Shown here piece by piece: positions 1 through 64,000 of a stretch of 64,000 nucleotides of DNA. Position 1 is the first letter of the stretch; every line of letters starts with the position of its first letter. The position numbers were made by a program, and so were the translations under genes. Source of the DNA: Angustibacter luteus (lineage in GTDB: Bacteria; Actinomycetota; Actinomycetes; Actinomycetales; Angustibacteraceae); the NCBI RefSeq assembly GCF_039541115.1, contig NZ_BAABFP010000007.1, positions 522,290 through 586,289 on the forward strand. The letters run 5' to 3'. The notes below the pieces were generated by a model. That model was not told the DNA's origin and did not search any database. It saw only the letters and a list, made by a program, of their open reading frames with translations.

Positions 1-69
1 GACTACCCGACCACGATGGCCACCGTGCGCGCCGTCGCCCGCTACGTCTCCCGGGCCCTCGACGGGTAG
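1..69 (+). CDS. hrcA: Heat-inducible transcription repressor HrcA, C-terminal end (partial)
   Basis: The first 22 codons in frame 1 end at TAG 67-69 and read DYPTTMATVRAVARYVSRAL then DG. This matches the conserved C-terminus of actinobacterial HrcA, where a D-Y-x-x-T-M-A-x-V-R-A-V-A-R-Y-V tail is typical. HrcA is the CIRCE-binding repressor of class I heat-shock genes and in actinobacteria sits directly upstream of dnaJ, as here. Everything upstream of the tail is outside the window. The call rests on the short tail plus synteny. Confidence 0.8.
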   Translation, partial: DYPTTMATVRAVARYVSRALDG

Positions 70-130
70 GCCGCCCCGCCGTCCGGCAGCCGCAGACCAC
101 GCCATCCCGACCGTGTGAAGAGAAGGACCC

Positions 131-1258
131 TTGAGCGACCACTACGAGACCTTGGGCGTCGCCCGTGACGCCACGCCCGAGGAGATCAAGAAGGCGTACC
201 GCAAGCTCGCCCGTCAGCTGCACCCCGACGTGAACCCGACGCCCGAGGCCGAGGACCGGTTCAAGTCCGTCAGCGCCGCGTACGACGTGCTCAGCGACCC
301 CGCGAAGCGGGCTGGCTACGACCGCGGTGGCGACGCCTTCGGGGCGGGGGCGGCCGGTGGGTTCGGCCAGGGCTTCTCGTTCACCGACATCATGGACGCG
401 TTCTTCGGCGGCCAGGGCGGGCCCGAGCGGGGCCCGAGATCGCGCCAACGCCGGGGTCAGGACGCGCTGATCCGGGTGCAGATCGACCTGCGGGACGCCG
501 TGTTCGGCACCGAGAAGGAGGTCTCCGTCGACACCGCGGTGGGCTGCCCGACCTGCCACGGTGACGGCGCTCAGCCCGGCACCGGGACCCGCACCTGCGA
601 CGTGTGCGGTGGACGCGGCCAGGTCCAGCAGGTCCAGCGCTCGTTCATGGGCAACGTGATGACCTCCCGGCCCTGCGCGACCTGCCAGGGCTTCGGCACG
701 GTCATCGCGAACCCGTGCATCCAGTGCTCCGGCGAGGGACGGGTGCGCTCGCGCCGCTCGCTGACCATCCGGATCCCGGCCGGTGTCGACACCGGCACCC
801 GGATCCAGCTCGCCGGCGAGGGCGAGGTGGGCGCCGGCAACGGCCCCGCCGGTGACCTGTACGTCGAGATCGTGGTCGCGGCGCACCCGACGTTCGTGCG
901 CCGCGGGGACGACCTGCACGCGACCGTGTCGCTGCCGATGACCGCGGCCGCGATGGGAACGAGCATCACGCTGGACACGCTGGACGGCGACCAGACCCTG
1001 GACGTCGCCGCCGGGACCCAGTCCGGTCAGGTGACCACGCTGCGCGGGCTCGGGGTGACCCGGTTGCGGGGCCTGGGCCGGGGTGACCTCGTCGTGCACA
1101 TCGAGGTGAGCACGCCCAAGAACCTGGACGACGAGCAGCGGGCGCTGCTCACCCAGCTGGCGAGGCTGCGCGGCGAGGAGCGGCCCGAGGGGCGGCTGGC
1201 GAGCCACGGCAGCGGGCTGTTCGGCCGGCTCAAGGACGCCCTGCAGGGCGGGCGTTGA
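131..1258 (+). CDS. dnaJ: Molecular chaperone DnaJ (Hsp40)
   Basis: This is a full-length type I DnaJ of 375 aa, the co-chaperone that delivers substrates to DnaK and stimulates its ATPase. The J domain occupies about residues 4-67 with the HPD motif at 31-33. A Gly/Phe-rich linker runs to about 105. Four CxxCxGxG zinc-binding repeats begin at C139, C156, C182 and C196, and the two C-terminal beta-sandwich domains follow. The start is TTG, preceded by AGAAGGA at 121-127. It is the HrcA-linked copy (DnaJ2-type) rather than the one beside dnaK-grpE. Its TGA overlaps the TTG start of rsmE, so translation is probably coupled. Confidence 0.97.
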
Positions 1259-1998
1259 CGGCGCCGCTGTTCCTGGTGGAGCCGGACGCCCTGGAGGGCA
1301 TCCGGCCAGGCGGCTCCGTCCTGCTCGACGGCCCGGAGGGGCGCCATGCCGCGACGGTGCGGCGGATCACCGTCGGCGAGCTCGTCGACGTCGCCGACGG
1401 GTCGGGGGTCCTGGCCCGCTGCACCGTGCTGGCCGTCGGGCGCGACGAGGTCACCCTGCGGGTCGATGCCCGCGACGAGGTGCCCGAGCCGGCCCCGCGC
1501 TTCGTCCTGGTCCAGGCCCTGGCCAAGGGCGAGCGGGACGACCTGGCGATCGAGGCCGCCACCGAGCTGGGCGTCGACGAGGTGGTGCCCTGGCAGGCCG
1601 AGCGCAGCGTCGTGGTCTGGCGCGGCGAGCGTGGGGTGCGGTCGCGGCGCAAGTGGGAGCAGACGGTACGGGCCGCGGCGAAGCAGTCCCGCAGGGCCCG
1701 GGTCCCGGTGGTCGGCGAACTGGTCGACCGGACTGCGCTGGTGCGTCGGGTGCAGGTGTCGACGCTCGCCGTGGTGCTGCACGAGGACGCCACCGCACCG
1801 CTGGCCTCGGTGGACGTGCCTCTGGCCGGCGAGGTGCTGCTGGTGGTCGGTCCCGAGGGGGGCATCAGTCCGGCCGAGGTCGATGCCATGGTGCTTGCGG
1901 GGGCGACCACCTGCCGGATCGGGCGTGAGGTGCTGCGTTCGTCGACCGCTGGGCCGGCCGCGCTGTCCGTGCTGAGCTCGGTTCTCCGCTGGCGCTGA
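1255..1998 (+). CDS. rsmE: 16S rRNA (uracil(1498)-N(3))-methyltransferase RsmE
   Basis: RsmE is a SPOUT-class methyltransferase that uses S-adenosylmethionine to methylate N3 of U1498 in 16S rRNA of the 30S subunit. The 247-aa protein has the N-terminal PUA-like domain (about 1-75) and the C-terminal trefoil-knot domain. The AdoMet-binding knot motifs VGPEGGIS (about 198-205) and [11 protein letters not shown] (about 227-237) are intact. The TTG start at 1255 shares bases with the dnaJ stop (TTGA), giving a hrcA-dnaJ-rsmE transcription unit that is conserved in actinobacteria. Confidence 0.95.
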
Positions 1999-2113
1999 GC
2001 GATTCGTCGGGATTGCCGTTGTCGGCGGTGGTTGATAGGCATGCTCCTGCTGCACCCGCCGCACCGACGATGTCGCGGCGGTCCTTGCCCACGACGACGT
2101 CCGGGGGGACGCC

Positions 2114-3433
2114 ATGGCCACCGAAGGCCTGCTCGGTGACGCCGGTCCACAGGTCGAGCCCGACGCCGATCAGGACGAGGACGCCCGACGGCCGTTGAGC
2201 GTGGACGCGGCGCACGCGTACGTGGCCGCCGGAGCCCTGCGGGCGGGCTCACCGGGGCCGGTCGGGCTCGAGCTCGAGGCGCACGTCGTCGACCTGGCTG
2301 AGCCGTCCCGGCGACCGTCCTGGGCTCACCTGCACGCGGCGCTGGACTCGGTGCCGCGCCTGCCGGGCGGCAGCGTGGTCACCCTGGAGCCGGGCGGGCA
2401 GGTGGAGCTGTCGGGCCCGCCCGGGGCGGGCGTCGGCGAGGCGGTCGCGGGGGTGGCCGTGGACCACGCGGCGCTGCGCCGGCACCTGGCCACCCACGGC
2501 TTGGGGCTGGCGCTGGTCGGCGCCGACCCGCTCCGGGAGGCCGCCCGGGTCAACCCGGGCCAGCGGTACGACGCGATGGAGCAGCACTGGCGGGCGACCG
2601 GGCAGGCGTCGGCCGGCCTGTCGATGATGTGCTCGACGGCGTCCCTGCAGGTCAACCTCGAGGCCGGGCCGACCCACGAGTGGGCGCGGCGGACCGAGCT
2701 CGTGCACCTGCTCGGTCCGGTGCTTGTCGCGGTCTCTGCCTGCTCACCGTGGTTGTCCGGCCGGGCCACCGGCTGGCGCTCGACCCGCCAGCGCGTGTGG
2801 GGTGACCTGGACGTGCTCCGGTGCGGGCCGTTGCGCGGCGGCCCAGATCCGGCCGCTGAGTGGGCCGACTACGCGCTCGACGCACCGGTGATGCTGGTCC
2901 GCTCCGGTGACCGGGTGGACCCGGTCCGAACCCGGATCCCGTTGCGCGAGTGGCTGAGCGGCGCCGTCCGGCTGGGCGACCGCCTGCCCGAGCGCAGTGA
3001 CGTCGACCTGCACCTGACGACGCTGTTCCCCCCGGCCCGTCTGCGCGGCTTCATCGAGGTGCGGTACCTGGACGCCGTTCCCCGGCGCTGGTGGGGCGCC
3101 CTCGCCGCCACCCTGGTGACCCTGATGGACGTCCCGCAGGCGGCGGACCTGGCCGCGGCGGCGGCCGAGCCCGTCGGTCGGGAGTGGACGGCGGCCGCCC
3201 GAGACGGGCTCACGCACCCCGGACTGGCTGTGGCCGCCCGGGCCTGCCTGGCAGCGGCGGCCGCGCACGCGCCGGCGGCACTGGCGGACCAGGTGGGCGA
3301 GCTGGCCGACCTCGTCGCCACCGGGCGCTCGCCCGGCGACGACGTCGCCGACACCGCGGCCCGGTTCGGGCCCGAGGCAGCGCTGCTGGCGGCCTGCCCG
3401 CCGGCGTACGAGGGGGAGGACGCCGATGCGTGA
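2114..3433 (+). CDS. egtA: Ergothioneine pathway glutamate-cysteine ligase EgtA
   Basis: EgtA condenses L-glutamate and L-cysteine with ATP to give gamma-glutamylcysteine, the sulfur donor for the EgtB step. The 439-aa protein has a [10 protein letters not shown] stretch near residues 52-61, resembling the metal-binding E-x-E strand of GCS2-type ligases, and NPGQRYDAM and ASLQVNLEA segments typical of the family. The start is ATG 2114 behind GGGGGGAC at 2102-2109. It overlaps egtB by 8 bases, and its place as first of egtABCD separates it from general gamma-glutamylcysteine synthetases. The first 35 residues or so are acidic and poorly conserved. Confidence 0.93.
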
Positions 3434-4742
3434 GCTGGTGGCCCGCGACCTCGAGACGGCCCGACTCCGCACGCTCAGCCTCACCGAGCTGGACGAGCCC
3501 GAGCTCCTGAGGCAGCACGACCCGCTGATGAGTCCGCTGGTCTGGGACCTCGCGCACATCGGCCAGCAGGAGGAGCTCTGGCTGCTCCGCGGCGGCGACG
3601 CCCGGGTCGCGGGCCTGCTGCGACCGGACGTCGACCAGCTGTATGACGCGTTCAAGCACCGTCGTGCCGACCGCCCCCTGCTGCCCTTGCTGCCCCCCGT
3701 GCAGGCGCGCTCCTTCTGCCTCGAGGTGCGCGGCCGGGTGCTCGATGCCCTGGACGCAGCGGACGACGAGCAGCTGTTCACCTTCGGGATGGTCGTCCAG
3801 CACGAGCAGCAGCACGACGAGACCATGCTCGCGACGCTCCAGCTGCGTCAGGGCGCGCCCCTGCTGGGAGCCGGCGACCCGCTGCCGGTGGGCCGCGGCG
3901 CGCGGCTGACCGCGGATGACGGTCGGTCCGGGAACGACGTCCGGTCCCGGGCCGGTGCGGTCGACTCCTGCCTGGTGCCAGCCGGCGAGTTCGTGCTGGG
4001 CGTGGAAGCCGCGGACGAGCCGTTCTCGCTGGACAACGAGCGGCCCGCACACGTCGTCGACGTCCCGGCCTTCCGGATCGCCCGGTTCCCCGTGACGAAC
4101 GGGCAGTGGAAGGCCTTCGTCGCGGACGGCGGCTACGACCAGCCGCGATGGTGGTCCGCGCGCGGGTGGCAGCACCGGGTGCAGTCGGGACTGCACGCGC
4201 CGATGAGCTGGCGCCCCGACGGCAGCAGGGTGCGCTTCGGCGTGGTCGAGGACGTGCCGGACGACGAGCCCGTGCAGCACGTCTCCTGGTTCGAGGCCGA
4301 GGCGTTCGCCGGCTGGGCGGGCGCCCGGCTGCCCACCGAGGTGGAGTGGGAGAAGGCGTGTGCGTGGGACCCGGCGGCCGGACGCCGGCGCCGCTGGCCC
4401 TGGGGGGCCGACGACGTGACGCCGAGCCGAGCCAACCTCGGCGGGTCGGCGCTGCGCCCGGCTCCCGTCGGCGCGTACCCGTCCGGCGCCTCGGCGTACG
4501 GCGTCGAGCAGCTCGTCGGCGACGTGTGGGAGTGGACGTCCTCGCGGTTCGAGCCGTGGCCCGGCTTCGCCCCGATGGTGTACGACACCTACAGCGCGCC
4601 GTTCTTCGGCGGCGACTTCCGGGTGCTCCGCGGTGGCTCCTGGGCGGTGGCGCCGAGCACCGTGCGGCCGTCGTTCCGCAACTGGGACCTGCCGATCCGC
4701 CGGCAGATCTTCACCGGGCTGCGCCTGGCCTGGGACGCCTGA
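3426..4742 (+). CDS. egtB: Hercynine oxygenase EgtB (sulfoxide synthase)
   Basis: EgtB is a non-haem iron enzyme that couples gamma-glutamylcysteine and hercynine with O2 to form the sulfoxide intermediate of ergothioneine. The 438-aa protein has an N-terminal DinB-like domain carrying the probable iron-binding triad H44, H126 and H130 (within [10 protein letters not shown] and QHEQQHDE). The C-terminal formylglycine-generating-enzyme/sulfatase-modifying domain covers about 180-438 and ends in the typical [11 protein letters not shown] segment. It overlaps egtA and is followed without a gap by egtC. All family landmarks are present. Confidence 0.96.
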
Positions 4743-5438
4743 GTGTGCCGGCACCTGGGCTGGCTCGGCCGGCCCCGCACGCTGCACGACCTGGTGCTCG
4801 CGTCGCCGCACGCCCTGCTCGTGCAGTCGTACGCGCCGCGCCGGCAGCGGCACGGCCTGATGAACGCCGACGGCTGGGGCGTGGGCTTCGAGCGGCCGGA
4901 CGGCGAGCCGGCTCGCTGGCGGTCGACCCGGCCCCTGTGGCAGGACGGGTCCTTCGCCTCGGTGGCGCCGGCCATCAGCTCCCCGCTGGTGGTCGCGGCC
5001 GTCCGCTCGGCCACCGCCGGCATGCCGATCGAGGAGTCCGCGACCGCACCGTTCCTGCACGACGGGTGGCTGTGCTCGCACAACGGCCGGGTGGACCGGT
5101 CCGTGCTGCCGCGCCGACCCGACGCCGAGTCGGTCTGCGACGCCGCACTGCTCTGCGCGCACGTCGTGGCCGAGGGGGTGGACCACGTCGCCGACACGGT
5201 GCGTGCGGTCGGCGCCGCGGACCCGGACGCACGCCTCAACCTGCTGCTCGGCCGACCCGGCCGGCTGGTGGCGGTGACCTGGGGCGACACCCTCAGCCGT
5301 ATCACCACCGACGAGGGCACCCTCCTGTCCAGCGAGCCGCTGGACGACGACCCCCGCTGGATCGACGTGCCGGACCGGCACGTCGTCGAGGTGAGCCCGG
5401 ACGGGACCACCGTGACCCCACTGGAGAACCCAGCATGA
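4743..5438 (+). CDS. egtC: Gamma-glutamyl-hercynylcysteine sulfoxide hydrolase EgtC
   Basis: EgtC is a class II glutamine amidotransferase-like hydrolase that removes the gamma-glutamyl group from the EgtB product. Translation from GTG 4743, directly after the egtB stop, gives MCRHLGWLG, which places the catalytic nucleophile Cys at position 2 as the Ntn mechanism requires. This fixes the start. The [18 protein letters not shown] and LSSEPLDDD segments are hallmarks of the fold. At 231 aa it matches mycobacterial EgtC. It overlaps egtD by four bases (ATGA). Confidence 0.95.
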
Positions 5439-6403
5439 CGATCACGCTGACCAGCCACCTCGCCGGGACGGACCGCGCCCAGGCCCTGGCGGACGACGTC
5501 CGCGCCGGGTTGTCGGCGACCCCGAAGTCGTTGCCGCCCAAGTGGTTCTACGACGAGCGCGGCAGCCAGCTGTTCGACGAGATCACCCGGCTGCCCGAGT
5601 ACTACCCGACGAACGCCGAGCGTGCGGTGCTGCAGGAGCGGGCCGACGAGATCGTCCGGCTGTCCGGGGCGGACACGCTGGTCGAGATCGGCAGCGGAAC
5701 GTCCGAGAAGACCCGTCTGCTGCTGGACGCGTTCGCGGCGTCCGGCCGGCTGCGCCGGTTCGTGCCCTTCGACGTCGACCCCGTGGTGCTCCGGCAGGCG
5801 GGCGCCGCCGTGGCGGACGAGTACCCCGGCACCGAGGTGCTGGCGGTGGCGGGCGACTTCGAGCGGCACCTGGACCGGCTGCCGGTGACCGGCCGGCGGC
5901 TGGTGGCGTTCCTCGGGTCCACCATCGGCAACTTGGAGCCAGCCCCCCGCGCCCGGTTCCTGGCCACGATCGGGGCCGGCCTGCGCCGCGGCGACGCCTT
6001 CCTGCTCGGCACCGACCTGGTCAAGGACGCCGATCGCCTGGTGGCCGCCTACGACGACGACAGCGGGGTGACGGCCGCCTTCAACAAGAACGTGCTGGCC
6101 GTGGTGAACACCGAGCTGGACGCCGACTTCGACCTTGACGCCTTCGAGCACGTCGCGCGCTGGGACGAGCACGAGGAGTGGATCGAGATGCACCTGCGCT
6201 CCACCCGCCGGCAGACCGTCACCGTCGGTGCGCTCGACCTGCGCGTCGACTTCGCGGCTGGCGAGCTGATGCGCACCGAGGTCTCGGCCAAGTTCCGCGA
6301 GTCCGGCGTCCGCCGCGAGCTCGCCGCGGCCGGGCTGGCCCCCCTGGTGTGGTGGACGGACCCGCGGGGCGACTTCGGGGTCAGCCTCAGCACGCCTCGC
6401 TGA
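5435..6403 (+). CDS. egtD: L-histidine N(alpha)-methyltransferase EgtD
   Basis: EgtD trimethylates L-histidine to hercynine with three S-adenosylmethionine molecules, which commits histidine to ergothioneine synthesis. The ATG at 5435 lies inside the egtC stop and gives 322 aa, the family length. Visible landmarks are [15 protein letters not shown] and PEYYPTNAE (about 37-62), which form the histidine-binding region, then motif [16 protein letters not shown] (about 83-97), FLGSTIGN and a KFRES segment near the end. It is the last gene of egtABCD. An 83-base gap separates it from the convergent GerMN gene. Confidence 0.96.
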
Positions 6404-6486
6404 GCCTGGACGACGGCACTGTACCCGTCGGCACTGATGTGCGCCGGACGATGACCGACGCGCCTGCGAGCCGGCGCCGCCGGGGC

Positions 6487-7707
6487 TCAGCGGACCGTGA
6501 ACGCCACGGTGTCCTGGACCGGGTCTCCCGAACCGGAAGCCGGTAGCGCGTAGGCCCGGAACGTGTACTGGCCCGCGGGCACGTCCACCAACCGCACCGA
6601 CCAGGCGCCGGTGTCCGGGCAGCCGCTGCTGGCCGTGAGGTGCCCGGACCGGACGACCTCTGCGCCGGACAGCAGCTCCCAGGACAGCGCCGCCTCGAAG
6701 ACGCACGCCCGACCGCTGACGGTCAGCGGCGCGGTCAGCGAAGCCTGTGGCCGCGGACTGTCGATCGCGACCATGCTTTCCGACTGCTGGCCGCTGGATT
6801 GGCCGGACGGCGCTTGGCCGGACGGCGCTTGGCCGGACGGCGCCTGGGATGACGGCGCCTGGGATGCCGGTGCGGTGGTCGGTCCGACGGCCGGGTCGCG
6901 GAACATGGCGTCGCCGACCGGCGTCGAGCCGAACAGCAGCCCCGGGCTGCCGCCGATCAGGATCCTCACTCCCATGGACGCGTCCTGCTGCACGGCGGTC
7001 GCCGTCCAGACCAGCTGCTGGGCGGCGAGGCGGGCCTGCGCCGCGCTCCGGCCGTGCGCCGCGCCCTCGGTGGCCGGGAGGTCGATGGTCAGCAGTCCGT
7101 CAGCGGGACCTTCGAGACGCAACGGCCCCGTGCGCGGTTGCCACGGCGCGCCGTGCGCCGCCTCCTGCACCGCCGTGGGGTCGGTGGCGTCGTCCAGGGC
7201 CTGCTGCATCCGTTGGCGCGGGCTGGCGAGCGTGCGCCGGTGCCACTCGCGGGCCAGCCGCAGCCCGTCGCCGTCCTGCTGCACGTAGTAGACCGGCAGC
7301 GCGTACGCCACGGCGTTGCCACCGCCGCTCGAGGCCGTGCTCGGGGCACTGGAGGACGTCGTCCGCGGGCCGGTCACCGGTGGGCTGGCGACGGTCGGCG
7401 CGGTGCCGACGTCCGTGCTGTGCCCGGTCGGCGGGGAGAGCGCGGTGCCCGACCCGTTCAGCGCCAACGCCCCGCCGCCGGCCACTGCGACCAGCGCGGT
7501 GCAGGCGGCCGCGGCGACGAGCCAGGGCCGTCGCTCGCGCCGGGCGGTCGTCGCCGCCCGGAGCTCGGCGATCCGGTCGCCGGGCTGCAACGCCGACGCG
7601 TCGTGCTCCAGGGTGTCGACCACCGCCGCCACGGCCGCGTCGTCCGCGGGCTCGGGCAGGTCGCCCAGCCACTGCGGCGGGGTGGCGCCGGTGCCGTCGT
7701 CGCTCAT
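6487..7707 (-). CDS. Membrane-anchored GerMN / Gmad2 domain protein
   Basis: A 406-aa protein with a cytoplasmic N-terminus (1-60), one transmembrane helix (about 62-84), a Ser/Thr/Pro-rich linker, a GerMN domain (about 130-260) and a C-terminal Gmad2 immunoglobulin-like domain (about 308-406). GerMN and Gmad2 domains are known from Bacillus spore-germination and sporulation proteins and are common in actinobacterial envelope proteins of unknown role. Between the two domains is a repeat made of SGQAP units, encoded by 15-bp DNA repeats. Its ATG overlaps the stop of the upstream sigma-factor gene, so the two are co-transcribed. The cytoplasmic tail plus helix resembles anti-sigma factor architecture, so it may sense the envelope for that sigma factor; this is inference. 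No zinc-binding anti-sigma (ZAS) motif is visible. Confidence 0.8.
   Translation of the reverse strand: MSDDGTGATPPQWLGDLPEPADDAAVAAVVDTLEHDASALQPGDRIAELRAATTARRERRPWLVAAAACTALVAVAGGGALALNGSGTALSPPTGHSTDVGTAPTVASPPVTGPRTTSSSAPSTASSGGGNAVAYALPVYYVQQDGDGLRLAREWHRRTLASPRQRMQQALDDATDPTAVQEAAHGAPWQPRTGPLRLEGPADGLLTIDLPATEGAAHGRSAAQARLAAQQLVWTATAVQQDASMGVRILIGGSPGLLFGSTPVGDAMFRDPAVGPTTAPASQAPSSQAPSGQAPSGQAPSGQSSGQQSESMVAIDSPRPQASLTAPLTVSGRACVFEAALSWELLSGAEVVRSGHLTASSGCPDTGAWSVRLVDVPAGQYTFRAYALPASGSGDPVQDTVAFTVR
6801..6860. repeat. In-frame 15-bp tandem repeat (SGQAP linker)
   Basis: About four copies of a 15-base unit, GGCCGGACGGCGCTT on the plus strand, at 6801, 6816, 6831 and, diverged, 6846. 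The first two copies are identical. Read on the minus strand they encode Ser-Gly-Gln-Ala-Pro repeats in the linker between the GerMN and Gmad2 domains. The unit length is a multiple of three, so copy-number changes alter linker length without a frameshift. Confidence 0.85.
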
Positions 7708-8303
7708 CGGGCGCCCGTCCCCTCGTCGAGCCCGGCCAGACTGACCCGCACCGCGGCGATCGCGCGGTGGGCGTGGCTCTTCACCGCGCCGCGGGTGATC
7801 TGCAGGGTCTGGGCGATCTCGGACTCAGACAGGCCCAGGTGGTAGCGCAGCACGAGCACCTCGCGCTGGCGGGTAGGCAGCTTGGCCAGGGCGTCGTTCA
7901 CGGCCTGGCGCCGCGCGCCGGCCAGCACGACGTCCTCGGCGCTGGGGCCGGCCCGCTCCGCGAGCGAACGCGGCTCGCCGGCGGTGGGGCCGCCCGCGGC
8001 GGCCCAGCGCTGACGCACGCTGCGTCGGCGCAGCGTGCTGCGCGAACCGTTGACCACGGCGACCCGCAGGTAGGCGAGGGCCTGGTCGTGGTCGGCCATC
8101 CGTCGCCAGCGACGGTGCACGGCGATGAAGGCGTCCTGGACGACCTCCTCGGCCAGCGGCAGGTCGCGGACGAGCAGGTACGACAAGCGCACCAGGGCGC
8201 GCCAGTGCGCGCGGTAGAGCTCGGTGAGGGCCTCGTCGGCGGTCCAGCGGGCGCTCTCGTCGGGCAACGCGGCGGTGGACGCGGCGACCTGGTCCGAGGC
8301 CAT
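7704..8303 (-). CDS. SigE-family RNA polymerase sigma factor (ECF-like)
   Basis: A 199-aa sigma-70-like protein with region 2 (about 28-95, including LVRDLPLAEEVVQDAFIAVHRRW) and region 4 (about 135-185, including LPTRQREVLVLRYHLGLSESEIA and a helix-turn-helix). It resembles the actinobacterial SigE/SigM subfamily. I prefer ATG 8303 because GGGAGGTG lies 6 bases upstream on the minus strand. A longer start at ATG 8342 adds 13 residues and lacks such a site. The stop overlaps the ATG of the GerMN membrane protein, which is therefore its likely regulator or output. The 5' flank is shared with the divergent HIT gene. Confidence 0.9.
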   Translation of the reverse strand: MASDQVAASTAALPDESARWTADEALTELYRAHWRALVRLSYLLVRDLPLAEEVVQDAFIAVHRRWRRMADHDQALAYLRVAVVNGSRSTLRRRSVRQRWAAAGGPTAGEPRSLAERAGPSAEDVVLAGARRQAVNDALAKLPTRQREVLVLRYHLGLSESEIAQTLQITRGAVKSHAHRAIAAVRVSLAGLDEGTGAR

Positions 8304-8372
8304 CGCCGTCACCTCCCGTCGCGGGCTGAGCAGCGCCTCCATGGTGGTCCCACGCGCGGGCGACCGGAAAGG

Positions 8373-8400
8373 TTGTCATCGAACGACGCGCCGGTAATCT
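8373..8400 (+). promoter_or_regulatory. Probable promoter of the HIT gene (leaderless)
   Basis: TTGTCA at 8373-8378 and TAATCT at 8395-8400 are separated by 16 bases. This is a good match to the housekeeping -35/-10 consensus, in an otherwise GC-rich region. Transcription would start about 7 bases after the -10, at 8407, which is the GTG start of the HIT gene. No Shine-Dalgarno sequence is present, so the mRNA is predicted to be leaderless, a frequent arrangement in actinobacteria. Confidence 0.6.
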
Positions 8401-8406
8401 CGCCGG

Positions 8407-8769
8407 GTGAGCACCGACCAGCGTCCACATGACCCGCAGTGCCCGTTCTGTCGCATCGTCGCGGGTGAGATCCCGGCCGACGTGGTGGCGCAGGACGACC
8501 AGGCCATCGCCTTCCGCGACCTGGATCCCCAGGCCCCTCTGCACGTTCTGGTGGTGCCGCGAGCGCACTACCCGGACGTCGCCACGCTGGCCGTGGGCGA
8601 CCCGGAGGCCCTCGTCGCCGTGGCCCGGCTGGCGGCCACGGTCGCCGCGGACGAGAACGGCGGCCAGTTCCGCCTCGTCTTCAACAGCGGCGCCCAGGCG
8701 CAGCAGAGCGTCTTCCACGTGCACGGGCACGTGCTCGGCGGGCGTGACCTGACCTGGCCGCCCGGCTGA
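8407..8769 (+). CDS. HIT family protein (histidine triad nucleotide-binding, HINT-like)
   Basis: A 120-aa HIT-domain hydrolase of the HINT branch, which usually cleaves adenosine phosphoramidates or adenylated amino acids. Residues 12-15 (CPFC) and H44-equivalent positions form the usual HINT zinc/core region, and the catalytic histidine triad is in FHVHGHVLGG (H104, H106, H108). It starts with GTG 8407 directly at the predicted transcription start. The stop overlaps the start of a serine hydrolase gene (TGATG). In actinobacteria this HIT gene normally lies close to phoH, and here the hydrolase sits between them. Confidence 0.93.
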   Translation: MSTDQRPHDPQCPFCRIVAGEIPADVVAQDDQAIAFRDLDPQAPLHVLVVPRAHYPDVATLAVGDPEALVAVARLAATVAADENGGQFRLVFNSGAQAQQSVFHVHGHVLGGRDLTWPPG

Positions 8770-10187
8770 TGGCCGCCGCTCAGCCTCCTGTCGACGGGGC
8801 TCGCCCACTGCCGACGGATGTCGCAGAGTCGTTGCAGCACAAGGTCTCACGGGCCCAGACGGACTGGCGGTCGCCGTCCGTCGTGGTGCGGGTGGTGCGT
8901 CGCGGTGAGGTCCAGTTGGATGCCTGGGCGGGTTCGGCGGACCTCGGTCCCGACGGCACCGCGGACCCGGCCCTGCTGGAGCCCGGGCCCGACGTCCAGT
9001 ACCGGATGGGGTCGATCACCAAGACGTTCACGGCGGCCCTGGTGCTGCAGGCGCGCGACGACGGGCTGCTCGACCTGGACGACCGGCTCGAGGCGCACCT
9101 GGACGTCCCGGCGCACGGCCAGGTCACCCTGCGCCGGATGCTCTGCCACCTGTCCGGGCTGCAGCGCGAGCCGGTCGGGGACGTCTGGGAGTCGTTGCGG
9201 GGCCCGGACCTCGACACGATGCTGGCCGACCTGGCTGCCGCCGACGCGGTGCTCTCGCCGCAGCAGCGCTGGCACTACTCGAACCTGGCGTACGCGCTGC
9301 TCGGGCAGGTCGCGGCGCAGGTGCGCGGCGGCACCTGGGCCGAGGTGCTCGCGGACCGGGTCCTGCGCCCGCTGGGCCTGACCAGGACGACCGTCGACCC
9401 GACGCCGCCGACCGCACGTGGGTACTTCGTCGACCCGTACGCCGACCGGCTGCGGCCCGAGCCGCTGTTCCCCGGCTTCGCGTTCGCCCCCGCCGCGGAG
9501 CTGTGGACGACCACGACCGACCTGGCCCGCTGGGCCGCCTTCTGGGCCGAGCCCGACGAGGCCGTGCTGAAGGCCTCGACGGTCGCCGAGATGACCCACC
9601 TGCACGCGATGGCCGACCTGCAGCAGTGGACCCTCGGCTGGGGCCTCGGGCTGATGCTGCACCGGCGTGGCGAGCGGTTCTTCGTCGGCCACGACGGCGC
9701 GATGCCGGGGTTCCTGGCCAGCATGGTCGTGCACCGGGACAGCGGACTCGGTGTCGTCGCGCTGACCAGCACGAGCCGGGCGGCCGACCCGTTCAGCCTG
9801 GCGGTCGATCTCGCCGAGACCGTGCTGGACGCCGTCCCGGACCTGCCGTCGGCCTGGCGGCCCGGAGCGGCGGTTCCCGCCGACGTCGAAGGTCTGCTCG
9901 GTACCTGGTGGACCGAGGGCATGGAGTTCGCGGCGTCCTGGCGCGCCGGCAGCGAGCCGGACGTCGACGGCGAGGAGGGCGGCCACCTGGAGCTGCGGGC
10001 GGCCGGTGCTGCGGCGTCCCGGCCCCCGGCGGTGCTGCGACGGGACGGCGAGGACCGGTGGCGCGTCGTGTCCGGGCGCGAGCAGGGTGAGGCGCTGCGC
10101 GTCGTCCGGGACGAGGCGGGGCTGCCCACCCGGCTGTACTGGGCGACGTACCCGATGACCCGCCAGCCGCTGCCCTTCGGGGCCTGA
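8769..10187 (+). CDS. Serine hydrolase, class C beta-lactamase / DD-peptidase fold
   Basis: A 472-aa penicillin-binding-like hydrolase. The nucleophile motif SITK is at residues 82-85 (within YRMGSITKTFTAALV), the second motif is YSN in QRWHYSNLAYALLG (about 174-176), and a later HDGAMPGF segment likely supplies the third (HxG) motif. There is no signal peptide or membrane helix, so it is probably a cytoplasmic esterase or peptidase rather than a secreted beta-lactamase. A C-terminal domain (about 370-472) resembles the lipocalin-like extension seen in such proteins. The substrate is unknown. It overlaps the HIT gene by one base. Confidence 0.88.
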   Translation: MAAAQPPVDGARPLPTDVAESLQHKVSRAQTDWRSPSVVVRVVRRGEVQLDAWAGSADLGPDGTADPALLEPGPDVQYRMGSITKTFTAALVLQARDDGLLDLDDRLEAHLDVPAHGQVTLRRMLCHLSGLQREPVGDVWESLRGPDLDTMLADLAAADAVLSPQQRWHYSNLAYALLGQVAAQVRGGTWAEVLADRVLRPLGLTRTTVDPTPPTARGYFVDPYADRLRPEPLFPGFAFAPAAELWTTTTDLARWAAFWAEPDEAVLKASTVAEMTHLHAMADLQQWTLGWGLGLMLHRRGERFFVGHDGAMPGFLASMVVHRDSGLGVVALTSTSRAADPFSLAVDLAETVLDAVPDLPSAWRPGAAVPADVEGLLGTWWTEGMEFAASWRAGSEPDVDGEEGGHLELRAAGAAASRPPAVLRRDGEDRWRVVSGREQGEALRVVRDEAGLPTRLYWATYPMTRQPLPFGA

Positions 10188-10305
10188 GCGGGGAGCGGCT
10201 GGCCCGTCCTGCGGCGAAATGGACGGGTGGCCTGTCGGTCCGCGCGGCTACGATGGTCGGGTCTTGGCGTCACCACGAAGGGATCGACAGGCCACCAGGC
10301 TGCCC

Positions 10306-11385
10306 ATGAGCGACACACCGACTGATACCTCGAGCGAGACCCCCAGCGATACCCCCGGCCCTGACCCGAGCCCTGGCGCCCAGGTGCCGCACACCATCGT
10401 GGTCGCCGCCGAGGTCCCCATGGTCTCCCTGCTCGGCCCCGGCGACGAGCTGCTGCGCACCATCGAGCGCGCGTTCCCGCGGCTCGACGTGCACGTGCGC
10501 GGCAACGAGATCACGCTGAACGGCCCCCCGGCCGAGGTGGCCCTGCTCGAGCGGCTGGTCGACGAGCTGCTCGTGGTGATCGCCTCCGGTCAGCCGCTGA
10601 CCCGCGACGCGGTCGACCGGTCCGTCGCGATGCTGCGCCAGCAGACGACGGAGCGCCCCGCCGACGTCCTGACCATGAACATCCTGTCCAACCGCGGTAA
10701 GAAGATCCGCCCGAAGACGTTGAACCAGAAGCGGTACGTCGACGCGATCGACGACAACACGGTGGTGTTCGGGATCGGCCCGGCCGGCACCGGCAAGACG
10801 TACCTGGCGATGGCCAAGGCCGTGCAGGCGCTGCAGGCCAAGCGGGTCAACCGGATCATCCTGACCCGTCCGGCCGTCGAGGCGGGTGAGCGCCTGGGCT
10901 TCCTGCCGGGCACGCTGACGGAGAAGATCGATCCGTACCTGCGCCCGCTGTACGACGCGCTGCACGACATGCTCGACCCGGACTCGATCCCGCGGCTGAT
11001 GGCGGCCGGCACGATCGAGGTCGCGCCGCTGGCGTACATGCGCGGCCGCTCGCTGAACGACGCGTTCATCATCCTCGACGAGGCGCAGAACACCTCGGCC
11101 GAGCAGATGAAGATGTTCCTCACCCGGCTCGGGTTCGGCTCGAAGATCGTGGTCACCGGCGACGTCACGCAGGTCGACCTGCCGGCCGGGACGACGTCCG
11201 GGCTGCGCATCGTGCAGGACATCCTGGACGACCTCGACGACGTGCACTTCGCGCTCCTGACCAGCCAGGACGTCGTCCGGCACCCCCTGGTGGGGCAGAT
11301 CGTCGACGCGTACGGGCGCTGGGACGCGCTGCGCACCGGTGCGCCGCTCGCCGGCAACCGGGCCGCCCGTCGCGGCCGGCGATGA
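10306..11385 (+). CDS. PhoH family ATPase (PhoH-like / YbeZ)
   Basis: A P-loop ATPase of the YbeZ branch, which works with the endoribonuclease YbeY in rRNA maturation and quality control. Residues 1-25 or so are a Thr/Ser/Pro-rich tail, then a KH-like region (PMVSLLG...HVRGNEIT), Walker A GPAGTGKT, Walker [10 protein letters not shown] and a [11 protein letters not shown] sensor. From ATG 10306 it is 359 aa. An in-frame TTG at 10264 is an alternative, since a TACGAT -10-like hexamer at 10249-10254 would place the transcript start about there. The next gene is ybeY, 4 bases downstream. Confidence 0.93.
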
Positions 11386-11389
11386 GCCG

Positions 11390-11857
11390 ATGAGCATCGA
11401 GGTCAACAACGAGACCAGCTACGTCTGCGACGAGCACGAGCTGGTGCGGCTCTCGCGCTACGTGCTGGACGAGCTGCGGGTGCACCCGCAGGCCGAGCTG
11501 TCCATCGTGCTGGTCGACGAGGACGCGATGGAGCGGCTCCACGTGCAGTGGATGGACCTGCCCGGCCCGACCGACGTGATGAGCTTCCCGATGGACGAGC
11601 TGCGCCCCGGCAGCGACGACGTCGAGCCGGAGCCCGGGCTGCTGGGCGACGTCGTGCTCTGCCCGACCGTTGCCGCGGCGCAGGCTGTGCAGGCCGGCCA
11701 CACGGCAGAGGAGGAGCTGCTGCTGCTGACCACGCACGGCATCCTGCACCTGCTCGGCTACGACCACGCCGAACCGGACGAGGAGAAGGCGATGTTCGAG
11801 CTCCAGCGACGGCTGCTGCTCACGTTCCTGGCCGGCCGGGGCCGACCCGAGTCATGA
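11390..11857 (+). CDS. ybeY: rRNA maturation endoribonuclease YbeY
   Basis: YbeY is a single-strand-specific zinc endoribonuclease needed for 16S rRNA 3'-end maturation and 70S quality control. The 156-aa protein has the signature HGxLHLxGYDH as [11 protein letters not shown], with zinc ligands H116, H120 and H126, and the usual [10 protein letters not shown] segment. ATG 11390 follows the phoH stop by 4 bases, and the stop overlaps the next start (ATGA). The phoH-ybeY-CBS-era order is conserved widely in bacteria. Confidence 0.96.
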
Positions 11858-13167
11858 TCACGCCCGATCTGCGGCTGGCCTTCGCGGTCGTCCTGCTCGT
11901 GGTGTTCGCGGCCGCGCTGGCGGCCGCTGAGGCCTCGGTGTCGAAGGTGACCCGGGTGCGTGCCGAACAGCTGGTGGACGACGGACGCCGTGGTTCGCCG
12001 TCCCTGCTCACCGTGGTCAGCACGAGCGGTCCCTACCTGTCCGTGTCGACGTTCGTCCGGGTGGTCTGCGAGTCCTTCGCGGCCGTGTTCGTGACGATCA
12101 CCTGCGCCGGCGCGTTCGACCGGCAGTGGGTCGCCCTGCTCGTCGCCGCGGGGATCATGGTGGTCGCCTCGTTCGTGCTGGTCGGCGTCAGCCCGCGCAC
12201 CGTCGGCCGCCAGCACGCCGAGACGGTGGCCCTGCTGAGCGCCCCGGTGCTGCTCTGGCTGTCGCGGGTGCTCGGTCCTTTGGCCCGGCTGCTGGTCGCG
12301 CTGGGCAACGCGGTCACCCCCGGGCGCGGCTACCGGGACGGGCCGTTCTCGACCGAGTCCGAGCTGCGCGAGCTGCTCGACCTGGCCGGCGAGAACGCGG
12401 TCATCGAAGCCTCCGAGCAGCAGATGCTGCACTCGGTCTTCGAGCTCGGCGACACCATCGTTCGCGAGGTCATGGTGCCGCGCACCGACATGGTGACCAT
12501 CGAGCACGACAAGGTCCTGCGCCAGGCGATCTCGCTGTTCCTGCGCTCCGGCTTCTCCCGGATCCCCGTCGTCGACGGTGGACCGGACGACGTCCTGGGC
12601 ATGCTCTACCTGAAGGACGTGACCCGGCGGGTCTACAGCGACGCCGCGGCCGAGCAGTCCGTGCCGGTGCGCGACGTGATGCGACCCGTGCACTACGTGC
12701 CCGAGAGCAAGCCCGTTGACGACCTGCTGCGCGAGATGCAGCGCGACCAGACGCACGTCGCCATCGTCGTCGACGAGTACGGGGGCACCGCCGGGCTGGT
12801 CACCATCGAGGACGTGCTCGAGGAGATCGTCGGCGAGATCACGGACGAGTACGACCGTGAGGCGGACGCCTACGAGACCCTGGACGACGGTGGGTTCCGG
12901 GTGCTGGCCACCATGCACGTCGACGAGCTGGGCGAGCTGTTCGACCTCGAGCTGGACGACGAGGACGTCGACACCGTGGGCGGCCTGCTCGGCAAGGCTC
13001 TCGGGCGGGTGCCGATCCCGGGCGCCCGCGCCGTCGTCGAAGGGCTTGAGCTCACGGCCGAACGGCCGGCCGGTCGCCGGCACCGCATCGCCACCGTGCT
13101 GGTGCGCGACGTACGGGCGGAGCAGCACGCGGACGCCGAGCGTGCCGACCCTGCGACACTGGCCTGA
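11854..13167 (+). CDS. Hemolysin-family / CNNM-domain membrane protein with CBS pair (CorC/TlyC-like)
   Basis: A 437-aa integral membrane protein. The N-terminal DUF21 (CNNM) domain has about four hydrophobic segments between residues 1 and 150. A tandem CBS domain pair follows at about 205-325 ([38 protein letters not shown]). A CorC/HlyC domain covers about 340-425. Relatives are implicated in Mg2+ or Co2+ efflux and homeostasis; the hemolysin name is historical. Start ATG 11854 overlaps the ybeY stop, and its stop overlaps the era start (TGATG), so it belongs to the phoH-era operon. Confidence 0.92.
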
Positions 13168-14093
13168 TGTCGCCAGCTGAGGTCGCCCACCGGTCCGGCT
13201 TCGCCTGCATCGTCGGCCGACCCAACGCGGGCAAGTCCACCCTGACGAACGCGCTGGTCGGCGAGAAGGTCGCCATCACCTCGTCCAAGCCGCAGACCAC
13301 CCGGCACGCCATCCGCGGCATCATCACCCGGCCCGACGCCCAGCTCGTGCTCGTCGACACCCCCGGCCTGCACCGGCCCAGGACCCTGCTCGGGCAGCGC
13401 CTCAACGATGTCGTCCGCGAGACGTTGACGGAGGTCGACGTGGTCGGGTTCTGCCTGCCCGCCGACCAGAAGGTCGGCCCCGGCGACCGGTTCATCGCCG
13501 CCGAGCTGGCCACGATCCGGCGCGAGGGCCGCGGTACGCCGGTCGTGGCCATCGCGACGAAGATCGACATGGTCGACCGGCAGCGGCTCACCGAGCACCT
13601 GCTGTCCATCGACCGGCTGGGGGAGTGGGACGACATCGTCCCGGTGTCCGCCGTCCGCGGTGAGCAGGTCGACGTCGTCACCGACCTGCTCGTCAAGCAC
13701 CTGCCCGCCGGGCCCGTCATGTACCCCAGCGGCGAGCTCACCGACGAGCCCGAGGCCGTGATGGTCGCCGAGCTCATCCGTGAGGCCGCGCTCGAAGGGG
13801 TACGCGACGAGCTGCCGCACAGCCTGGCCGTCGTCGTCGACGAGATGACACCCCGTGAGGGCCGCCCCGAGCACGACCCGATGCTGGAGATCCGGGTCAT
13901 CCTCTTCGTCGAACGGTCCTCGCAGAAGGGGATCATCATCGGCAAGGGCGGCGCCCGGCTCAAAGAGGTCGGCACGAACGCCCGCCGCGGCATCGAGGCC
14001 CTGCTCGGCCAGAAGGTCTTCCTCGACCTGCACGTCAAGATCGCCAAGGACTGGCAGCGCGACCCCAAACAGCTTCAGCGCCTGGGCTTCTAG
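13167..14093 (+). CDS. era: GTPase Era
   Basis: Era binds the 3' end of 16S rRNA and assists assembly of the 30S subunit. The 308-aa protein shows G1 GRPNAGKS (about 18-25), G3 DTPGLH, G4 TKID and the C-terminal KH domain with GKGGARLKEVGTNARRGIE and the conserved FLDLHVKIAKDWQ strand. It is the last gene of phoH-ybeY-CBS-era. Its stop is followed at once by the tandem/inverted repeat at 14094-14231, which may terminate the operon. Confidence 0.97.
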   Translation: MSPAEVAHRSGFACIVGRPNAGKSTLTNALVGEKVAITSSKPQTTRHAIRGIITRPDAQLVLVDTPGLHRPRTLLGQRLNDVVRETLTEVDVVGFCLPADQKVGPGDRFIAAELATIRREGRGTPVVAIATKIDMVDRQRLTEHLLSIDRLGEWDDIVPVSAVRGEQVDVVTDLLVKHLPAGPVMYPSGELTDEPEAVMVAELIREAALEGVRDELPHSLAVVVDEMTPREGRPEHDPMLEIRVILFVERSSQKGIIIGKGGARLKEVGTNARRGIEALLGQKVFLDLHVKIAKDWQRDPKQLQRLGF

Positions 14094-15327
<1,234 letters not shown>

Positions 15328-15332
15328 CGCAG

Positions 15333-15368
15333 CCCGCGCCGTCCCCCGCGCCGTCCCCCGCGCCGTCC
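15333..15368. repeat. Three exact tandem copies of a 12-base unit
   Basis: CCCGCGCCGTCC occurs three times head to tail at 15333-15344, 15345-15356 and 15357-15368, between the asd stop and the following palindrome. No coding function is evident; it is a simple variable-number repeat candidate. Confidence 0.9.
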
Positions 15369-15375
15369 TCCCGCG

Positions 15376-15424
15376 GTGATCATGCACGTTCACCCCGCTC
15401 CCGGGGGCGAACGTGCATGATCAC
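15376..15424. repeat. Family A palindrome after asd (terminator-like hairpin)
   Basis: Inverted arms 15376-15396 and 15404-15424 pair over 21 positions with one mismatch around a 7-base loop. The core GTGATCATGCACGTTC is identical to that after era. Flanking CTCCCGCG and CGGCGGGGAG sequences can lengthen the stem. No T-run follows. It lies between asd and the leuA leader and may end asd transcription. Confidence 0.85.
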
Positions 15425-15501
15425 GGCGGGGAGGGGGCGTCCGGAATGTGGGAGCGCACGCTCACTGCGTGGACGCCGGTCACCGGCCCGGCGTACGGTA
15501 A

Positions 15502-17403
<1,902 letters not shown>

Positions 17404-17494
17404 GCCGGCACACCTCGTCGAGTTGTCGCGATGGCCCGCGCGGCGGTCCCTCCACCGGGCACACTGACCCTGTCGGTGCAGCCGGGGGCGAGGG

Positions 17495-19087
17495 GTGGTG
17501 AGTTCGGTCGACGGTGTCGTGACGTGCCCGAGCGAGTTCGGTCCCCTGGACCTGCTGTCCGACTGGGCGCACGAGCTCTACCTGGACGGGTTCTCCGAGC
17601 GGGCCGTCCGGGCGGCCCGGGAGGCCATCCCGGTGGCCGTCGGGGCCGGTGACCTGCGCACGCTGCGCTTCCTGCACTACACGTGCGGCGTCGCGCTGAT
17701 CGAGCAGCGCCGGTGGGACGAGGCGATCACCTCCGCCCACAACCTGCTCGCGGTCATCGACCCCTGGGACGCCGCGTGGCGGGCCAAGGCGCTGTCCCTG
17801 CTCGGCGACGCGGGGCTGCGGCTGGGCCGCGCGTCGGCGGCGGTGGACGCGCTGGCGGAGGCGTACAGCCTGGTCGAGCACGAGCCCCCGCGCGTCTACA
17901 ACGAGCTCAGCGCCACCATGGCCGTGGCCGCCACCCTGGGGCACGCCCAGCTGTTCGTGCCCGCCGACGCGCTCTTCCGGCTCTGCCTGTCCGCCCCGGC
18001 GGTGCGCGGGAACACCGCCGCGACCCGGATCGCCCGGATCCTGGTGCTGCAGGAGTACTCCGTGCTGCACACGACCTGGGCCACGGCGCTGCAGCTCGAC
18101 GGCCGGGTCGACGAGGCCGGGCCGCACTTCGTGCGCAGCGCGGAGATCTCGCTGCACATGATGCAGCTCACGGCCGGCGAGGACGACGAGATGCACGCCC
18201 GGGCCGAGATGGTCGAGGCGTACACCCACCTGCACCTGGGTGAGGTCGGCCTGGCCGAGGCTCGGCTGCGGCACGCGTCGGCCCGGTTCGACATGCGGCC
18301 CGAGCTGCCCGAGGTGCAGATCGGCAAGCTCGGTCGGGCGCTGTGCCTGCGGGAGCGGGGCGAGTTCGCCGAGGCGCGTGAGCTGCTCGCCGGGGTCGTG
18401 GAGAGCGTCCAGGTCGCCGACCGGGTGGTCTGGGAGCTCGCCGCCCTGGTCACGATGGCCGAGGTCGAGGTCGCCGAGCACGGCACGCACCCCTCGACCC
18501 AGTACTACCGCCAGTCGGCCCAGGTGGCCTCGCACCGGCTGTGGATCGAGCGGGAGAGCCGGTTCTTCGCGCTTCGCGACCGGATCAGCCTGCGCGCGCT
18601 CGCGGCCGAGGCGTCCCAGCTGGGCAGGGACGCGATGATCGACCCGCTCACCGGGCTGGGCAACCGGCGGATGCTGGACGCCGGGATCGCGGAGTCGCTG
18701 GGCGGCGCCGCGTTGTTCGTGGACGTCGACCTGTTCAAGGACGTCAACGACCGGTTCTCGCACGCCGTCGGCGACGAGGTGCTCCGCCGGATCGCCGACA
18801 TCCTGCGGGCGCACTGCCGCACGCACGACGTGGTGGTGCGGTTCGGCGGCGACGAGTTCGTCGTGCTCCTACCGGCGACCTACGCGGCCGAGGCCGCAGC
18901 GGTGGGCGAGCGGGTTCGCGCCGCGGTGCACCGCGAGCCCTGGCACGACCTGCGCGAGGGGCTGTCCGTCAGCGTCTCGGTCGGCGTCGCGGCGTCCGAC
19001 GCCTCGCCGGACCGCGTGCTCAAGGACGCGGACGCCGCGCTGTACGCGGCGAAGGAGTCCGGCCGCAACCGGGTCACCGTCTACTGA
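17495..19087 (+). CDS. Diguanylate cyclase with N-terminal helical (TPR-like) region
   Basis: A 530-aa cytoplasmic protein. Residues 1-360 or so are almost entirely alpha-helical, with TPR-like repeats. The C-terminal GGDEF domain (about 375-530) has DPLTGLGNRR, the metal site DVDLFKDVND and an intact GGDEF at 451-455. An RxxD inhibitory site (RTHD, 442-445) lies the correct five residues before it, so c-di-GMP product inhibition is expected. Start GTG 17495 or 17498 follows GGCGAGG. There is no membrane helix. The same architecture recurs at 54456-56093. The signal sensed by the helical region is unknown. Confidence 0.9.
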   Translation: MVSSVDGVVTCPSEFGPLDLLSDWAHELYLDGFSERAVRAAREAIPVAVGAGDLRTLRFLHYTCGVALIEQRRWDEAITSAHNLLAVIDPWDAAWRAKALSLLGDAGLRLGRASAAVDALAEAYSLVEHEPPRVYNELSATMAVAATLGHAQLFVPADALFRLCLSAPAVRGNTAATRIARILVLQEYSVLHTTWATALQLDGRVDEAGPHFVRSAEISLHMMQLTAGEDDEMHARAEMVEAYTHLHLGEVGLAEARLRHASARFDMRPELPEVQIGKLGRALCLRERGEFAEARELLAGVVESVQVADRVVWELAALVTMAEVEVAEHGTHPSTQYYRQSAQVASHRLWIERESRFFALRDRISLRALAAEASQLGRDAMIDPLTGLGNRRMLDAGIAESLGGAALFVDVDLFKDVNDRFSHAVGDEVLRRIADILRAHCRTHDVVVRFGGDEFVVLLPATYAAEAAAVGERVRAAVHREPWHDLREGLSVSVSVGVAASDASPDRVLKDADAALYAAKESGRNRVTVY

Positions 19088-19152
19088 CACCCGCGCCGCC
19101 GGTGCTGCGTGGCGGTGCGGCCGCTGTCGGTGGGACGTAGCACAATCACCGG

Positions 19153-19881
19153 GTGAGCCTGTACCGCGACGAGGCAATCGTCCTGCGCACCCACTCGTTG
19201 GGTGAGGCGGACCGCATCGTCACGCTGCTCACGCGTGAGCGCGGCAAGGTGCGCGCCGTGGCGAAGGGCGTGCGCCGCACCCGCAGCCGGTTCGGGGCCC
19301 GGCTCGAGCCGTTCATGATGACCGACGTGCAGCTGTACGAGGGCCGCAACCTCGACACGGTGACCCAGGCCGAGACGATCGCGCCCTACGGCGAGCGACT
19401 GGTCAGTGACTACCCGCGGTACACGGCGGGTGCCGCCATGCTCGAGACGGCCGACCGGCTCACCGAGGAGCGCGAGCCGGCGGTCCAGCAGTTCCTGCTG
19501 CTCGCCGGTGGGCTGCGCACCCTCTCCGACGGCGCGCACGACCCCAGCCTGGTGCTCGACGCCTACCTGCTGCGCTCGCTGTCCGTGGCCGGCTGGGCGC
19601 CGTCCTTCGTGGACTGCTCGCGCTGCGGTGCACCAGGCCCGCACCGCGCGTTCGCGGTGGCCTCGGGTGGGGTGGTCTGCCCGTCGTGCCGCCCGGCCGG
19701 GTCGGTGGGTCCGGCGCCGGCGACGCTGGAGCTGCTGGCCGCGTTGCTGGCCGGTGACTGGGACGTCGCGGACGCCAGCGAGGTGCGGTACCGCCGCGAG
19801 GGCAGCGGACTGGTCGCCGCCTACCTGCAGTGGCACCTGGAGCGGGGCGTGCGGTCCCTGCGCCTCGTGGAGCGCCTGTGA
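19153..19881 (+). CDS. recO: DNA repair protein RecO
   Basis: RecO anneals single strands and, with RecR, loads RecA onto SSB-coated DNA in the RecFOR pathway. The 242-aa protein has an N-terminal OB fold ([26 protein letters not shown]) and a C-terminal helical region with a four-cysteine zinc site, CSRC and CPSC at about 156-178. GTG 19153 is preceded by no clear ribosome-binding site. Its stop overlaps the uppS start (GTGA). The recO-uppS pairing is conserved in actinobacteria. Confidence 0.95.
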
Positions 19882-20708
19882 GGGCGCGCCGCGCGGACCG
19901 GTCGGGGACGTCGTCCACTCGTCCGGACCCGATCGCCCCACCGGCGCACGCGTCGGGCGCCCGGCCGCCCGACCTCCCGGCCGAGCTCGTGCCGAAGCAC
20001 GTCGCCGTCGTGATGGACGGCAACGGACGGTGGGCGAACGCGCGGGGGCTGCCGCGCACCGAGGGCCATGCCCGCGGTGAGGCGGTCCTGCTGGACGTCG
20101 TGGCCGGCGCCATCGAGGTCGGCGTCACCCACCTGTCGGCGTACGCGTTCTCGACGGAGAACTGGCGGCGCTCGCCGGACGAGGTGCGCTACCTCATGGG
20201 CTTCAACCGCGACGTCATCCGCCGCCGGCGCGACGAGATGCACGAGTGGGGCGTGCGGGTGCGCTGGGCCGGGCGGCGTCCTCGCCTGTGGCGCAGCGTG
20301 ATCCGCGAGCTCGAGGCGGCCGAGGAGCTCACCCGCGACAACACGGTGCTCACGCTCACGATGTGCGTGAACTACGGCGGTCGGGCCGAGATCGCGGACG
20401 CCGCTCGCGCGCTGGCGCAGGACGTCGCGGCCGGGCGGGTGTCGGCGGACCGGGTCGACGAGAAGGTGCTGGCCCGCTACCTCGACGAGCCCACGATGCC
20501 GGACGTCGACCTGTTCTGGCGCTCGTCGGGCGAGCAGCGGACCTCGAACTTCCTGCTCTGGCAGTCGGCGTACGCCGAGATGGTGTTCGACGACGTGCTG
20601 TGGCCGGACGTCGACCGGCGTGACCTGTGGCGAGCCATCGAGACGTACGCCAGCCGCGAGCGCCGGTACGGCGGCGCCGTCGACACCCCGGACGACACCG
20701 GCCTCTGA
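19878..20708 (+). CDS. uppS: Isoprenyl (polyprenyl) diphosphate synthase, cis type
   Basis: A cis-prenyltransferase that extends farnesyl diphosphate with isopentenyl diphosphate to the lipid carrier for peptidoglycan and other envelope polymers. The 276-aa protein starts at GTG 19878 within the recO stop. It has [13 protein letters not shown] (catalytic D47), the RTEGH loop, the [10 protein letters not shown] motif and the RxxR pair near the end in [13 protein letters not shown]. The first 35 residues are basic and disordered. Whether the product is C50 or C55 cannot be told from sequence. Confidence 0.95.
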
Positions 20709-20709
20709 C

Positions 20710-20776
20710 CCCGCACCATTCGCGCTCTTGGTGGTTTTCCGGGCCTCATCACGACGGGTAGCGCGAATGGTGCGGG
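20710..20776. repeat. Family B intergenic inverted repeat (uppS/zur)
   Basis: A perfect 17-bp inverted repeat, CCCGCACCATTCGCGCT at 20710-20726 and its complement at 20760-20776, with a 33-base spacer, fills the gap between convergent uppS and zur. The right arm matches the arm at 54363-54379 at 13 of 17 positions. It may serve as a bidirectional terminator. The conserved arm sequence suggests a dispersed palindromic element. Confidence 0.85.
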
Positions 20777-20777
20777 A

Positions 20778-21167
20778 TCAGTGGTGGTCGCAGGTGCCGA
20801 ACAGCTCGAGGGTGTGGCTGATGTCGCGGAAGCCGTGCTGGCCGGCGACGGCGTCGGCCCACTGCTCGACGGCCGGCCCTTCGACCTCGACGGTCCGGCC
20901 GCACTCGCGGCAGACCAGGTGGTGGTGGTGCGAGCCGGACCGGCAGCGGCGGTAGACGACCTCGCCGTCGTCGGTGCGCAGGGCGTCCACGCCCTCGTCC
21001 TCGACCAGGCCCTGCAGGGCGCGGTAGACGGTCGCCAGCCCGATCGTGCTGCCCTGCTCGCGCATCCCAGCGTAGATCTGCTGCGCGCTGACGAAGGTCG
21101 CGCCGTCCGAGAGGTACGACTCCACCGCCTCGCGCTGCTTGGTGGCGCGTCGGGTCGTGCCGGTCAT
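20778..21167 (-). CDS. zur: Zinc uptake regulator Zur (Fur family)
   Basis: A 129-aa Fur-family repressor with an N-terminal winged helix (about 10-75) and the zinc/dimerisation region GSHHHHLVCRECG (about 84-97). It lies at the end of a znuACB operon, so zinc is the likely ligand. ATG 21167 follows GGAGGCGGAGCG on the minus strand. The protein ends FGTCDHH: the second structural CxxC pair usual in Fur/Zur proteins is replaced by CxxH. It overlaps znuB by 4 bases. Confidence 0.92.
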   Translation of the reverse strand: MTGTTRRATKQREAVESYLSDGATFVSAQQIYAGMREQGSTIGLATVYRALQGLVEDEGVDALRTDDGEVVYRRCRSGSHHHHLVCRECGRTVEVEGPAVEQWADAVAGQHGFRDISHTLELFGTCDHH

Positions 21168-22207
21168 CGCTCCGCCTCCTGCGCCTGCGACCCGGGTGCG
21201 TGGTCGTGGGTGTGGTCGTGGGTGTGGTCGTGGGTGTGGTCGTGCTCGTCGTAGTGCCCGCCGTGCGGGGCGTGCAGGTGCCCGCCGTGCAGGTAGTCGA
21301 CATGCCCGTCGTGCAGCACGGCGGGGTGGCCGCAGTTCTCGCCGTGCTCGTGCGCGTGCTGCCCCTCGGCCACCCGGTGCCGGTGCCCGGCCCAGCGCTC
21401 GCGCAGCCCGACGAGGACGGCCGTCACGGCGAATACCGTCACCGCGAGGACGACGATCGTGGCGCCCGAGGGGGTGCTGGTGTAGAAGCTGGCGCTGATC
21501 CCGAACAGGCTGACCAGCACGCCGACGACCACGGCGACCAGGAGCGAGGTGCGGAAGCTGCGGCTGACGAGCTGCGCGATGGCGTTCGGCACGATCATCA
21601 GGGCGCTGATCAGCAGCAGGCCGACGACCCGCATGGACACCACGACGGTGACGGCGGTCAGGACCGCGAGCACCATGTTGAGGCCGAGGACCGGCAGTCC
21701 GACCGCCCGGGCGTACTCGGGGTCGTTGGCCACGGCGAACAGCCTCGGCGCGAGCACCGCGGTGACCACGAGGACGACCGCGGCGAGCGCGGCGAAGGTC
21801 ACCAGGTCGCGAGGACTGGTGGTGGTGATGGCGCCGAACAGGTAGGCGTTCAGATTGGCCGGCGTCCCTTCGGGAGACCGCGAGATCAGCGCGACGCCGA
21901 ACGCGATGCCGCCGTAGAACATCACCGCCAGGGCCACGTCGCCGCTCGTCCGTCCGCGCGCCCGGATCAGCTCGATCGCCACTGCCGCAGCGACTGCGGC
22001 CAGCAGGGCCGTCCAGACCGGTGCGCGCCCGCTGACGATGCCGATCGCGACCCCGGCCAGGGCGACGTGTCCCATGCCGTCGCCGATCAGGGCGAGCCGG
22101 CGCTGCACGAGGAAGATCCCGACGACCGGCGCGGCCAGGCCGACGAGCAGCCCGGCCAGCAGGGCCCGGCGCATGAAGTCGTACTGCAGCAGCTCGAGGA
22201 CCACCAT
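21164..22207 (-). CDS. znuB: Zinc ABC transporter permease ZnuB with His-rich C-terminal tail
   Basis: The membrane subunit of a high-affinity Zn2+ importer (ABC-3 family), 347 aa, with about eight hydrophobic helices over residues 5-275, including the GDGMGHVALAGVAIG and SRSFRTSLL segments. After the membrane domain a tail of about 65 residues is very rich in His and Asp (HAHEHGENCGH, then repeats of HDHT). This cytoplasmic tail probably binds zinc. ATG 22207 overlaps the znuC stop by one base. Confidence 0.9.
   Translation of the reverse strand: MVVLELLQYDFMRRALLAGLLVGLAAPVVGIFLVQRRLALIGDGMGHVALAGVAIGIVSGRAPVWTALLAAVAAAVAIELIRARGRTSGDVALAVMFYGGIAFGVALISRSPEGTPANLNAYLFGAITTTSPRDLVTFAALAAVVLVVTAVLAPRLFAVANDPEYARAVGLPVLGLNMVLAVLTAVTVVVSMRVVGLLLISALMIVPNAIAQLVSRSFRTSLLVAVVVGVLVSLFGISASFYTSTPSGATIVVLAVTVFAVTAVLVGLRERWAGHRHRVAEGQHAHEHGENCGHPAVLHDGHVDYLHGGHLHAPHGGHYDEHDHTHDHTHDHTHDHAPGSQAQEAER
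21200..21247. repeat. 12-bp tandem repeat encoding the ZnuB His tail
   Basis: GTGGTCGTGGGT is repeated exactly three times (21200-21211, 21212-21223, 21224-21235), and a fourth diverged copy runs to 21247. On the minus strand each unit encodes Thr-His-Asp-His. The multiple-of-three unit allows expansion or contraction in frame. Confidence 0.9.
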
Positions 22208-22998
22208 CACGCACCGCCGAGGGGGTGCTCGATCCACGGCGAGGGACGTCTGGCGTCCTCGGCGTGCGGGTCGGGCAGGTGGTGGTGGTCCGCGGAGTGC
22301 GCCGCGTGCGGCAGGACCGTGGGTGGCGGCCCGTCGTAGGTGATCCGCCCGTCGGAGACGACGACGGCGCGGGTGAGGACGTCGGCGAGGGGGCCGACCT
22401 CGTGGGTCACGATGATCATCGGGACGCCGCGGGTGGCGAGCTGGCGGATGGTGTCGGCCAGGGCCTGCTGGCTGACCTGGTCCACGCCGGCGGTGGGTTC
22501 GTCCATGACGAGCACGCCGGGCTCGGCGGCCAGCGCTCGGGCGATGAGGACGCGGCGCTGCTGGCCACCGGAGAGCTCGGCGACGTTCGTGTCGGCGAAA
22601 CCGGTCAGCCGCACGGCGTCGATGGCGTCGGTGACGACGGCGCGGTCGGCCGCACCGAGCCGGCCGAGCAGCCCGAGCCGGGGCAGCCGGCCGGAGGAGA
22701 CGACCTCGCGCACGGTCGAGGCGATGGCGCCGCCGACGGTGTGCCGCTGAGGGACGTAGCCGATGGCGGCGCGGTCGCGCCGGTGCCGCAGGGGGTGACC
22801 GAGCAGCTCGACGTCGCCGCTCATCACGGTGGCGAGCCCGAGCAGCCCGCGCACCAGGGTGGTCTTGCCGGAGCCGTTCGCGCCGAGCACCGCGACGACC
22901 TCGCCGTCGGTGACGGTCAGGTCCGCGTTCCGGACGACGGCTCGGTCGCCGTAGCCGATGGTCACGTCGCGCATGCGCACGACCGCGGGGCTCGTCAT
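22207..22998 (-). CDS. znuC: Zinc ABC transporter ATP-binding protein ZnuC
   Basis: The 263-aa ATPase of the zinc importer, with Walker A GANGSGKTT, signature LSGGQQRR, Walker B VLVMDEPTAGVD and switch His in IIVTHE. The C-terminal 35 residues are His-rich (HAAHSADHHHLPDPHAED), an unusual addition in an ABC ATPase that parallels the ZnuB tail. It overlaps znuA upstream by four bases and znuB downstream by one. Confidence 0.94.
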   Translation of the reverse strand: MTSPAVVRMRDVTIGYGDRAVVRNADLTVTDGEVVAVLGANGSGKTTLVRGLLGLATVMSGDVELLGHPLRHRRDRAAIGYVPQRHTVGGAIASTVREVVSSGRLPRLGLLGRLGAADRAVVTDAIDAVRLTGFADTNVAELSGGQQRRVLIARALAAEPGVLVMDEPTAGVDQVSQQALADTIRQLATRGVPMIIVTHEVGPLADVLTRAVVVSDGRITYDGPPPTVLPHAAHSADHHHLPDPHAEDARRPSPWIEHPLGGA

Positions 22999-23942
22999 CG
23001 GCAGGGCTGCCCGTGGCGCAGGTTGGCCAGGTTGGCGCGCATGACCTCGAAGTAGGTCGTGCCGGCCGATTCGGCGGTGAGGCCCTCGATGGGGTCCAGG
23101 ACGGCGGCGGCCGCGCCGGTCTCGCGGGCGACGGTCTCGGCCACGGCCGGGCTGACCAGGGTCTCGTAGTAGATGGTCCGCACGTGGTTCGCCTCCACGA
23201 AGTCGACGACGTCGGCGAGCTCTCGCGGCTGCGGCTCCGCCTCGGGGCTCAGGCCGGTGATGGGCACCTGTCGCAGGTCGTAGCGCTGGGCGAGGTAGCC
23301 GAAGGCGTTGTGGCTGGTCACCAGGTCCGGGTTCGCACAGGCGGACAGGCCACGGCGGTAGTCGGCGTCCAGCGCGGCCAGCTCGGCCCGCAGCGCCGTC
23401 AGGTTGCGCGCGAAGGCGGGGGCGTCGTCCGGTCGCAACCGGGCCATCGAGGCCTCCAGCGCGGTGGCGACGGCGGAGAGCCGCACGGGGTCGAGCCAGA
23501 AGTGCGGGTCGGTGCTGCCGGCCTCGTTCTGCTTCTTGGCTCCGTCCTCGATGGGCGTGAACGTGAGGTTGAGGTCGGCGGACGGTGCCGCGTCGAACGT
23601 GGCCGGGGGGCCGGCGGCCGCGATGCCGTCGTCGACGGCCGGCTGAAACCCGCTGAGGTAGACCACGAGGTCGGAGTCCTGCAGGTGCGCGACGTCGCGG
23701 GGGGTGAGCTCGAGGTCGTGCGGTTCGGCGCCTGGCCGGGTCAGCGACGAGACCCGGACGGCGTCCCCGCCGATCCGCTGGGTGATGAACTGCAGCGGGT
23801 AGAAGCTGGCCGTCACGTGCAGCCGCCCGTCGGCACGGGGGGAGTGCGCAGCGGCGTCGCCGCTGCAGGCGCTCAGGGCGAGCAGGCCGGCCAGCGCCAG
23901 CAGGGCAGTGCCCGCGGCGGCTAGGGGCCGACTCCTCATCAT
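22995..23942 (-). CDS. znuA: Zinc ABC transporter substrate-binding lipoprotein ZnuA
   Basis: The cluster A-I metal-binding protein that delivers Zn2+ to ZnuBC, about 315 aa. A lipoprotein signal ends at LLALSAC (lipobox about residue 25). Metal ligands appear in GAEPHDLELT, DPHFWLDP and LVTSHNAFGYLA. Unlike many ZnuAs it lacks a long His/Asp loop; that material is on ZnuB and ZnuC instead. ATG 23942 or 23939 are the likely starts; an in-frame TTG at 23960 adds six residues. The proximal Zur box touches the start codon, which suggests a leaderless or very short leader. Confidence 0.93.
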   Translation of the reverse strand: MMRSRPLAAAGTALLALAGLLALSACSGDAAAHSPRADGRLHVTASFYPLQFITQRIGGDAVRVSSLTRPGAEPHDLELTPRDVAHLQDSDLVVYLSGFQPAVDDGIAAAGPPATFDAAPSADLNLTFTPIEDGAKKQNEAGSTDPHFWLDPVRLSAVATALEASMARLRPDDAPAFARNLTALRAELAALDADYRRGLSACANPDLVTSHNAFGYLAQRYDLRQVPITGLSPEAEPQPRELADVVDFVEANHVRTIYYETLVSPAVAETVARETGAAAAVLDPIEGLTAESAGTTYFEVMRANLANLRHGQPCR

Positions 23943-23956
23943 GACAATCATTCTCA
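23942..23956. promoter_or_regulatory. Zur box 1 (proximal)
   Basis: TGACAATCATTCTCA on the plus strand fits the actinobacterial Zur-box pattern TGA-NAA-NNN-TTN-TCA as an imperfect palindrome. It abuts the znuA start codon. The Zur gene is in the same operon, so autoregulated zinc repression is expected. Confidence 0.75.
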
Positions 23957-23963
23957 CCAACTA

Positions 23964-23978
23964 TGAGAACGGTTGTCA
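23964..23978. promoter_or_regulatory. Zur box 2 (distal)
   Basis: TGAGAACGGTTGTCA also fits the Zur-box pattern. Its centre is 22 bp from that of box 1, two helical turns, so two Zur dimers could bind the same face of the DNA. A TTGACA hexamer (minus strand, 23974-23979) overlaps it and could be the -35 of znuA. Confidence 0.75.
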
Positions 23979-23988
23979 ATCTTTGGAG

Positions 23989-24321
23989 TCAGCTCCTCGG
24001 GAAGAACTGCACCGCGGACAGCGCCACCGCGAGCAGCAGCACAGCCAGACGACCGAGCCGCTCGGACGTGGTCAGCCGCGGCCAGCTCAGGTAGAGCAGC
24101 CACGCCACGAACAGCGCCACCACGCCCGTGCAGATCCCGCCGACCACACCACCGCGGAAGAGCCCGACCAGCAGCAGGCCGAGTAGCACCAGGAACGGGA
24201 CCGGACGCGGCAGCCGCGAGATCCGGGACAGCACCGGGTGGCTGGCTCGCGCCACGGCGAGCCGCAACGAGGACGGCGCGGGGGACGGTGCGGGGCTGGG
24301 GGCTGGTGTCGATGAGGGCAC
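23989..24321 (-). CDS. Small membrane protein (DUF6703-like)
   Basis: A 110-aa protein from GTG 24321, chosen because GGGAGGATGTCAC precedes it on the minus strand. After a Pro/Ser/Ala-rich N-terminus (about 1-20) there are three or four hydrophobic helices (about 40-60, 62-82 and 92-108) joined by short charged loops. It resembles short actinobacterial membrane proteins annotated DUF6703. No function is known. It is divergent from the ABM-domain gene. Confidence 0.65.
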   Translation of the reverse strand: MPSSTPAPSPAPSPAPSSLRLAVARASHPVLSRISRLPRPVPFLVLLGLLLVGLFRGGVVGGICTGVVALFVAWLLYLSWPRLTTSERLGRLAVLLLAVALSAVQFFPRS

Positions 24322-24367
24322 GTGACATCCTCCCAGGAGCCAGCATCCGTCGTCCGGGGAGGTAGTC

Positions 24368-24739
24368 GTGCCGCTCGTGGTGGTCACCCGATACCGAGTC
24401 CCGCCCGGCGACGAGCCGACGTTCCGCGGCCGGGCCCGCGAGGCGCTGGATGCGTTGCGCGCCCAGCCGGGCTGTCGGCGTGGCCACGTCGGCCGCTCCA
24501 TCGACGACCCGCAGCGGTGGTTGCTGCAGACGGAGTGGGACACGACCGGTGCCTACCGCCGTGCGCTGTCGTCGTACGACGTCAAGCTCCGTGCCGTGCC
24601 GGTGATGTACCACGCCATCGACGAGCCGACCGCGTACGAGTCGCTCGTGGAGGCCGACGAGAACGGGCTCAGCGAGCACGCGAGCGACCGTGATCCGAGC
24701 GCCGGAACCGCTTCGCCCGGGCGGCACGGCGACCGGTAG
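24368..24739 (+). CDS. Antibiotic biosynthesis monooxygenase (ABM) domain protein
   Basis: A 123-aa protein with a ferredoxin-like ABM fold over residues 1-95 (VVVTRYRVPPG, then QPGCRRGHVGRS, WLLQTEWDTTGAYRRAL). GTG 24368 is preceded by GGGGAGG. Such small proteins include quinol monooxygenases, haem-degrading enzymes and many of unknown role. The last 25 residues look disordered. It precedes glyS by 68 bases. Confidence 0.75.
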   Translation: MPLVVVTRYRVPPGDEPTFRGRAREALDALRAQPGCRRGHVGRSIDDPQRWLLQTEWDTTGAYRRALSSYDVKLRAVPVMYHAIDEPTAYESLVEADENGLSEHASDRDPSAGTASPGRHGDR

Positions 24740-24807
24740 CCTGGCTGACCACCGCGCGTCGCCCGCCTCGACGCGCGTCACCCGAGCTCTGATGGAGTGA
24801 TCCGCCC

Positions 24808-26205
<1,398 letters not shown>

Positions 26206-26228
26206 CGCCTCCCGCGAGCGCGAGTGGG

Positions 26229-27176
26229 CTAGCTGCGGCAGGCGCCCGCCGTCCAGTCGTCGGCGGCCGCGCGCAGGCGCTCGAGGACGAGCGCGATGGC
26301 CGGGTCGTCCTGCGAACCGGCCCGGACGGCGGCGTAGAAGTGCCGTGACGCCGGTGACCCGAGCACGGGGACGACGGCCAGCCCCTCGACCGGCAGCGGC
26401 TGCGCGAGTCGCGGCACCAGCGCCACGCCGGCGCCGGCCGCGACCAGCGCGCCCAGGGCGACCCAGTCCCCGACGTGGTGCCGGACGTCGGCGGTGAAGC
26501 CCGCGTTCGTGCAGACGGCGTCGGTCAGCTGCGCGCAGGACCCACCCGGGTAGCCCGCGACCCACCGCTCGCCGGCCAGGTCGATCAGCCGGACGCCGGC
26601 GGGGTCGGCGAGCGGGTGGCCGGCGGGGAGCACCGCGTCGAGCGGGTCGACCAGCAGGTCGATCCGGTAGTAGCGGGAGTCGGTCGACGGCGGGCTCGGC
26701 CGGTGGTGGACGGTCACGGCGACGTCGACGTCACCGAGGTCGAGCATCGTGAACAGCTCGGGCGGCTCCGACTCGCCGACGGTCAGCGAGAGCCCAGGAT
26801 GGCTGTCGCACAAGGACTTCAGCGCTGGGGCCACGATCGCGCTGATGCCCGTCGACAGCGACGCGATGCTCACCTGGCCGGCCTGCCCCGCGTCCCAGGT
26901 GGCGAGGTCGGCGCGGGCGGCCTGCAGCTGCTGCTCGATCACCGCGGCGTGCTCCAGCAGCAGCCGGGCGCGGCTGGTCAGCCGGACGCCGCGACCGCGC
27001 TTCTCGAGCAACTGGACGCCCGTCTCGCGGGCCAGCCCGGCGATCTGCTGGGAGACGGCGGACGGGGTCAGGTGCAGGGCGGCGGCCGCCGCCGAGACGG
27101 TGCCCCGCTGCTCCAGCATGCGCAGGACGCGGAGACGTCGCAGGTCGATCGTGAAGTCCCGGCTCAACGTTGACAT
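26229..27176 (-). CDS. LysR family transcriptional regulator
   Basis: A 315-aa LysR-type regulator, with the winged helix-turn-helix at about 9-68 (LRRLRVLRMLEQRGTVSAAAAAL) and the effector-binding domain at about 95-305. ATG 27176 faces the start of an EamA transporter gene 49 bases away, the arrangement of a LysR regulator and its target. The inducer is unknown. It is convergent with glyS, leaving a 23-base gap. Confidence 0.9.
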   Translation of the reverse strand: MSTLSRDFTIDLRRLRVLRMLEQRGTVSAAAAALHLTPSAVSQQIAGLARETGVQLLEKRGRGVRLTSRARLLLEHAAVIEQQLQAARADLATWDAGQAGQVSIASLSTGISAIVAPALKSLCDSHPGLSLTVGESEPPELFTMLDLGDVDVAVTVHHRPSPPSTDSRYYRIDLLVDPLDAVLPAGHPLADPAGVRLIDLAGERWVAGYPGGSCAQLTDAVCTNAGFTADVRHHVGDWVALGALVAAGAGVALVPRLAQPLPVEGLAVVPVLGSPASRHFYAAVRAGSQDDPAIALVLERLRAAADDWTAGACRS

Positions 27177-27225
27177 GAACGAATTGTAGATGGACTGAAC
27201 GGTGGCGGGGCCCGAGAATGGGGCC

Positions 27226-28137
27226 ATGAGTCGTCGTGCGGTGCTCCTGTTCGCTGGTCTGTCGATCGCCTGGGGCATCCCGTACCTGCTGATCAAGATC
27301 GCGGTCGAGGAGCTCAGCCCCCTCACGCTCGTCTTCGCCCGGACGGCGCTCGCCGCCGTCCTGCTGCTACCCGTCGCCATCGCCCGGGGCTGGGTGCGGC
27401 CGGTGCTGGCCCGCTGGCCCAAGCTGCTCGTGTTCACGGCGGTCGAGATCACCGTGCCCTGGCTGCTGCTGTCCCGCGCCGAGCAGCACCTGTCCAGCTC
27501 GCTGACCGCGCTGCTGGTTGCCGCCGTGCCGCTGGTCGGGGTCGGGGTCGCCATGGTCACCGGTCGGCGCGAGCAGCTGGGCCGGCTGGGCGGGCTCGGC
27601 CTGCTCGTGGGCATCGCCGGCGTCGGGCTGCTGGTGGGGGTGGACGTGAGCGGTAGCCAGTGGTCCGCGGTGGCCGAGATGGGTGTCGTCGTCGTGGGGT
27701 ACGCGTTCGGCGCCGCACTCCTGGCGCGCTGGTTCTCCGACGTCCCCGGCCCCGGCGTGGTCGCCCTCTCGCTGACCGCCGCCGCGCTGGGCTACCTGCC
27801 GTTCGCCGTTCCCGGCCTGCCCTCCACGATGCCGTCGGGCCGGGTCGTCCTGGCCGTCGTCCTGCTGGCCCTGGTGTCCACGGCCGCGGCGTTCCTGCTG
27901 CTGGTGGCCCTGGTCGGCGAGATCGGTCCGGTGCGCGCCACGACCATCACCTACGTCAACCCGGCAGTGGCGGTCGTGGCCGGTGCCCTCGTGCTCGGCG
28001 AGCAGGTCACGGTATGGACGCTCGGCGGGTTCGCCCTGGTGATCGCCGGGTCGGTGCTGGTGAACCGTCGCCAGCCCGCGCAGGAGGTCCTCGACGAGAG
28101 CGCACCCTGCCCCGCACCCGTCACCGCAGCCACCTGA
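27226..28137 (+). CDS. EamA / DMT superfamily transporter
   Basis: A 303-aa membrane protein with ten predicted helices in two EamA repeats (about 8-135 and 150-290). The repeats include GLSIAWGIPYLLIKIAVEEL and the conserved TTITYVNPAVAVVAGALVLGE near the end. DMT exporters move amino acids, nucleosides or other small metabolites; the substrate here is unknown. I chose ATG 27226 over GTG 27202 because the first helix then begins after a short basic stretch. It is divergent from the LysR gene, which likely controls it. Confidence 0.88.
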   Translation: MSRRAVLLFAGLSIAWGIPYLLIKIAVEELSPLTLVFARTALAAVLLLPVAIARGWVRPVLARWPKLLVFTAVEITVPWLLLSRAEQHLSSSLTALLVAAVPLVGVGVAMVTGRREQLGRLGGLGLLVGIAGVGLLVGVDVSGSQWSAVAEMGVVVVGYAFGAALLARWFSDVPGPGVVALSLTAAALGYLPFAVPGLPSTMPSGRVVLAVVLLALVSTAAAFLLLVALVGEIGPVRATTITYVNPAVAVVAGALVLGEQVTVWTLGGFALVIAGSVLVNRRQPAQEVLDESAPCPAPVTAAT

Positions 28138-28150
28138 GCCGCGGGGATCG

Positions 28151-28162
28151 TGACACCCGTCA
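28151..28162. promoter_or_regulatory. Palindrome upstream of the ABC exporter
   Basis: TGACACCCGTCA is a TGAC-N4-GTCA palindrome 61 bases before the ABC gene and lies between two copies of ATCGTGAC (28147 and 28169). NarL/LuxR-type response regulators bind such short palindromes, so it is a candidate site for the regulator at 31211. This is inference. Confidence 0.35.
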
Positions 28163-28222
28163 TGGGTGGATCGTGACGAGCGCTCCGGGGTTGCCGGCGT
28201 CCTGACCGACACCGTGGACGGC

Positions 28223-29200
28223 ATGAGCGAGAACGCCACCACCGACGTCGAAGCAACCGCCTTCGAAGCCACCGCCCCCTCGTCACCGAGCGGGGCGCCG
28301 GCCCTGCGGCTGCGCGACCTGCGCAAGCACTACGGCGACGTCCGAGCCGTCGACGGCATCGACCTGACCGTCGAGCGCGGCGAGATCGTCGCCTTCCTCG
28401 GGCCCAACGGTGCCGGCAAGACCACGACGATCGACATGCTGCTGGGACTGGCCCGCCCCACCAGCGGCACCGTGCACGTCCTGGGTCGCGACCCGGAGGA
28501 GGCCGTCGCCCGCGGTGAGATCGCCGCGGTCATGCAGTCCGGCGGCCTGCTCAAGGACGTGACGGTCCGCGAGACCGTGCAGATGCTCGCGGCCCTGTTC
28601 CGCTCCGCGCGACCGGTCGACGAGGTGCTCGACCGCGCCGGGATCGCGGACATCGGCGACCGGATGGTCGGCAAGTGCAGCGGCGGCCAGCAGCAGCGGC
28701 TGCGTTTCGCGCTGGCCCTGCTGCCGGACCCCAAGCTGCTGCTGCTGGACGAGCCGACCACCGGGATGGACGTCGAGGGTCGGCGGGACTTCTGGGCGGC
28801 GATCCGCACGGACGCCGCCCAGGGCCGGACGGTGCTGTTCGCCACCCACTACCTGGACGAGGCAGACGCCTACGCGGACCGGATCGTCCTGGTCAGCAAG
28901 GGGCGCCTCGTCGCCGACGGCAGCGCGGCCGAGATCAAGAACCTGGCATCGGGTCGGGTGGTCACCGCGACCCTGCCCACGACCTCCGAGGTGGAGCTCG
29001 CGCGGTTCCCGGGGGTCGAGCGCGCTGAGCGACGGGGGAGCCGGGTCTTCCTGCGCGGCAAGGACTCCGACGCCATCGCCCGGCACCTGCTGACCGCGAC
29101 CGACGCCCGCGACCTCGAGATCACCTCGACCGGTCTCGAGGACGCCTTCATCGCCCTCACCGGCGACCACACGAGCACCGAGAACGGGAGCGAGCGATGA
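28223..29200 (+). CDS. ABC transporter ATP-binding protein (DrrA-like exporter)
   Basis: A 325-aa ABC-2-type ATPase. After a 30-residue Thr/Ala-rich N-terminus come Walker A GPNGAGKTT, signature SGGQQQRL (in KCSGGQQQRL), Walker B LLLLDEPTTGMD and switch HY in FATHYLDEAD. A C-terminal domain of about 75 residues follows, as in drug-resistance exporters. It overlaps the permease gene by four bases. With the downstream two-component system it forms a sensor-exporter module of the kind used for drugs or membrane stress. Confidence 0.92.
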   Translation: MSENATTDVEATAFEATAPSSPSGAPALRLRDLRKHYGDVRAVDGIDLTVERGEIVAFLGPNGAGKTTTIDMLLGLARPTSGTVHVLGRDPEEAVARGEIAAVMQSGGLLKDVTVRETVQMLAALFRSARPVDEVLDRAGIADIGDRMVGKCSGGQQQRLRFALALLPDPKLLLLDEPTTGMDVEGRRDFWAAIRTDAAQGRTVLFATHYLDEADAYADRIVLVSKGRLVADGSAAEIKNLASGRVVTATLPTTSEVELARFPGVERAERRGSRVFLRGKDSDAIARHLLTATDARDLEITSTGLEDAFIALTGDHTSTENGSER

Positions 29201-29982
29201 GCACGGTCAGCGCCACCAGCACCCTGGCGGACGAGCGGACGCCGCGGGTCGGCTACAGCCTGACGTTCCTGCGGCTCGAGCTGCGCCGGCTGGTCCGCAA
29301 CCGCCGGACCGTCATCTTCACCCTGCTGATGCCTGCAGTGTTCTTCCTGGCCTTCGGCACCAGCAAGAGCTACCGCACCGAGTCGGCCGGCACCGGCAAC
29401 GTCACCGCCTACGTGATGGTCAGCATGGCGGTCTACGGCGCCATGATCGCGACCACCAGCGGGGGCGCCAGCGTGTCCATCGAGCGGGCCGTCGGCTGGA
29501 GCCGGCAACTGCGGCTCACCCCGCTGCGCCCGATCGCCTACATCGCGATGAAGATGACCTGCGCCATGCTGCTCGGCCTGGCCGCCGTCGTGGTCGTCTT
29601 CGCGGTCGGCTGGCTGGAGCACGCGCAGATGCCGGCCAGCGCCTGGGTCGAGTGCGGGCTCATCGCCTGGGTCGGATCGCTCGTCTTCGCGGCCTTCGGC
29701 CTGTTCATGGGGTACCTGCTGCCCAGCGAGAACGTCATGCAGATCCTCGGACCCGGGCTGGCGCTGCTGGCCTTCGCCGGCGGGCTCTTCATCCCGCTGG
29801 ACGACGGCTCGACCTTCGCCACCTTCTCGGCGTTCACCCCGATGAACGGCCTGGCCAAGCTGTGCCGGGCGCCGCTGACCGGGGACTGGCAGCTGAGCGC
29901 CCTGGTCAACGTCGTGGTCTGGGGCGTGATCTTCGCGGCCGGCGCCGCGTGGCGCTTCCGCCGGGACACGGCCCGGGTGTGA
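29197..29982 (+). CDS. ABC-2 type transporter permease
   Basis: A 261-aa membrane protein with six predicted helices (about 38-55, 68-88, 110-140, 148-170, 180-200 and 235-252) and the ABC-2 family layout. The motif GLFIPLDDGSTFATFSAFTPMNGLAKL lies before the last helix. It pairs with the preceding ATPase to form an exporter. The start overlaps the ATPase stop (ATGA). Confidence 0.92.
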   Translation: MSTVSATSTLADERTPRVGYSLTFLRLELRRLVRNRRTVIFTLLMPAVFFLAFGTSKSYRTESAGTGNVTAYVMVSMAVYGAMIATTSGGASVSIERAVGWSRQLRLTPLRPIAYIAMKMTCAMLLGLAAVVVVFAVGWLEHAQMPASAWVECGLIAWVGSLVFAAFGLFMGYLLPSENVMQILGPGLALLAFAGGLFIPLDDGSTFATFSAFTPMNGLAKLCRAPLTGDWQLSALVNVVVWGVIFAAGAAWRFRRDTARV

Positions 29983-30001
29983 ACCAGCTGCTGTCGCCGC
30001 G

Positions 30002-30031
30002 CTCACGGACCTCTACGGTGAGGTCCGTGAG
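30002..30031. promoter_or_regulatory. Perfect 12-bp palindrome at the sensor-kinase start
   Basis: CTCACGGACCTC (30002-30013) and GAGGTCCGTGAG (30020-30031) are exact reverse complements around a 6-base loop, just after the permease stop and across the two candidate GTG starts of the kinase. It could be an operator for the adjacent response regulator, a terminator without a T-run, or an RNA hairpin hiding the ribosome-binding site. Confidence 0.6.
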
Positions 30032-31214
30032 CAGCGGCACGTCCGGGACCGGCGTCCGACCCCCCTGCCCCGACGAGCCGGCCGGCATGGACCCGAACCT
30101 GTTCGGCGGGGTCGGGCGGCTGCGCCCCGCGCTGTTCGCGGGGGTCTGGCTGGTCTACCTGATCCCGGCGCTGCTGGACGCCTGGCGCTCGGACGGGCCG
30201 TGGCGGTGGGTCGGTGTGCTGTCCCTGCTCTGCTTCGGCGCGTTGTTCGTGAACGGCGCCCTGCTGACCAGGGCGACCCGGCGCCGGGAGCCGCACGCCC
30301 GCGGGTGGATGTGGGCGAGCCTCTTCGCGATGGCGGGGCTGCTGGTGCTCGCCGCCCCCGCGGCAGGCTCCGACATCGGCGGCGGCACGATCTACATCGC
30401 CGTGCTGGCGGTCATGGCGCTCGGCGGTCGCGAGGCCCTCGCCGTGGTGGCCGTCGTGGCGATCGGGTCCGAGGTGGTGCCGCGCCTGGTGCCCGGCTGG
30501 ACGGCCGACGACTTCTTCGCGTTCCAGGTCATCGTGGCGAGCCTCGCCTCATGGGGGATCACCCAGGTGATCGCCCGCAACGCCGACCTGCTGCGGGCCC
30601 GCGAGGAGATCGGGCGGCTGGCGGTGGCCGACGAGCGCGCCCGGATGGCGCGGGACCTGCACGACATCCTCGGACACTCGCTGACGGTGATCACGGTGAA
30701 GGCCGAGCTGGCCGGGCGGATCGCCGAGCAGGAGGGTGCGGAGCTGGCGCGCGCCGAGATCGGCGACGTCGAGCGGCTGGCCCGCGAGGCGCTGGCCGAC
30801 GTGCGAGCCACCATCGGCGGCGTGCGCGGCGTCACCCTGGCCGGCGAGCTCGCCGGGGCGCGCACGGCGCTCGAGGCCGCCGGCATCACCGCCCAGCTGC
30901 CCTCGTCCGTCGACGACGTGCCGCCCGCCTGGCGCGAGCTGTTCGCCTGGACGCTGCGCGAGGGCGTCACGAACGTGGTGCGGCACAGCCAGGCCGAGCG
31001 CTGCGTCGTCCGGCTGACCCCACGGGCGATCGAGGTGCTGGACGACGGGTGTGGACCGGTTCCCGACGAGCACGCCGGGGGGCACGGCCTCGCCGGGCTG
31101 CGCGAGCGGGCCGGGCAGCAGGGCGCCACGATGTCGGTCGGATCCGGTGCGGCCGCCAACCCGATCGCCAACGGCCACGCCGGCTTCGTCCTGCGGGTGG
31201 AGGTGCCGGCGTGA
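30027..31214 (+). CDS. Sensor histidine kinase, NarL/DesK type
   Basis: A membrane kinase of about 395 aa. An N-terminal domain with five or six helices (about 30-180) is followed by the HisKA_3 dimerisation domain with phospho-acceptor His in RMARDLHDILGHSLTVI. The HATPase_c domain has EGVTNVVRHSQA and DDGCGP. GTG 30027 follows GAGG. GTG 30018 and ATG 30087 are in-frame alternatives, and 30027 itself lies in the palindrome. It overlaps the response regulator gene by four bases. It probably controls the upstream exporter. Confidence 0.88.
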   Translation: MSSGTSGTGVRPPCPDEPAGMDPNLFGGVGRLRPALFAGVWLVYLIPALLDAWRSDGPWRWVGVLSLLCFGALFVNGALLTRATRRREPHARGWMWASLFAMAGLLVLAAPAAGSDIGGGTIYIAVLAVMALGGREALAVVAVVAIGSEVVPRLVPGWTADDFFAFQVIVASLASWGITQVIARNADLLRAREEIGRLAVADERARMARDLHDILGHSLTVITVKAELAGRIAEQEGAELARAEIGDVERLAREALADVRATIGGVRGVTLAGELAGARTALEAAGITAQLPSSVDDVPPAWRELFAWTLREGVTNVVRHSQAERCVVRLTPRAIEVLDDGCGPVPDEHAGGHGLAGLRERAGQQGATMSVGSGAAANPIANGHAGFVLRVEVPA

Positions 31215-31831
31215 GCGAGCCGATCCGGTTGCTGCTCGCGGACGACCAGGCCCTCGTCCGTGGGGCGCTCGCGGCGCTGCTCCGGCTCGAACCCGACCTG
31301 GACGTCGTCGCGGAGGTCAGCTCCGGCGAGGAGGTCGTCGAGGCCGCCCGCCGGACCCGCCCGGACGTCGCGCTGCTGGACGTCGAGATGGGTGACGTGG
31401 ACGGCATCACGGCGACCGCGAGCCTGCGCGCCGCGATGCCCGGTTGCCGGGTGCTGATGGTGACCACCTTCGGCCGCCCGGGCTACCTGCGCCGGGCCAT
31501 GGAGGCCGGGGCCAGCGGGTTCGTGGTCAAGGACACGCCGGCCCGCCAGCTCGCGGACGCGGTGCGCCGGGTGCACGCCGGGCTGCGCGTGGTGGATCCC
31601 TCGCTGGCCGCCGAGACGCTGGCCGTGGGGGACACCCCGCTGACCCGGCGCGAGGGTGAGGTCCTGCAGGCGGCCCGCGACGGCGGCACGGTCGCGGACA
31701 TCGCGGCGGTCGTGCACCTGAGCGAGGGGACGGTCCGCAACCACCTGTCCGCCGCGATCGGCAAGACCGGCGCACGGACCCGGGCGGAGGCCGTCCGGAT
31801 CGCCGACGACCACGGCTGGCTGCTGAGCTGA
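31211..31831 (+). CDS. Response regulator, NarL/FixJ family
   Basis: A 206-aa regulator. The receiver domain (about 5-118) has acidic D11-D12, phospho-acceptor D57 in VALLDVEMG and switch Lys in FVVKDTP. The LuxR-type helix-turn-helix (about 142-200) has LTRREGEVLQAA and SEGTVRNHLSAAIGKT. GTG 31211 overlaps the kinase stop (GTGA). It is the partner of the preceding DesK-like kinase and the likely transcription factor for the exporter. Confidence 0.93.
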   Translation: MSEPIRLLLADDQALVRGALAALLRLEPDLDVVAEVSSGEEVVEAARRTRPDVALLDVEMGDVDGITATASLRAAMPGCRVLMVTTFGRPGYLRRAMEAGASGFVVKDTPARQLADAVRRVHAGLRVVDPSLAAETLAVGDTPLTRREGEVLQAARDGGTVADIAAVVHLSEGTVRNHLSAAIGKTGARTRAEAVRIADDHGWLLS

Positions 31832-31843
31832 GTCGGTCGACCT

Positions 31844-31904
31844 CTGTCCACAGGTGTGCCGTGCGCGCTTGTCCTGTGGACGGCGGTTCGTCCCACCGTC
31901 CACA
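31844..31904. promoter_or_regulatory. Cluster of three DnaA-box-like sequences
   Basis: CTGTCCACA at 31844-31852, TGTGGACGG (minus-strand CCGTCCACA) at 31875-31883, and CCGTCCACA at 31896-31904 resemble the actinobacterial DnaA box TTGTCCACA with one or two mismatches each. The first two also form an inverted repeat. They lie in the 136-base gap before yraN, and DnaA-dependent control of the recombination genes is possible. This is not an origin: there is no dnaA/dnaN context. Confidence 0.35.
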
Positions 31905-31967
31905 ACCTGACGGCCGCGTCTGTCGGCGGCGGGCCGGCCCCGCGAGGTTGGTCGCGGAGGTGGTTCC

Positions 31968-32324
31968 GTGGCCGCGAAGGACACGTTGGGCAGGTACGGC
32001 GAGGACGTCGCCGCGCGTCACCTGGTCGAGCTGGGGTACCAGGTGCTGTGCCGCAACTGGAGGTGCGAGCTGGGCGAGATCGACATCGTCGCCCGGGACG
32101 GCGACTGGCTGGTGGTCTGCGAGGTGAAGACCCGCCGCTCGACGGTGTGCGGGAAGCCGGTCGAGGCGGTGACGGCGCGCAAGGTGGCGCGGCTGCGGCG
32201 GCTCGCTGCTCGCTGGCTGTCCGAGTCCGGGCTGCACCCGCCGCACGTGCGGATCGACGTCGTGAGCGTGCTGCGGCCGCCGACCGGTCGCGCCCTGGTC
32301 GAGCACCTGAGGGCGGTGGCCTGA
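31968..32324 (+). CDS. YraN family protein (UPF0102, predicted endonuclease fold)
   Basis: A 118-aa protein with the restriction-endonuclease-like YraN fold. The signature [25 protein letters not shown], then [22 protein letters not shown], contains the E-x-D and E-V-K active-site triplet. The biological role is unsettled; synteny with comM and dprA links it to DNA uptake or recombination. GTG 31968 follows GGAGGTGG. Confidence 0.92.
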
Positions 32325-33893
32325 GTGGCGCTGGGGCGGACGCGCTGCGTGACGTTGTCCGGGATCGACGGTCACGTGGTCGACGTCGAGGCGGACGTCG
32401 CCAGCGGGCTGCCGGCGTTCACGGTGACCGGCCTCCCGGACGCCTCGCTGGGTGAGGCAAGGGACCGGGTACGGGCCGCCTGCCACAACAGCGAGGTGGC
32501 CCTGCCGCCACGACGGATCACGGTCAACCTGTCGCCGGCGTCCTTGCGGAAGGCGGGGACGTCCTTCGACGTGGCCATCGCGGTCGCGGTACTCGCCGCC
32601 GGTGACGTGATCCCGCACCGCGCCCCCGAGGGCGTGGTGCACCTGGGGGAGCTGGGCCTGGACGGGAGAGTCCGGGCGGTGCGGGGCGTGCTGCCGATGG
32701 TGTTGGCGGCGGCCCGGGCCGGGGTGCGCCGGGTGGTGGTGCCGATGGCGAACGTTGCGGAGGCCTCGCTGGTGACCGACGTCGAGGTGTTCGGCGCTCG
32801 CACGCTGGCCGGTCTGGTGGCCGCGTACCGGGGCGAGCCGGCGCTGGATCTCGACGTCCCGGAGGACGACCGCTCCGACGACCACGACGACCCCGTCAGG
32901 TCGGGGACCGTCGCCGACGTGGAGACGGCGCCGCTGGACCTCGCGGACGTGGTGGGGCAGGTCGAGGCCCGGCACGCGCTCGAGGTCGCAGCGGCCGGCC
33001 GCCACCACCTCTTCCTGCTCGGGCCGCCCGGTGCGGGTAAGACGATGCTGGCCGCGCGGCTGCCCGGACTGCTGCCCGACCTGGACGACGCCAGTGCGCT
33101 GGAGGTCACCGCGGTGCACTCCCTGGCGGGTGCACTGCCCGCCGGCCGCGGGCTCGTCGTCCGGCCGCCGTTCGTGGACCCGCACCACACGTCGTCGCCG
33201 GCCGCCGTGGTGGGCGGCGGGTCCGGGGTGCCGCGCCCGGGTGCGGCGTCCCGGGCGCACCGCGGCGTGCTCTTCCTGGACGAGGCCCCCGAGTTCGACG
33301 TGCGGGTGCTGGACGCCCTGCGCCAACCGCTGGAGAACGGCGAGCTGGTCATCCACCGCGCGGCCGGGCACGCCCGGTACCCGGCGCGGTTCCAGCTCGT
33401 CATGGCGGCCAACCCGTGCCCGTGCGGCAACGCGTCGGGCAAGGGCATCGACTGCACGTGCACGCCGATCGCCCGGCGGCGCTACCTGCACCGGCTGTCC
33501 GGCCCGCTGCTGGACCGGGTGGACCTGCAGGTCCAGGTGCTGCCGGTGACGCGAGCGGTGCTGGCGGGCGCTGAGGCGCCGGAGCCGACCGAGCGGGTGG
33601 CCGGCCGGGTGCGCGAGGCCCGGGCCGCTCAGGCGACGCGCTGGGCCGGCACCTCGTGGCGGGTCAACGCGGAGGTGCCCGGCCACGAGCTGCGCCGCGG
33701 CGGCTGGCGGCTGCCCCCGGCGACCACGCGCACGATCGACGCCGCCATCGAGCGCGGCACGCTCACGGTCCGCGGCTACGACCGGGTGCTGCGGACCGCG
33801 TGGACGCTGGCCGACCTCGGCGGTCGAGACCGACCGGCGAGGGACGACGTCGAGCAGGCTGCCGCGCTGCGCCAGCACCAGGCCGCGGCGTGA
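32325..33893 (+). CDS. ComM / YifB family Mg chelatase-like AAA ATPase
   Basis: A 522-aa ATPase. ComM promotes branch migration during natural transformation in some bacteria; the actinobacterial role is not established. The N-terminal Lon-like S5 domain covers about 1-165, with Walker A GPPGAGKT, Walker B GVLFLDEAPEF, and an NPCPCGN zinc/loop motif in the ATPase domain. The C-terminal Mg chelatase domain covers about 425-515. GTG 32325 starts directly after the yraN stop, and the stop overlaps the dprA start. Confidence 0.92.
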   Translation: MALGRTRCVTLSGIDGHVVDVEADVASGLPAFTVTGLPDASLGEARDRVRAACHNSEVALPPRRITVNLSPASLRKAGTSFDVAIAVAVLAAGDVIPHRAPEGVVHLGELGLDGRVRAVRGVLPMVLAAARAGVRRVVVPMANVAEASLVTDVEVFGARTLAGLVAAYRGEPALDLDVPEDDRSDDHDDPVRSGTVADVETAPLDLADVVGQVEARHALEVAAAGRHHLFLLGPPGAGKTMLAARLPGLLPDLDDASALEVTAVHSLAGALPAGRGLVVRPPFVDPHHTSSPAAVVGGGSGVPRPGAASRAHRGVLFLDEAPEFDVRVLDALRQPLENGELVIHRAAGHARYPARFQLVMAANPCPCGNASGKGIDCTCTPIARRRYLHRLSGPLLDRVDLQVQVLPVTRAVLAGAEAPEPTERVAGRVREARAAQATRWAGTSWRVNAEVPGHELRRGGWRLPPATTRTIDAAIERGTLTVRGYDRVLRTAWTLADLGGRDRPARDDVEQAAALRQHQAAA

Positions 33894-35023
33894 GGGCGGC
33901 GGAGCGGCTGACCTTCGACCCGGACGACGAGCGGCTCGCCCGCGCGGCCTGGAGCCGCCTGGCCGAGCCCGGCGACCTACGGGTGCACGCGCTGCTGACC
34001 CAGGTCGGGCCAGGCGAGGCCCTGCGGGCCCTGGTGAGCCGCGACGTGGAGTGGATGGAGCGGTTCCGGCCCAGGCTGGCCGAGCTGGAGCCGGCCCGCG
34101 ACCTGCGCACCCTCGCGTCGGTGGGCGGCCGGCTGATCCTGCCGAGTGACCCCGAGTGGCCCACCGGCCTCGACGAGCTGACCGCGCCGCCGCCGTGCCT
34201 GTGGGTCCGTGGACCGCTGGCCCTGGACTCGCTGGCGGCCCGCTCGGTCGCGATCGTGGGGGCGCGCGCCAGCACGGCGTACGGCGAGCACGTGGCCGGC
34301 GACCTGGCCAGCGGTGCGGCCGGTCGTGGGTTCGTGGTCGTCAGTGGCCTGGCCTACGGGATCGACGGCGTGGCCCACCGCGGTGCGCTCACGGCCGGCG
34401 ACAGCGTCGCCGTCGTCGCCGGCGGGGTGGACCGGGCCTACCCGCGCGGACACGAGGGCCTGATGGCGGTGCTGGTCCGCGAGGGCGCCGTCGTCAGCGA
34501 GGTGCCGCCTGGCTCGGCCCCCACCAGGTCCCGGTTCCTTCAGCGCAACCGGTTGATCGCCGCGATGACCCGGGGCACCGTCGTGGTCGAGGCGGCCATG
34601 CGCAGCGGCGCGCTCAGCACGGCCCGCTGCGCGGCCGCACTCGGCCGTCCCGTCGGTGCCGTGCCCGGACCCATCACGTCGGTCTCCTCGGCGGGCTGCC
34701 ACGAGCTCGTCCGCGAGGGGCGTGCGGTCCTGGTCACCGACGCTGCCGAGCTGGCCGACCTGGTCGGATCGCTGGGTGCGGACGCGGCGACCCCGGCTCC
34801 TGGTGCGTCCTCGCCCTACGACGAGCTGGACGAGGTGGCGCTGCGGGTGGCCGACGCCCTGCCGGTCCGCAGCGGTCGTCCGCTGGACCGGCTGTGCGTG
34901 GCCTCCGGCCTCGACCCAGCCACCGTCCAGTCGGCCCTGGGGCGGTTGGCCCTGCTCGGGCTCGCGGAGCGACACGCACACGGATGGCGCAGGGTTCGAT
35001 CCGCCGCGCCCTCCCGTGCGTAG
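33890..35023 (+). CDS. dprA: DNA-processing protein DprA
   Basis: DprA binds incoming single-stranded DNA and loads RecA. The 377-aa protein has an N-terminal helical region (about 1-85), the Rossmann-like core (VAIVGARASTAYG, VVSGLAYGIDGVAHRGAL, FLQRNRLIAAM, GALSTARCAAALGRPV) and a C-terminal winged-helix domain (about 310-370). GTG 33890 lies in the comM stop. Complete competence machinery is not visible here, so a general recombination role is equally possible. Confidence 0.94.
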   Translation: MRAAERLTFDPDDERLARAAWSRLAEPGDLRVHALLTQVGPGEALRALVSRDVEWMERFRPRLAELEPARDLRTLASVGGRLILPSDPEWPTGLDELTAPPPCLWVRGPLALDSLAARSVAIVGARASTAYGEHVAGDLASGAAGRGFVVVSGLAYGIDGVAHRGALTAGDSVAVVAGGVDRAYPRGHEGLMAVLVREGAVVSEVPPGSAPTRSRFLQRNRLIAAMTRGTVVVEAAMRSGALSTARCAAALGRPVGAVPGPITSVSSAGCHELVREGRAVLVTDAAELADLVGSLGADAATPAPGASSPYDELDEVALRVADALPVRSGRPLDRLCVASGLDPATVQSALGRLALLGLAERHAHGWRRVRSAAPSRA

Positions 35024-35032
35024 CGTGGAGGC

Positions 35033-35944
35033 ATGCTGGCCGAGCTGGACGACACCCTCGCGGAGTTCGTCCGTCACCTGTCGGCCGAACGCAACCGGTC
35101 GCCGCACACCCAGCGGGCCTACGAGGCCGACGTCCGGGCGTTGTTCGAGTTCATGGTCGACCGGGGCTGCACGAGCACCGCCGACCTGACCCTGCCGGTG
35201 CTGCGCTCGTGGCTCGCCGAGCAGACCACGTCCGGCCTGTCCCGGTCGACCATCGCCCGCCGCGCCGCAGCGGCCCGCACCTTCTGCGCCTGGGCGACCC
35301 GCGCGGGTCGCCTGCCGCGGAACCCGGCCTTGCGCCTCGCCGCGCCCCGCCGGGACCGGACGCTGCCCGGCGTCCTGGCCCAGCAGCAGGCCAGTGACCT
35401 GCTCGACGTCGCCGGCCTGGCCGCGGACGACGGCGATCCCATCCACCTGCGTGACCGGCTCGCCCTGGAGCTGCTGTACTCCAGCGGCGTGCGCGTGGGC
35501 GAGCTGGTGGGCCTGGACGTGGACGACGTGGACCTCGAACGGCGGGTGCTGCGGGTCACCGGGAAGGGAAACAAGCAGCGCGTGGTTCCGTTTGGAGTGC
35601 CCGCTGCGGAGGCCGTGCGAAGCTGGTTGTCGCTCGGACGTCCGCTGCTGGTCACGCACGACAGCGGCCCGGCGCTGCTGCTCGGACGACGCGGACGACG
35701 CGCCGACCAGCGACAGGTCCGGGCGGCGGTGCACTCGCTGCTCGAGCACGTCCCCGGGGCCGACGACGTCGGCCCGCACGGGCTGCGGCACTCGGCGGCG
35801 ACGCACCTGCTGGAAGGCGGAGCTGACCTGAGAGCCGTTCAAGAACTGCTCGGCCACGCTACGCTCGCCACGACCCAGATCTACACCCACGTATCCGTCG
35901 AGAGGCTGAAGGCGACATATGAGCAGGCGCACCCGCGTGCCTGA
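35033..35944 (+). CDS. xerC: Tyrosine recombinase XerC-like
   Basis: A 303-aa site-specific recombinase with a SAM-like N-terminal core-binding domain (about 1-95) and a catalytic domain with all six active-site residues: R154, K178, H249, R252, H275 and nucleophile Y284. It resolves chromosome dimers at dif with a XerD partner not seen in this window. It sits in the conserved dprA-xerC-whiG block. Its last 26 bases overlap the whiG start. XerC versus a XerD paralogue is decided here by synteny only. Confidence 0.88.
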
Positions 35945-36929
35945 GGCGGAGGTTGCGGTCAGTCCGCAGACCGACGCAGCAGGCGAGCAGGAGGCAGCTG
36001 ACGCGGCCACCACGGACCCGGGTGCGGAGTCGGGTGCGGCTGCCGTCGAGCCCGCCGCCGAGGCGACCGATGATGCCGAGGCGACCGATGGTGCCGAGGC
36101 AACGGACGAGGTCCAGAAGCCGGACGAGCCGGAGGACGACCCCGAGGACGTCGTCGCGGCCAATGCGGCGGCGATCGCGGAGCTGTGGCGGCAGTACAAG
36201 GCCGATGGCGACCCGGCGGTCCGCGAGAAGCTGATCCTGCACTACTCGCCGCTCGTCAAGTACGTGGCCGGCCGCGTCGGTGTCGGCCTGCCGCCGAACA
36301 TCGAGCAGGCTGACCTCGTCTCGTACGGGATCTTCGGCCTGATCGACGCGCTGGAGAAGTTCGACCTCGAGCGGGCCATCAAGTTCGAGACCTACGCCAT
36401 CTCGCGGGTCCGCGGCGCCATCATCGACGAGCTGCGGGCGATCGACTGGATCCCGCGCTCGGTCCGGCACAAGGCCCGTGAGGTCGAGCGCGCGTACGCC
36501 GACCTCGAGGGTGAGCTGCACCGCACGCCCACCGAGGCTGAGGTGGCGGGCCGCATGGGCATCAAGGTCGGCGACCTGCACCACATCTTCAGCCAGGTCT
36601 CGTACGTCAACGTGGTCGCTCTGGACGAGCTGCTCAGCGTCGGCGGCGAGAAGGGTGACTCGCTCACCCTGGGCGACACGCTCGAGGACAAGGGCGCCGA
36701 GGACCCCGTCCTGGCGTTCGAGGGCGAGGAGACCAAGTACCTGCTGGCCCGCGCGATCAACCAGCTCCCCGAGCGCGAGAAGATCGTCGTCACCCTCTAC
36801 TACTACGAGGGCCTCACCCTGGCCGAGATCGGCCAGGTGCTCGGGGTCACCGAGTCCCGGATCTGCCAGATGCACACCAAGGCGGTCCTGCAGCTGCGCG
36901 GAAAGATCATCGAGGTCACCGCAGGCTGA
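35919..36929 (+). CDS. whiG: RNA polymerase sigma factor WhiG/FliA family
   Basis: A 336-aa sigma-28-type factor. Regions 2-4 cover about 82-336, with [38 protein letters not shown] (region 2), a region 3 helix and [26 protein letters not shown] (region 4). In Streptomyces WhiG commits aerial hyphae to sporulation; in motile actinobacteria the orthologue drives flagellar genes. Residues 1-80 are an acidic Ala/Glu/Asp-rich extension with EATD repeats, longer than usual. GAAGG lies upstream of ATG 35919 inside xerC. An internal start nearer residue 80 cannot be excluded. Confidence 0.92.
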
Positions 36930-37431
36930 TCGGCAGCAGCACCAGCGGTCCGCCGCCCACCAGGGTCAGCGGGTCGAGGTAGGTCTCGCCGCGCCGCAGA
37001 CCCCAGTGCAGGCAGGTGCGCGGGACGCAGTGCCCGACCTGGGCGCCGACGACGCCGATCGGCGTCCCGACCCGTACCGGCGTGCCCACCAGCGACCGGC
37101 GGTCCACCGGCTCGTAGGACGTCCGCAGGCCACCCGGATGGCTGACCACGACGACTCCGCGACCGGCCACGAGCCCGGCGAAGGCGACGCGCCCGGCGCC
37201 GGCCGCCAGCACCGGCTGGCCGACGCGCCCGGTCAGGTCGACACCGCGGTGCCCGGCGCTCCACGGCGTGGGGGGAGCGCGGAACGGCCGGGCCACCGCG
37301 GGCCGAGGTGCGAGCGGCCAGCCCCAGGAGGACACCCGCACCGCAGGCGGGGGAGCGCCGGCGGTGAGAGGTGCACCCGATACCGACCCGGTGATCGCCG
37401 CCGCAGCGGCCAGGAGCATTGCTCGAACCAT
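36916..37431 (-). CDS. M23 family (LytM-like) peptidase-domain protein, secreted
   Basis: A 171-aa exported protein with a signal peptide (about 1-25, ending near SGAPLTAG) and an M23 domain covering nearly all the rest. HRGVDL supplies the first zinc ligands. The second motif reads CLHWG, so the first His of the usual HxH is Cys. It may therefore be catalytically altered or inactive, acting as an activator of amidases. Its 3' end overlaps that of convergent whiG by 14 bases. An M23 gene beside whiG is also found in Streptomyces. Confidence 0.85.
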
Positions 37432-37574
37432 GGCTCCACCTCACCGCGACGCGCTCACCGGGACGAGAGGGCCGGGGCGATCTGTGCATGGTGGGACGAC
37501 GGCCGATCCTGTGGACGACGCGGCTGTACGCCGGGTCACCCACCGGTGGACGAAGCCTGGCTAGCCTTCGGAAC

Positions 37575-38201
37575 GTGACCACCGAGCATGAGACTGTCCG
37601 CGAGCGCGACCTGGACCGGCTGCTGACCTTCGTCGACGCCGTCGTCGCGATCGCGATCACGCTGCTCGTGCTGCCCCTCGTCGAGCTGACCAGCGACGTC
37701 ACCGAGGACGACTCAGTCCGCGAGCTGCTCCACACGCACTCGGACCAGCTCTGGTCGTTCGTGCTGAGCTTCGTGGTGATCGCCCAGCTCTGGTCCTCCC
37801 AGCACCACGCCGTGCGCCGCATGCTGCGTGCCGATCCGCTGGTGTCGCGCCTTCTCGTGGTCTGGATGTTCACGATCGTCTTCCTGCCGTTCCCCACCGC
37901 ACTGGTCGCCACGGCCGGGCAGCAGGCCACGACCAAGGTCCTCTACGTCGGGACCATCACGGTGAGCACGCTGTGCCTCGCCCTCGTGGCGGTCGTGCTC
38001 GGCCGGCGTCCGGACGTGACGGACGGGGTCGCTGACCACGACCCGCGGCCCGCCACCATCAGCGCCGCGCTGCTCCTGCTGGCCCTGGGCCTCATGCTCG
38101 CGTTCCCGGCGGCCGGCTACTACCCGATGTTCCTGCTCGCGCTCTTCCCGCTGTTCGGCCGCGCCGTGCGCATCGCCCGGCGGGCCGGGGCCCAGCGGTG
38201 A
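37575..38201 (+). CDS. TMEM175 family (DUF1211) membrane protein
   Basis: A 208-aa protein with six hydrophobic helices. The first has the family signature F-x-D-A...A-I-A-I-T-L-L-V-L-P (TFVDAVVAIAITLLVLPL). Bacterial TMEM175 proteins are potassium channels. GTG 37575 is chosen because the sequence before it lacks family similarity. It overlaps the SDR gene by four bases. Confidence 0.85.
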   Translation: MTTEHETVRERDLDRLLTFVDAVVAIAITLLVLPLVELTSDVTEDDSVRELLHTHSDQLWSFVLSFVVIAQLWSSQHHAVRRMLRADPLVSRLLVVWMFTIVFLPFPTALVATAGQQATTKVLYVGTITVSTLCLALVAVVLGRRPDVTDGVADHDPRPATISAALLLLALGLMLAFPAAGYYPMFLLALFPLFGRAVRIARRAGAQR

Positions 38202-38935
38202 GTGGCGTGAGCGCACCGCTGACCGTGGTGACGGGCGGCAGTCGCGGCATCGGTGCCGCGATCTGCGAGCGCCTCGCCAGCGACGGGCACGACGTCGTGG
38301 TCGGGTACCGGATCGACGGGGCTGCCGCCGAGGAGGTCGCGACCGCAGTGCGGGGGCTGGGCCGCCAGGCCGTCGCGGTGCAGGTCGACACGACGAGCGA
38401 GGCCGACGTCGACCGGCTGTTCGATGCCGCGGCCGCGCTCGGCACCGTCACCGGACTGGTCAACAACGCCGGCGTCAGCGGCCCGAACGGACCACTCGTG
38501 GACGCCGACGCCGAGGGCATGCGCCGGGCCATCGAGGTCAACGTGCTCGGCTACCTGCTCTGCGCCCGACGGGCCATCCGCGACCTGACGCCGATCGGCT
38601 CCGGCGCCATCGTGAACATCTCGTCGGCGGCGGCCACCCTCGGCAGCCCGGGGCAGTACGTCCACTACGCCGCAACCAAGGCCGCGGTGGACGCGATGAC
38701 CGTGGGCCTGGCCAAGGAGGTGGCGGCCACGGGCATCCGGGTCAACTGCGTGGCGCCCGGGATCATCTGGACCGAGTTCCACGCGGACCCGCAGCGGCCG
38801 GCCCGGCTCGCGCCGACGATCCCGCTGGGCCGGTCCGGCCAACCGGACGAGGTGGCCGGCGCGGTGGCGTGGCTCCTCTCGGACGACGCCTCGTTCACCA
38901 CCGGGGCGGTCCTTCGGGTCGCCGGCGGGATGTAG
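38198..38935 (+). CDS. SDR family oxidoreductase
   Basis: A 245-aa classical short-chain dehydrogenase/reductase with the cofactor motif TGGSRGIG (about 12-19), NNAG (about 86-89), catalytic Ser in NISSAA and Y-x-x-x-K in YAATK. It ends with the G-x-V-x-x-V-A-G-G motif typical of FabG-like and sugar dehydrogenases. The substrate is unknown. It overlaps the channel gene (GTGA) and is convergent with the aminotransferase gene, with no gap. Confidence 0.88.
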   Translation: MSGVSAPLTVVTGGSRGIGAAICERLASDGHDVVVGYRIDGAAAEEVATAVRGLGRQAVAVQVDTTSEADVDRLFDAAAALGTVTGLVNNAGVSGPNGPLVDADAEGMRRAIEVNVLGYLLCARRAIRDLTPIGSGAIVNISSAAATLGSPGQYVHYAATKAAVDAMTVGLAKEVAATGIRVNCVAPGIIWTEFHADPQRPARLAPTIPLGRSGQPDEVAGAVAWLLSDDASFTTGAVLRVAGGM

Positions 38936-40123
38936 CTACCGGCGCAGCTTCGCCAGCCGCAGCGCGGCCTCCTGCAGCACCTCGGGCCGCTTGCAGAACG
39001 CGAACCGCACCAGTGAGCGACCGGCGTCCGGGTCGTCGTGGAACACCCCGACGGGCACCCCGACTACGCCGGCCAGCTCTGGCAGGTCGCGGCACAGGGC
39101 CAGCCCGTCGTCGTACCCGAGGTCGCGCCCGTCCACGACGACGAAGTACGTCCCGGCCGGCGCCATCGGGGTGAACCCCGCGTCCGCCAGTCCGGCGCAG
39201 AGCAGGTCCCGGCCGGCCTGCAACGTCGTGGCCAGCCCGGCGTACACCTCGTCCGGCAGCCCCAGCCCGTGCGCCACGGCCGGCTGGAACGGCCCGGACG
39301 CGACGAAGGTCAGGAACTGCTTGACCGCGCGGACGGCGTCCACCAGCTCGCGCGGGCCGTGCACCCAGCCGACCTTCCAGCCGGTCACCGAGAACGTCTT
39401 GCCCGCCGACGAGATGGTCAGCGTGCGCTCGGCCATCCCGGGCAGCGTGGCGATCGGGAGGTGCTGGCCGCCGGTCGGGCCGTCCGAGAACAGCAGGTGC
39501 TCGTAGACCTCGTCGCTGACCACGAGCGCGCCGTGCTCGCGGGCCAGCGAGGCCACCAGCTCGAGCTCGGCGCGGGTGAAGACCTTGCCGGTCGGGTTGT
39601 GCGGGGTGTTCATCAGCACCGCCCGGGTGCGCCCGCTGAAGGCGGCACGCAGCTCCGCCTCGTCCACCGCGAAGTCCGGCGCGCGCAGCACGACGGTCCG
39701 GCGGACCCCACCCGCCAGCGCCACCGACGCGGCGTAGGAGTCGTAGTAGGGCTCGAACACGACGACCTCGTCGCCGGGCTCGACGAGGGCGAGCAGGCTC
39801 GCCGCGATCGCCTCGGTTGCCCCCGCGGTGACCAGCACCTCGGTGTCCGGGTCGACGCTCAGCCCGTAGAACCGCTGCTGGTGCCCGGCGACCGCCTCGC
39901 GCAGCTCGGGGACGCCGGGGCCCGGCGGGTACTGGTTGCGACCGCCGCGGATCGCGTCGACCGCCGCCTCGAGCACGGACGTCGGCCCGTCGGTGTCCGG
40001 GAAGCCCTGGCCCAGGTTGATGGCGCCGGTCCGCTGAGCGAGCGCGGTCATCTCGGCGAAGATCGTGGTGCCGAAGCCACGCATCCGCTCGACGAGAAAT
40101 GGAGTACGCGGCTGCAGGTCCAT
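38936..40123 (-). CDS. Class I/II pyridoxal phosphate aminotransferase (DapC / kynurenine-aminotransferase-like)
   Basis: A 395-aa fold type I aminotransferase with NLGQGFPDTDGP, the NTPHNPTGKV motif and PLP-binding Lys in SSAGKTFSVTGWKVGW. It resembles actinobacterial enzymes assigned as N-succinyldiaminopimelate aminotransferase (DapC) or methionine/kynurenine aminotransferase. The exact substrate cannot be set from sequence. Its ATG lies only 17 bases from the divergent MFS gene start. Confidence 0.88.
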   Translation of the reverse strand: MDLQPRTPFLVERMRGFGTTIFAEMTALAQRTGAINLGQGFPDTDGPTSVLEAAVDAIRGGRNQYPPGPGVPELREAVAGHQQRFYGLSVDPDTEVLVTAGATEAIAASLLALVEPGDEVVVFEPYYDSYAASVALAGGVRRTVVLRAPDFAVDEAELRAAFSGRTRAVLMNTPHNPTGKVFTRAELELVASLAREHGALVVSDEVYEHLLFSDGPTGGQHLPIATLPGMAERTLTISSAGKTFSVTGWKVGWVHGPRELVDAVRAVKQFLTFVASGPFQPAVAHGLGLPDEVYAGLATTLQAGRDLLCAGLADAGFTPMAPAGTYFVVVDGRDLGYDDGLALCRDLPELAGVVGVPVGVFHDDPDAGRSLVRFAFCKRPEVLQEAALRLAKLRR

Positions 40124-40140
40124 GCCGCGACACTACGACG

Positions 40141-41490
40141 GTGAGCACCGAGACCAGCCCGGGGACGGGTCCTGAGACCCCCGCTGGTTGGCGAGCCAGG
40201 TTCGGGCCGTTGTCGGAGCCCGTCTTCCGCCGCTACTGGCTGGGCCAGGCGGTCAGCCACTTCGGCGACCGCATCGCCCCGATCGCGCTCGCGTTCGCGG
40301 TGCTGGAGATCTCCGGCTCGGCCACGGATCTCGGTCTGGTGGTCGCCGCGGGCACGGTGCCCCTGGCGGTGCTGCTGCTGGTCGGCGGGGTGTGGGCGGA
40401 CCGGCTCGACCGGCGCTGGGTGATGCTCACCGCGGACGGGGTGCGCGCCGTCGTCCAGGGGCTGCTCGCGGTCCTGCTGATCACCGGGAACGCGCAGATC
40501 TGGCAGATGGCCGTGCTGGCGGCCCTCTCCGGGGCCGCGCAGGCGTTCTTCGAGCCGGCCGCCACCGGCATGGTGCCGCAGGTCGTCTCACCCGGCCGCC
40601 TCGGCCAGGGCAACGCACTCGTCGGGCTCAGCCACAACGCGGCCATGATCGTGGCCCCGCTGGTGGCCGGCGCGCTGGTGGCCGCCGCCAGCCCCGGCGC
40701 CGCCATCGCCGTGGACGCCGCCACGTTCGTCGTCAGCGCCGCGTTCCTGTGGCGGTTGCGCCCACGTCCGAGCGAGCCGTCCGAGCGCTCGACGTTCGTC
40801 GGCGAGCTGGTCGGCGGGTTCCGCGAGGTGACCTCACGGTCCTGGCTCGGCGCCATGATCATCGGCTTCACGGTCTACCACGCGGTCGTGCTACCGGCCC
40901 TGCTCGTGCTGGGTCCGGTGGTCGCCGACCGCCGGTACGACGGCGCGACGACCTGGGCGGTCATCACCTCGGCCTTCGGGGTGGGCGCCGTGCTCGGCGC
41001 GCTCGCCGCTCTCAAGGCCCGGCCGCGTCGTCCGATCGTCTGGTGCGCGGTCCTGCTGGTCGGTGGCTCGGTGCAGCCGCTGATCGTCGGCACCTGGCTG
41101 CCGCTGGCCGCGATGGCCGGGCTCATCGCGATCTCCGGAGCCAGCATCAGCGTGCTCTTCGTCATCTGGGACACCACGCTGGCCCGGGAGATCCCGCCGC
41201 AGGCACTGAGCCGGGTCAGCTCGTTCGACTTCTTCGGCTCGGTGGTCGGGATGCCGCTGGGCTTCGCCGTCATCGGGCCGATCTCGAGCTGGCTGGGGCT
41301 GACCACGACCATGGTGGTCGCATCCGGCCTCGGGGTCGCGTGGGCGCTGGTCACCGCTGCGCTGCCGTCCGTCCGCGGCTTGCGCGAGGACCCCACCAGC
41401 CAGACGACGCGCACCGGAGAGCCGGTGCCGGAGTACCACGCACCGCACCCGCCGACCGACCCGTCACCAGCACCTCCCACTCTGGCGTAG
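40141..41490 (+). CDS. MFS transporter (EntS/MFS_3-like)
   Basis: A 449-aa 12-helix major facilitator protein with the loop motif [14 protein letters not shown] between helices 2 and 3 and a [18 protein letters not shown] segment typical of the MFS_3/enterobactin-exporter-like group. It probably exports a small molecule. GTG 40141 is preceded by no strong ribosome-binding site, and its promoter must lie within the divergent aminotransferase gene. Confidence 0.88.
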
Positions 41491-41493
41491 ACT
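41488..41493 (+). promoter_or_regulatory. Putative -10 of the rpsB-tsf transcript
   Basis: TAGACT at 41488-41493 overlaps the end of the MFS gene and is followed by a 200-base untranslated leader to rpsB. No convincing -35 is seen. The leader contains the hairpin 41501-41520 and otherwise nothing I recognise. Confidence 0.35.
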
Positions 41494-41500
41494 GGCCTCA

Positions 41501-41520
41501 CGACCGATCTCGATCGGTCG
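41501..41520 (+). promoter_or_regulatory. Hairpin in the rpsB leader
   Basis: CGACCGAT and ATCGGTCG form a perfect 8-bp stem with a 4-base loop (CTCG), right after the presumed transcript start. It may stabilise the 5' end, or be an autoregulatory element or a terminator of the MFS gene. Ribosomal-protein leaders often carry such structures, but I do not recognise a known family. Confidence 0.45.
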
Positions 41521-41696
41521 AATTCGCGCGTCCGCAGACCGGCACCGTGACGAGGGCACTCCTCGCCGCACCGCCGGGGCGCACACCCGGTCCGGGCAGG
41601 CCCAGCACAACTCAGCCCGGTTCAGTGCGTCGCGGTCGCCAGGCGTGGCGGTCGACCGGCCGACCACGGACAACCGAGCGACAAAGGACACCAAGC

Positions 41697-42713
41697 ATGG
41701 CCGTCGTCACCATGCGCCAGCTCCTCGAGAGCGGCGTGCACTTCGGGCACCAGACCCGACGCTGGAACCCCAAGATGAAGCGCTTCATCTTCACCGAGCG
41801 CAACGGCATCTACATCATCGACCTGCAGCAGTCGCTGACGTACATCGACAACGCGTTCGAGTTCGTCAAGGAGACGGTCGCCCACGGCGGCTCGATCCTC
41901 TTCGTCGGCACCAAGAAGCAGGCGCAGGAGCCCGTGGCCGAGCAGGCCACCCGGGTCGGCATGCCCTACGTCAACCAGCGTTGGCTCGGCGGCATGCTCA
42001 CCAACTTCCAGACCGTGCACAAGCGTCTGCAGCGCCTTAAGGAGCTCGAGGTCATCGACTTCGACGACGTCGCGGGCAGCGGCATGACCAAGAAGGAGCT
42101 GCTCGTCCTGCGTCGCGAGAAGGACAAGCTCGAGCGCACCCTCGGCGGTATCCGCGACATGGCCAAGGTGCCGAGCGCGGTGTGGATCGTCGACACCAAG
42201 AAGGAGCACCTGGCGGTCGACGAGGCGAAGAAGCTCGGCATCCCGATCGTCGCGATCCTGGACACCAACTGCGACCCCGACGAGGTCGACTACAAGATCC
42301 CGGGCAACGACGACGCGATCCGCTCCGTCACGCTGCTCACCCGGGTCGTCGCGGACGCCGTGGCCGAGGGCCTGATGGCCCGCTCGCGCGGTGGCGACGC
42401 CGCTGCGGCCGAGTCCGGCCAGGTCGCCGGCGACGAGCCGCTGGCCGAGTGGGAACGCGAGCTCCTCGCCGGTCAGCCGCAGTCCGGTGAGCCCGAGGGC
42501 GCGCACGCCGCCGCCGGTGACGCCGAGGCCGTCGTGGCCGAGCAGGCCGCCGGCCAGGACGCCGAGGCCGCCGCCGAGGCGACCGAGGCGCCCGCCGCTG
42601 AGGCCGCTGCTGCTGAGGCTGCCCCGGAGGCTGCCCCGGAGGCTGCTGCTGAGGCTGCCCCCGAGGCTGCTGCTGAGGCCGCCCCCGAGGCGACCGACGC
42701 CGACCAGGCCTGA
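41697..42713 (+). CDS. rpsB: 30S ribosomal protein S2
   Basis: The 338-aa protein begins [28 protein letters not shown], the invariant S2 N-terminus, with AAGGA 8 bases before ATG 41697. The globular S2 part ends near residue 255. The remaining 80 or so residues are an Ala/Glu/Pro-rich tail with EAAPEAA repeats. Such tails are common in actinobacteria, but this one is long (E. coli S2 is 241 aa). It is followed by tsf after 38 bases. Confidence 0.98.
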
Positions 42714-42751
42714 GCGACCACCCACGCACTTCGAGAGGAAGAACCACCCGC

Positions 42752-43579
<828 letters not shown>

Positions 43580-43590
43580 GCACCAGCTGA

Positions 43591-44502
<912 letters not shown>

Positions 44503-44566
44503 CCGGACCGACCTGCTGCTCCACCCCGCACGACCCGTCCGACAGCGCCACAGCCAAGGAGTTCGA

Positions 44567-45124
44567 GTGATCGACGAGACGCTCTTCGACGCGGAAGAGA
44601 AGATGACCAAGGCCGTCGAGGTCGCCAAGGAGGACTTCGCGGCGATCCGCACCGGGCGCGCCAACCCGGCGATGTTCACCAAGCTCACCGTCGACTACTA
44701 CGGCAGCCCCACGCCGCTCATGCAGCTCGCCTCCTTCCAGACGCCGGAGGCTCGCACCATCCTCATCACGCCCTACGACAAGAGTGCGATGAGCGAGATC
44801 GAGAAGACGCTGCGCGACAGCGACCTCGGTGCGAACCCGGCCAACGACGGCACCGTCATCCGGGTGGTCCTGCCGCAGCTCACCGAGGAGCGGCGCAAGG
44901 AGTACGTCAAGCTCGCCCGCACCAAGGCCGAGGACGCGAAGATCTCCATCCGCAACATCCGCCGCAAGGCGAAGGAGTCCCTCGACCACCTCATCAAGGA
45001 CGGCGAGGTCGGCGAGGACGAGGGGAACCGGGCCGAGAAGGAGCTCGAGGGAACCACCAAGAAGTACGTCGACACCGTCGACGACCTGCTCAAGCACAAG
45101 GAGTCCGAGCTGCTGGCGGTGTGA
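44567..45124 (+). CDS. frr: Ribosome recycling factor
   Basis: RRF splits post-termination ribosomes with EF-G. The 185-aa protein shows [24 protein letters not shown] and the [24 protein letters not shown] helix. GTG 44567 has a perfect AAGGAG at 44556-44561, which settles the start over upstream in-frame codons. Its stop overlaps the cdsA start (GTGTGA). Confidence 0.97.
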
Positions 45125-46047
45125 CCCAGCCCCCGCTGGATCGAATCCGTCCTGCTCGAGTGCCCATCGTGACCGACAGCCCCAGCAGCGCGCCACAGCC
45201 CGCCGCGCCGACCTCCAGGGTCGCGGCTCGGGCTGCCCGTCAGCACGGCCGCGCCGGGCGCAACCTGCCCGCCGCCGTCGGCGTGGGCGTGGGCCTGGGT
45301 GCGGTGGTCGTCGCGAGCCTGTTCATCCGGCGCGAGGCGTTCCTGGCCGTCGTCGCCGTCGCGGTCTGCCTCGCGCTCTGGGAGCTGACCAACGCGCTGG
45401 CCGAGCGGCACGTCAAGGTACCGCTGGTCCCGGTGGCCGTCGGGGCCGTAGCCATGCTTGTCGCCGCCTACACGGCGGGCGGGCAGGCCCTAGCGGTCTG
45501 CTTCGTGCTCACCGCGGTCGCGGTGGTCATCTGGCGGACGTCGGAAGGCCCGGACGGCGCGCTGCGGGACGTCGCGGGCGGGATCTTCGCCGCCGCGTAC
45601 CTGCCGCTGCTGGCCGGCTTCGTGGTCCTGATGCTCGCCGAGGAAGACGGCCCCTGGCGGGTCTTCACGTTCATCGTGGTGACGATCTCCAGCGACATCG
45701 GCGGCTACGCGCTCGGCGTCGTGGCCGGCAAGCACCCGATGGCGCCGTCGGTGAGCCCCAAGAAGTCCTGGGAGGGCTTTGCCGGATCGGCGATCGCGTG
45801 CGTCGTGGCCGGCACCCTCACCGTCCCGCTGCTGCTCGACGGGCCGTGGTGGGCAGGACCGATCGTCGGGCTCGCGGCCGTCCTGACCGCCACGCTGGGT
45901 GACCTGTCCGAGTCGATGATCAAGCGCGACCTGGGCATCAAGGACATGGGGTCGGTGCTGCCCGGACACGGCGGCGTGATGGACCGGCTGGACTCCCTGG
46001 TGATCGCCGCACCCGTGGTCTGGCTCCTGCTGCACCTGTTCGTCTGA
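45121..46047 (+). CDS. cdsA: Phosphatidate cytidylyltransferase
   Basis: CdsA makes CDP-diacylglycerol from phosphatidate and CTP. The 308-aa membrane protein has about eight helices and the family signature near the C-terminus, S-x-x-K-R-D-x-x-x-K-D...PGHGGxxDRxDS ([21 protein letters not shown], then DRLDS). Residues 1-50 are Pro/Ala-rich and poorly conserved, so a start at the second GTG inside that region is possible. It overlaps frr. Confidence 0.96.
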
Positions 46048-46071
46048 ACCACCTGAGAGACTGGGGCGGAT

Positions 46072-47187
46072 ATGGACACCACCCCGAAGCCCGGCCAGCT
46101 GACCTTCGCGGCGCCCCGGCGCGCCAAGCCGCCGCGACACCTGGCCGACCTGACCCTGGCCGAGCGAGCCGACGCCGTGCGCGAGGCGGGCCTGCCGGCC
46201 TTCCGCGCCAAGCAGCTGTCCACGCACTACTTCGAGCGACTCGTCGTCGAGCCCGAGCAGATGACCGACCTCCCGGCCAGCGGGCGCGACGAGCTGGTCG
46301 CCGCGCTGCTGCCGACGCTGATGACAGTCATCACCGAGCGTGAGGCGGACGCCGGGGACACCATCAAGACGGCCTGGCGGCTCTTCGACGGGGCGATCGT
46401 CGAGAGCGTCCTGATGCACTACGCGAACCGCAGCACGATCTGCATCTCCAGCCAGGCCGGCTGCGGGATGAACTGTCCGTTCTGCGCGACCGGGCAGGCC
46501 GGTCTGACCCGCAACATGTCGACCGCAGAGATCGTCGAGCAGGTGGTGCGCGGCGCTCGGCTGGTGGCGGCGCGGCACGGCGGGCACAAGCGCTCCATGA
46601 ACGTGGTGTTCATGGGCATGGGGGAGGCGCTCGCCAACTACAAGGCCTCCATCGGTGCCATCCGCCGGCTGGTCGACCCCAGCCCGGAGGGGCTGGGCCT
46701 GAGTGCGCGCGGCATCACGATGTCGACGGTCGGTCTGGTGCCGGCGATGGACAGGCTCACCGCCGAGGGCATCCCGGTCACGCTCGCGCTGAGCCTGCAC
46801 GCTCCGGACGACGAGCTGCGGGACGAGCTGGTGCCCATCAACACCCGGTGGAAGGTGGGCGAGGCCCTGGACGCCGCCTACCGGTACTTCGAGGCCACCG
46901 GGCGCCGGGTCAGCATCGAGTACGCCCTCATCCGGGACATCAACGACCAGGCCTGGCGGGCGGACCTGCTGGGCAAGCTGCTCAACCAGCGAGGCCGCGG
47001 CTGGATCCACGTCAACCCCATCCCGCTCAACCCGACCCCCGGTTCGAAGTGGACGGCGAGCGACCCGAAGGTCGAGAAGGCGTTCGTCGCGGCGCTGGAG
47101 GCCCGCGGCATCCCCACCACGATCCGGGACACCCGCGGGCAGGACATCGACGGCGCGTGCGGCCAGCTCGCGGCGAACACGATCTGA
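46072..47187 (+). CDS. rlmN: 23S rRNA (adenine(2503)-C(2))-methyltransferase RlmN
   Basis: RlmN is a radical-SAM enzyme that methylates C2 of A2503 in 23S rRNA and A37 of some tRNAs. The 371-aa protein has the [4Fe-4S] motif CGMNCPFC, the GMGEALANY segment, and the two catalytic cysteines: one in the cluster region and one near the end in [15 protein letters not shown] precedes ATG 46072. Confidence 0.96.
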
Positions 47188-47320
47188 GCACGGCGTGAGC
47201 ACGAGCACAGCGCGTCCGGACCAGCCTGCACGCCCGGCGGGTCACGCACGGTTACCCTTGCTGAGCGCGGTCGAGCGACCGCCGTCGGACCAGCAGCGGC
47301 GAGATCACGAGGAGCGGAGC

Positions 47321-47857
47321 ATGAGCGCCCCGATGCGCTTTCGCAGGGTCGGCAAGCTGGCCCGGGGGTACGACGTCAGCCAGGTCGATGCCTTCATCGC
47401 GCGGGCGCTCGGCGGCAGCGTCAGCTCGAACCTGATCCGCAGCGTCGGGTTCGACCTCAAGCTCGGCGGGTACCAGGTCGAGCCGGTGGACGCCGCGCTG
47501 GACCGCCTCGAGGACGAGATCGCCGCCACGGAGCGCTCCGGCGAGCGCCGCTCGCTCGGCGAGCGCGGCTTCGTGAAGGACGTGACGGCGCAGGCGCAGG
47601 TGCTGCGGGCCCGGCTGAGCCGCCCGCACGGCGACCGGTTCGCGCGCGGCTCCGCGTGGGAGCGCTCGTACGACGTCGAGCAGGTCGACATGATGTGCGA
47701 CGACATCGCCGAGTACTTCGACGGTGCGACCGCCCTGTCCGCGGAGGAGCTGCGGGGCGCCGTGTTCGCCAGCCGCCGCGGCGCCCGCGGCTACAGCGAG
47801 AAGGCGGTCGACCGGTTCCTGGACCGCGTCGTGTCCGTGATCAGCCGGGTCAGCTGA
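47321..47857 (+). CDS. DivIVA domain-containing protein with four repeats
   Basis: A 178-aa protein starting MSAPMRFRRVGKLARGYDVSQVDAFI behind GAGGAGCGGAGC. Four imperfect repeats of about 12-14 residues, each with a VD core, are visible: YDVSQVDAFIARA, YQVEPVDAALDRL, YDVEQVDMMCDDI and YSEKAVDRFLDRV. The first resembles the start of DivIVA-domain proteins that act in polar growth and septum placement. No long coiled coil follows, unlike canonical DivIVA/Wag31. The role is unknown. Confidence 0.75.
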   Translation: MSAPMRFRRVGKLARGYDVSQVDAFIARALGGSVSSNLIRSVGFDLKLGGYQVEPVDAALDRLEDEIAATERSGERRSLGERGFVKDVTAQAQVLRARLSRPHGDRFARGSAWERSYDVEQVDMMCDDIAEYFDGATALSAEELRGAVFASRRGARGYSEKAVDRFLDRVVSVISRVS

Positions 47858-47886
47858 GCGGATCGCGGCATGAGGGTGCCGGGTCG

Positions 47887-48537
47887 GTGAGCGACGATCG
47901 CACGGCCTGGTTGCGGCGGTTCTACGACAGCGAGGCCGCAGGTTACGACGCCACCCGTGGCGGCGAGCCGCGCGGGGCCCTGGCTGCGGCCGCGTTCGCT
48001 CAGCTGCTGGGTCCGCCCGGAGGGCCGGGCGGGCCGGTGCTGGAGGTGGGCACCGGGACGGCCGTGGTGGCCGGGGAGCTGCGGCGCCGGGGCTACCCGG
48101 TGCTGGGCGTCGACGTGTCGCTGGGCATGCTTCGACAGGCCGGGTCACGGCTGCCGGGGTGCCTCGTGCAAGGCGACGGCGCGGCGCTACCGCTGCCGGA
48201 CGCCGGGTGCCGGGCCGTGGTGCTCTCGTGGGTCCTCCACCTGGTCGACAACCCGCTCGACCTCGTCCGTGAGGCGGCCCGGGTCATCGAACCTGGTGGC
48301 CGGCTGGTGACCACGGTGAACAAGAGCGCCTCGTCGCGAGCCGTAGCCACGGCCCAGCCCGTGACCACGGAGACCAGGGAAGTGACCGACGACCCACTGG
48401 TGCTCGGGGCACTGGCTGCCGAGCTCGGGCTGGAGCCGTCGGGCTCGGCGAGCTATGTGGCGCAGGGGCAGCACGGCGCGCCGACGTACGAGATCAAGAG
48501 CTGGGCGAGACCAGCCCGAGCACCCGGTCCACGCTGA
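47887..48537 (+). CDS. Class I SAM-dependent methyltransferase
   Basis: A 216-aa methyltransferase-11-type protein with motif I VLEVGTGTAVVAGEL (about 52-66), the acidic GVDVSLGML strand and LSWVLHLVDNP motif III. It is similar in layout to UbiE/small-molecule methyltransferases; the substrate is unknown. GTG 47887 begins close to the RRFYDSEAAGYDA segment typical for the family N-terminus. Its 3' end overlaps the convergent flavoprotein gene by 44 bases. Confidence 0.85.
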   Translation: MSDDRTAWLRRFYDSEAAGYDATRGGEPRGALAAAAFAQLLGPPGGPGGPVLEVGTGTAVVAGELRRRGYPVLGVDVSLGMLRQAGSRLPGCLVQGDGAALPLPDAGCRAVVLSWVLHLVDNPLDLVREAARVIEPGGRLVTTVNKSASSRAVATAQPVTTETREVTDDPLVLGALAAELGLEPSGSASYVAQGQHGAPTYEIKSWARPARAPGPR

Positions 48538-48901
48538 TCTGCAGGACGACCCGGGCCGGGTTCTCGCGCGGCACCCGGTAGCGCTCGGCGTACCGCTGCT
48601 CGGCGTCCGTGACGGCCTGCGGGTGCACCAGCACGGAGGCCTCGCCCTCGACGGTCAGCCAACGCCGGCCATCGACCTGGCAGATCGCGGCCCGGCCACC
48701 GCGCAGCGCGTTGTACGCCTTCTGGCTGTCCCCGCTAGTGATCACCCGGGCGACCTGCCCCTCGTCGTCCCAGGTGAACCCGACGGGCACGACGTGCGGG
48801 GTGCCGTCCGAGCGCAGCGTGGTGAGGGTGGCCAGGTGCCGTTCGCGCAGGAACTCCAGGACGGCGGGCGGCAGGGCGGTGGGGTCGAAGCGCACGAGCA
48901 C
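48494..48901 (-). CDS. PPOX-class split-barrel flavin/F420-dependent protein
   Basis: A 135-aa protein of the pyridoxamine-oxidase-like split barrel. The core LATLTTLRSDGTPHVVPVGFTWD (about 23-45) and WLTVEGEASVLVHP strands match the family of probable F420-dependent or FMN-binding reductases. The start is GTG 48901, with another GTG at 48895. It overlaps the methyltransferase gene tail to tail. The substrate is unknown. Confidence 0.82.
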   Translation of the reverse strand: MLVRFDPTALPPAVLEFLRERHLATLTTLRSDGTPHVVPVGFTWDDEGQVARVITSGDSQKAYNALRGGRAAICQVDGRRWLTVEGEASVLVHPQAVTDAEQRYAERYRVPRENPARVVLQISVDRVLGLVSPSS

Positions 48902-48936
48902 AGCCTGTCACCTCGCCGGGCGTGCCGACGGCACGT

Positions 48937-50145
48937 TCACCCCGCGGACGCGACGAACTCGGCCAGCGCGGCCAGCACGCGGTCGACGTCCTCCTCGGTG
49001 GAGTAGGGCGCCAGCCCCAGCCGCAGGCCGCCGGTGTCACCCAGCCCCAGCCAGCGCGAGGCCTCGATGGCGTAGAACGAGCTGGCGGGGGCGTTGACGC
49101 CTCGCCCGGCCAGGAAGGCGTAGGCCTCGGACGCGTCCCGTCCCTCGAAGGTGAGCAGCAGAGTCGGCGTGCGGTGGCCGGCGCGGGACCAGCGGGTGAC
49201 GGACGGCAGCGCGGCCAGTCCACGCTCGAGGCGCTCGCGCAGTGCGTCCTCGTGCCGCTCCACGTCGGCCATCGCGGCCAGCAGGCGTTCGCGGCGGGTG
49301 CCGCCGGTCGGGGCGAGGCCGGCCAGCACATCGACGGCGGCCGTCGTTCCCGCGAGCAGCTCGTACGGCAAGGTGCCCAGCTCGAAGCGCTCGGGCACGG
49401 CGTCCGACGAGGGGAGCAGCTTGGCCGGGCGCAGCCGGGCCAGGAGCGCCGGGTCGGCGGCCAGCACGCCGCAGTGCGGTCCGAGGAACTTGTACGGCGA
49501 GCAGGCGAACACGTCGGCACCGAGCTCGGCGACGTCCACCGGCGCGTGCGCGGTGAGGTGCACGCCGTCCACGAAGACGAGGGCGCCGAGGTCGTGCGCG
49601 CGCTGGGCGATCTCGGCGACCGGCGGCCGGGTGCCGATCAGGTTCGAGGCGCCGGTGACCGCGACGAGGCGGGTGCGGTGGCTGGTGGCCTCGCTGACGT
49701 CGTCCGCGGTGAGCTCGCCGGTGGCGGGGTCGAAGTGCGCCCAGCAGACGGTGGCGCCGGCGGCCTCGGCGGCCTGCACCCACGGGCGGATGTTGGCGTC
49801 GTGGTCGAGCCGGGTGACGACGACCTCGTCGCCTGGGCCCCAGTCGGCCGCGAGGGTGCGGGCCAGGTCGTAGGTCAGCTGGGTCATGCTGCGGCCGAAG
49901 ACCACGCCGCCGGCGTCGGCGCCGAGCAGGTCGGCCATCGCCGACCGGGCCCCGATCACGATCTCGTCGGCCGCCCGTTCGGCGGCGGTGACGGTGCCGC
50001 GGTTGGCGATGGGTGACGTCAACGCCCGCGCGACGGCGTCCGCCACCGCCTGCGGGGTCTGCGACCCGCCGGGGCCGTCGAAGTGCGCGGTGCCGCCGGA
50101 CAGGGAGGGGAACTGCGCGCGCAGCGCGCTCACGTCGTACGCCAT
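48937..50145 (-). CDS. Cysteine desulfurase-like aminotransferase class V protein (VC1184-type)
   Basis: A 402-aa PLP enzyme. The start is ATG 50145 (MAYDVSALRAQFPSL). PLP-binding Lys lies in CSPYKFLGPHCG, and DGVHLTAHAPVDV carries the cofactor-stacking region. It belongs to the cysteine-desulfurase-like branch (VC1184 subfamily) rather than IscS/SufS: no desulfurase active-site Cys loop is evident. No egtE gene is seen with egtABCD and EgtE is also a class V PLP enzyme, so a C-S lyase role is conceivable but unsupported. It is divergent from the acyl-CoA synthetase, with 25 bases between starts. Confidence 0.82.
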   Translation of the reverse strand: MAYDVSALRAQFPSLSGGTAHFDGPGGSQTPQAVADAVARALTSPIANRGTVTAAERAADEIVIGARSAMADLLGADAGGVVFGRSMTQLTYDLARTLAADWGPGDEVVVTRLDHDANIRPWVQAAEAAGATVCWAHFDPATGELTADDVSEATSHRTRLVAVTGASNLIGTRPPVAEIAQRAHDLGALVFVDGVHLTAHAPVDVAELGADVFACSPYKFLGPHCGVLAADPALLARLRPAKLLPSSDAVPERFELGTLPYELLAGTTAAVDVLAGLAPTGGTRRERLLAAMADVERHEDALRERLERGLAALPSVTRWSRAGHRTPTLLLTFEGRDASEAYAFLAGRGVNAPASSFYAIEASRWLGLGDTGGLRLGLAPYSTEEDVDRVLAALAEFVASAG

Positions 50146-50170
50146 GGCCTGATCCTGGCAGGATGCGGCC

Positions 50171-52081
<1,911 letters not shown>

Positions 52082-52093
52082 GCGCTCCTGAGA

Positions 52094-52621
52094 TCAGGCG
52101 GGCGTGATCCCGCGCTTGGCCAGCACCTCGGAGCGTTTCCAGGCGTAGCCGACGATCCAGTGCGGTCGGAACCGGTAGAACCGGATGTCGTCACCCCAGG
52201 TCAGCGGCGAGCTGCCGTAGTGCGCCGTCCAGTGCTCCAGGGTCTGCGCCCAGTCGGTGTCGGCCTCGCTCATCCGCTCGGCCTGTCCGTGCCCGAAGAC
52301 CGCGATCTCCTCGTTGTCGATGTGCGCGACGCTGACCGCGGGCCGGTGCTCCAGGTGCTTGGCCTTCGCGGCGGCACCGCTGGTGCTGAACGTCCACGTG
52401 GCGTGCAGGAAGTGCCCGTCGACCGCACTGATCCGTGGCTCGCCGCGCGCGGTGACCGTGGCCAGGCTCAGCACCTTCATGCCGGTGAGCAGCGCGGCCA
52501 GGTCCGTGGCGGACAGCGTCCGCTCGTCGTTGATGATGTCCCGCAGGTGCTTCGTCGCCGTCCCGTGCGAGGCGTCCAGGAGCGTCTGCAGGGCGGCCAG
52601 CTCGTCGTCCGTCTCGTACAT
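52094..52621 (-). CDS. Pyridoxamine 5'-phosphate oxidase-related split-barrel protein
   Basis: A 175-aa protein beginning MYETDDELAALQTLL, with an N-terminal helix and the FMN-binding split barrel from about residue 45 (VLSLATVTARGEPRISAVDGHFL). GGTGG precedes ATG 52621. Such proteins reduce or bind flavin/F420 or haem. It is divergent from a GntR gene whose operator-like site lies in the shared 105-base gap, so that regulator may control it. Confidence 0.82.
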   Translation of the reverse strand: MYETDDELAALQTLLDASHGTATKHLRDIINDERTLSATDLAALLTGMKVLSLATVTARGEPRISAVDGHFLHATWTFSTSGAAAKAKHLEHRPAVSVAHIDNEEIAVFGHGQAERMSEADTDWAQTLEHWTAHYGSSPLTWGDDIRFYRFRPHWIVGYAWKRSEVLAKRGITPA

Positions 52622-52678
52622 GTCGACCACCGTACGACCGGTCACCGACAGCCGGCTTGACCGCGCTTGCTGAGCCAA

Positions 52679-52690
52679 TTGGTCCAACCT
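52679..52690. promoter_or_regulatory. Operator-like palindrome for the GntR regulator
   Basis: TTGGTCCAA is a 9-base palindrome within AATTGGTCCAACCT. It approximates the TNGTNNNACNA pattern bound by FadR-subfamily GntR regulators (one mismatch). It lies between the divergent flavoprotein and GntR genes, so it could serve both. Confidence 0.45.
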
Positions 52691-52726
52691 CTTGATGAGC
52701 CGACCTGTGTGCTGCATCATCGAGGG

Positions 52727-53470
52727 ATGGCCACAGCGCAGTTCACTCCGGTCGCCCGGCAGTCCGTGAGCGACACCGTCTTCGCCCAGCTGCGGGACGC
52801 GGTCCTCGGTGGTGGCTACGCGCCCGGCGACCAGCTGCCGCCCGAGCGCGAGCTCGCGGTGTCGTTCGCAGTGAACCGGCACGCGGTCCGTGAGGCGGTG
52901 AAACGGTTGCAGGAGGCCGGTTTCGTGCAGGTCGTGCACGGCGGCGGCACCCGGGTGCTCGACGTCCGCCGCACGGCCGGCCTCGACCTGCTCGGGCACC
53001 TCGCGCGATCGGGGGACGAAGGGCTCGAGCGGTTGGTGCGGGACGGTCTCGAGATGCGCCGCTGCATCGGCGTCGACGCCGCGCGTCGGGCCGCCGAACG
53101 GGCGGACGCCGGCACCCGGCGGGCGATCCAGACCGCAGCCACCCGTTACGCGGACCCCGCCGACGCGACCGCCGACCGCGACTTCTGGGCTCTGGTGGTG
53201 GACGCCAGCGACAACCTCGCGTTCCGGTTGGCGCTGAACAGCCTCGTCGAGTCCATCGACGCCCAGCCGGACCTGATGGATGCCCTGCTCGCCGACGACC
53301 GCGGCGACGTCCAGCCGCACGCCGACCTCGCCGAGGCCATCGCCGCGGGCGACGCCGATCGCGCGGCGGCCTGCGCGGACGCCCTGCTCAGCCAGGCCCT
53401 GACCATCCACCAAGAGATCCAGCAGAGGCCGGCGAGCCGCCGGCGCCGACGTCCGGGAAGGAGCGCCTGA
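52727..53470 (+). CDS. GntR family regulator, FadR subfamily
   Basis: A 247-aa regulator with the GntR winged helix at about 10-78 (FAQLRDAVLGGGYAPGDQLPPERELAVSFAVNRHAVREAVKRL). The all-helical FCD-like ligand domain runs from about 95 to 230. ATG 52727 is preferred over the upstream GTG/CTG-rich extension. Its stop overlaps the start of the sterol-desaturase-like gene (TGATG), so it is in one operon with its probable target and likely autoregulated. Confidence 0.9.
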   Translation: MATAQFTPVARQSVSDTVFAQLRDAVLGGGYAPGDQLPPERELAVSFAVNRHAVREAVKRLQEAGFVQVVHGGGTRVLDVRRTAGLDLLGHLARSGDEGLERLVRDGLEMRRCIGVDAARRAAERADAGTRRAIQTAATRYADPADATADRDFWALVVDASDNLAFRLALNSLVESIDAQPDLMDALLADDRGDVQPHADLAEAIAAGDADRAAACADALLSQALTIHQEIQQRPASRRRRRPGRSA

Positions 53471-54300
53471 TGATCGACATCATCGCCATGGCGATCCCGT
53501 TCTTCGTCCTGTTCATCCTGATCGAGCTGGTGTCCCTGTGGTTCGCGCCGGACGACGACGAGATCGGGTACGAGGTCCGGGACACCGCCACGAGCCTGTC
53601 CATGGGGATCGGCAACGTCGTGGTCGGCATCGGCTACAAGACGGTGGCGCTGATCATCTACGCCGGCGTCTACGAGCTGACCCCGCTGCGCGTCGACATG
53701 TCGAACTGGTGGGCGTGGGTGCTGCTGTTCTTCGCCGACGACATCGCCTACTACTGGTTCCACCGCGCCCACCACGAGGTCCGGCTGTTGTGGGCCAGCC
53801 ACGTCGTGCACCACTCGAGCCAGTTCTACAACTTCTCGACGGCCCTGCGGCAGACGTGGACGCCGTTCAGCGGGCTGCCGTTCTGGCTGCCCCTGGCGCT
53901 GCTCGGCGTGCCGCCGTGGGCGATCTTCCTGCAGCAGTCCATCAGCCTGCTCTACCAGTTCTTCCTGCACACCGAGCGGGTCGACCACCTCCCGCGGCCG
54001 GTCGAGTGGGTGATGAACACGCCGTCCCACCACCGCGTGCACCACGGCATGAACGGCGTCTACCTGGACCGCAACTACGGCGGCATCCTGATCGTCTGGG
54101 ACCGGCTGTTCCGCAGCTTCGAGCCGGAGGGTGAGCGGGTGATCTACGGGCTGACCCACCAGCTGCGCACGTACAACCCCCTGGTGGTGGCCACCCACGA
54201 GTACGTCGCGATCTGGCGGGACCTCAAGGCCGACGTCCGCTGGCGGGACCGGTTCGGTCACCTCCTGCGCGGCCCCGGCTGGACACCCAACCCCAGCTGA
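53470..54300 (+). CDS. Sterol desaturase / fatty acid hydroxylase family protein
   Basis: A 276-aa di-iron membrane oxygenase with about four helices and the three His boxes HRAHH (about 98-102), HVVHHSS (about 113-119) and HHRVHHG (about 195-201), plus a further His near TPSHH. Family members hydroxylate or desaturate sterols, carotenoids or acyl chains. Bacterial substrates are mostly unknown. It is translationally coupled to the FadR-type regulator, which suggests lipid-related induction. Confidence 0.88.
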   Translation: MIDIIAMAIPFFVLFILIELVSLWFAPDDDEIGYEVRDTATSLSMGIGNVVVGIGYKTVALIIYAGVYELTPLRVDMSNWWAWVLLFFADDIAYYWFHRAHHEVRLLWASHVVHHSSQFYNFSTALRQTWTPFSGLPFWLPLALLGVPPWAIFLQQSISLLYQFFLHTERVDHLPRPVEWVMNTPSHHRVHHGMNGVYLDRNYGGILIVWDRLFRSFEPEGERVIYGLTHQLRTYNPLVVATHEYVAIWRDLKADVRWRDRFGHLLRGPGWTPNPS

Positions 54301-54311
54301 CCGCCCCGCCT

Positions 54312-54382
54312 GACCGCACATAGCCCGCTATCCGGGCTCATTCGGCGCGGATGACCCCGGATAGCGGGATATGTGCGGGGTC
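54312..54382. repeat. Family B intergenic inverted repeat (after the desaturase gene)
   Basis: Arms 54312-54336 and 54356-54382 pair over about 25 bp with one mismatch and a 2-base bulge around a 19-base spacer. The right arm AGCGGGATATGTGCGGG (54363-54379) resembles the right arm at 20760-20776. It lies 12 bases after the desaturase stop and may terminate that operon. Confidence 0.8.
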
Positions 54383-54455
54383 GGCGGCGGCGCTGTGAGC
54401 ACGGCCACCGTCACGAAAGGTTCAGAACCGGGCTCGACGGGTCGATTTAGTTGTC

Positions 54456-56093
54456 GTGACAGCCAACTCGACCGAGCGCCCGCACCAGGGCACCGACCGC
54501 GCCGCGATCATCGCCGCGGCCGTGCTCGCGCGCTCGGACCACGAGTGGACCGTCGAGGACGTCGCCCGGGCGCTGGACGAGCTGGAGATGGTGCCCTGGG
54601 AGCGCGGCGCGATCGCCTACGACCCCGCCGTCACGCTCGAGCGGGTCGCCGACTGGCTCGGCGTCGAGGACCAGCGCATGCGCGCCCTGCTGGTCCAGGC
54701 CGACGTGCAGGCCCGGGACGGCCAGACCGTGGCCGCCGCCCGGATCGCCCGCCAGGTCAACCGGTGGGCCTTCGAGCGCTCGCCGCACCAGAACCACGTG
54801 CTCGCGCGCAGCCACCGGCTGCTCGCCTCGTTCTTCGACCACCTGGGCGACTTCTCGACCTTCCTCGACCACGCCATGCGGGCCGTCGAGCTGATGGACG
54901 ACGCCACCCCGGAGCGCATCCGGATCGACCACATGATGACCCTGGCCATCGCCCAGGGCCGGATCCCGAGCCTGGCTGAGCAGGCCCGTGAGCGCTTCAA
55001 CGCGATCGAGCAGCTCTCCACCCGGATGGAGCGCCCGGACCTGATCCTGCTCACCGTGAACAACCGCGCGTACGCGGAGTACCAGGGCGGCGAGCTCGAC
55101 CTGGCGCTGGTCTCCGCGGACCGGCTCACCCGCCTGCTCGCCGAGAGCGGCGAGGAGCCGTACCTGCCCTACCTGGACACCATCGCCAGCATCCAGGTCG
55201 CGGTCGGGCAGATCGTCGAGGCCATCGAGACCCTGCGCCCGGTGCGCGACGAGCTCATCCAGCTCGACACCCCGGAGCCGGACGCGCGCGCCGAGTGCCT
55301 GCTGACCCTCGCCGAGGCCCAGCGACGCAACGGCGACCTCGTGGCCGCCGAGTCGACGCTCGCGCAGGTGCGGGACGTCGCCCGGGCTCGGGGGCTGGAC
55401 GGGATCCTGGTGCGTGCCCGCGGTGAGCAGGCGGAGCTGTCCGCGGCGAACGGCCAGTACAAGGCGGCGTTCGAGCAGCTCAAGCAGTACATGGAGGAGG
55501 TGCGGGCGCAGAGCTCGGCCGAGGTCGACTCCCGGGCCGGGGTGCTGCAGGCCGTGTTCGAGACCGAGCAGGCCCAGCAGGAGACCCAGCGCTTCCGGGA
55601 CCTGTCCCTGCGCGATCCGCTGACGGGGCTGTTCAACCGCCGGCACGTCGACGACCACCTGCCCGTGCTGCTCCAGCTGCACGCCGACTCAGGCCAGCCG
55701 GTCAGCGTCGTGTTCGTCGACCTCGACCACTTCAAGCGGGTCAACGACGAGTGCTCGCACGCGGTCGGCGACGAGGTCCTCAAGCGCGTCGCGCAGATCC
55801 TCACCGAAGCGTTGGGGGACAACGGCTTCGTGGCCAGAATGGGCGGCGAGGAGTTCCTCATGGTCATCCCCGGGACGTCGACCAGCGGTGCGCTCGTGTA
55901 CTGCGAGCTCGTGCAGGACGCCCTGCGGGCCGAGGACTGGACGCCGCTGACCGGCGCCGTCCGAGTCCGCGCGAGCATGGGCCTGGCCTCGACCAGCGAG
56001 CACGTCGGCGCGAGCCAGGCCGAGCTGCTCGGCCAGGCCGACCAGCGGGTCTACAGGGCCAAGTCAGCCGGCCGGGACCGCATCGTCTGGTGA
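54456..56093 (+). CDS. Diguanylate cyclase with N-terminal helical repeat region (second copy type)
   Basis: A 545-aa cytoplasmic protein. Residues 1-365 are helical repeats with TPR-like features, then a short coiled stretch rich in Glu/Gln (FETEQAQQETQRF). The GGDEF domain (about 375-545) has DPLTGLFNRR, FVDLDHFKRVND and active site GGEEF at 463-467. No RxxD inhibitory site precedes it, unlike the paralogue at 17495. The start is GTG 54456. Activity is expected, but product inhibition is not. Confidence 0.9.
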   Translation: MTANSTERPHQGTDRAAIIAAAVLARSDHEWTVEDVARALDELEMVPWERGAIAYDPAVTLERVADWLGVEDQRMRALLVQADVQARDGQTVAAARIARQVNRWAFERSPHQNHVLARSHRLLASFFDHLGDFSTFLDHAMRAVELMDDATPERIRIDHMMTLAIAQGRIPSLAEQARERFNAIEQLSTRMERPDLILLTVNNRAYAEYQGGELDLALVSADRLTRLLAESGEEPYLPYLDTIASIQVAVGQIVEAIETLRPVRDELIQLDTPEPDARAECLLTLAEAQRRNGDLVAAESTLAQVRDVARARGLDGILVRARGEQAELSAANGQYKAAFEQLKQYMEEVRAQSSAEVDSRAGVLQAVFETEQAQQETQRFRDLSLRDPLTGLFNRRHVDDHLPVLLQLHADSGQPVSVVFVDLDHFKRVNDECSHAVGDEVLKRVAQILTEALGDNGFVARMGGEEFLMVIPGTSTSGALVYCELVQDALRAEDWTPLTGAVRVRASMGLASTSEHVGASQAELLGQADQRVYRAKSAGRDRIVW

Positions 56094-56095
56094 CG

Positions 56096-57475
56096 TCAGT
56101 GGCCGGTCAGCGCGTCCAGCACCCGGCCCAACCGGGCCGGGCGACCGGTCCGGGCCTCCTCGGCGTCCGCCATCTGCGCGAGCCGCAGCCCGGCGTTCAC
56201 GCCCAGCCAGCGCAACGGTTCCGGCTCCCAGCGGCGTGAGCGATGGCCCACCCAGGGCAGCCGGGTCAGCTCGCTCTCGGTGCCGGTGACCAGGTCGGCC
56301 AGGGTGCGCCCGGCCAGGTTCGTGGTCGAGACCCCGTCACCGACGTAGCCGCCCGCGGCTCCCAGGCCGGACGCCGGGTCGTACCCGACGCTGGCGTGCC
56401 AGTCCCGGGCGATGCCCAGGGGGCCGCCCCAGCGGTGGGTGATCTCGGCGCCCTCGACCGCTGGGAAGAGGTCGACCAGCGCGGACTGGAGCGCGGCGAA
56501 GACCGCGGGCTCCTGGTCGAAGTGCGGGCGGATCGACGATCCGTAGTGGTACGGCGCCCCGCGGCCACCGAAGACCAGCCGGTCGTCCGCGGTGCGCTGG
56601 CCGTAGACGATGACGTGCCGGTGCTCGCTGAACGTCTCACCGCGGGCCAGCCCGGCGGTGTCCCAGAAGTCTGGGGGCAGCGGCTCGGTGGCGATGATCA
56701 GTGAGTACACCGGGACGACCTCGCGGCGGTGCCCGTGCAGTGCCGGCGTCCAGGCCTCGGTGGCCCGCAGCACGTGCCGGGCGCGGACCCGGCCGCTCTC
56801 GGTGGTCACCTCGCCGGTGGAGACCGACGTGGCGCGGGTGCCCTCGGCGATCCGCACCCCGGACCGCTCGACGACGTCCGCCAGGCCGCGGGCCAGCTTG
56901 GCGGGCTGGATCCGGGCGCAGTGCGGCGTGTACGTCGCACCCAGCGCGCCGTCCACGCCGATGTGCTCGCGGGTCTGCCCGGCATCCAACAGCTCGAGGC
57001 CGTCGATGCCGTCCCAGGCCCGGTCGTGCTCGACCTCGGCTCGGGCCCGGGCGAGCTGGGCGGGGTTGCGAGCGACCACGACGGTGCCGCCGAGCCGGAA
57101 GTCGCAGTCGATCTGCTCGGCGGCGACGACGTCGCCGACCTCGCGCACGGTGTCCACCATGGCCTGGCGCATGGCCAGGGCCGCCGGGCGCCCGTGCCGG
57201 CGGGCCATGGCCTCGACGCCCTGCGGCAGCAACGCCGAGCACCAGCCGCCGTTGCGGCCGCTCGCGCCGAAGCCGGCGCTGTTCGCCTCGACGACCAGCA
57301 CGTCCAGCGACGGGTCGCGGCGGGTCAGGTAGTACGCCGTCCACAGCCCGGTGTAGCCGGCGCCGACGATGCACACGTCCGCGGTGGTGTCGCCGTCCAG
57401 CGGTGCGCGGCTGCCCGTGGCGGCGGGGCCGCCGTCCAGCTGGGACTGCCAGAGCACGTACTGCGGGGCGTCCAC
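56096..57475 (-). CDS. FAD-dependent oxidoreductase, gamma-glutamylputrescine oxidase-like (PuuB family)
   Basis: A 459-aa DAO-family flavoprotein. The Rossmann FAD motif VCIVGAGYTGLWTAYYL is at about 34-50, ASGRNGGWCSALLP follows as the covalent/re-face region, and the C-terminal GGYVGDGVSTTNLAGR binds FAD. Relatives oxidise gamma-glutamylputrescine or other N-alkyl amino compounds with release of an aldehyde. The neighbouring aminotransferase and aldehyde dehydrogenase fit amine breakdown. GTG 57475 lies 1 base after the preceding gene's stop. Confidence 0.87.
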   Translation of the reverse strand: MDAPQYVLWQSQLDGGPAATGSRAPLDGDTTADVCIVGAGYTGLWTAYYLTRRDPSLDVLVVEANSAGFGASGRNGGWCSALLPQGVEAMARRHGRPAALAMRQAMVDTVREVGDVVAAEQIDCDFRLGGTVVVARNPAQLARARAEVEHDRAWDGIDGLELLDAGQTREHIGVDGALGATYTPHCARIQPAKLARGLADVVERSGVRIAEGTRATSVSTGEVTTESGRVRARHVLRATEAWTPALHGHRREVVPVYSLIIATEPLPPDFWDTAGLARGETFSEHRHVIVYGQRTADDRLVFGGRGAPYHYGSSIRPHFDQEPAVFAALQSALVDLFPAVEGAEITHRWGGPLGIARDWHASVGYDPASGLGAAGGYVGDGVSTTNLAGRTLADLVTGTESELTRLPWVGHRSRRWEPEPLRWLGVNAGLRLAQMADAEEARTGRPARLGRVLDALTGH

Positions 57476-57476
57476 G

Positions 57477-58136
57477 TCAGCTCCTCCCGTCGGGCCAGGA
57501 CCGCACGTAGGCCGGGACCGGGCGCGGCGCGCGCAGGTCCGGCGCGTCGACCGGGTGGCCGAAGTGGTGCAGCAGGGGGACGACGCCGGCCCAGACCGGA
57601 CGGTCCAGGTCCTCGTCAGCGTCGTCCGGGGGCGAGTCCGAGACCTTCAACGACCACTCCTGCAACGGGATCGCGAGCACGCACGTGGCGGCGAGCTCCT
57701 TGGCTGAGGGCGGCCGGGCGTCGGCGCCCCGGCCGGGCATCAGGTGCTCGGTCAAGGTCGCCAGCGCGGCGGACTTCTCGTCTCCCGTGAGCTCGGTGCA
57801 CCGGCCGAGCACCATGGCGCTGCGGTAGTGCATGGACGACTCGAACTGGCTGCGTGCGACCACCAGCCCGTCGAGCGCGGTGACGCTCACGCAGGTCGGC
57901 GCTCCGGCCGCCAGCCCACGGAACAACCGCGAGGCGTTGCTGCCGTGCAGGATCAGCCGGTCGCCGTCCCGGGCGAAGCCGACCGGCAGCACGAACGGCT
58001 GCCCGTCGTCCGCCACGACCGCGACGTGCGCGACCAGGGCGTGGTCGAGCAACCGGTCCAGGCCTGCGCGGTCGTGCGACTGCTTGTCCGGCAGCCGGCG
58101 CACCTGGGTGCGGGGCGCCGGCTGCCGGGGGCTCAC
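57477..58136 (-). CDS. Pyridoxamine 5'-phosphate oxidase family protein (NimA-like)
   Basis: A 219-aa split-barrel flavoprotein of the Pyridox_ox_2 type (VAHVAVVADDGQPFVLPVGFARDGDRLILHG at about 36-66), with the usual FESSMHYRSAMVLGR strand. Members bind FMN or haem; NimA-type proteins reduce nitroimidazoles. The natural substrate is unknown. GTG 58136 lies 10 bases after the aminotransferase stop and the gene ends next to the FAD oxidase, so the four genes form one minus-strand operon with lrp. Confidence 0.85.
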   Translation of the reverse strand: MSPRQPAPRTQVRRLPDKQSHDRAGLDRLLDHALVAHVAVVADDGQPFVLPVGFARDGDRLILHGSNASRLFRGLAAGAPTCVSVTALDGLVVARSQFESSMHYRSAMVLGRCTELTGDEKSAALATLTEHLMPGRGADARPPSAKELAATCVLAIPLQEWSLKVSDSPPDDADEDLDRPVWAGVVPLLHHFGHPVDAPDLRAPRPVPAYVRSWPDGRS

Positions 58137-58146
58137 AGCAGAGCGC

Positions 58147-59568
58147 TCACAGCCGCGACCAGGCCTCGGTCAGCACGCCACGCAGCCGCTGCTCGATGTC
58201 GTCGAACTCGGTCTGGCCGATGATCAGCGGCGGCGCGAGCTGGATGACCGGGTCGCCGCGGTCGTCGGCCCGGCAGTACAGGCCGGCGTCGTAGAGCGCC
58301 TTGGACAGGAAACCGCGCAGCAGGCGCTCGGCCTCGTCGTCGTTGAACGTCTCGCGGGTGCTCTTGTCCTTCACGAGCTCGATGCCGTAGAAGAAGCCCT
58401 CGCCGCGCACGTCGCCGACGATCGGCAGGTCGTTCAGCTTCTCCAGCGCCGCGCGGAAGTGCGGGGCGTTCTCGTGCACGTGCTGCACCAGGCCCTCGCG
58501 CTCGAAGATGTCCAGGTTGGCCATCGCGACCGCGGCCGACACCGGGTGACCGCCGAAGGTGTAGCCGTGCAGGAACGACGTGTGGCCGGACTTGAACGGC
58601 TCGAACAGACGCTCGGAGGCGATCATCGCGCCGATGGGGGAGTAGCCCGAGGTCATGCCCTTCGCGCAGGTGATGATGTCCGGCACGTAGCCGAAGTCGT
58701 TGCAGGCGAAGATCTCCCCGATCCGGCCGAACGCGCAGATCGTCTCGTCGCTGACCAGCAGGACGTCGTACTCGTCGCAGATCTCCCGGACCCGCTCGAA
58801 GTACCCGGGCGGCGGCGGGAAGCAGCCGCCCGAGTTCTGCACCGGCTCGAGGAAGACGGCCGCGACCGAGTCGGGGCCCTCGAACTCGATGGCCTCGGCG
58901 ATCCGCTCCGCGGCCCAGCGGCCGAACGCCTTGGCGTCCTCGCGCAGGTGCTCGGGCGCCCGGTACAGGTTGGTGTTCGGCACCTTGTGCGCGCCCGGTA
59001 CCAGCGGCTCGAACGGCACCTTGGCGTCCGGGATGCCGGTGATGGACAGCGCGCCCTGCGGCGTGCCGTGGTACGCGACGTTGCGGCTGATCACCTTGTG
59101 CTTGGTGGGCTTGCCGATCAGCTTGTAGTACTGCTTCGCCAGCTTCCACGCGGTCTCCACCGCCTCACCACCGCCGGTGGTGAAGAAGACGCGGTTGAGG
59201 TCGCCGGGGGCCTCGTGCGCGAGCCGCTCGGCCAGGTCGATGGCCGCCGGGTGGGCGTAGGACCACAGCGGGAAGAACGCCAGCTGCTCCGCCTGCTTGC
59301 GGGCAGCCTCGGCGAGCTCGGTGCGGCCGTGGCCGGCCTGCACGGTGAACAGCCCGGCCAGCCCGTCGAGGTAGCGCCGTCCCTGGTCGTCCCAGATGTA
59401 GGCGCCCTCACCGCGCACGATGATCGGCACCTGACCGCCGTTCTCGTACGTGGAGTGCCGGGTGAAGTGCATCCACAGGTGGTCACGGGCCGCGTCGCTG
59501 CGGTTGGTGCCGCGCGGCGTGGTGGTGGCGCTAGCAGGAGCGTTGACGCCCTGCGATGTGCTCGTCAT
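58147..59568 (-). CDS. Class III aminotransferase (putrescine/omega-amino acid type)
   Basis: A 473-aa PLP enzyme of the omega-aminotransferase family. It has the FFTTGGGEAVETAWKLAKQYY region, an SDETICAFGRIG Asp and a PLP-binding Lys in ITCAKGMTSGY. Family members transaminate putrescine, GABA, beta-alanine or pyruvate-linked amines. Next to an aldehyde dehydrogenase and an FAD amine oxidase it plausibly converts a diamine to an aminoaldehyde. It overlaps the lrp stop by 4 bases. Confidence 0.88.
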   Translation of the reverse strand: MTSTSQGVNAPASATTTPRGTNRSDAARDHLWMHFTRHSTYENGGQVPIIVRGEGAYIWDDQGRRYLDGLAGLFTVQAGHGRTELAEAARKQAEQLAFFPLWSYAHPAAIDLAERLAHEAPGDLNRVFFTTGGGEAVETAWKLAKQYYKLIGKPTKHKVISRNVAYHGTPQGALSITGIPDAKVPFEPLVPGAHKVPNTNLYRAPEHLREDAKAFGRWAAERIAEAIEFEGPDSVAAVFLEPVQNSGGCFPPPPGYFERVREICDEYDVLLVSDETICAFGRIGEIFACNDFGYVPDIITCAKGMTSGYSPIGAMIASERLFEPFKSGHTSFLHGYTFGGHPVSAAVAMANLDIFEREGLVQHVHENAPHFRAALEKLNDLPIVGDVRGEGFFYGIELVKDKSTRETFNDDEAERLLRGFLSKALYDAGLYCRADDRGDPVIQLAPPLIIGQTEFDDIEQRLRGVLTEAWSRL

Positions 59569-60035
59569 CGGGTTCCCCAGTTGTAGAGCTGCTTGCGCAG
59601 CTTCAGGTACACGAACGTCTCGGTGCTCCGGACGCCCGGGACGGTGCGGATCCTCGTGCTGATCAGGTCGAGGAGCGCGTCGTCGTCCTCGCAGACCGCC
59701 TCGACCAGGAGGTCGAAGCTGCCGGCGGTGACCACGACGTAGTCGACCTCCGGCATCTCGGCGAGCCGGTCCGCCACGGCGGACAGGTCGCCCTCGGCGC
59801 GGACGCCGATCATGGCCTGGCGGCTGAAACCGACCTGCAAGGGGTCGGTGACCGCCACGATCTGCATGACCCCGGCGTCCAGCAGCCGTTGCACGCGCTG
59901 CCGGACGGCCGCCTCGGACAGGCCGACCGCCTTGCCGATCGCGGCGTAGGGCCGTCGACCGTCCTCCTGGAGCTGTTCGATGATCCGCTTGGACACGTCG
60001 TCCAGAAGATGGCCGTTGCCGGTTCGCGAGGTCAC
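59565..60035 (-). CDS. Lrp/AsnC family transcriptional regulator
   Basis: A 156-aa regulator. The helix-turn-helix (about 12-60: LDDVSKRIIEQLQEDGRRPYAAIGKAVGLSEAAVRQRVQRLLDAG) is followed by the RAM/ACT-like effector domain (about 75-150). GTG 60035 is chosen because GAGG lies 9 bases upstream; GTG 60053 would add six residues. Its start faces the aldehyde dehydrogenase gene, and it probably responds to an amine or amino acid and controls both arms. Confidence 0.92.
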   Translation of the reverse strand: MTSRTGNGHLLDDVSKRIIEQLQEDGRRPYAAIGKAVGLSEAAVRQRVQRLLDAGVMQIVAVTDPLQVGFSRQAMIGVRAEGDLSAVADRLAEMPEVDYVVVTAGSFDLLVEAVCEDDDALLDLISTRIRTVPGVRSTETFVYLKLRKQLYNWGTR

Positions 60036-60073
60036 GGCCCGATCCTCGCGCACAGATCGGGCCCTGGCAAGTG

Positions 60074-60088
60074 AATCCGTCGCGGATT
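60074..60088. promoter_or_regulatory. Palindrome between lrp and the aldehyde dehydrogenase gene
   Basis: AATCCGTCGCGGATT is a perfect 6-3-6 palindrome. Next to it is an AT-rich island (ATTTGTCATTTGACGACTAA), unusual for this genome and typical of Lrp/AsnC operators and promoters. It is the best candidate site for the adjacent Lrp-type regulator. Confidence 0.5.
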
Positions 60089-60197
60089 TGTCATTTGACG
60101 ACTAATTCCCACTAGTGGTGGGTCCTGTACTGTCGATACCGGTTGCGGCGCGCTAGTGTCGCCATCGTCGACCATCCACGCCACGACAGGAGCTGCT

Positions 60198-61655
60198 GTG
60201 AGCGCCCCGAGCACATCCGCAACGCGCCGACTTCGCAACTTCGTCGGCGGTGAGTACGTCGACACCGTGGGGGACGCGGCGAGCGACCTGGTCGACCCGT
60301 CCACCGGGCAGGTCGTGGCGCATGCGCCGATCTCGTCCGAGCAGGACGTCGACCGGGCCTACACCGCGGCCGCCGCCGCCTTCGAGACGTGGGGCCAGAC
60401 GACGCCGAGCGAGCGCCAGCAGGCGCTGCTCAAGATCGCGGACGCCGTCGAGGCCCGAGCCGACGAGCTGGTCAAGCTCGAGGCACAGAACACGGGCAAG
60501 CCCTTCGCGCTCACCACGAGCGAGGAGATCCCGCCGATGGTGGACCAGATCCGGTTCTTCGCCGGGGCGGCCCGCGTGCTCGAGGGGCGCGCGGCGGGCG
60601 AGTACATGGCGGGGCACACGTCGTGGATCCGACGTGAGCCGATCGGCGTGATCGGGCAGGTGACCCCGTGGAACTACCCGATGATGATGGCCGTCTGGAA
60701 GTTCGCGCCGGCGATCGCCGCGGGTAACACCGTCGTGCTGAAGCCGAGCGACACGACCCCCGAGACCACCCTGCTGATGGCCGAGATCGCCGCCGAGTTC
60801 CTGCCGCCGGGTGTGCTCAACGTCGTCACGGGCGACCGGGACACCGGGCGCGCCATGATCGAGCACAGGATCCCGTCGATGGTGTCGATCACCGGGTCGG
60901 TGCGGGCCGGCATGCAGGTCGCCGAGGCCGCGGCGCGCGACGTCAAGCGAGTGCACCTCGAGCTCGGCGGCAAGGCGCCCGTCGTGGTGTTCGACGACGC
61001 CGACCTCGAGGCGGCGGCGGAGGCCATCGCCGTGGCCGGCTACTTCAACGCCGGCCAGGACTGCACGGCGGCGACCCGGGTGCTCGCCGGCCCGGGCATC
61101 CACGACGACTTCGTGGCCGCGCTGGCCGAGCAGGCCCGCGGCGCCAAGGTCGGCCTGCCGGACGACGAGGACGCGCTGCTCGGCCCGGTCAACAACGCCA
61201 ACCAGCTGCGGCACGTGTCCGGCTTCATCGACCGGCTGCCCGACCACGCGTCCATCGGCGCCGGCGGCGCCCGGGTCGACGGGCTGGGCGACGGCTACTT
61301 CTGGCAGCCCACCGTGGTCTCCGGGCTGCACCAGGACGACGAGGCGATCCAGAACGAGATCTTCGGCCCGGTGATCACGGTGCAGCGGTTCACCGACGAG
61401 CAGCAGGCGCTGGCCTGGGCGAACGGCGTGCCGTACGCCCTGGCCTCCTCCGTCTGGACCAAGGACTTCGGCCGGGCCATGCGGATGAGCAAGAAGCTGG
61501 ACTTCGGCTGCGTGTGGATCAACACGCACATCCCGCTGGTCGCGGAGATGCCGCACGGTGGCTTCAAGCACAGCGGCTACGGCAAGGACCTGTCGATGTA
61601 CGGGTTCGAGGACTACACCCGGATCAAGCACGTCATGGCGAACCTTGACTCCTGA
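60198..61655 (+). CDS. Aldehyde dehydrogenase (gamma-aminobutyraldehyde dehydrogenase-like)
   Basis: A 485-aa NAD-dependent aldehyde dehydrogenase with VTPWNYPMMMAVWKFAPAIAAGNT (about 152-175), catalytic Glu in LELGGKAPVV and catalytic Cys in FNAGQDCTAATR. It resembles aminobutyraldehyde dehydrogenases, which turn 4-aminobutanal from putrescine into GABA. GTG 60198 has AGGAG at 60188-60192. It is divergent from lrp and overlaps the solute-binding protein gene. Confidence 0.9.
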   Translation: MSAPSTSATRRLRNFVGGEYVDTVGDAASDLVDPSTGQVVAHAPISSEQDVDRAYTAAAAAFETWGQTTPSERQQALLKIADAVEARADELVKLEAQNTGKPFALTTSEEIPPMVDQIRFFAGAARVLEGRAAGEYMAGHTSWIRREPIGVIGQVTPWNYPMMMAVWKFAPAIAAGNTVVLKPSDTTPETTLLMAEIAAEFLPPGVLNVVTGDRDTGRAMIEHRIPSMVSITGSVRAGMQVAEAAARDVKRVHLELGGKAPVVVFDDADLEAAAEAIAVAGYFNAGQDCTAATRVLAGPGIHDDFVAALAEQARGAKVGLPDDEDALLGPVNNANQLRHVSGFIDRLPDHASIGAGGARVDGLGDGYFWQPTVVSGLHQDDEAIQNEIFGPVITVQRFTDEQQALAWANGVPYALASSVWTKDFGRAMRMSKKLDFGCVWINTHIPLVAEMPHGGFKHSGYGKDLSMYGFEDYTRIKHVMANLDS

Positions 61656-62826
61656 GATCGCGTACCGCCCCGGCCAGCTGTCCCGGCGCGCGTTCGTCGG
61701 CGGCTCCACCGCCGCGCTCGCCGCCCTGCTCGCCGCCTGCGGCACCAAGGGGACGGCGCGCTCGTCCGGCCCCGCGACCACGCCCGACCTCTCAGCGACC
61801 GAGAAGCTGGTGAAGTTCTCCAACTGGCCGCAGTACATCGACGTCAGCGACGACGACGACGGCAAGCGGCCGACGCTGGACGCGTTCACCAAGGCAACCG
61901 GGATCGCCGTCGACTACACCGAGGACGTCAACGACAACGAGGAGTTCTTCGCCAAGATCCGGCCCGCGGCGTCCAACGGCCAGTCCATCGGCCGCGACCT
62001 GTTCGTGGTCAGCGACTGGATGTCCTCGCGGATGATGCGGCAGAGCTGGGTGACCCAGTTCGACCACTCGAAGATGCCGAACGTGACGGCGAACCTGCTG
62101 CCGCAGCTGCGCGACGTCTCGTTCGACCCGGGCCGCAAGTACAGCCTGCCGTGGGCGTCGGGGATGACCGGCATCGCCTACAACAAGAAGCTCGTCGGCC
62201 GCGAGATCCGCGAGGTGAAGGACCTGTTCGCCCCGGACCTCAAGGGCAAGGTGACCATGTTCTCCGGCATGAAGGAGACGATGCCGCTGCTCATGCTGGG
62301 GCTGGGCATCGACATCGGCACCTTCACCGAGGCCGACTTCAACCGCGCGCTCGACGTCCTCAAGGACCAGATCGCGAAGGGCCAGATCCGCGCCTTCACC
62401 GGCAACGAGTACACCTCGTCGCTGGCGAAGGGGCAGACCGCGGCCTGCTTCGCCTGGAGCGGGGACGTGCTGCAGCTCGCGCTGGACGACCCGGACCTCG
62501 AGTTCGTCGTCCCCGAGGCCGGCGCCGAGCTCTGGTCGGACAACTGCATGATGCCGGCGCCGGTGTCGCACAAGGCCAACGCGGAGCAGCTCGTGGACTG
62601 GTACTACCGGCCCGAGGTGGCCGCCGCGCTGGCTTCGTGGGTGCAGTACATCCCGCCGGTCGAGGGCGCCCAGGACGAGATGAACAAGATCGACCCCGAT
62701 CTCGCGAAGAACCCGCTGATGTTCCCGGACGACGCGACGAAGAAGCGACTGAAGGTGCAGCGCGACCTCACCGACGCCGAGGACCTGACGTTCACAGCGG
62801 CGTTCACGGCGGCGACCGAGACGTAG
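61645..62826 (+). CDS. Spermidine/putrescine-type ABC transporter solute-binding protein (PotD-like)
   Basis: A 393-aa exported protein. The N-terminus LSRRAFVGGSTAALAALLAAC contains a twin-arginine-like SRRAF motif and a lipobox at the Cys. The mature part has the cluster D-I fold of PotD/PotF (KFSNWPQYIDV; DLFVVSDWMSSRM; LPWASGMTGIAYNKK; SYTSS-like region). It starts at TTG 61645, overlapping the dehydrogenase stop. No permease or ATPase genes follow within the window, so the transporter is incomplete here. Its partners must lie elsewhere or be lost. Confidence 0.85.
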   Translation: MTPEIAYRPGQLSRRAFVGGSTAALAALLAACGTKGTARSSGPATTPDLSATEKLVKFSNWPQYIDVSDDDDGKRPTLDAFTKATGIAVDYTEDVNDNEEFFAKIRPAASNGQSIGRDLFVVSDWMSSRMMRQSWVTQFDHSKMPNVTANLLPQLRDVSFDPGRKYSLPWASGMTGIAYNKKLVGREIREVKDLFAPDLKGKVTMFSGMKETMPLLMLGLGIDIGTFTEADFNRALDVLKDQIAKGQIRAFTGNEYTSSLAKGQTAACFAWSGDVLQLALDDPDLEFVVPEAGAELWSDNCMMPAPVSHKANAEQLVDWYYRPEVAAALASWVQYIPPVEGAQDEMNKIDPDLAKNPLMFPDDATKKRLKVQRDLTDAEDLTFTAAFTAATET

Positions 62827-62850
62827 GCGGCGCCCGCGGCGAGCGCCGTC

Positions 62851-63138
62851 CTACACGTCCACGCTCAGCCGGACCGTGACGACGTCCCCGAGCTCGAGGT
62901 CCTCGGCGCGCTGCACCGCCTGCTTCACCGGCACGAGGTAGCGCCCGGCCTTGGGGAACAGGGACGTCGTCCACTCGGTGTCGCCGAGCTGCACCCGGAC
63001 CGGGATGACCCCCCAGCCGTAGCTGACCTCGGCGGCGGCCGCCTTCAGCTCGACGCATTGGTCCTCCGGGACGGTGACGAAGTGGTAGGGCGACGGGCCG
63101 CGCCAGTACCAGATCTCGCCGGTCAGCTCGAGGTCCAT
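62851..63138 (-). CDS. DUF1905 domain-containing protein
   Basis: A 95-aa protein covering one DUF1905 domain, with IWYWRGPSPYHFVTVP, then SYGWGVIPVRVQLGDTEWTTSLFPKAGRYLVPVK. The fold is a small beta-barrel; the function is unknown. ATG 63138. It is convergent with the solute-binding protein gene (24 bases) and divergent from the WYL gene (53 bases). Confidence 0.85.
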   Translation of the reverse strand: MDLELTGEIWYWRGPSPYHFVTVPEDQCVELKAAAAEVSYGWGVIPVRVQLGDTEWTTSLFPKAGRYLVPVKQAVQRAEDLELGDVVTVRLSVDV

Positions 63139-63191
63139 CGGGCCAGGTTAGGCTCCCTGGCGGACGTTCCGCTTCCGGAAAGCAGGAGTGC

Positions 63192-64000
63192 ATGGCCGCC
63201 GATCTCAGCCCCACCGCGCGGGCGCTGCTGACCCTCGAGCTCGTCCAGGGCAGTCCCGGGGTCACCGCGGAACGGCTCGCGGACAAGCTCGGCGTCTCGG
63301 AACGGGCCGCCCGCCGCTACATCACGATCCTGCGCGAGGCGGGCATCCCGATCGAGTCCACCCGCGGCCCCTACGGCGGCTACCGGGTCGGTCGGGGGCT
63401 GCGGCTGCCGCCCCTCGTGTTCAGCTCGGCGGAGGCGCTCGGCCTGGTGATGGCCGTGCTGGACGGTCACCACGAGGCCAGTGACCCCAGCGACCCGGTG
63501 GGCAGCGCCCTGGGCAAGATCGTGCGAGCCCTGCCCGAGCCCGTCGCCGCCCAGGCCGAGGCCGTTCGCCGGACCACCTCGCCCGCGCCGGACCGGGCCG
63601 CCGTCCGACCCGAGCCCGGAACCACCGCCGACCTGGTGGACGCCGTCTCGGCGCACCGGCGAGTCCGGCTCGACTACCGCTCCGAGGCCGGTTCGGAGTG
63701 GGTCATGGACGTCGACCCGTGGGCGGTCGTCGTCCGGCACGGGCGGTGGTACCTGCTCTGCCACGCCCTGGCCAAGGACGCCCTGCGGGCGTTCCGGATC
63801 GACCGGGTCCGCGGTGTCGAGCTCCTGCCGGACACGTTCCAGCCGCCCGTCGACCTCGACCCGGTCGCGGTGCTCGAGGCGCACCTGGCCACGGGGTGGG
63901 AGTTCGACGTCGAGGTGGTGATCGACGCCGCCGTCGACGCGGTGGCCCGCTGCCTGCCGCGGTCGCTGGGGGTGCTGGAACCGTCGGGGGACGGTGGGTG
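63192..64000 (+). CDS. HTH/WYL domain transcriptional regulator (partial, cut by window end)
   Basis: Begins MAADLSPTARALLTLELVQG. An HTH_11 winged helix covers about 8-60 (PGVTAERLADKLGVSERAARRYITILREAG), then a WYL domain from about 145 with VRHGRWYLLCHALAKDALRAFRIDRVRG. A WCX-like domain begins near 225 and is truncated at base 64000 with no stop. WYL regulators bind nucleic-acid or nucleotide ligands and control stress, DNA damage or phage-defence genes. The 269 complete codons seen are about 80% of the usual 320-330 aa. Confidence 0.88.
   Translation, partial: MAADLSPTARALLTLELVQGSPGVTAERLADKLGVSERAARRYITILREAGIPIESTRGPYGGYRVGRGLRLPPLVFSSAEALGLVMAVLDGHHEASDPSDPVGSALGKIVRALPEPVAAQAEAVRRTTSPAPDRAAVRPEPGTTADLVDAVSAHRRVRLDYRSEAGSEWVMDVDPWAVVVRHGRWYLLCHALAKDALRAFRIDRVRGVELLPDTFQPPVDLDPVAVLEAHLATGWEFDVEVVIDAAVDAVARCLPRSLGVLEPSGDGG

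Follow-up and report, generated by a model that had tools for sequence, protein, structure and literature searches.

A SigE-like sigma factor and its GerMN/Gmad2 membrane partner in Angustibacter luteus: a probable sigma/anti-sigma pair

In the window, the whole stretch of 64,000 nucleotides of Angustibacter luteus DNA that was analysed, a gene for an ECF sigma factor overlaps the gene for a single-pass membrane protein. Judged from comparative sequence analysis, the two probably form a sigma/anti-sigma pair (rough probability 0.7), in which the inner tail of the membrane protein would hold the sigma factor, an outer signal would release it, and the freed sigma factor would transcribe its own operon. 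The promoter-like element upstream of 56 of 59 orthologous sigma genes, the conserved tail that is tied to the sigma gene, and the persistence of this tail after the outer domains have gone argue together for such a unit. Among the relatives examined, the tail was found only with a sigma gene next door, which makes the pair a probable sensor of envelope stress. The comparison itself shows that the genes overlap, that they stay paired, that a promoter-like element with fixed spacing precedes the sigma gene, that the inner tail goes with the sigma gene and that the outer part can vary or be absent; we infer that the partner binds and inhibits the sigma factor, that an envelope signal leads to its release, and that this sigma factor autoregulates its operon.

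The gene pair, its domains and its neighbourhood

Both genes lie on the minus strand. The sigma gene (7704..8303) encodes a SigE-like ECF sigma factor of 199 residues; its start ATG at 8303 is preceded by GGAGGTGA, and an alternative in-frame ATG at 8342 would yield a protein of 212 residues. The partner gene (6487..7707) encodes 406 residues, comprising the inner tail, one membrane helix, a GerMN domain, a repeat linker and a Gmad2 domain. The sigma stop and the partner start share an ATGA (7704..7707, minus strand), the same offset as in 44 of 59 pairs, and the genes, coordinates, strand and overlap given by the first-pass annotation were confirmed. That annotation also placed the sigma factor in the SigE family. 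In Pfam, sigma-70 regions 2 and 4 are above their cut-offs and region 3 is not listed, and TIGR02983 (SigE family) has the best E-value among 128 families; however, its 139.4 bits narrowly miss the curated cut-off of 141.55.

The proposed sigma-binding domain is the inner tail, residues 1-60 (7528..7707, minus strand), a proposal based on its motif, the AlphaFold model and the adjacency count; these residues contain one His and no Cys. The tail is followed on the same strand by the membrane helix, residues ~62-83 (7459..7524), read from the sequence in a region where the model is uncertain. The outside part was correctly recognized at the outset as GerMN plus Gmad2, both above their Pfam cut-offs: the GerMN domain (Germane, PF10646; residues 138-255; 6943..7296, minus strand) with E 2.6e-8 and 34.9 bits against 23, together with a PDB profile match and the fold, and the Ig-like Gmad2 domain (PF10648; residues 313-391; 6535..6771, minus strand) with E 7.7e-14 and 52.2 bits against 25.7. 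The AlphaFold model of the whole partner has a mean pLDDT of 76 and a pTM of 0.50. GerMN and Gmad2 are modelled with confidence, and residues 278-310 form a low-confidence linker. Inside, helices are predicted at residues 24-39 (block mean pLDDT 80-83) and 46-58 (68), and a further helix at 61-72 runs into the membrane segment, with low confidence from residue 63 on.

A 15-bp tandem repeat of 4.3 copies (6799..6862, minus strand) encodes the QAPSG-type linker between GerMN and Gmad2; that a 15-bp repeat encodes the linker had been noted from the beginning. The repeat is in frame, and its copies match at 91%. Among 12 proteins compared, taken from a 35-row alignment, only the window protein carries the repeat, and the other 11, including the one from the same genus, have 16-17 residues at the linker and no repeat. 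A role for the repeat as a functional element was considered and dropped, since it is absent from these 11 proteins.

A HIT-family gene (8407..8769, plus strand) is divergent from the sigma gene and is its conserved neighbour, with a PhoH gene beyond it (10219-11385). The ergothioneine genes egtB, egtC and egtD stand in a row (3426-6403, plus strand), each above its own NCBIfam cut-off; they are convergent with the sigma operon, the end of which faces them. A defence role was also considered and set aside, as PADLOC gave no match.

In searches with Gmad2, matches were obtained in 19 of 59 genomes (own genome included) and, across the class, in 68 of 295. From the first search all 20 regions apart from the own one were taken, and from the second 60, fewer than matched; a sigma match was present in 44 loci of these regions, with HIT also present in 42 of the 44. 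Counting paralogues, a search with the sigma factor matched 82 of 148 genomes at E 1e-25 or better. In total, 59 distinct sigma-partner pairs were gathered through the Gmad2 searches, the sigma searches and the promoter motif (four cases) after removal of near-identical copies, and they recur across Actinomycetes, mostly near HIT-PhoH. Conservation of the pair across actinobacteria, proposed earlier as a check, is thus strong. The members that carry a name are from Jiangella and Phytoactinopolyspora, and among these, four loci (L288, L292, L294 and L297) are classed as sigma-linked. Sigma stop and partner start have a 4-base overlap in 44 of the 59 pairs, a count that leans to this offset because the choice of start favours -4 wherever a start codon stands there; in 14 pairs the partner start lies 9-28 bases after the stop, and in locus L031 at -8.

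An inner tail that follows the sigma gene

The aligned N-termini, from 47 of 61 distinct partners (near-copies, L031 and L080 were left out), have in common the motif LRxALxxEAxxVxPxxDGLxxIRxR. The distribution of this tail was counted in 153 unique GerMN/Gmad2 proteins from the collected loci, near-identical copies having been removed. Directly behind a sigma gene, the tail is present in 49 of 50 proteins and a lipobox in none; away from a sigma gene, the tail is present in 0 of 100 and a lipobox in 80 of 100, although some of these 100 are close to the end of a contig, so that a neighbouring sigma gene may have been missed. The remaining 3 are second tandem copies with a lipobox and no tail. 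The adjacent protein that falls under the tail cut-off is that of L031, in which the tail is visible by eye. Because sigma-linked proteins served to build the tail profile, its matches among them arise partly by construction and the contrast leans on the absence of the tail elsewhere. Additionally, ten proteins beside HIT but without a sigma gene have the tail in 0 of 10 and a lipobox in 6 of 10.

In trees of the outer domains, sigma-linked and free proteins are interleaved, and well-supported branches force at least six or at least seven changes of state (101 rows). Across the seven independent adjacency changes of the 101-row tree, the tail changed in the same direction in 6 and in the opposite direction in none (p 0.031); L031 is presumably the remaining one. 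With the lipobox in place of the tail, 4.1 of 7 changes agreed in direction and 0 were opposite, which is not significant (median p 0.125). Open frames shorter than 200 residues were left out of the trees, as were all but 12 random sigma-free proteins of loci L310 and above, which are mostly from Arthrobacter; the 101-row tree was also built without L037 (cut by a contig end) and without L039, L042, L043, L123 and L128 (long branches or a different architecture). Over 41 pairs, with L031, L128 and the pairs lacking HIT excluded, distances of the sigma factor correlate with those of the tail at r 0.79, of the outer domain at r 0.81 and of HIT at r 0.44. Because the outer domain correlates as well as the tail, this indicates co-inheritance rather than contact.

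In the own genome, the tail profile gave five matches at E <1e-3, one of which is the window's own; four of the five extend into the helix region and lie behind a sigma gene, and the fifth covers positions 43-88 only and has no sigma gene beside it. At E up to 0.5 there are 19 matches, with a sigma gene in the locus in 8 (one on the other strand) and none in 11. Three more, distantly related sigma genes of this genome (L269, L270 and L271) are followed by proteins that by eye have a membrane helix and a short inner tail resembling that of the window protein, and these are possible further pairs built in the same way.

The outer part can vary. In family f32, eleven partners of orthologous sigma factors keep the tail and the membrane helix and are Pro/Ser-rich outside; no GerMN or Gmad2 was found in the first 170 residues of these eleven, and Pfam gave no match for the partner of L226. 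Gmad2 matched in a single f32 genome, G151, weakly and on another contig. The partners of L095 and L105 have Gmad2 and no Germane match in Pfam. In seven tandem loci (L031, L074, L077, L078, L079, L081 and L085), the sigma gene is followed by the tail-bearing GerMN/Gmad2 protein and then by a second GerMN/Gmad2 protein, which carries a lipobox in L074, L078, L079, L081 and L085 and a membrane helix instead in L031. Since the tail goes with the sigma factor while the outer part may vary or be missing, a sigma/anti-sigma unit is the reading to which this distribution points. The first-pass suggestion of an envelope-sensing unit gains support from the co-conservation and from the sigma-tied inner motif.

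Behind more distant SigE-like sigma genes of families f33 and f34 there is also a protein that, by eye, has a comparable short tail and a membrane helix. The partners of L261 and L262 (f33) seem to carry DxDGDG-type repeats in the outer part on such a tail. L258 and L259 (f34), which we take by guess to be Streptomyces, have a conserved sigma-partner pair in which the tail resembles LRRLLHxxVxxIEPxDGxLDHLRRAV and an ACAACC element stands upstream.

Promoter element, proposed mechanism and alternatives

The element GACAACC-N16-CGTG lies upstream of the sigma gene (8351..8377, minus strand) and is proposed as its autoregulated promoter. A promoter of its own with an AAC-type -35 and a CGT-type -10 at fixed spacing is a mark of an autoregulated ECF unit, and this mark is found in the family of the window pair, in which [AC]AACC-N16-CGT stands upstream of 56 of the 59 distinct sigma orthologues. 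At spacings of 12-20 other than 16, at most 10 sigma genes show [AC]AACC and CGT, and 300 shuffles gave a mean of 0.47 matches and a maximum of 4. Three sigma genes are without the motif; two of these have one mismatch by eye, and the third has the motif intact beyond the edge of the extract. Because the element precedes so many of the sigma genes, it is likely that the sigma factor transcribes its own operon.

The pattern was chosen by eye on these same upstream sequences and then counted; therefore, a search that starts from the motif is a better, prospective check. Of the 30 loci fetched for the strict motif, which are part of a longer list of matches, 5 hold a sigma orthologue, one already known and four new (L196-L198 and L215). 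In these four, the contig differs from that of the genome's Gmad2 gene, and the partner keeps the inner tail and membrane helix; the two partners tested (L197 and L215) gave no Pfam match.

In the own genome, GNMAACC-N16-CGTS matches at 98 sites, versus 22 for the pattern read backwards. Ten of the 98 were inspected and all lie inside open frames of at least 150 residues, a location that says little because the genome is so GC-rich. The strict GTAAACC-N16-CGTC has a single match in G172, G208, G225, G241, G112 and G122, in every case at the locus of the sigma and Gmad2 genes; the other genomes of the same family that have it contain two to four matches. Among the matches listed for 10 genomes of one genus, several GTCAACC sites are common to genomes and look coding-like. 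In the own genome, the genomes of that family and this one-genus comparison, no regulon member was found beyond the own operon.

According to the proposed mechanism, the two short helices of the inner 60 residues would hold the sigma factor at the membrane. The GerMN-Gmad2 outer part would meet an envelope signal, with a change of shape or proteolysis, and the released sigma factor would then transcribe its own operon from GACAACC-N16-CGTG.

Three other explanations have to be weighed. The tail may bind the sigma factor and yet help it, the partner acting as a membrane anchor or co-factor on which the activity of the sigma factor depends. The comparative evidence favours a functional link and is silent on the sign of regulation, and a passage of PMC8999054 describes ECF sigma factors that have no anti-sigma factor and are under other controls. 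However, PMC8103513 names membrane-anchored anti-sigma factors as the commonest mode of control, accounting for 74% of the ECFs whose mechanism is known, and states that their genes are usually neighbours of the sigma gene; the helper role is considered unlikely. Less likely still is that the partner is a mere target, an envelope protein co-transcribed with the sigma factor and never in contact with it. The own operon is indeed the sole strict-motif site in several genomes, and the second gene of the seven tandem loci, mostly with a lipobox, would suit such a target; but this explanation leaves unexplained both why the tail, in this domain family, is restricted to sigma neighbours and why it stays once the outer domains are gone. 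Finally, that two functionally unrelated genes are held together by a conserved neighbourhood is very improbable, for although HIT accompanies nearly all sigma loci, the pair persists in L104 and L128, where neither HIT nor PhoH matched in the fetched stretch, the four motif-found pairs lie on other contigs than their genomes' Gmad2 genes, and the tail is absent at the ten HIT-adjoining places without a sigma gene.

The sigma/anti-sigma reading can be extended, more tentatively, to a two-helix anti-sigma domain that is uncatalogued and widespread in Actinomycetes with SigE-like sigma factors, carries swappable sensors and works in a self-levelling loop whose regulon is about its own operon; this wider form is possible but doubtful. 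In the tandem operons the GerMN-Gmad2 sensor would be a paralogue of the lipoprotein encoded as the next gene; therefore, the cell may compare a membrane-tied copy with the free product. If true, a short tail motif would assign a regulator to many SigE-like sigma factors of Actinomycetes, and GerMN and Gmad2, named from spore germination, would gain a role in sensing. The promoter element is a ready reporter.

Comparison with known anti-sigma systems

The first-pass annotation described an inside part of 60 residues with no standard anti-sigma motif, and this was borne out to the extent that no catalogued one was found, while the tail has a conserved motif of its own. For the 47 N-termini, the best 25 of the 31 Pfam families that matched at E ≤1 include no anti-sigma family, and the other six would, going by the sort order, be single-member matches at E 0.21 or worse. 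A PDB sequence search with the tail gave 12 matches at E ≤10, and no known anti-sigma structure is among these. CwsA was rejected as a relative of the window tail, the match being weak and covering residues 49-83, mostly the membrane helix.

Class I anti-sigma factors (RseA, RsiW and RskA type) resemble the window partner in having the gene behind an ECF sigma gene, a single membrane helix, an inner N-terminus and an outer sensor. In contrast to them, the inner part of the window partner is limited to 60 residues, in which two helices are predicted, and the Zn motif Hx3Cx2C (class I ASDI/ZAS) is absent, there being no Cys in residues 1-60. Class I anti-sigma domains free of Zn exist and share little sequence, so the missing motif is not final. 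When the L104 sigma factor and tail were modelled by AlphaFold as one chain (pTM 0.53), the sigma blocks reached pLDDT 77-98 and the tail helices only ~50-65; the model therefore supports no docking of the tail on the sigma factor. Fold matches of this model were to ECF sigma factors in general only.

On the outer side, LpqB is another GerMN protein. The GerMN domain is shared with B. subtilis GerM and other GerMN proteins, and PDB 6gzb gave a profile match at E 2e-8 and is among the best folds; however, GerMN is in tandem there, whereas in the window protein it is combined with Gmad2 and a sigma-linked tail.

For class II, of the CnrY type, the mark is two short helices that wrap sigma2 and sigma4. 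CnrY has two helices according to a passage of PMC7406223, as is predicted for the window tail, and is a candidate that may work alike, but the window tail has no sequence match to the CnrY chain and the model has no confident docking. Class III RsbN, of BldN, is like the window partner actinobacterial with a short inner helical domain according to the same passage, which swaps the names RsbN and BldN. Three helices are present in that complex, whereas two are predicted here at moderate confidence, and no sequence match was found.

In the titles and abstracts covered, no GerMN/Gmad2-sigma pair is described; the 2021 ECF classification and the 2015 actinobacterial survey fell outside that scope. 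A pair likened by description, not by sequence, is RS00060/RS00065 of S. venezuelae, an ECF sigma factor with a co-transcribed, uncatalogued single-pass partner, which at 102 aa is much shorter than the window partner (PMC11256431). In the part of that paper concerned, the partner is thought to be 'a membrane-embedded ASF of an unknown family', and the idea of unrecognised ECF partners is therefore already in print. The window pair probably works like a membrane anti-sigma system; the class I marks tested (Zn motif and Pfam) are lacking.
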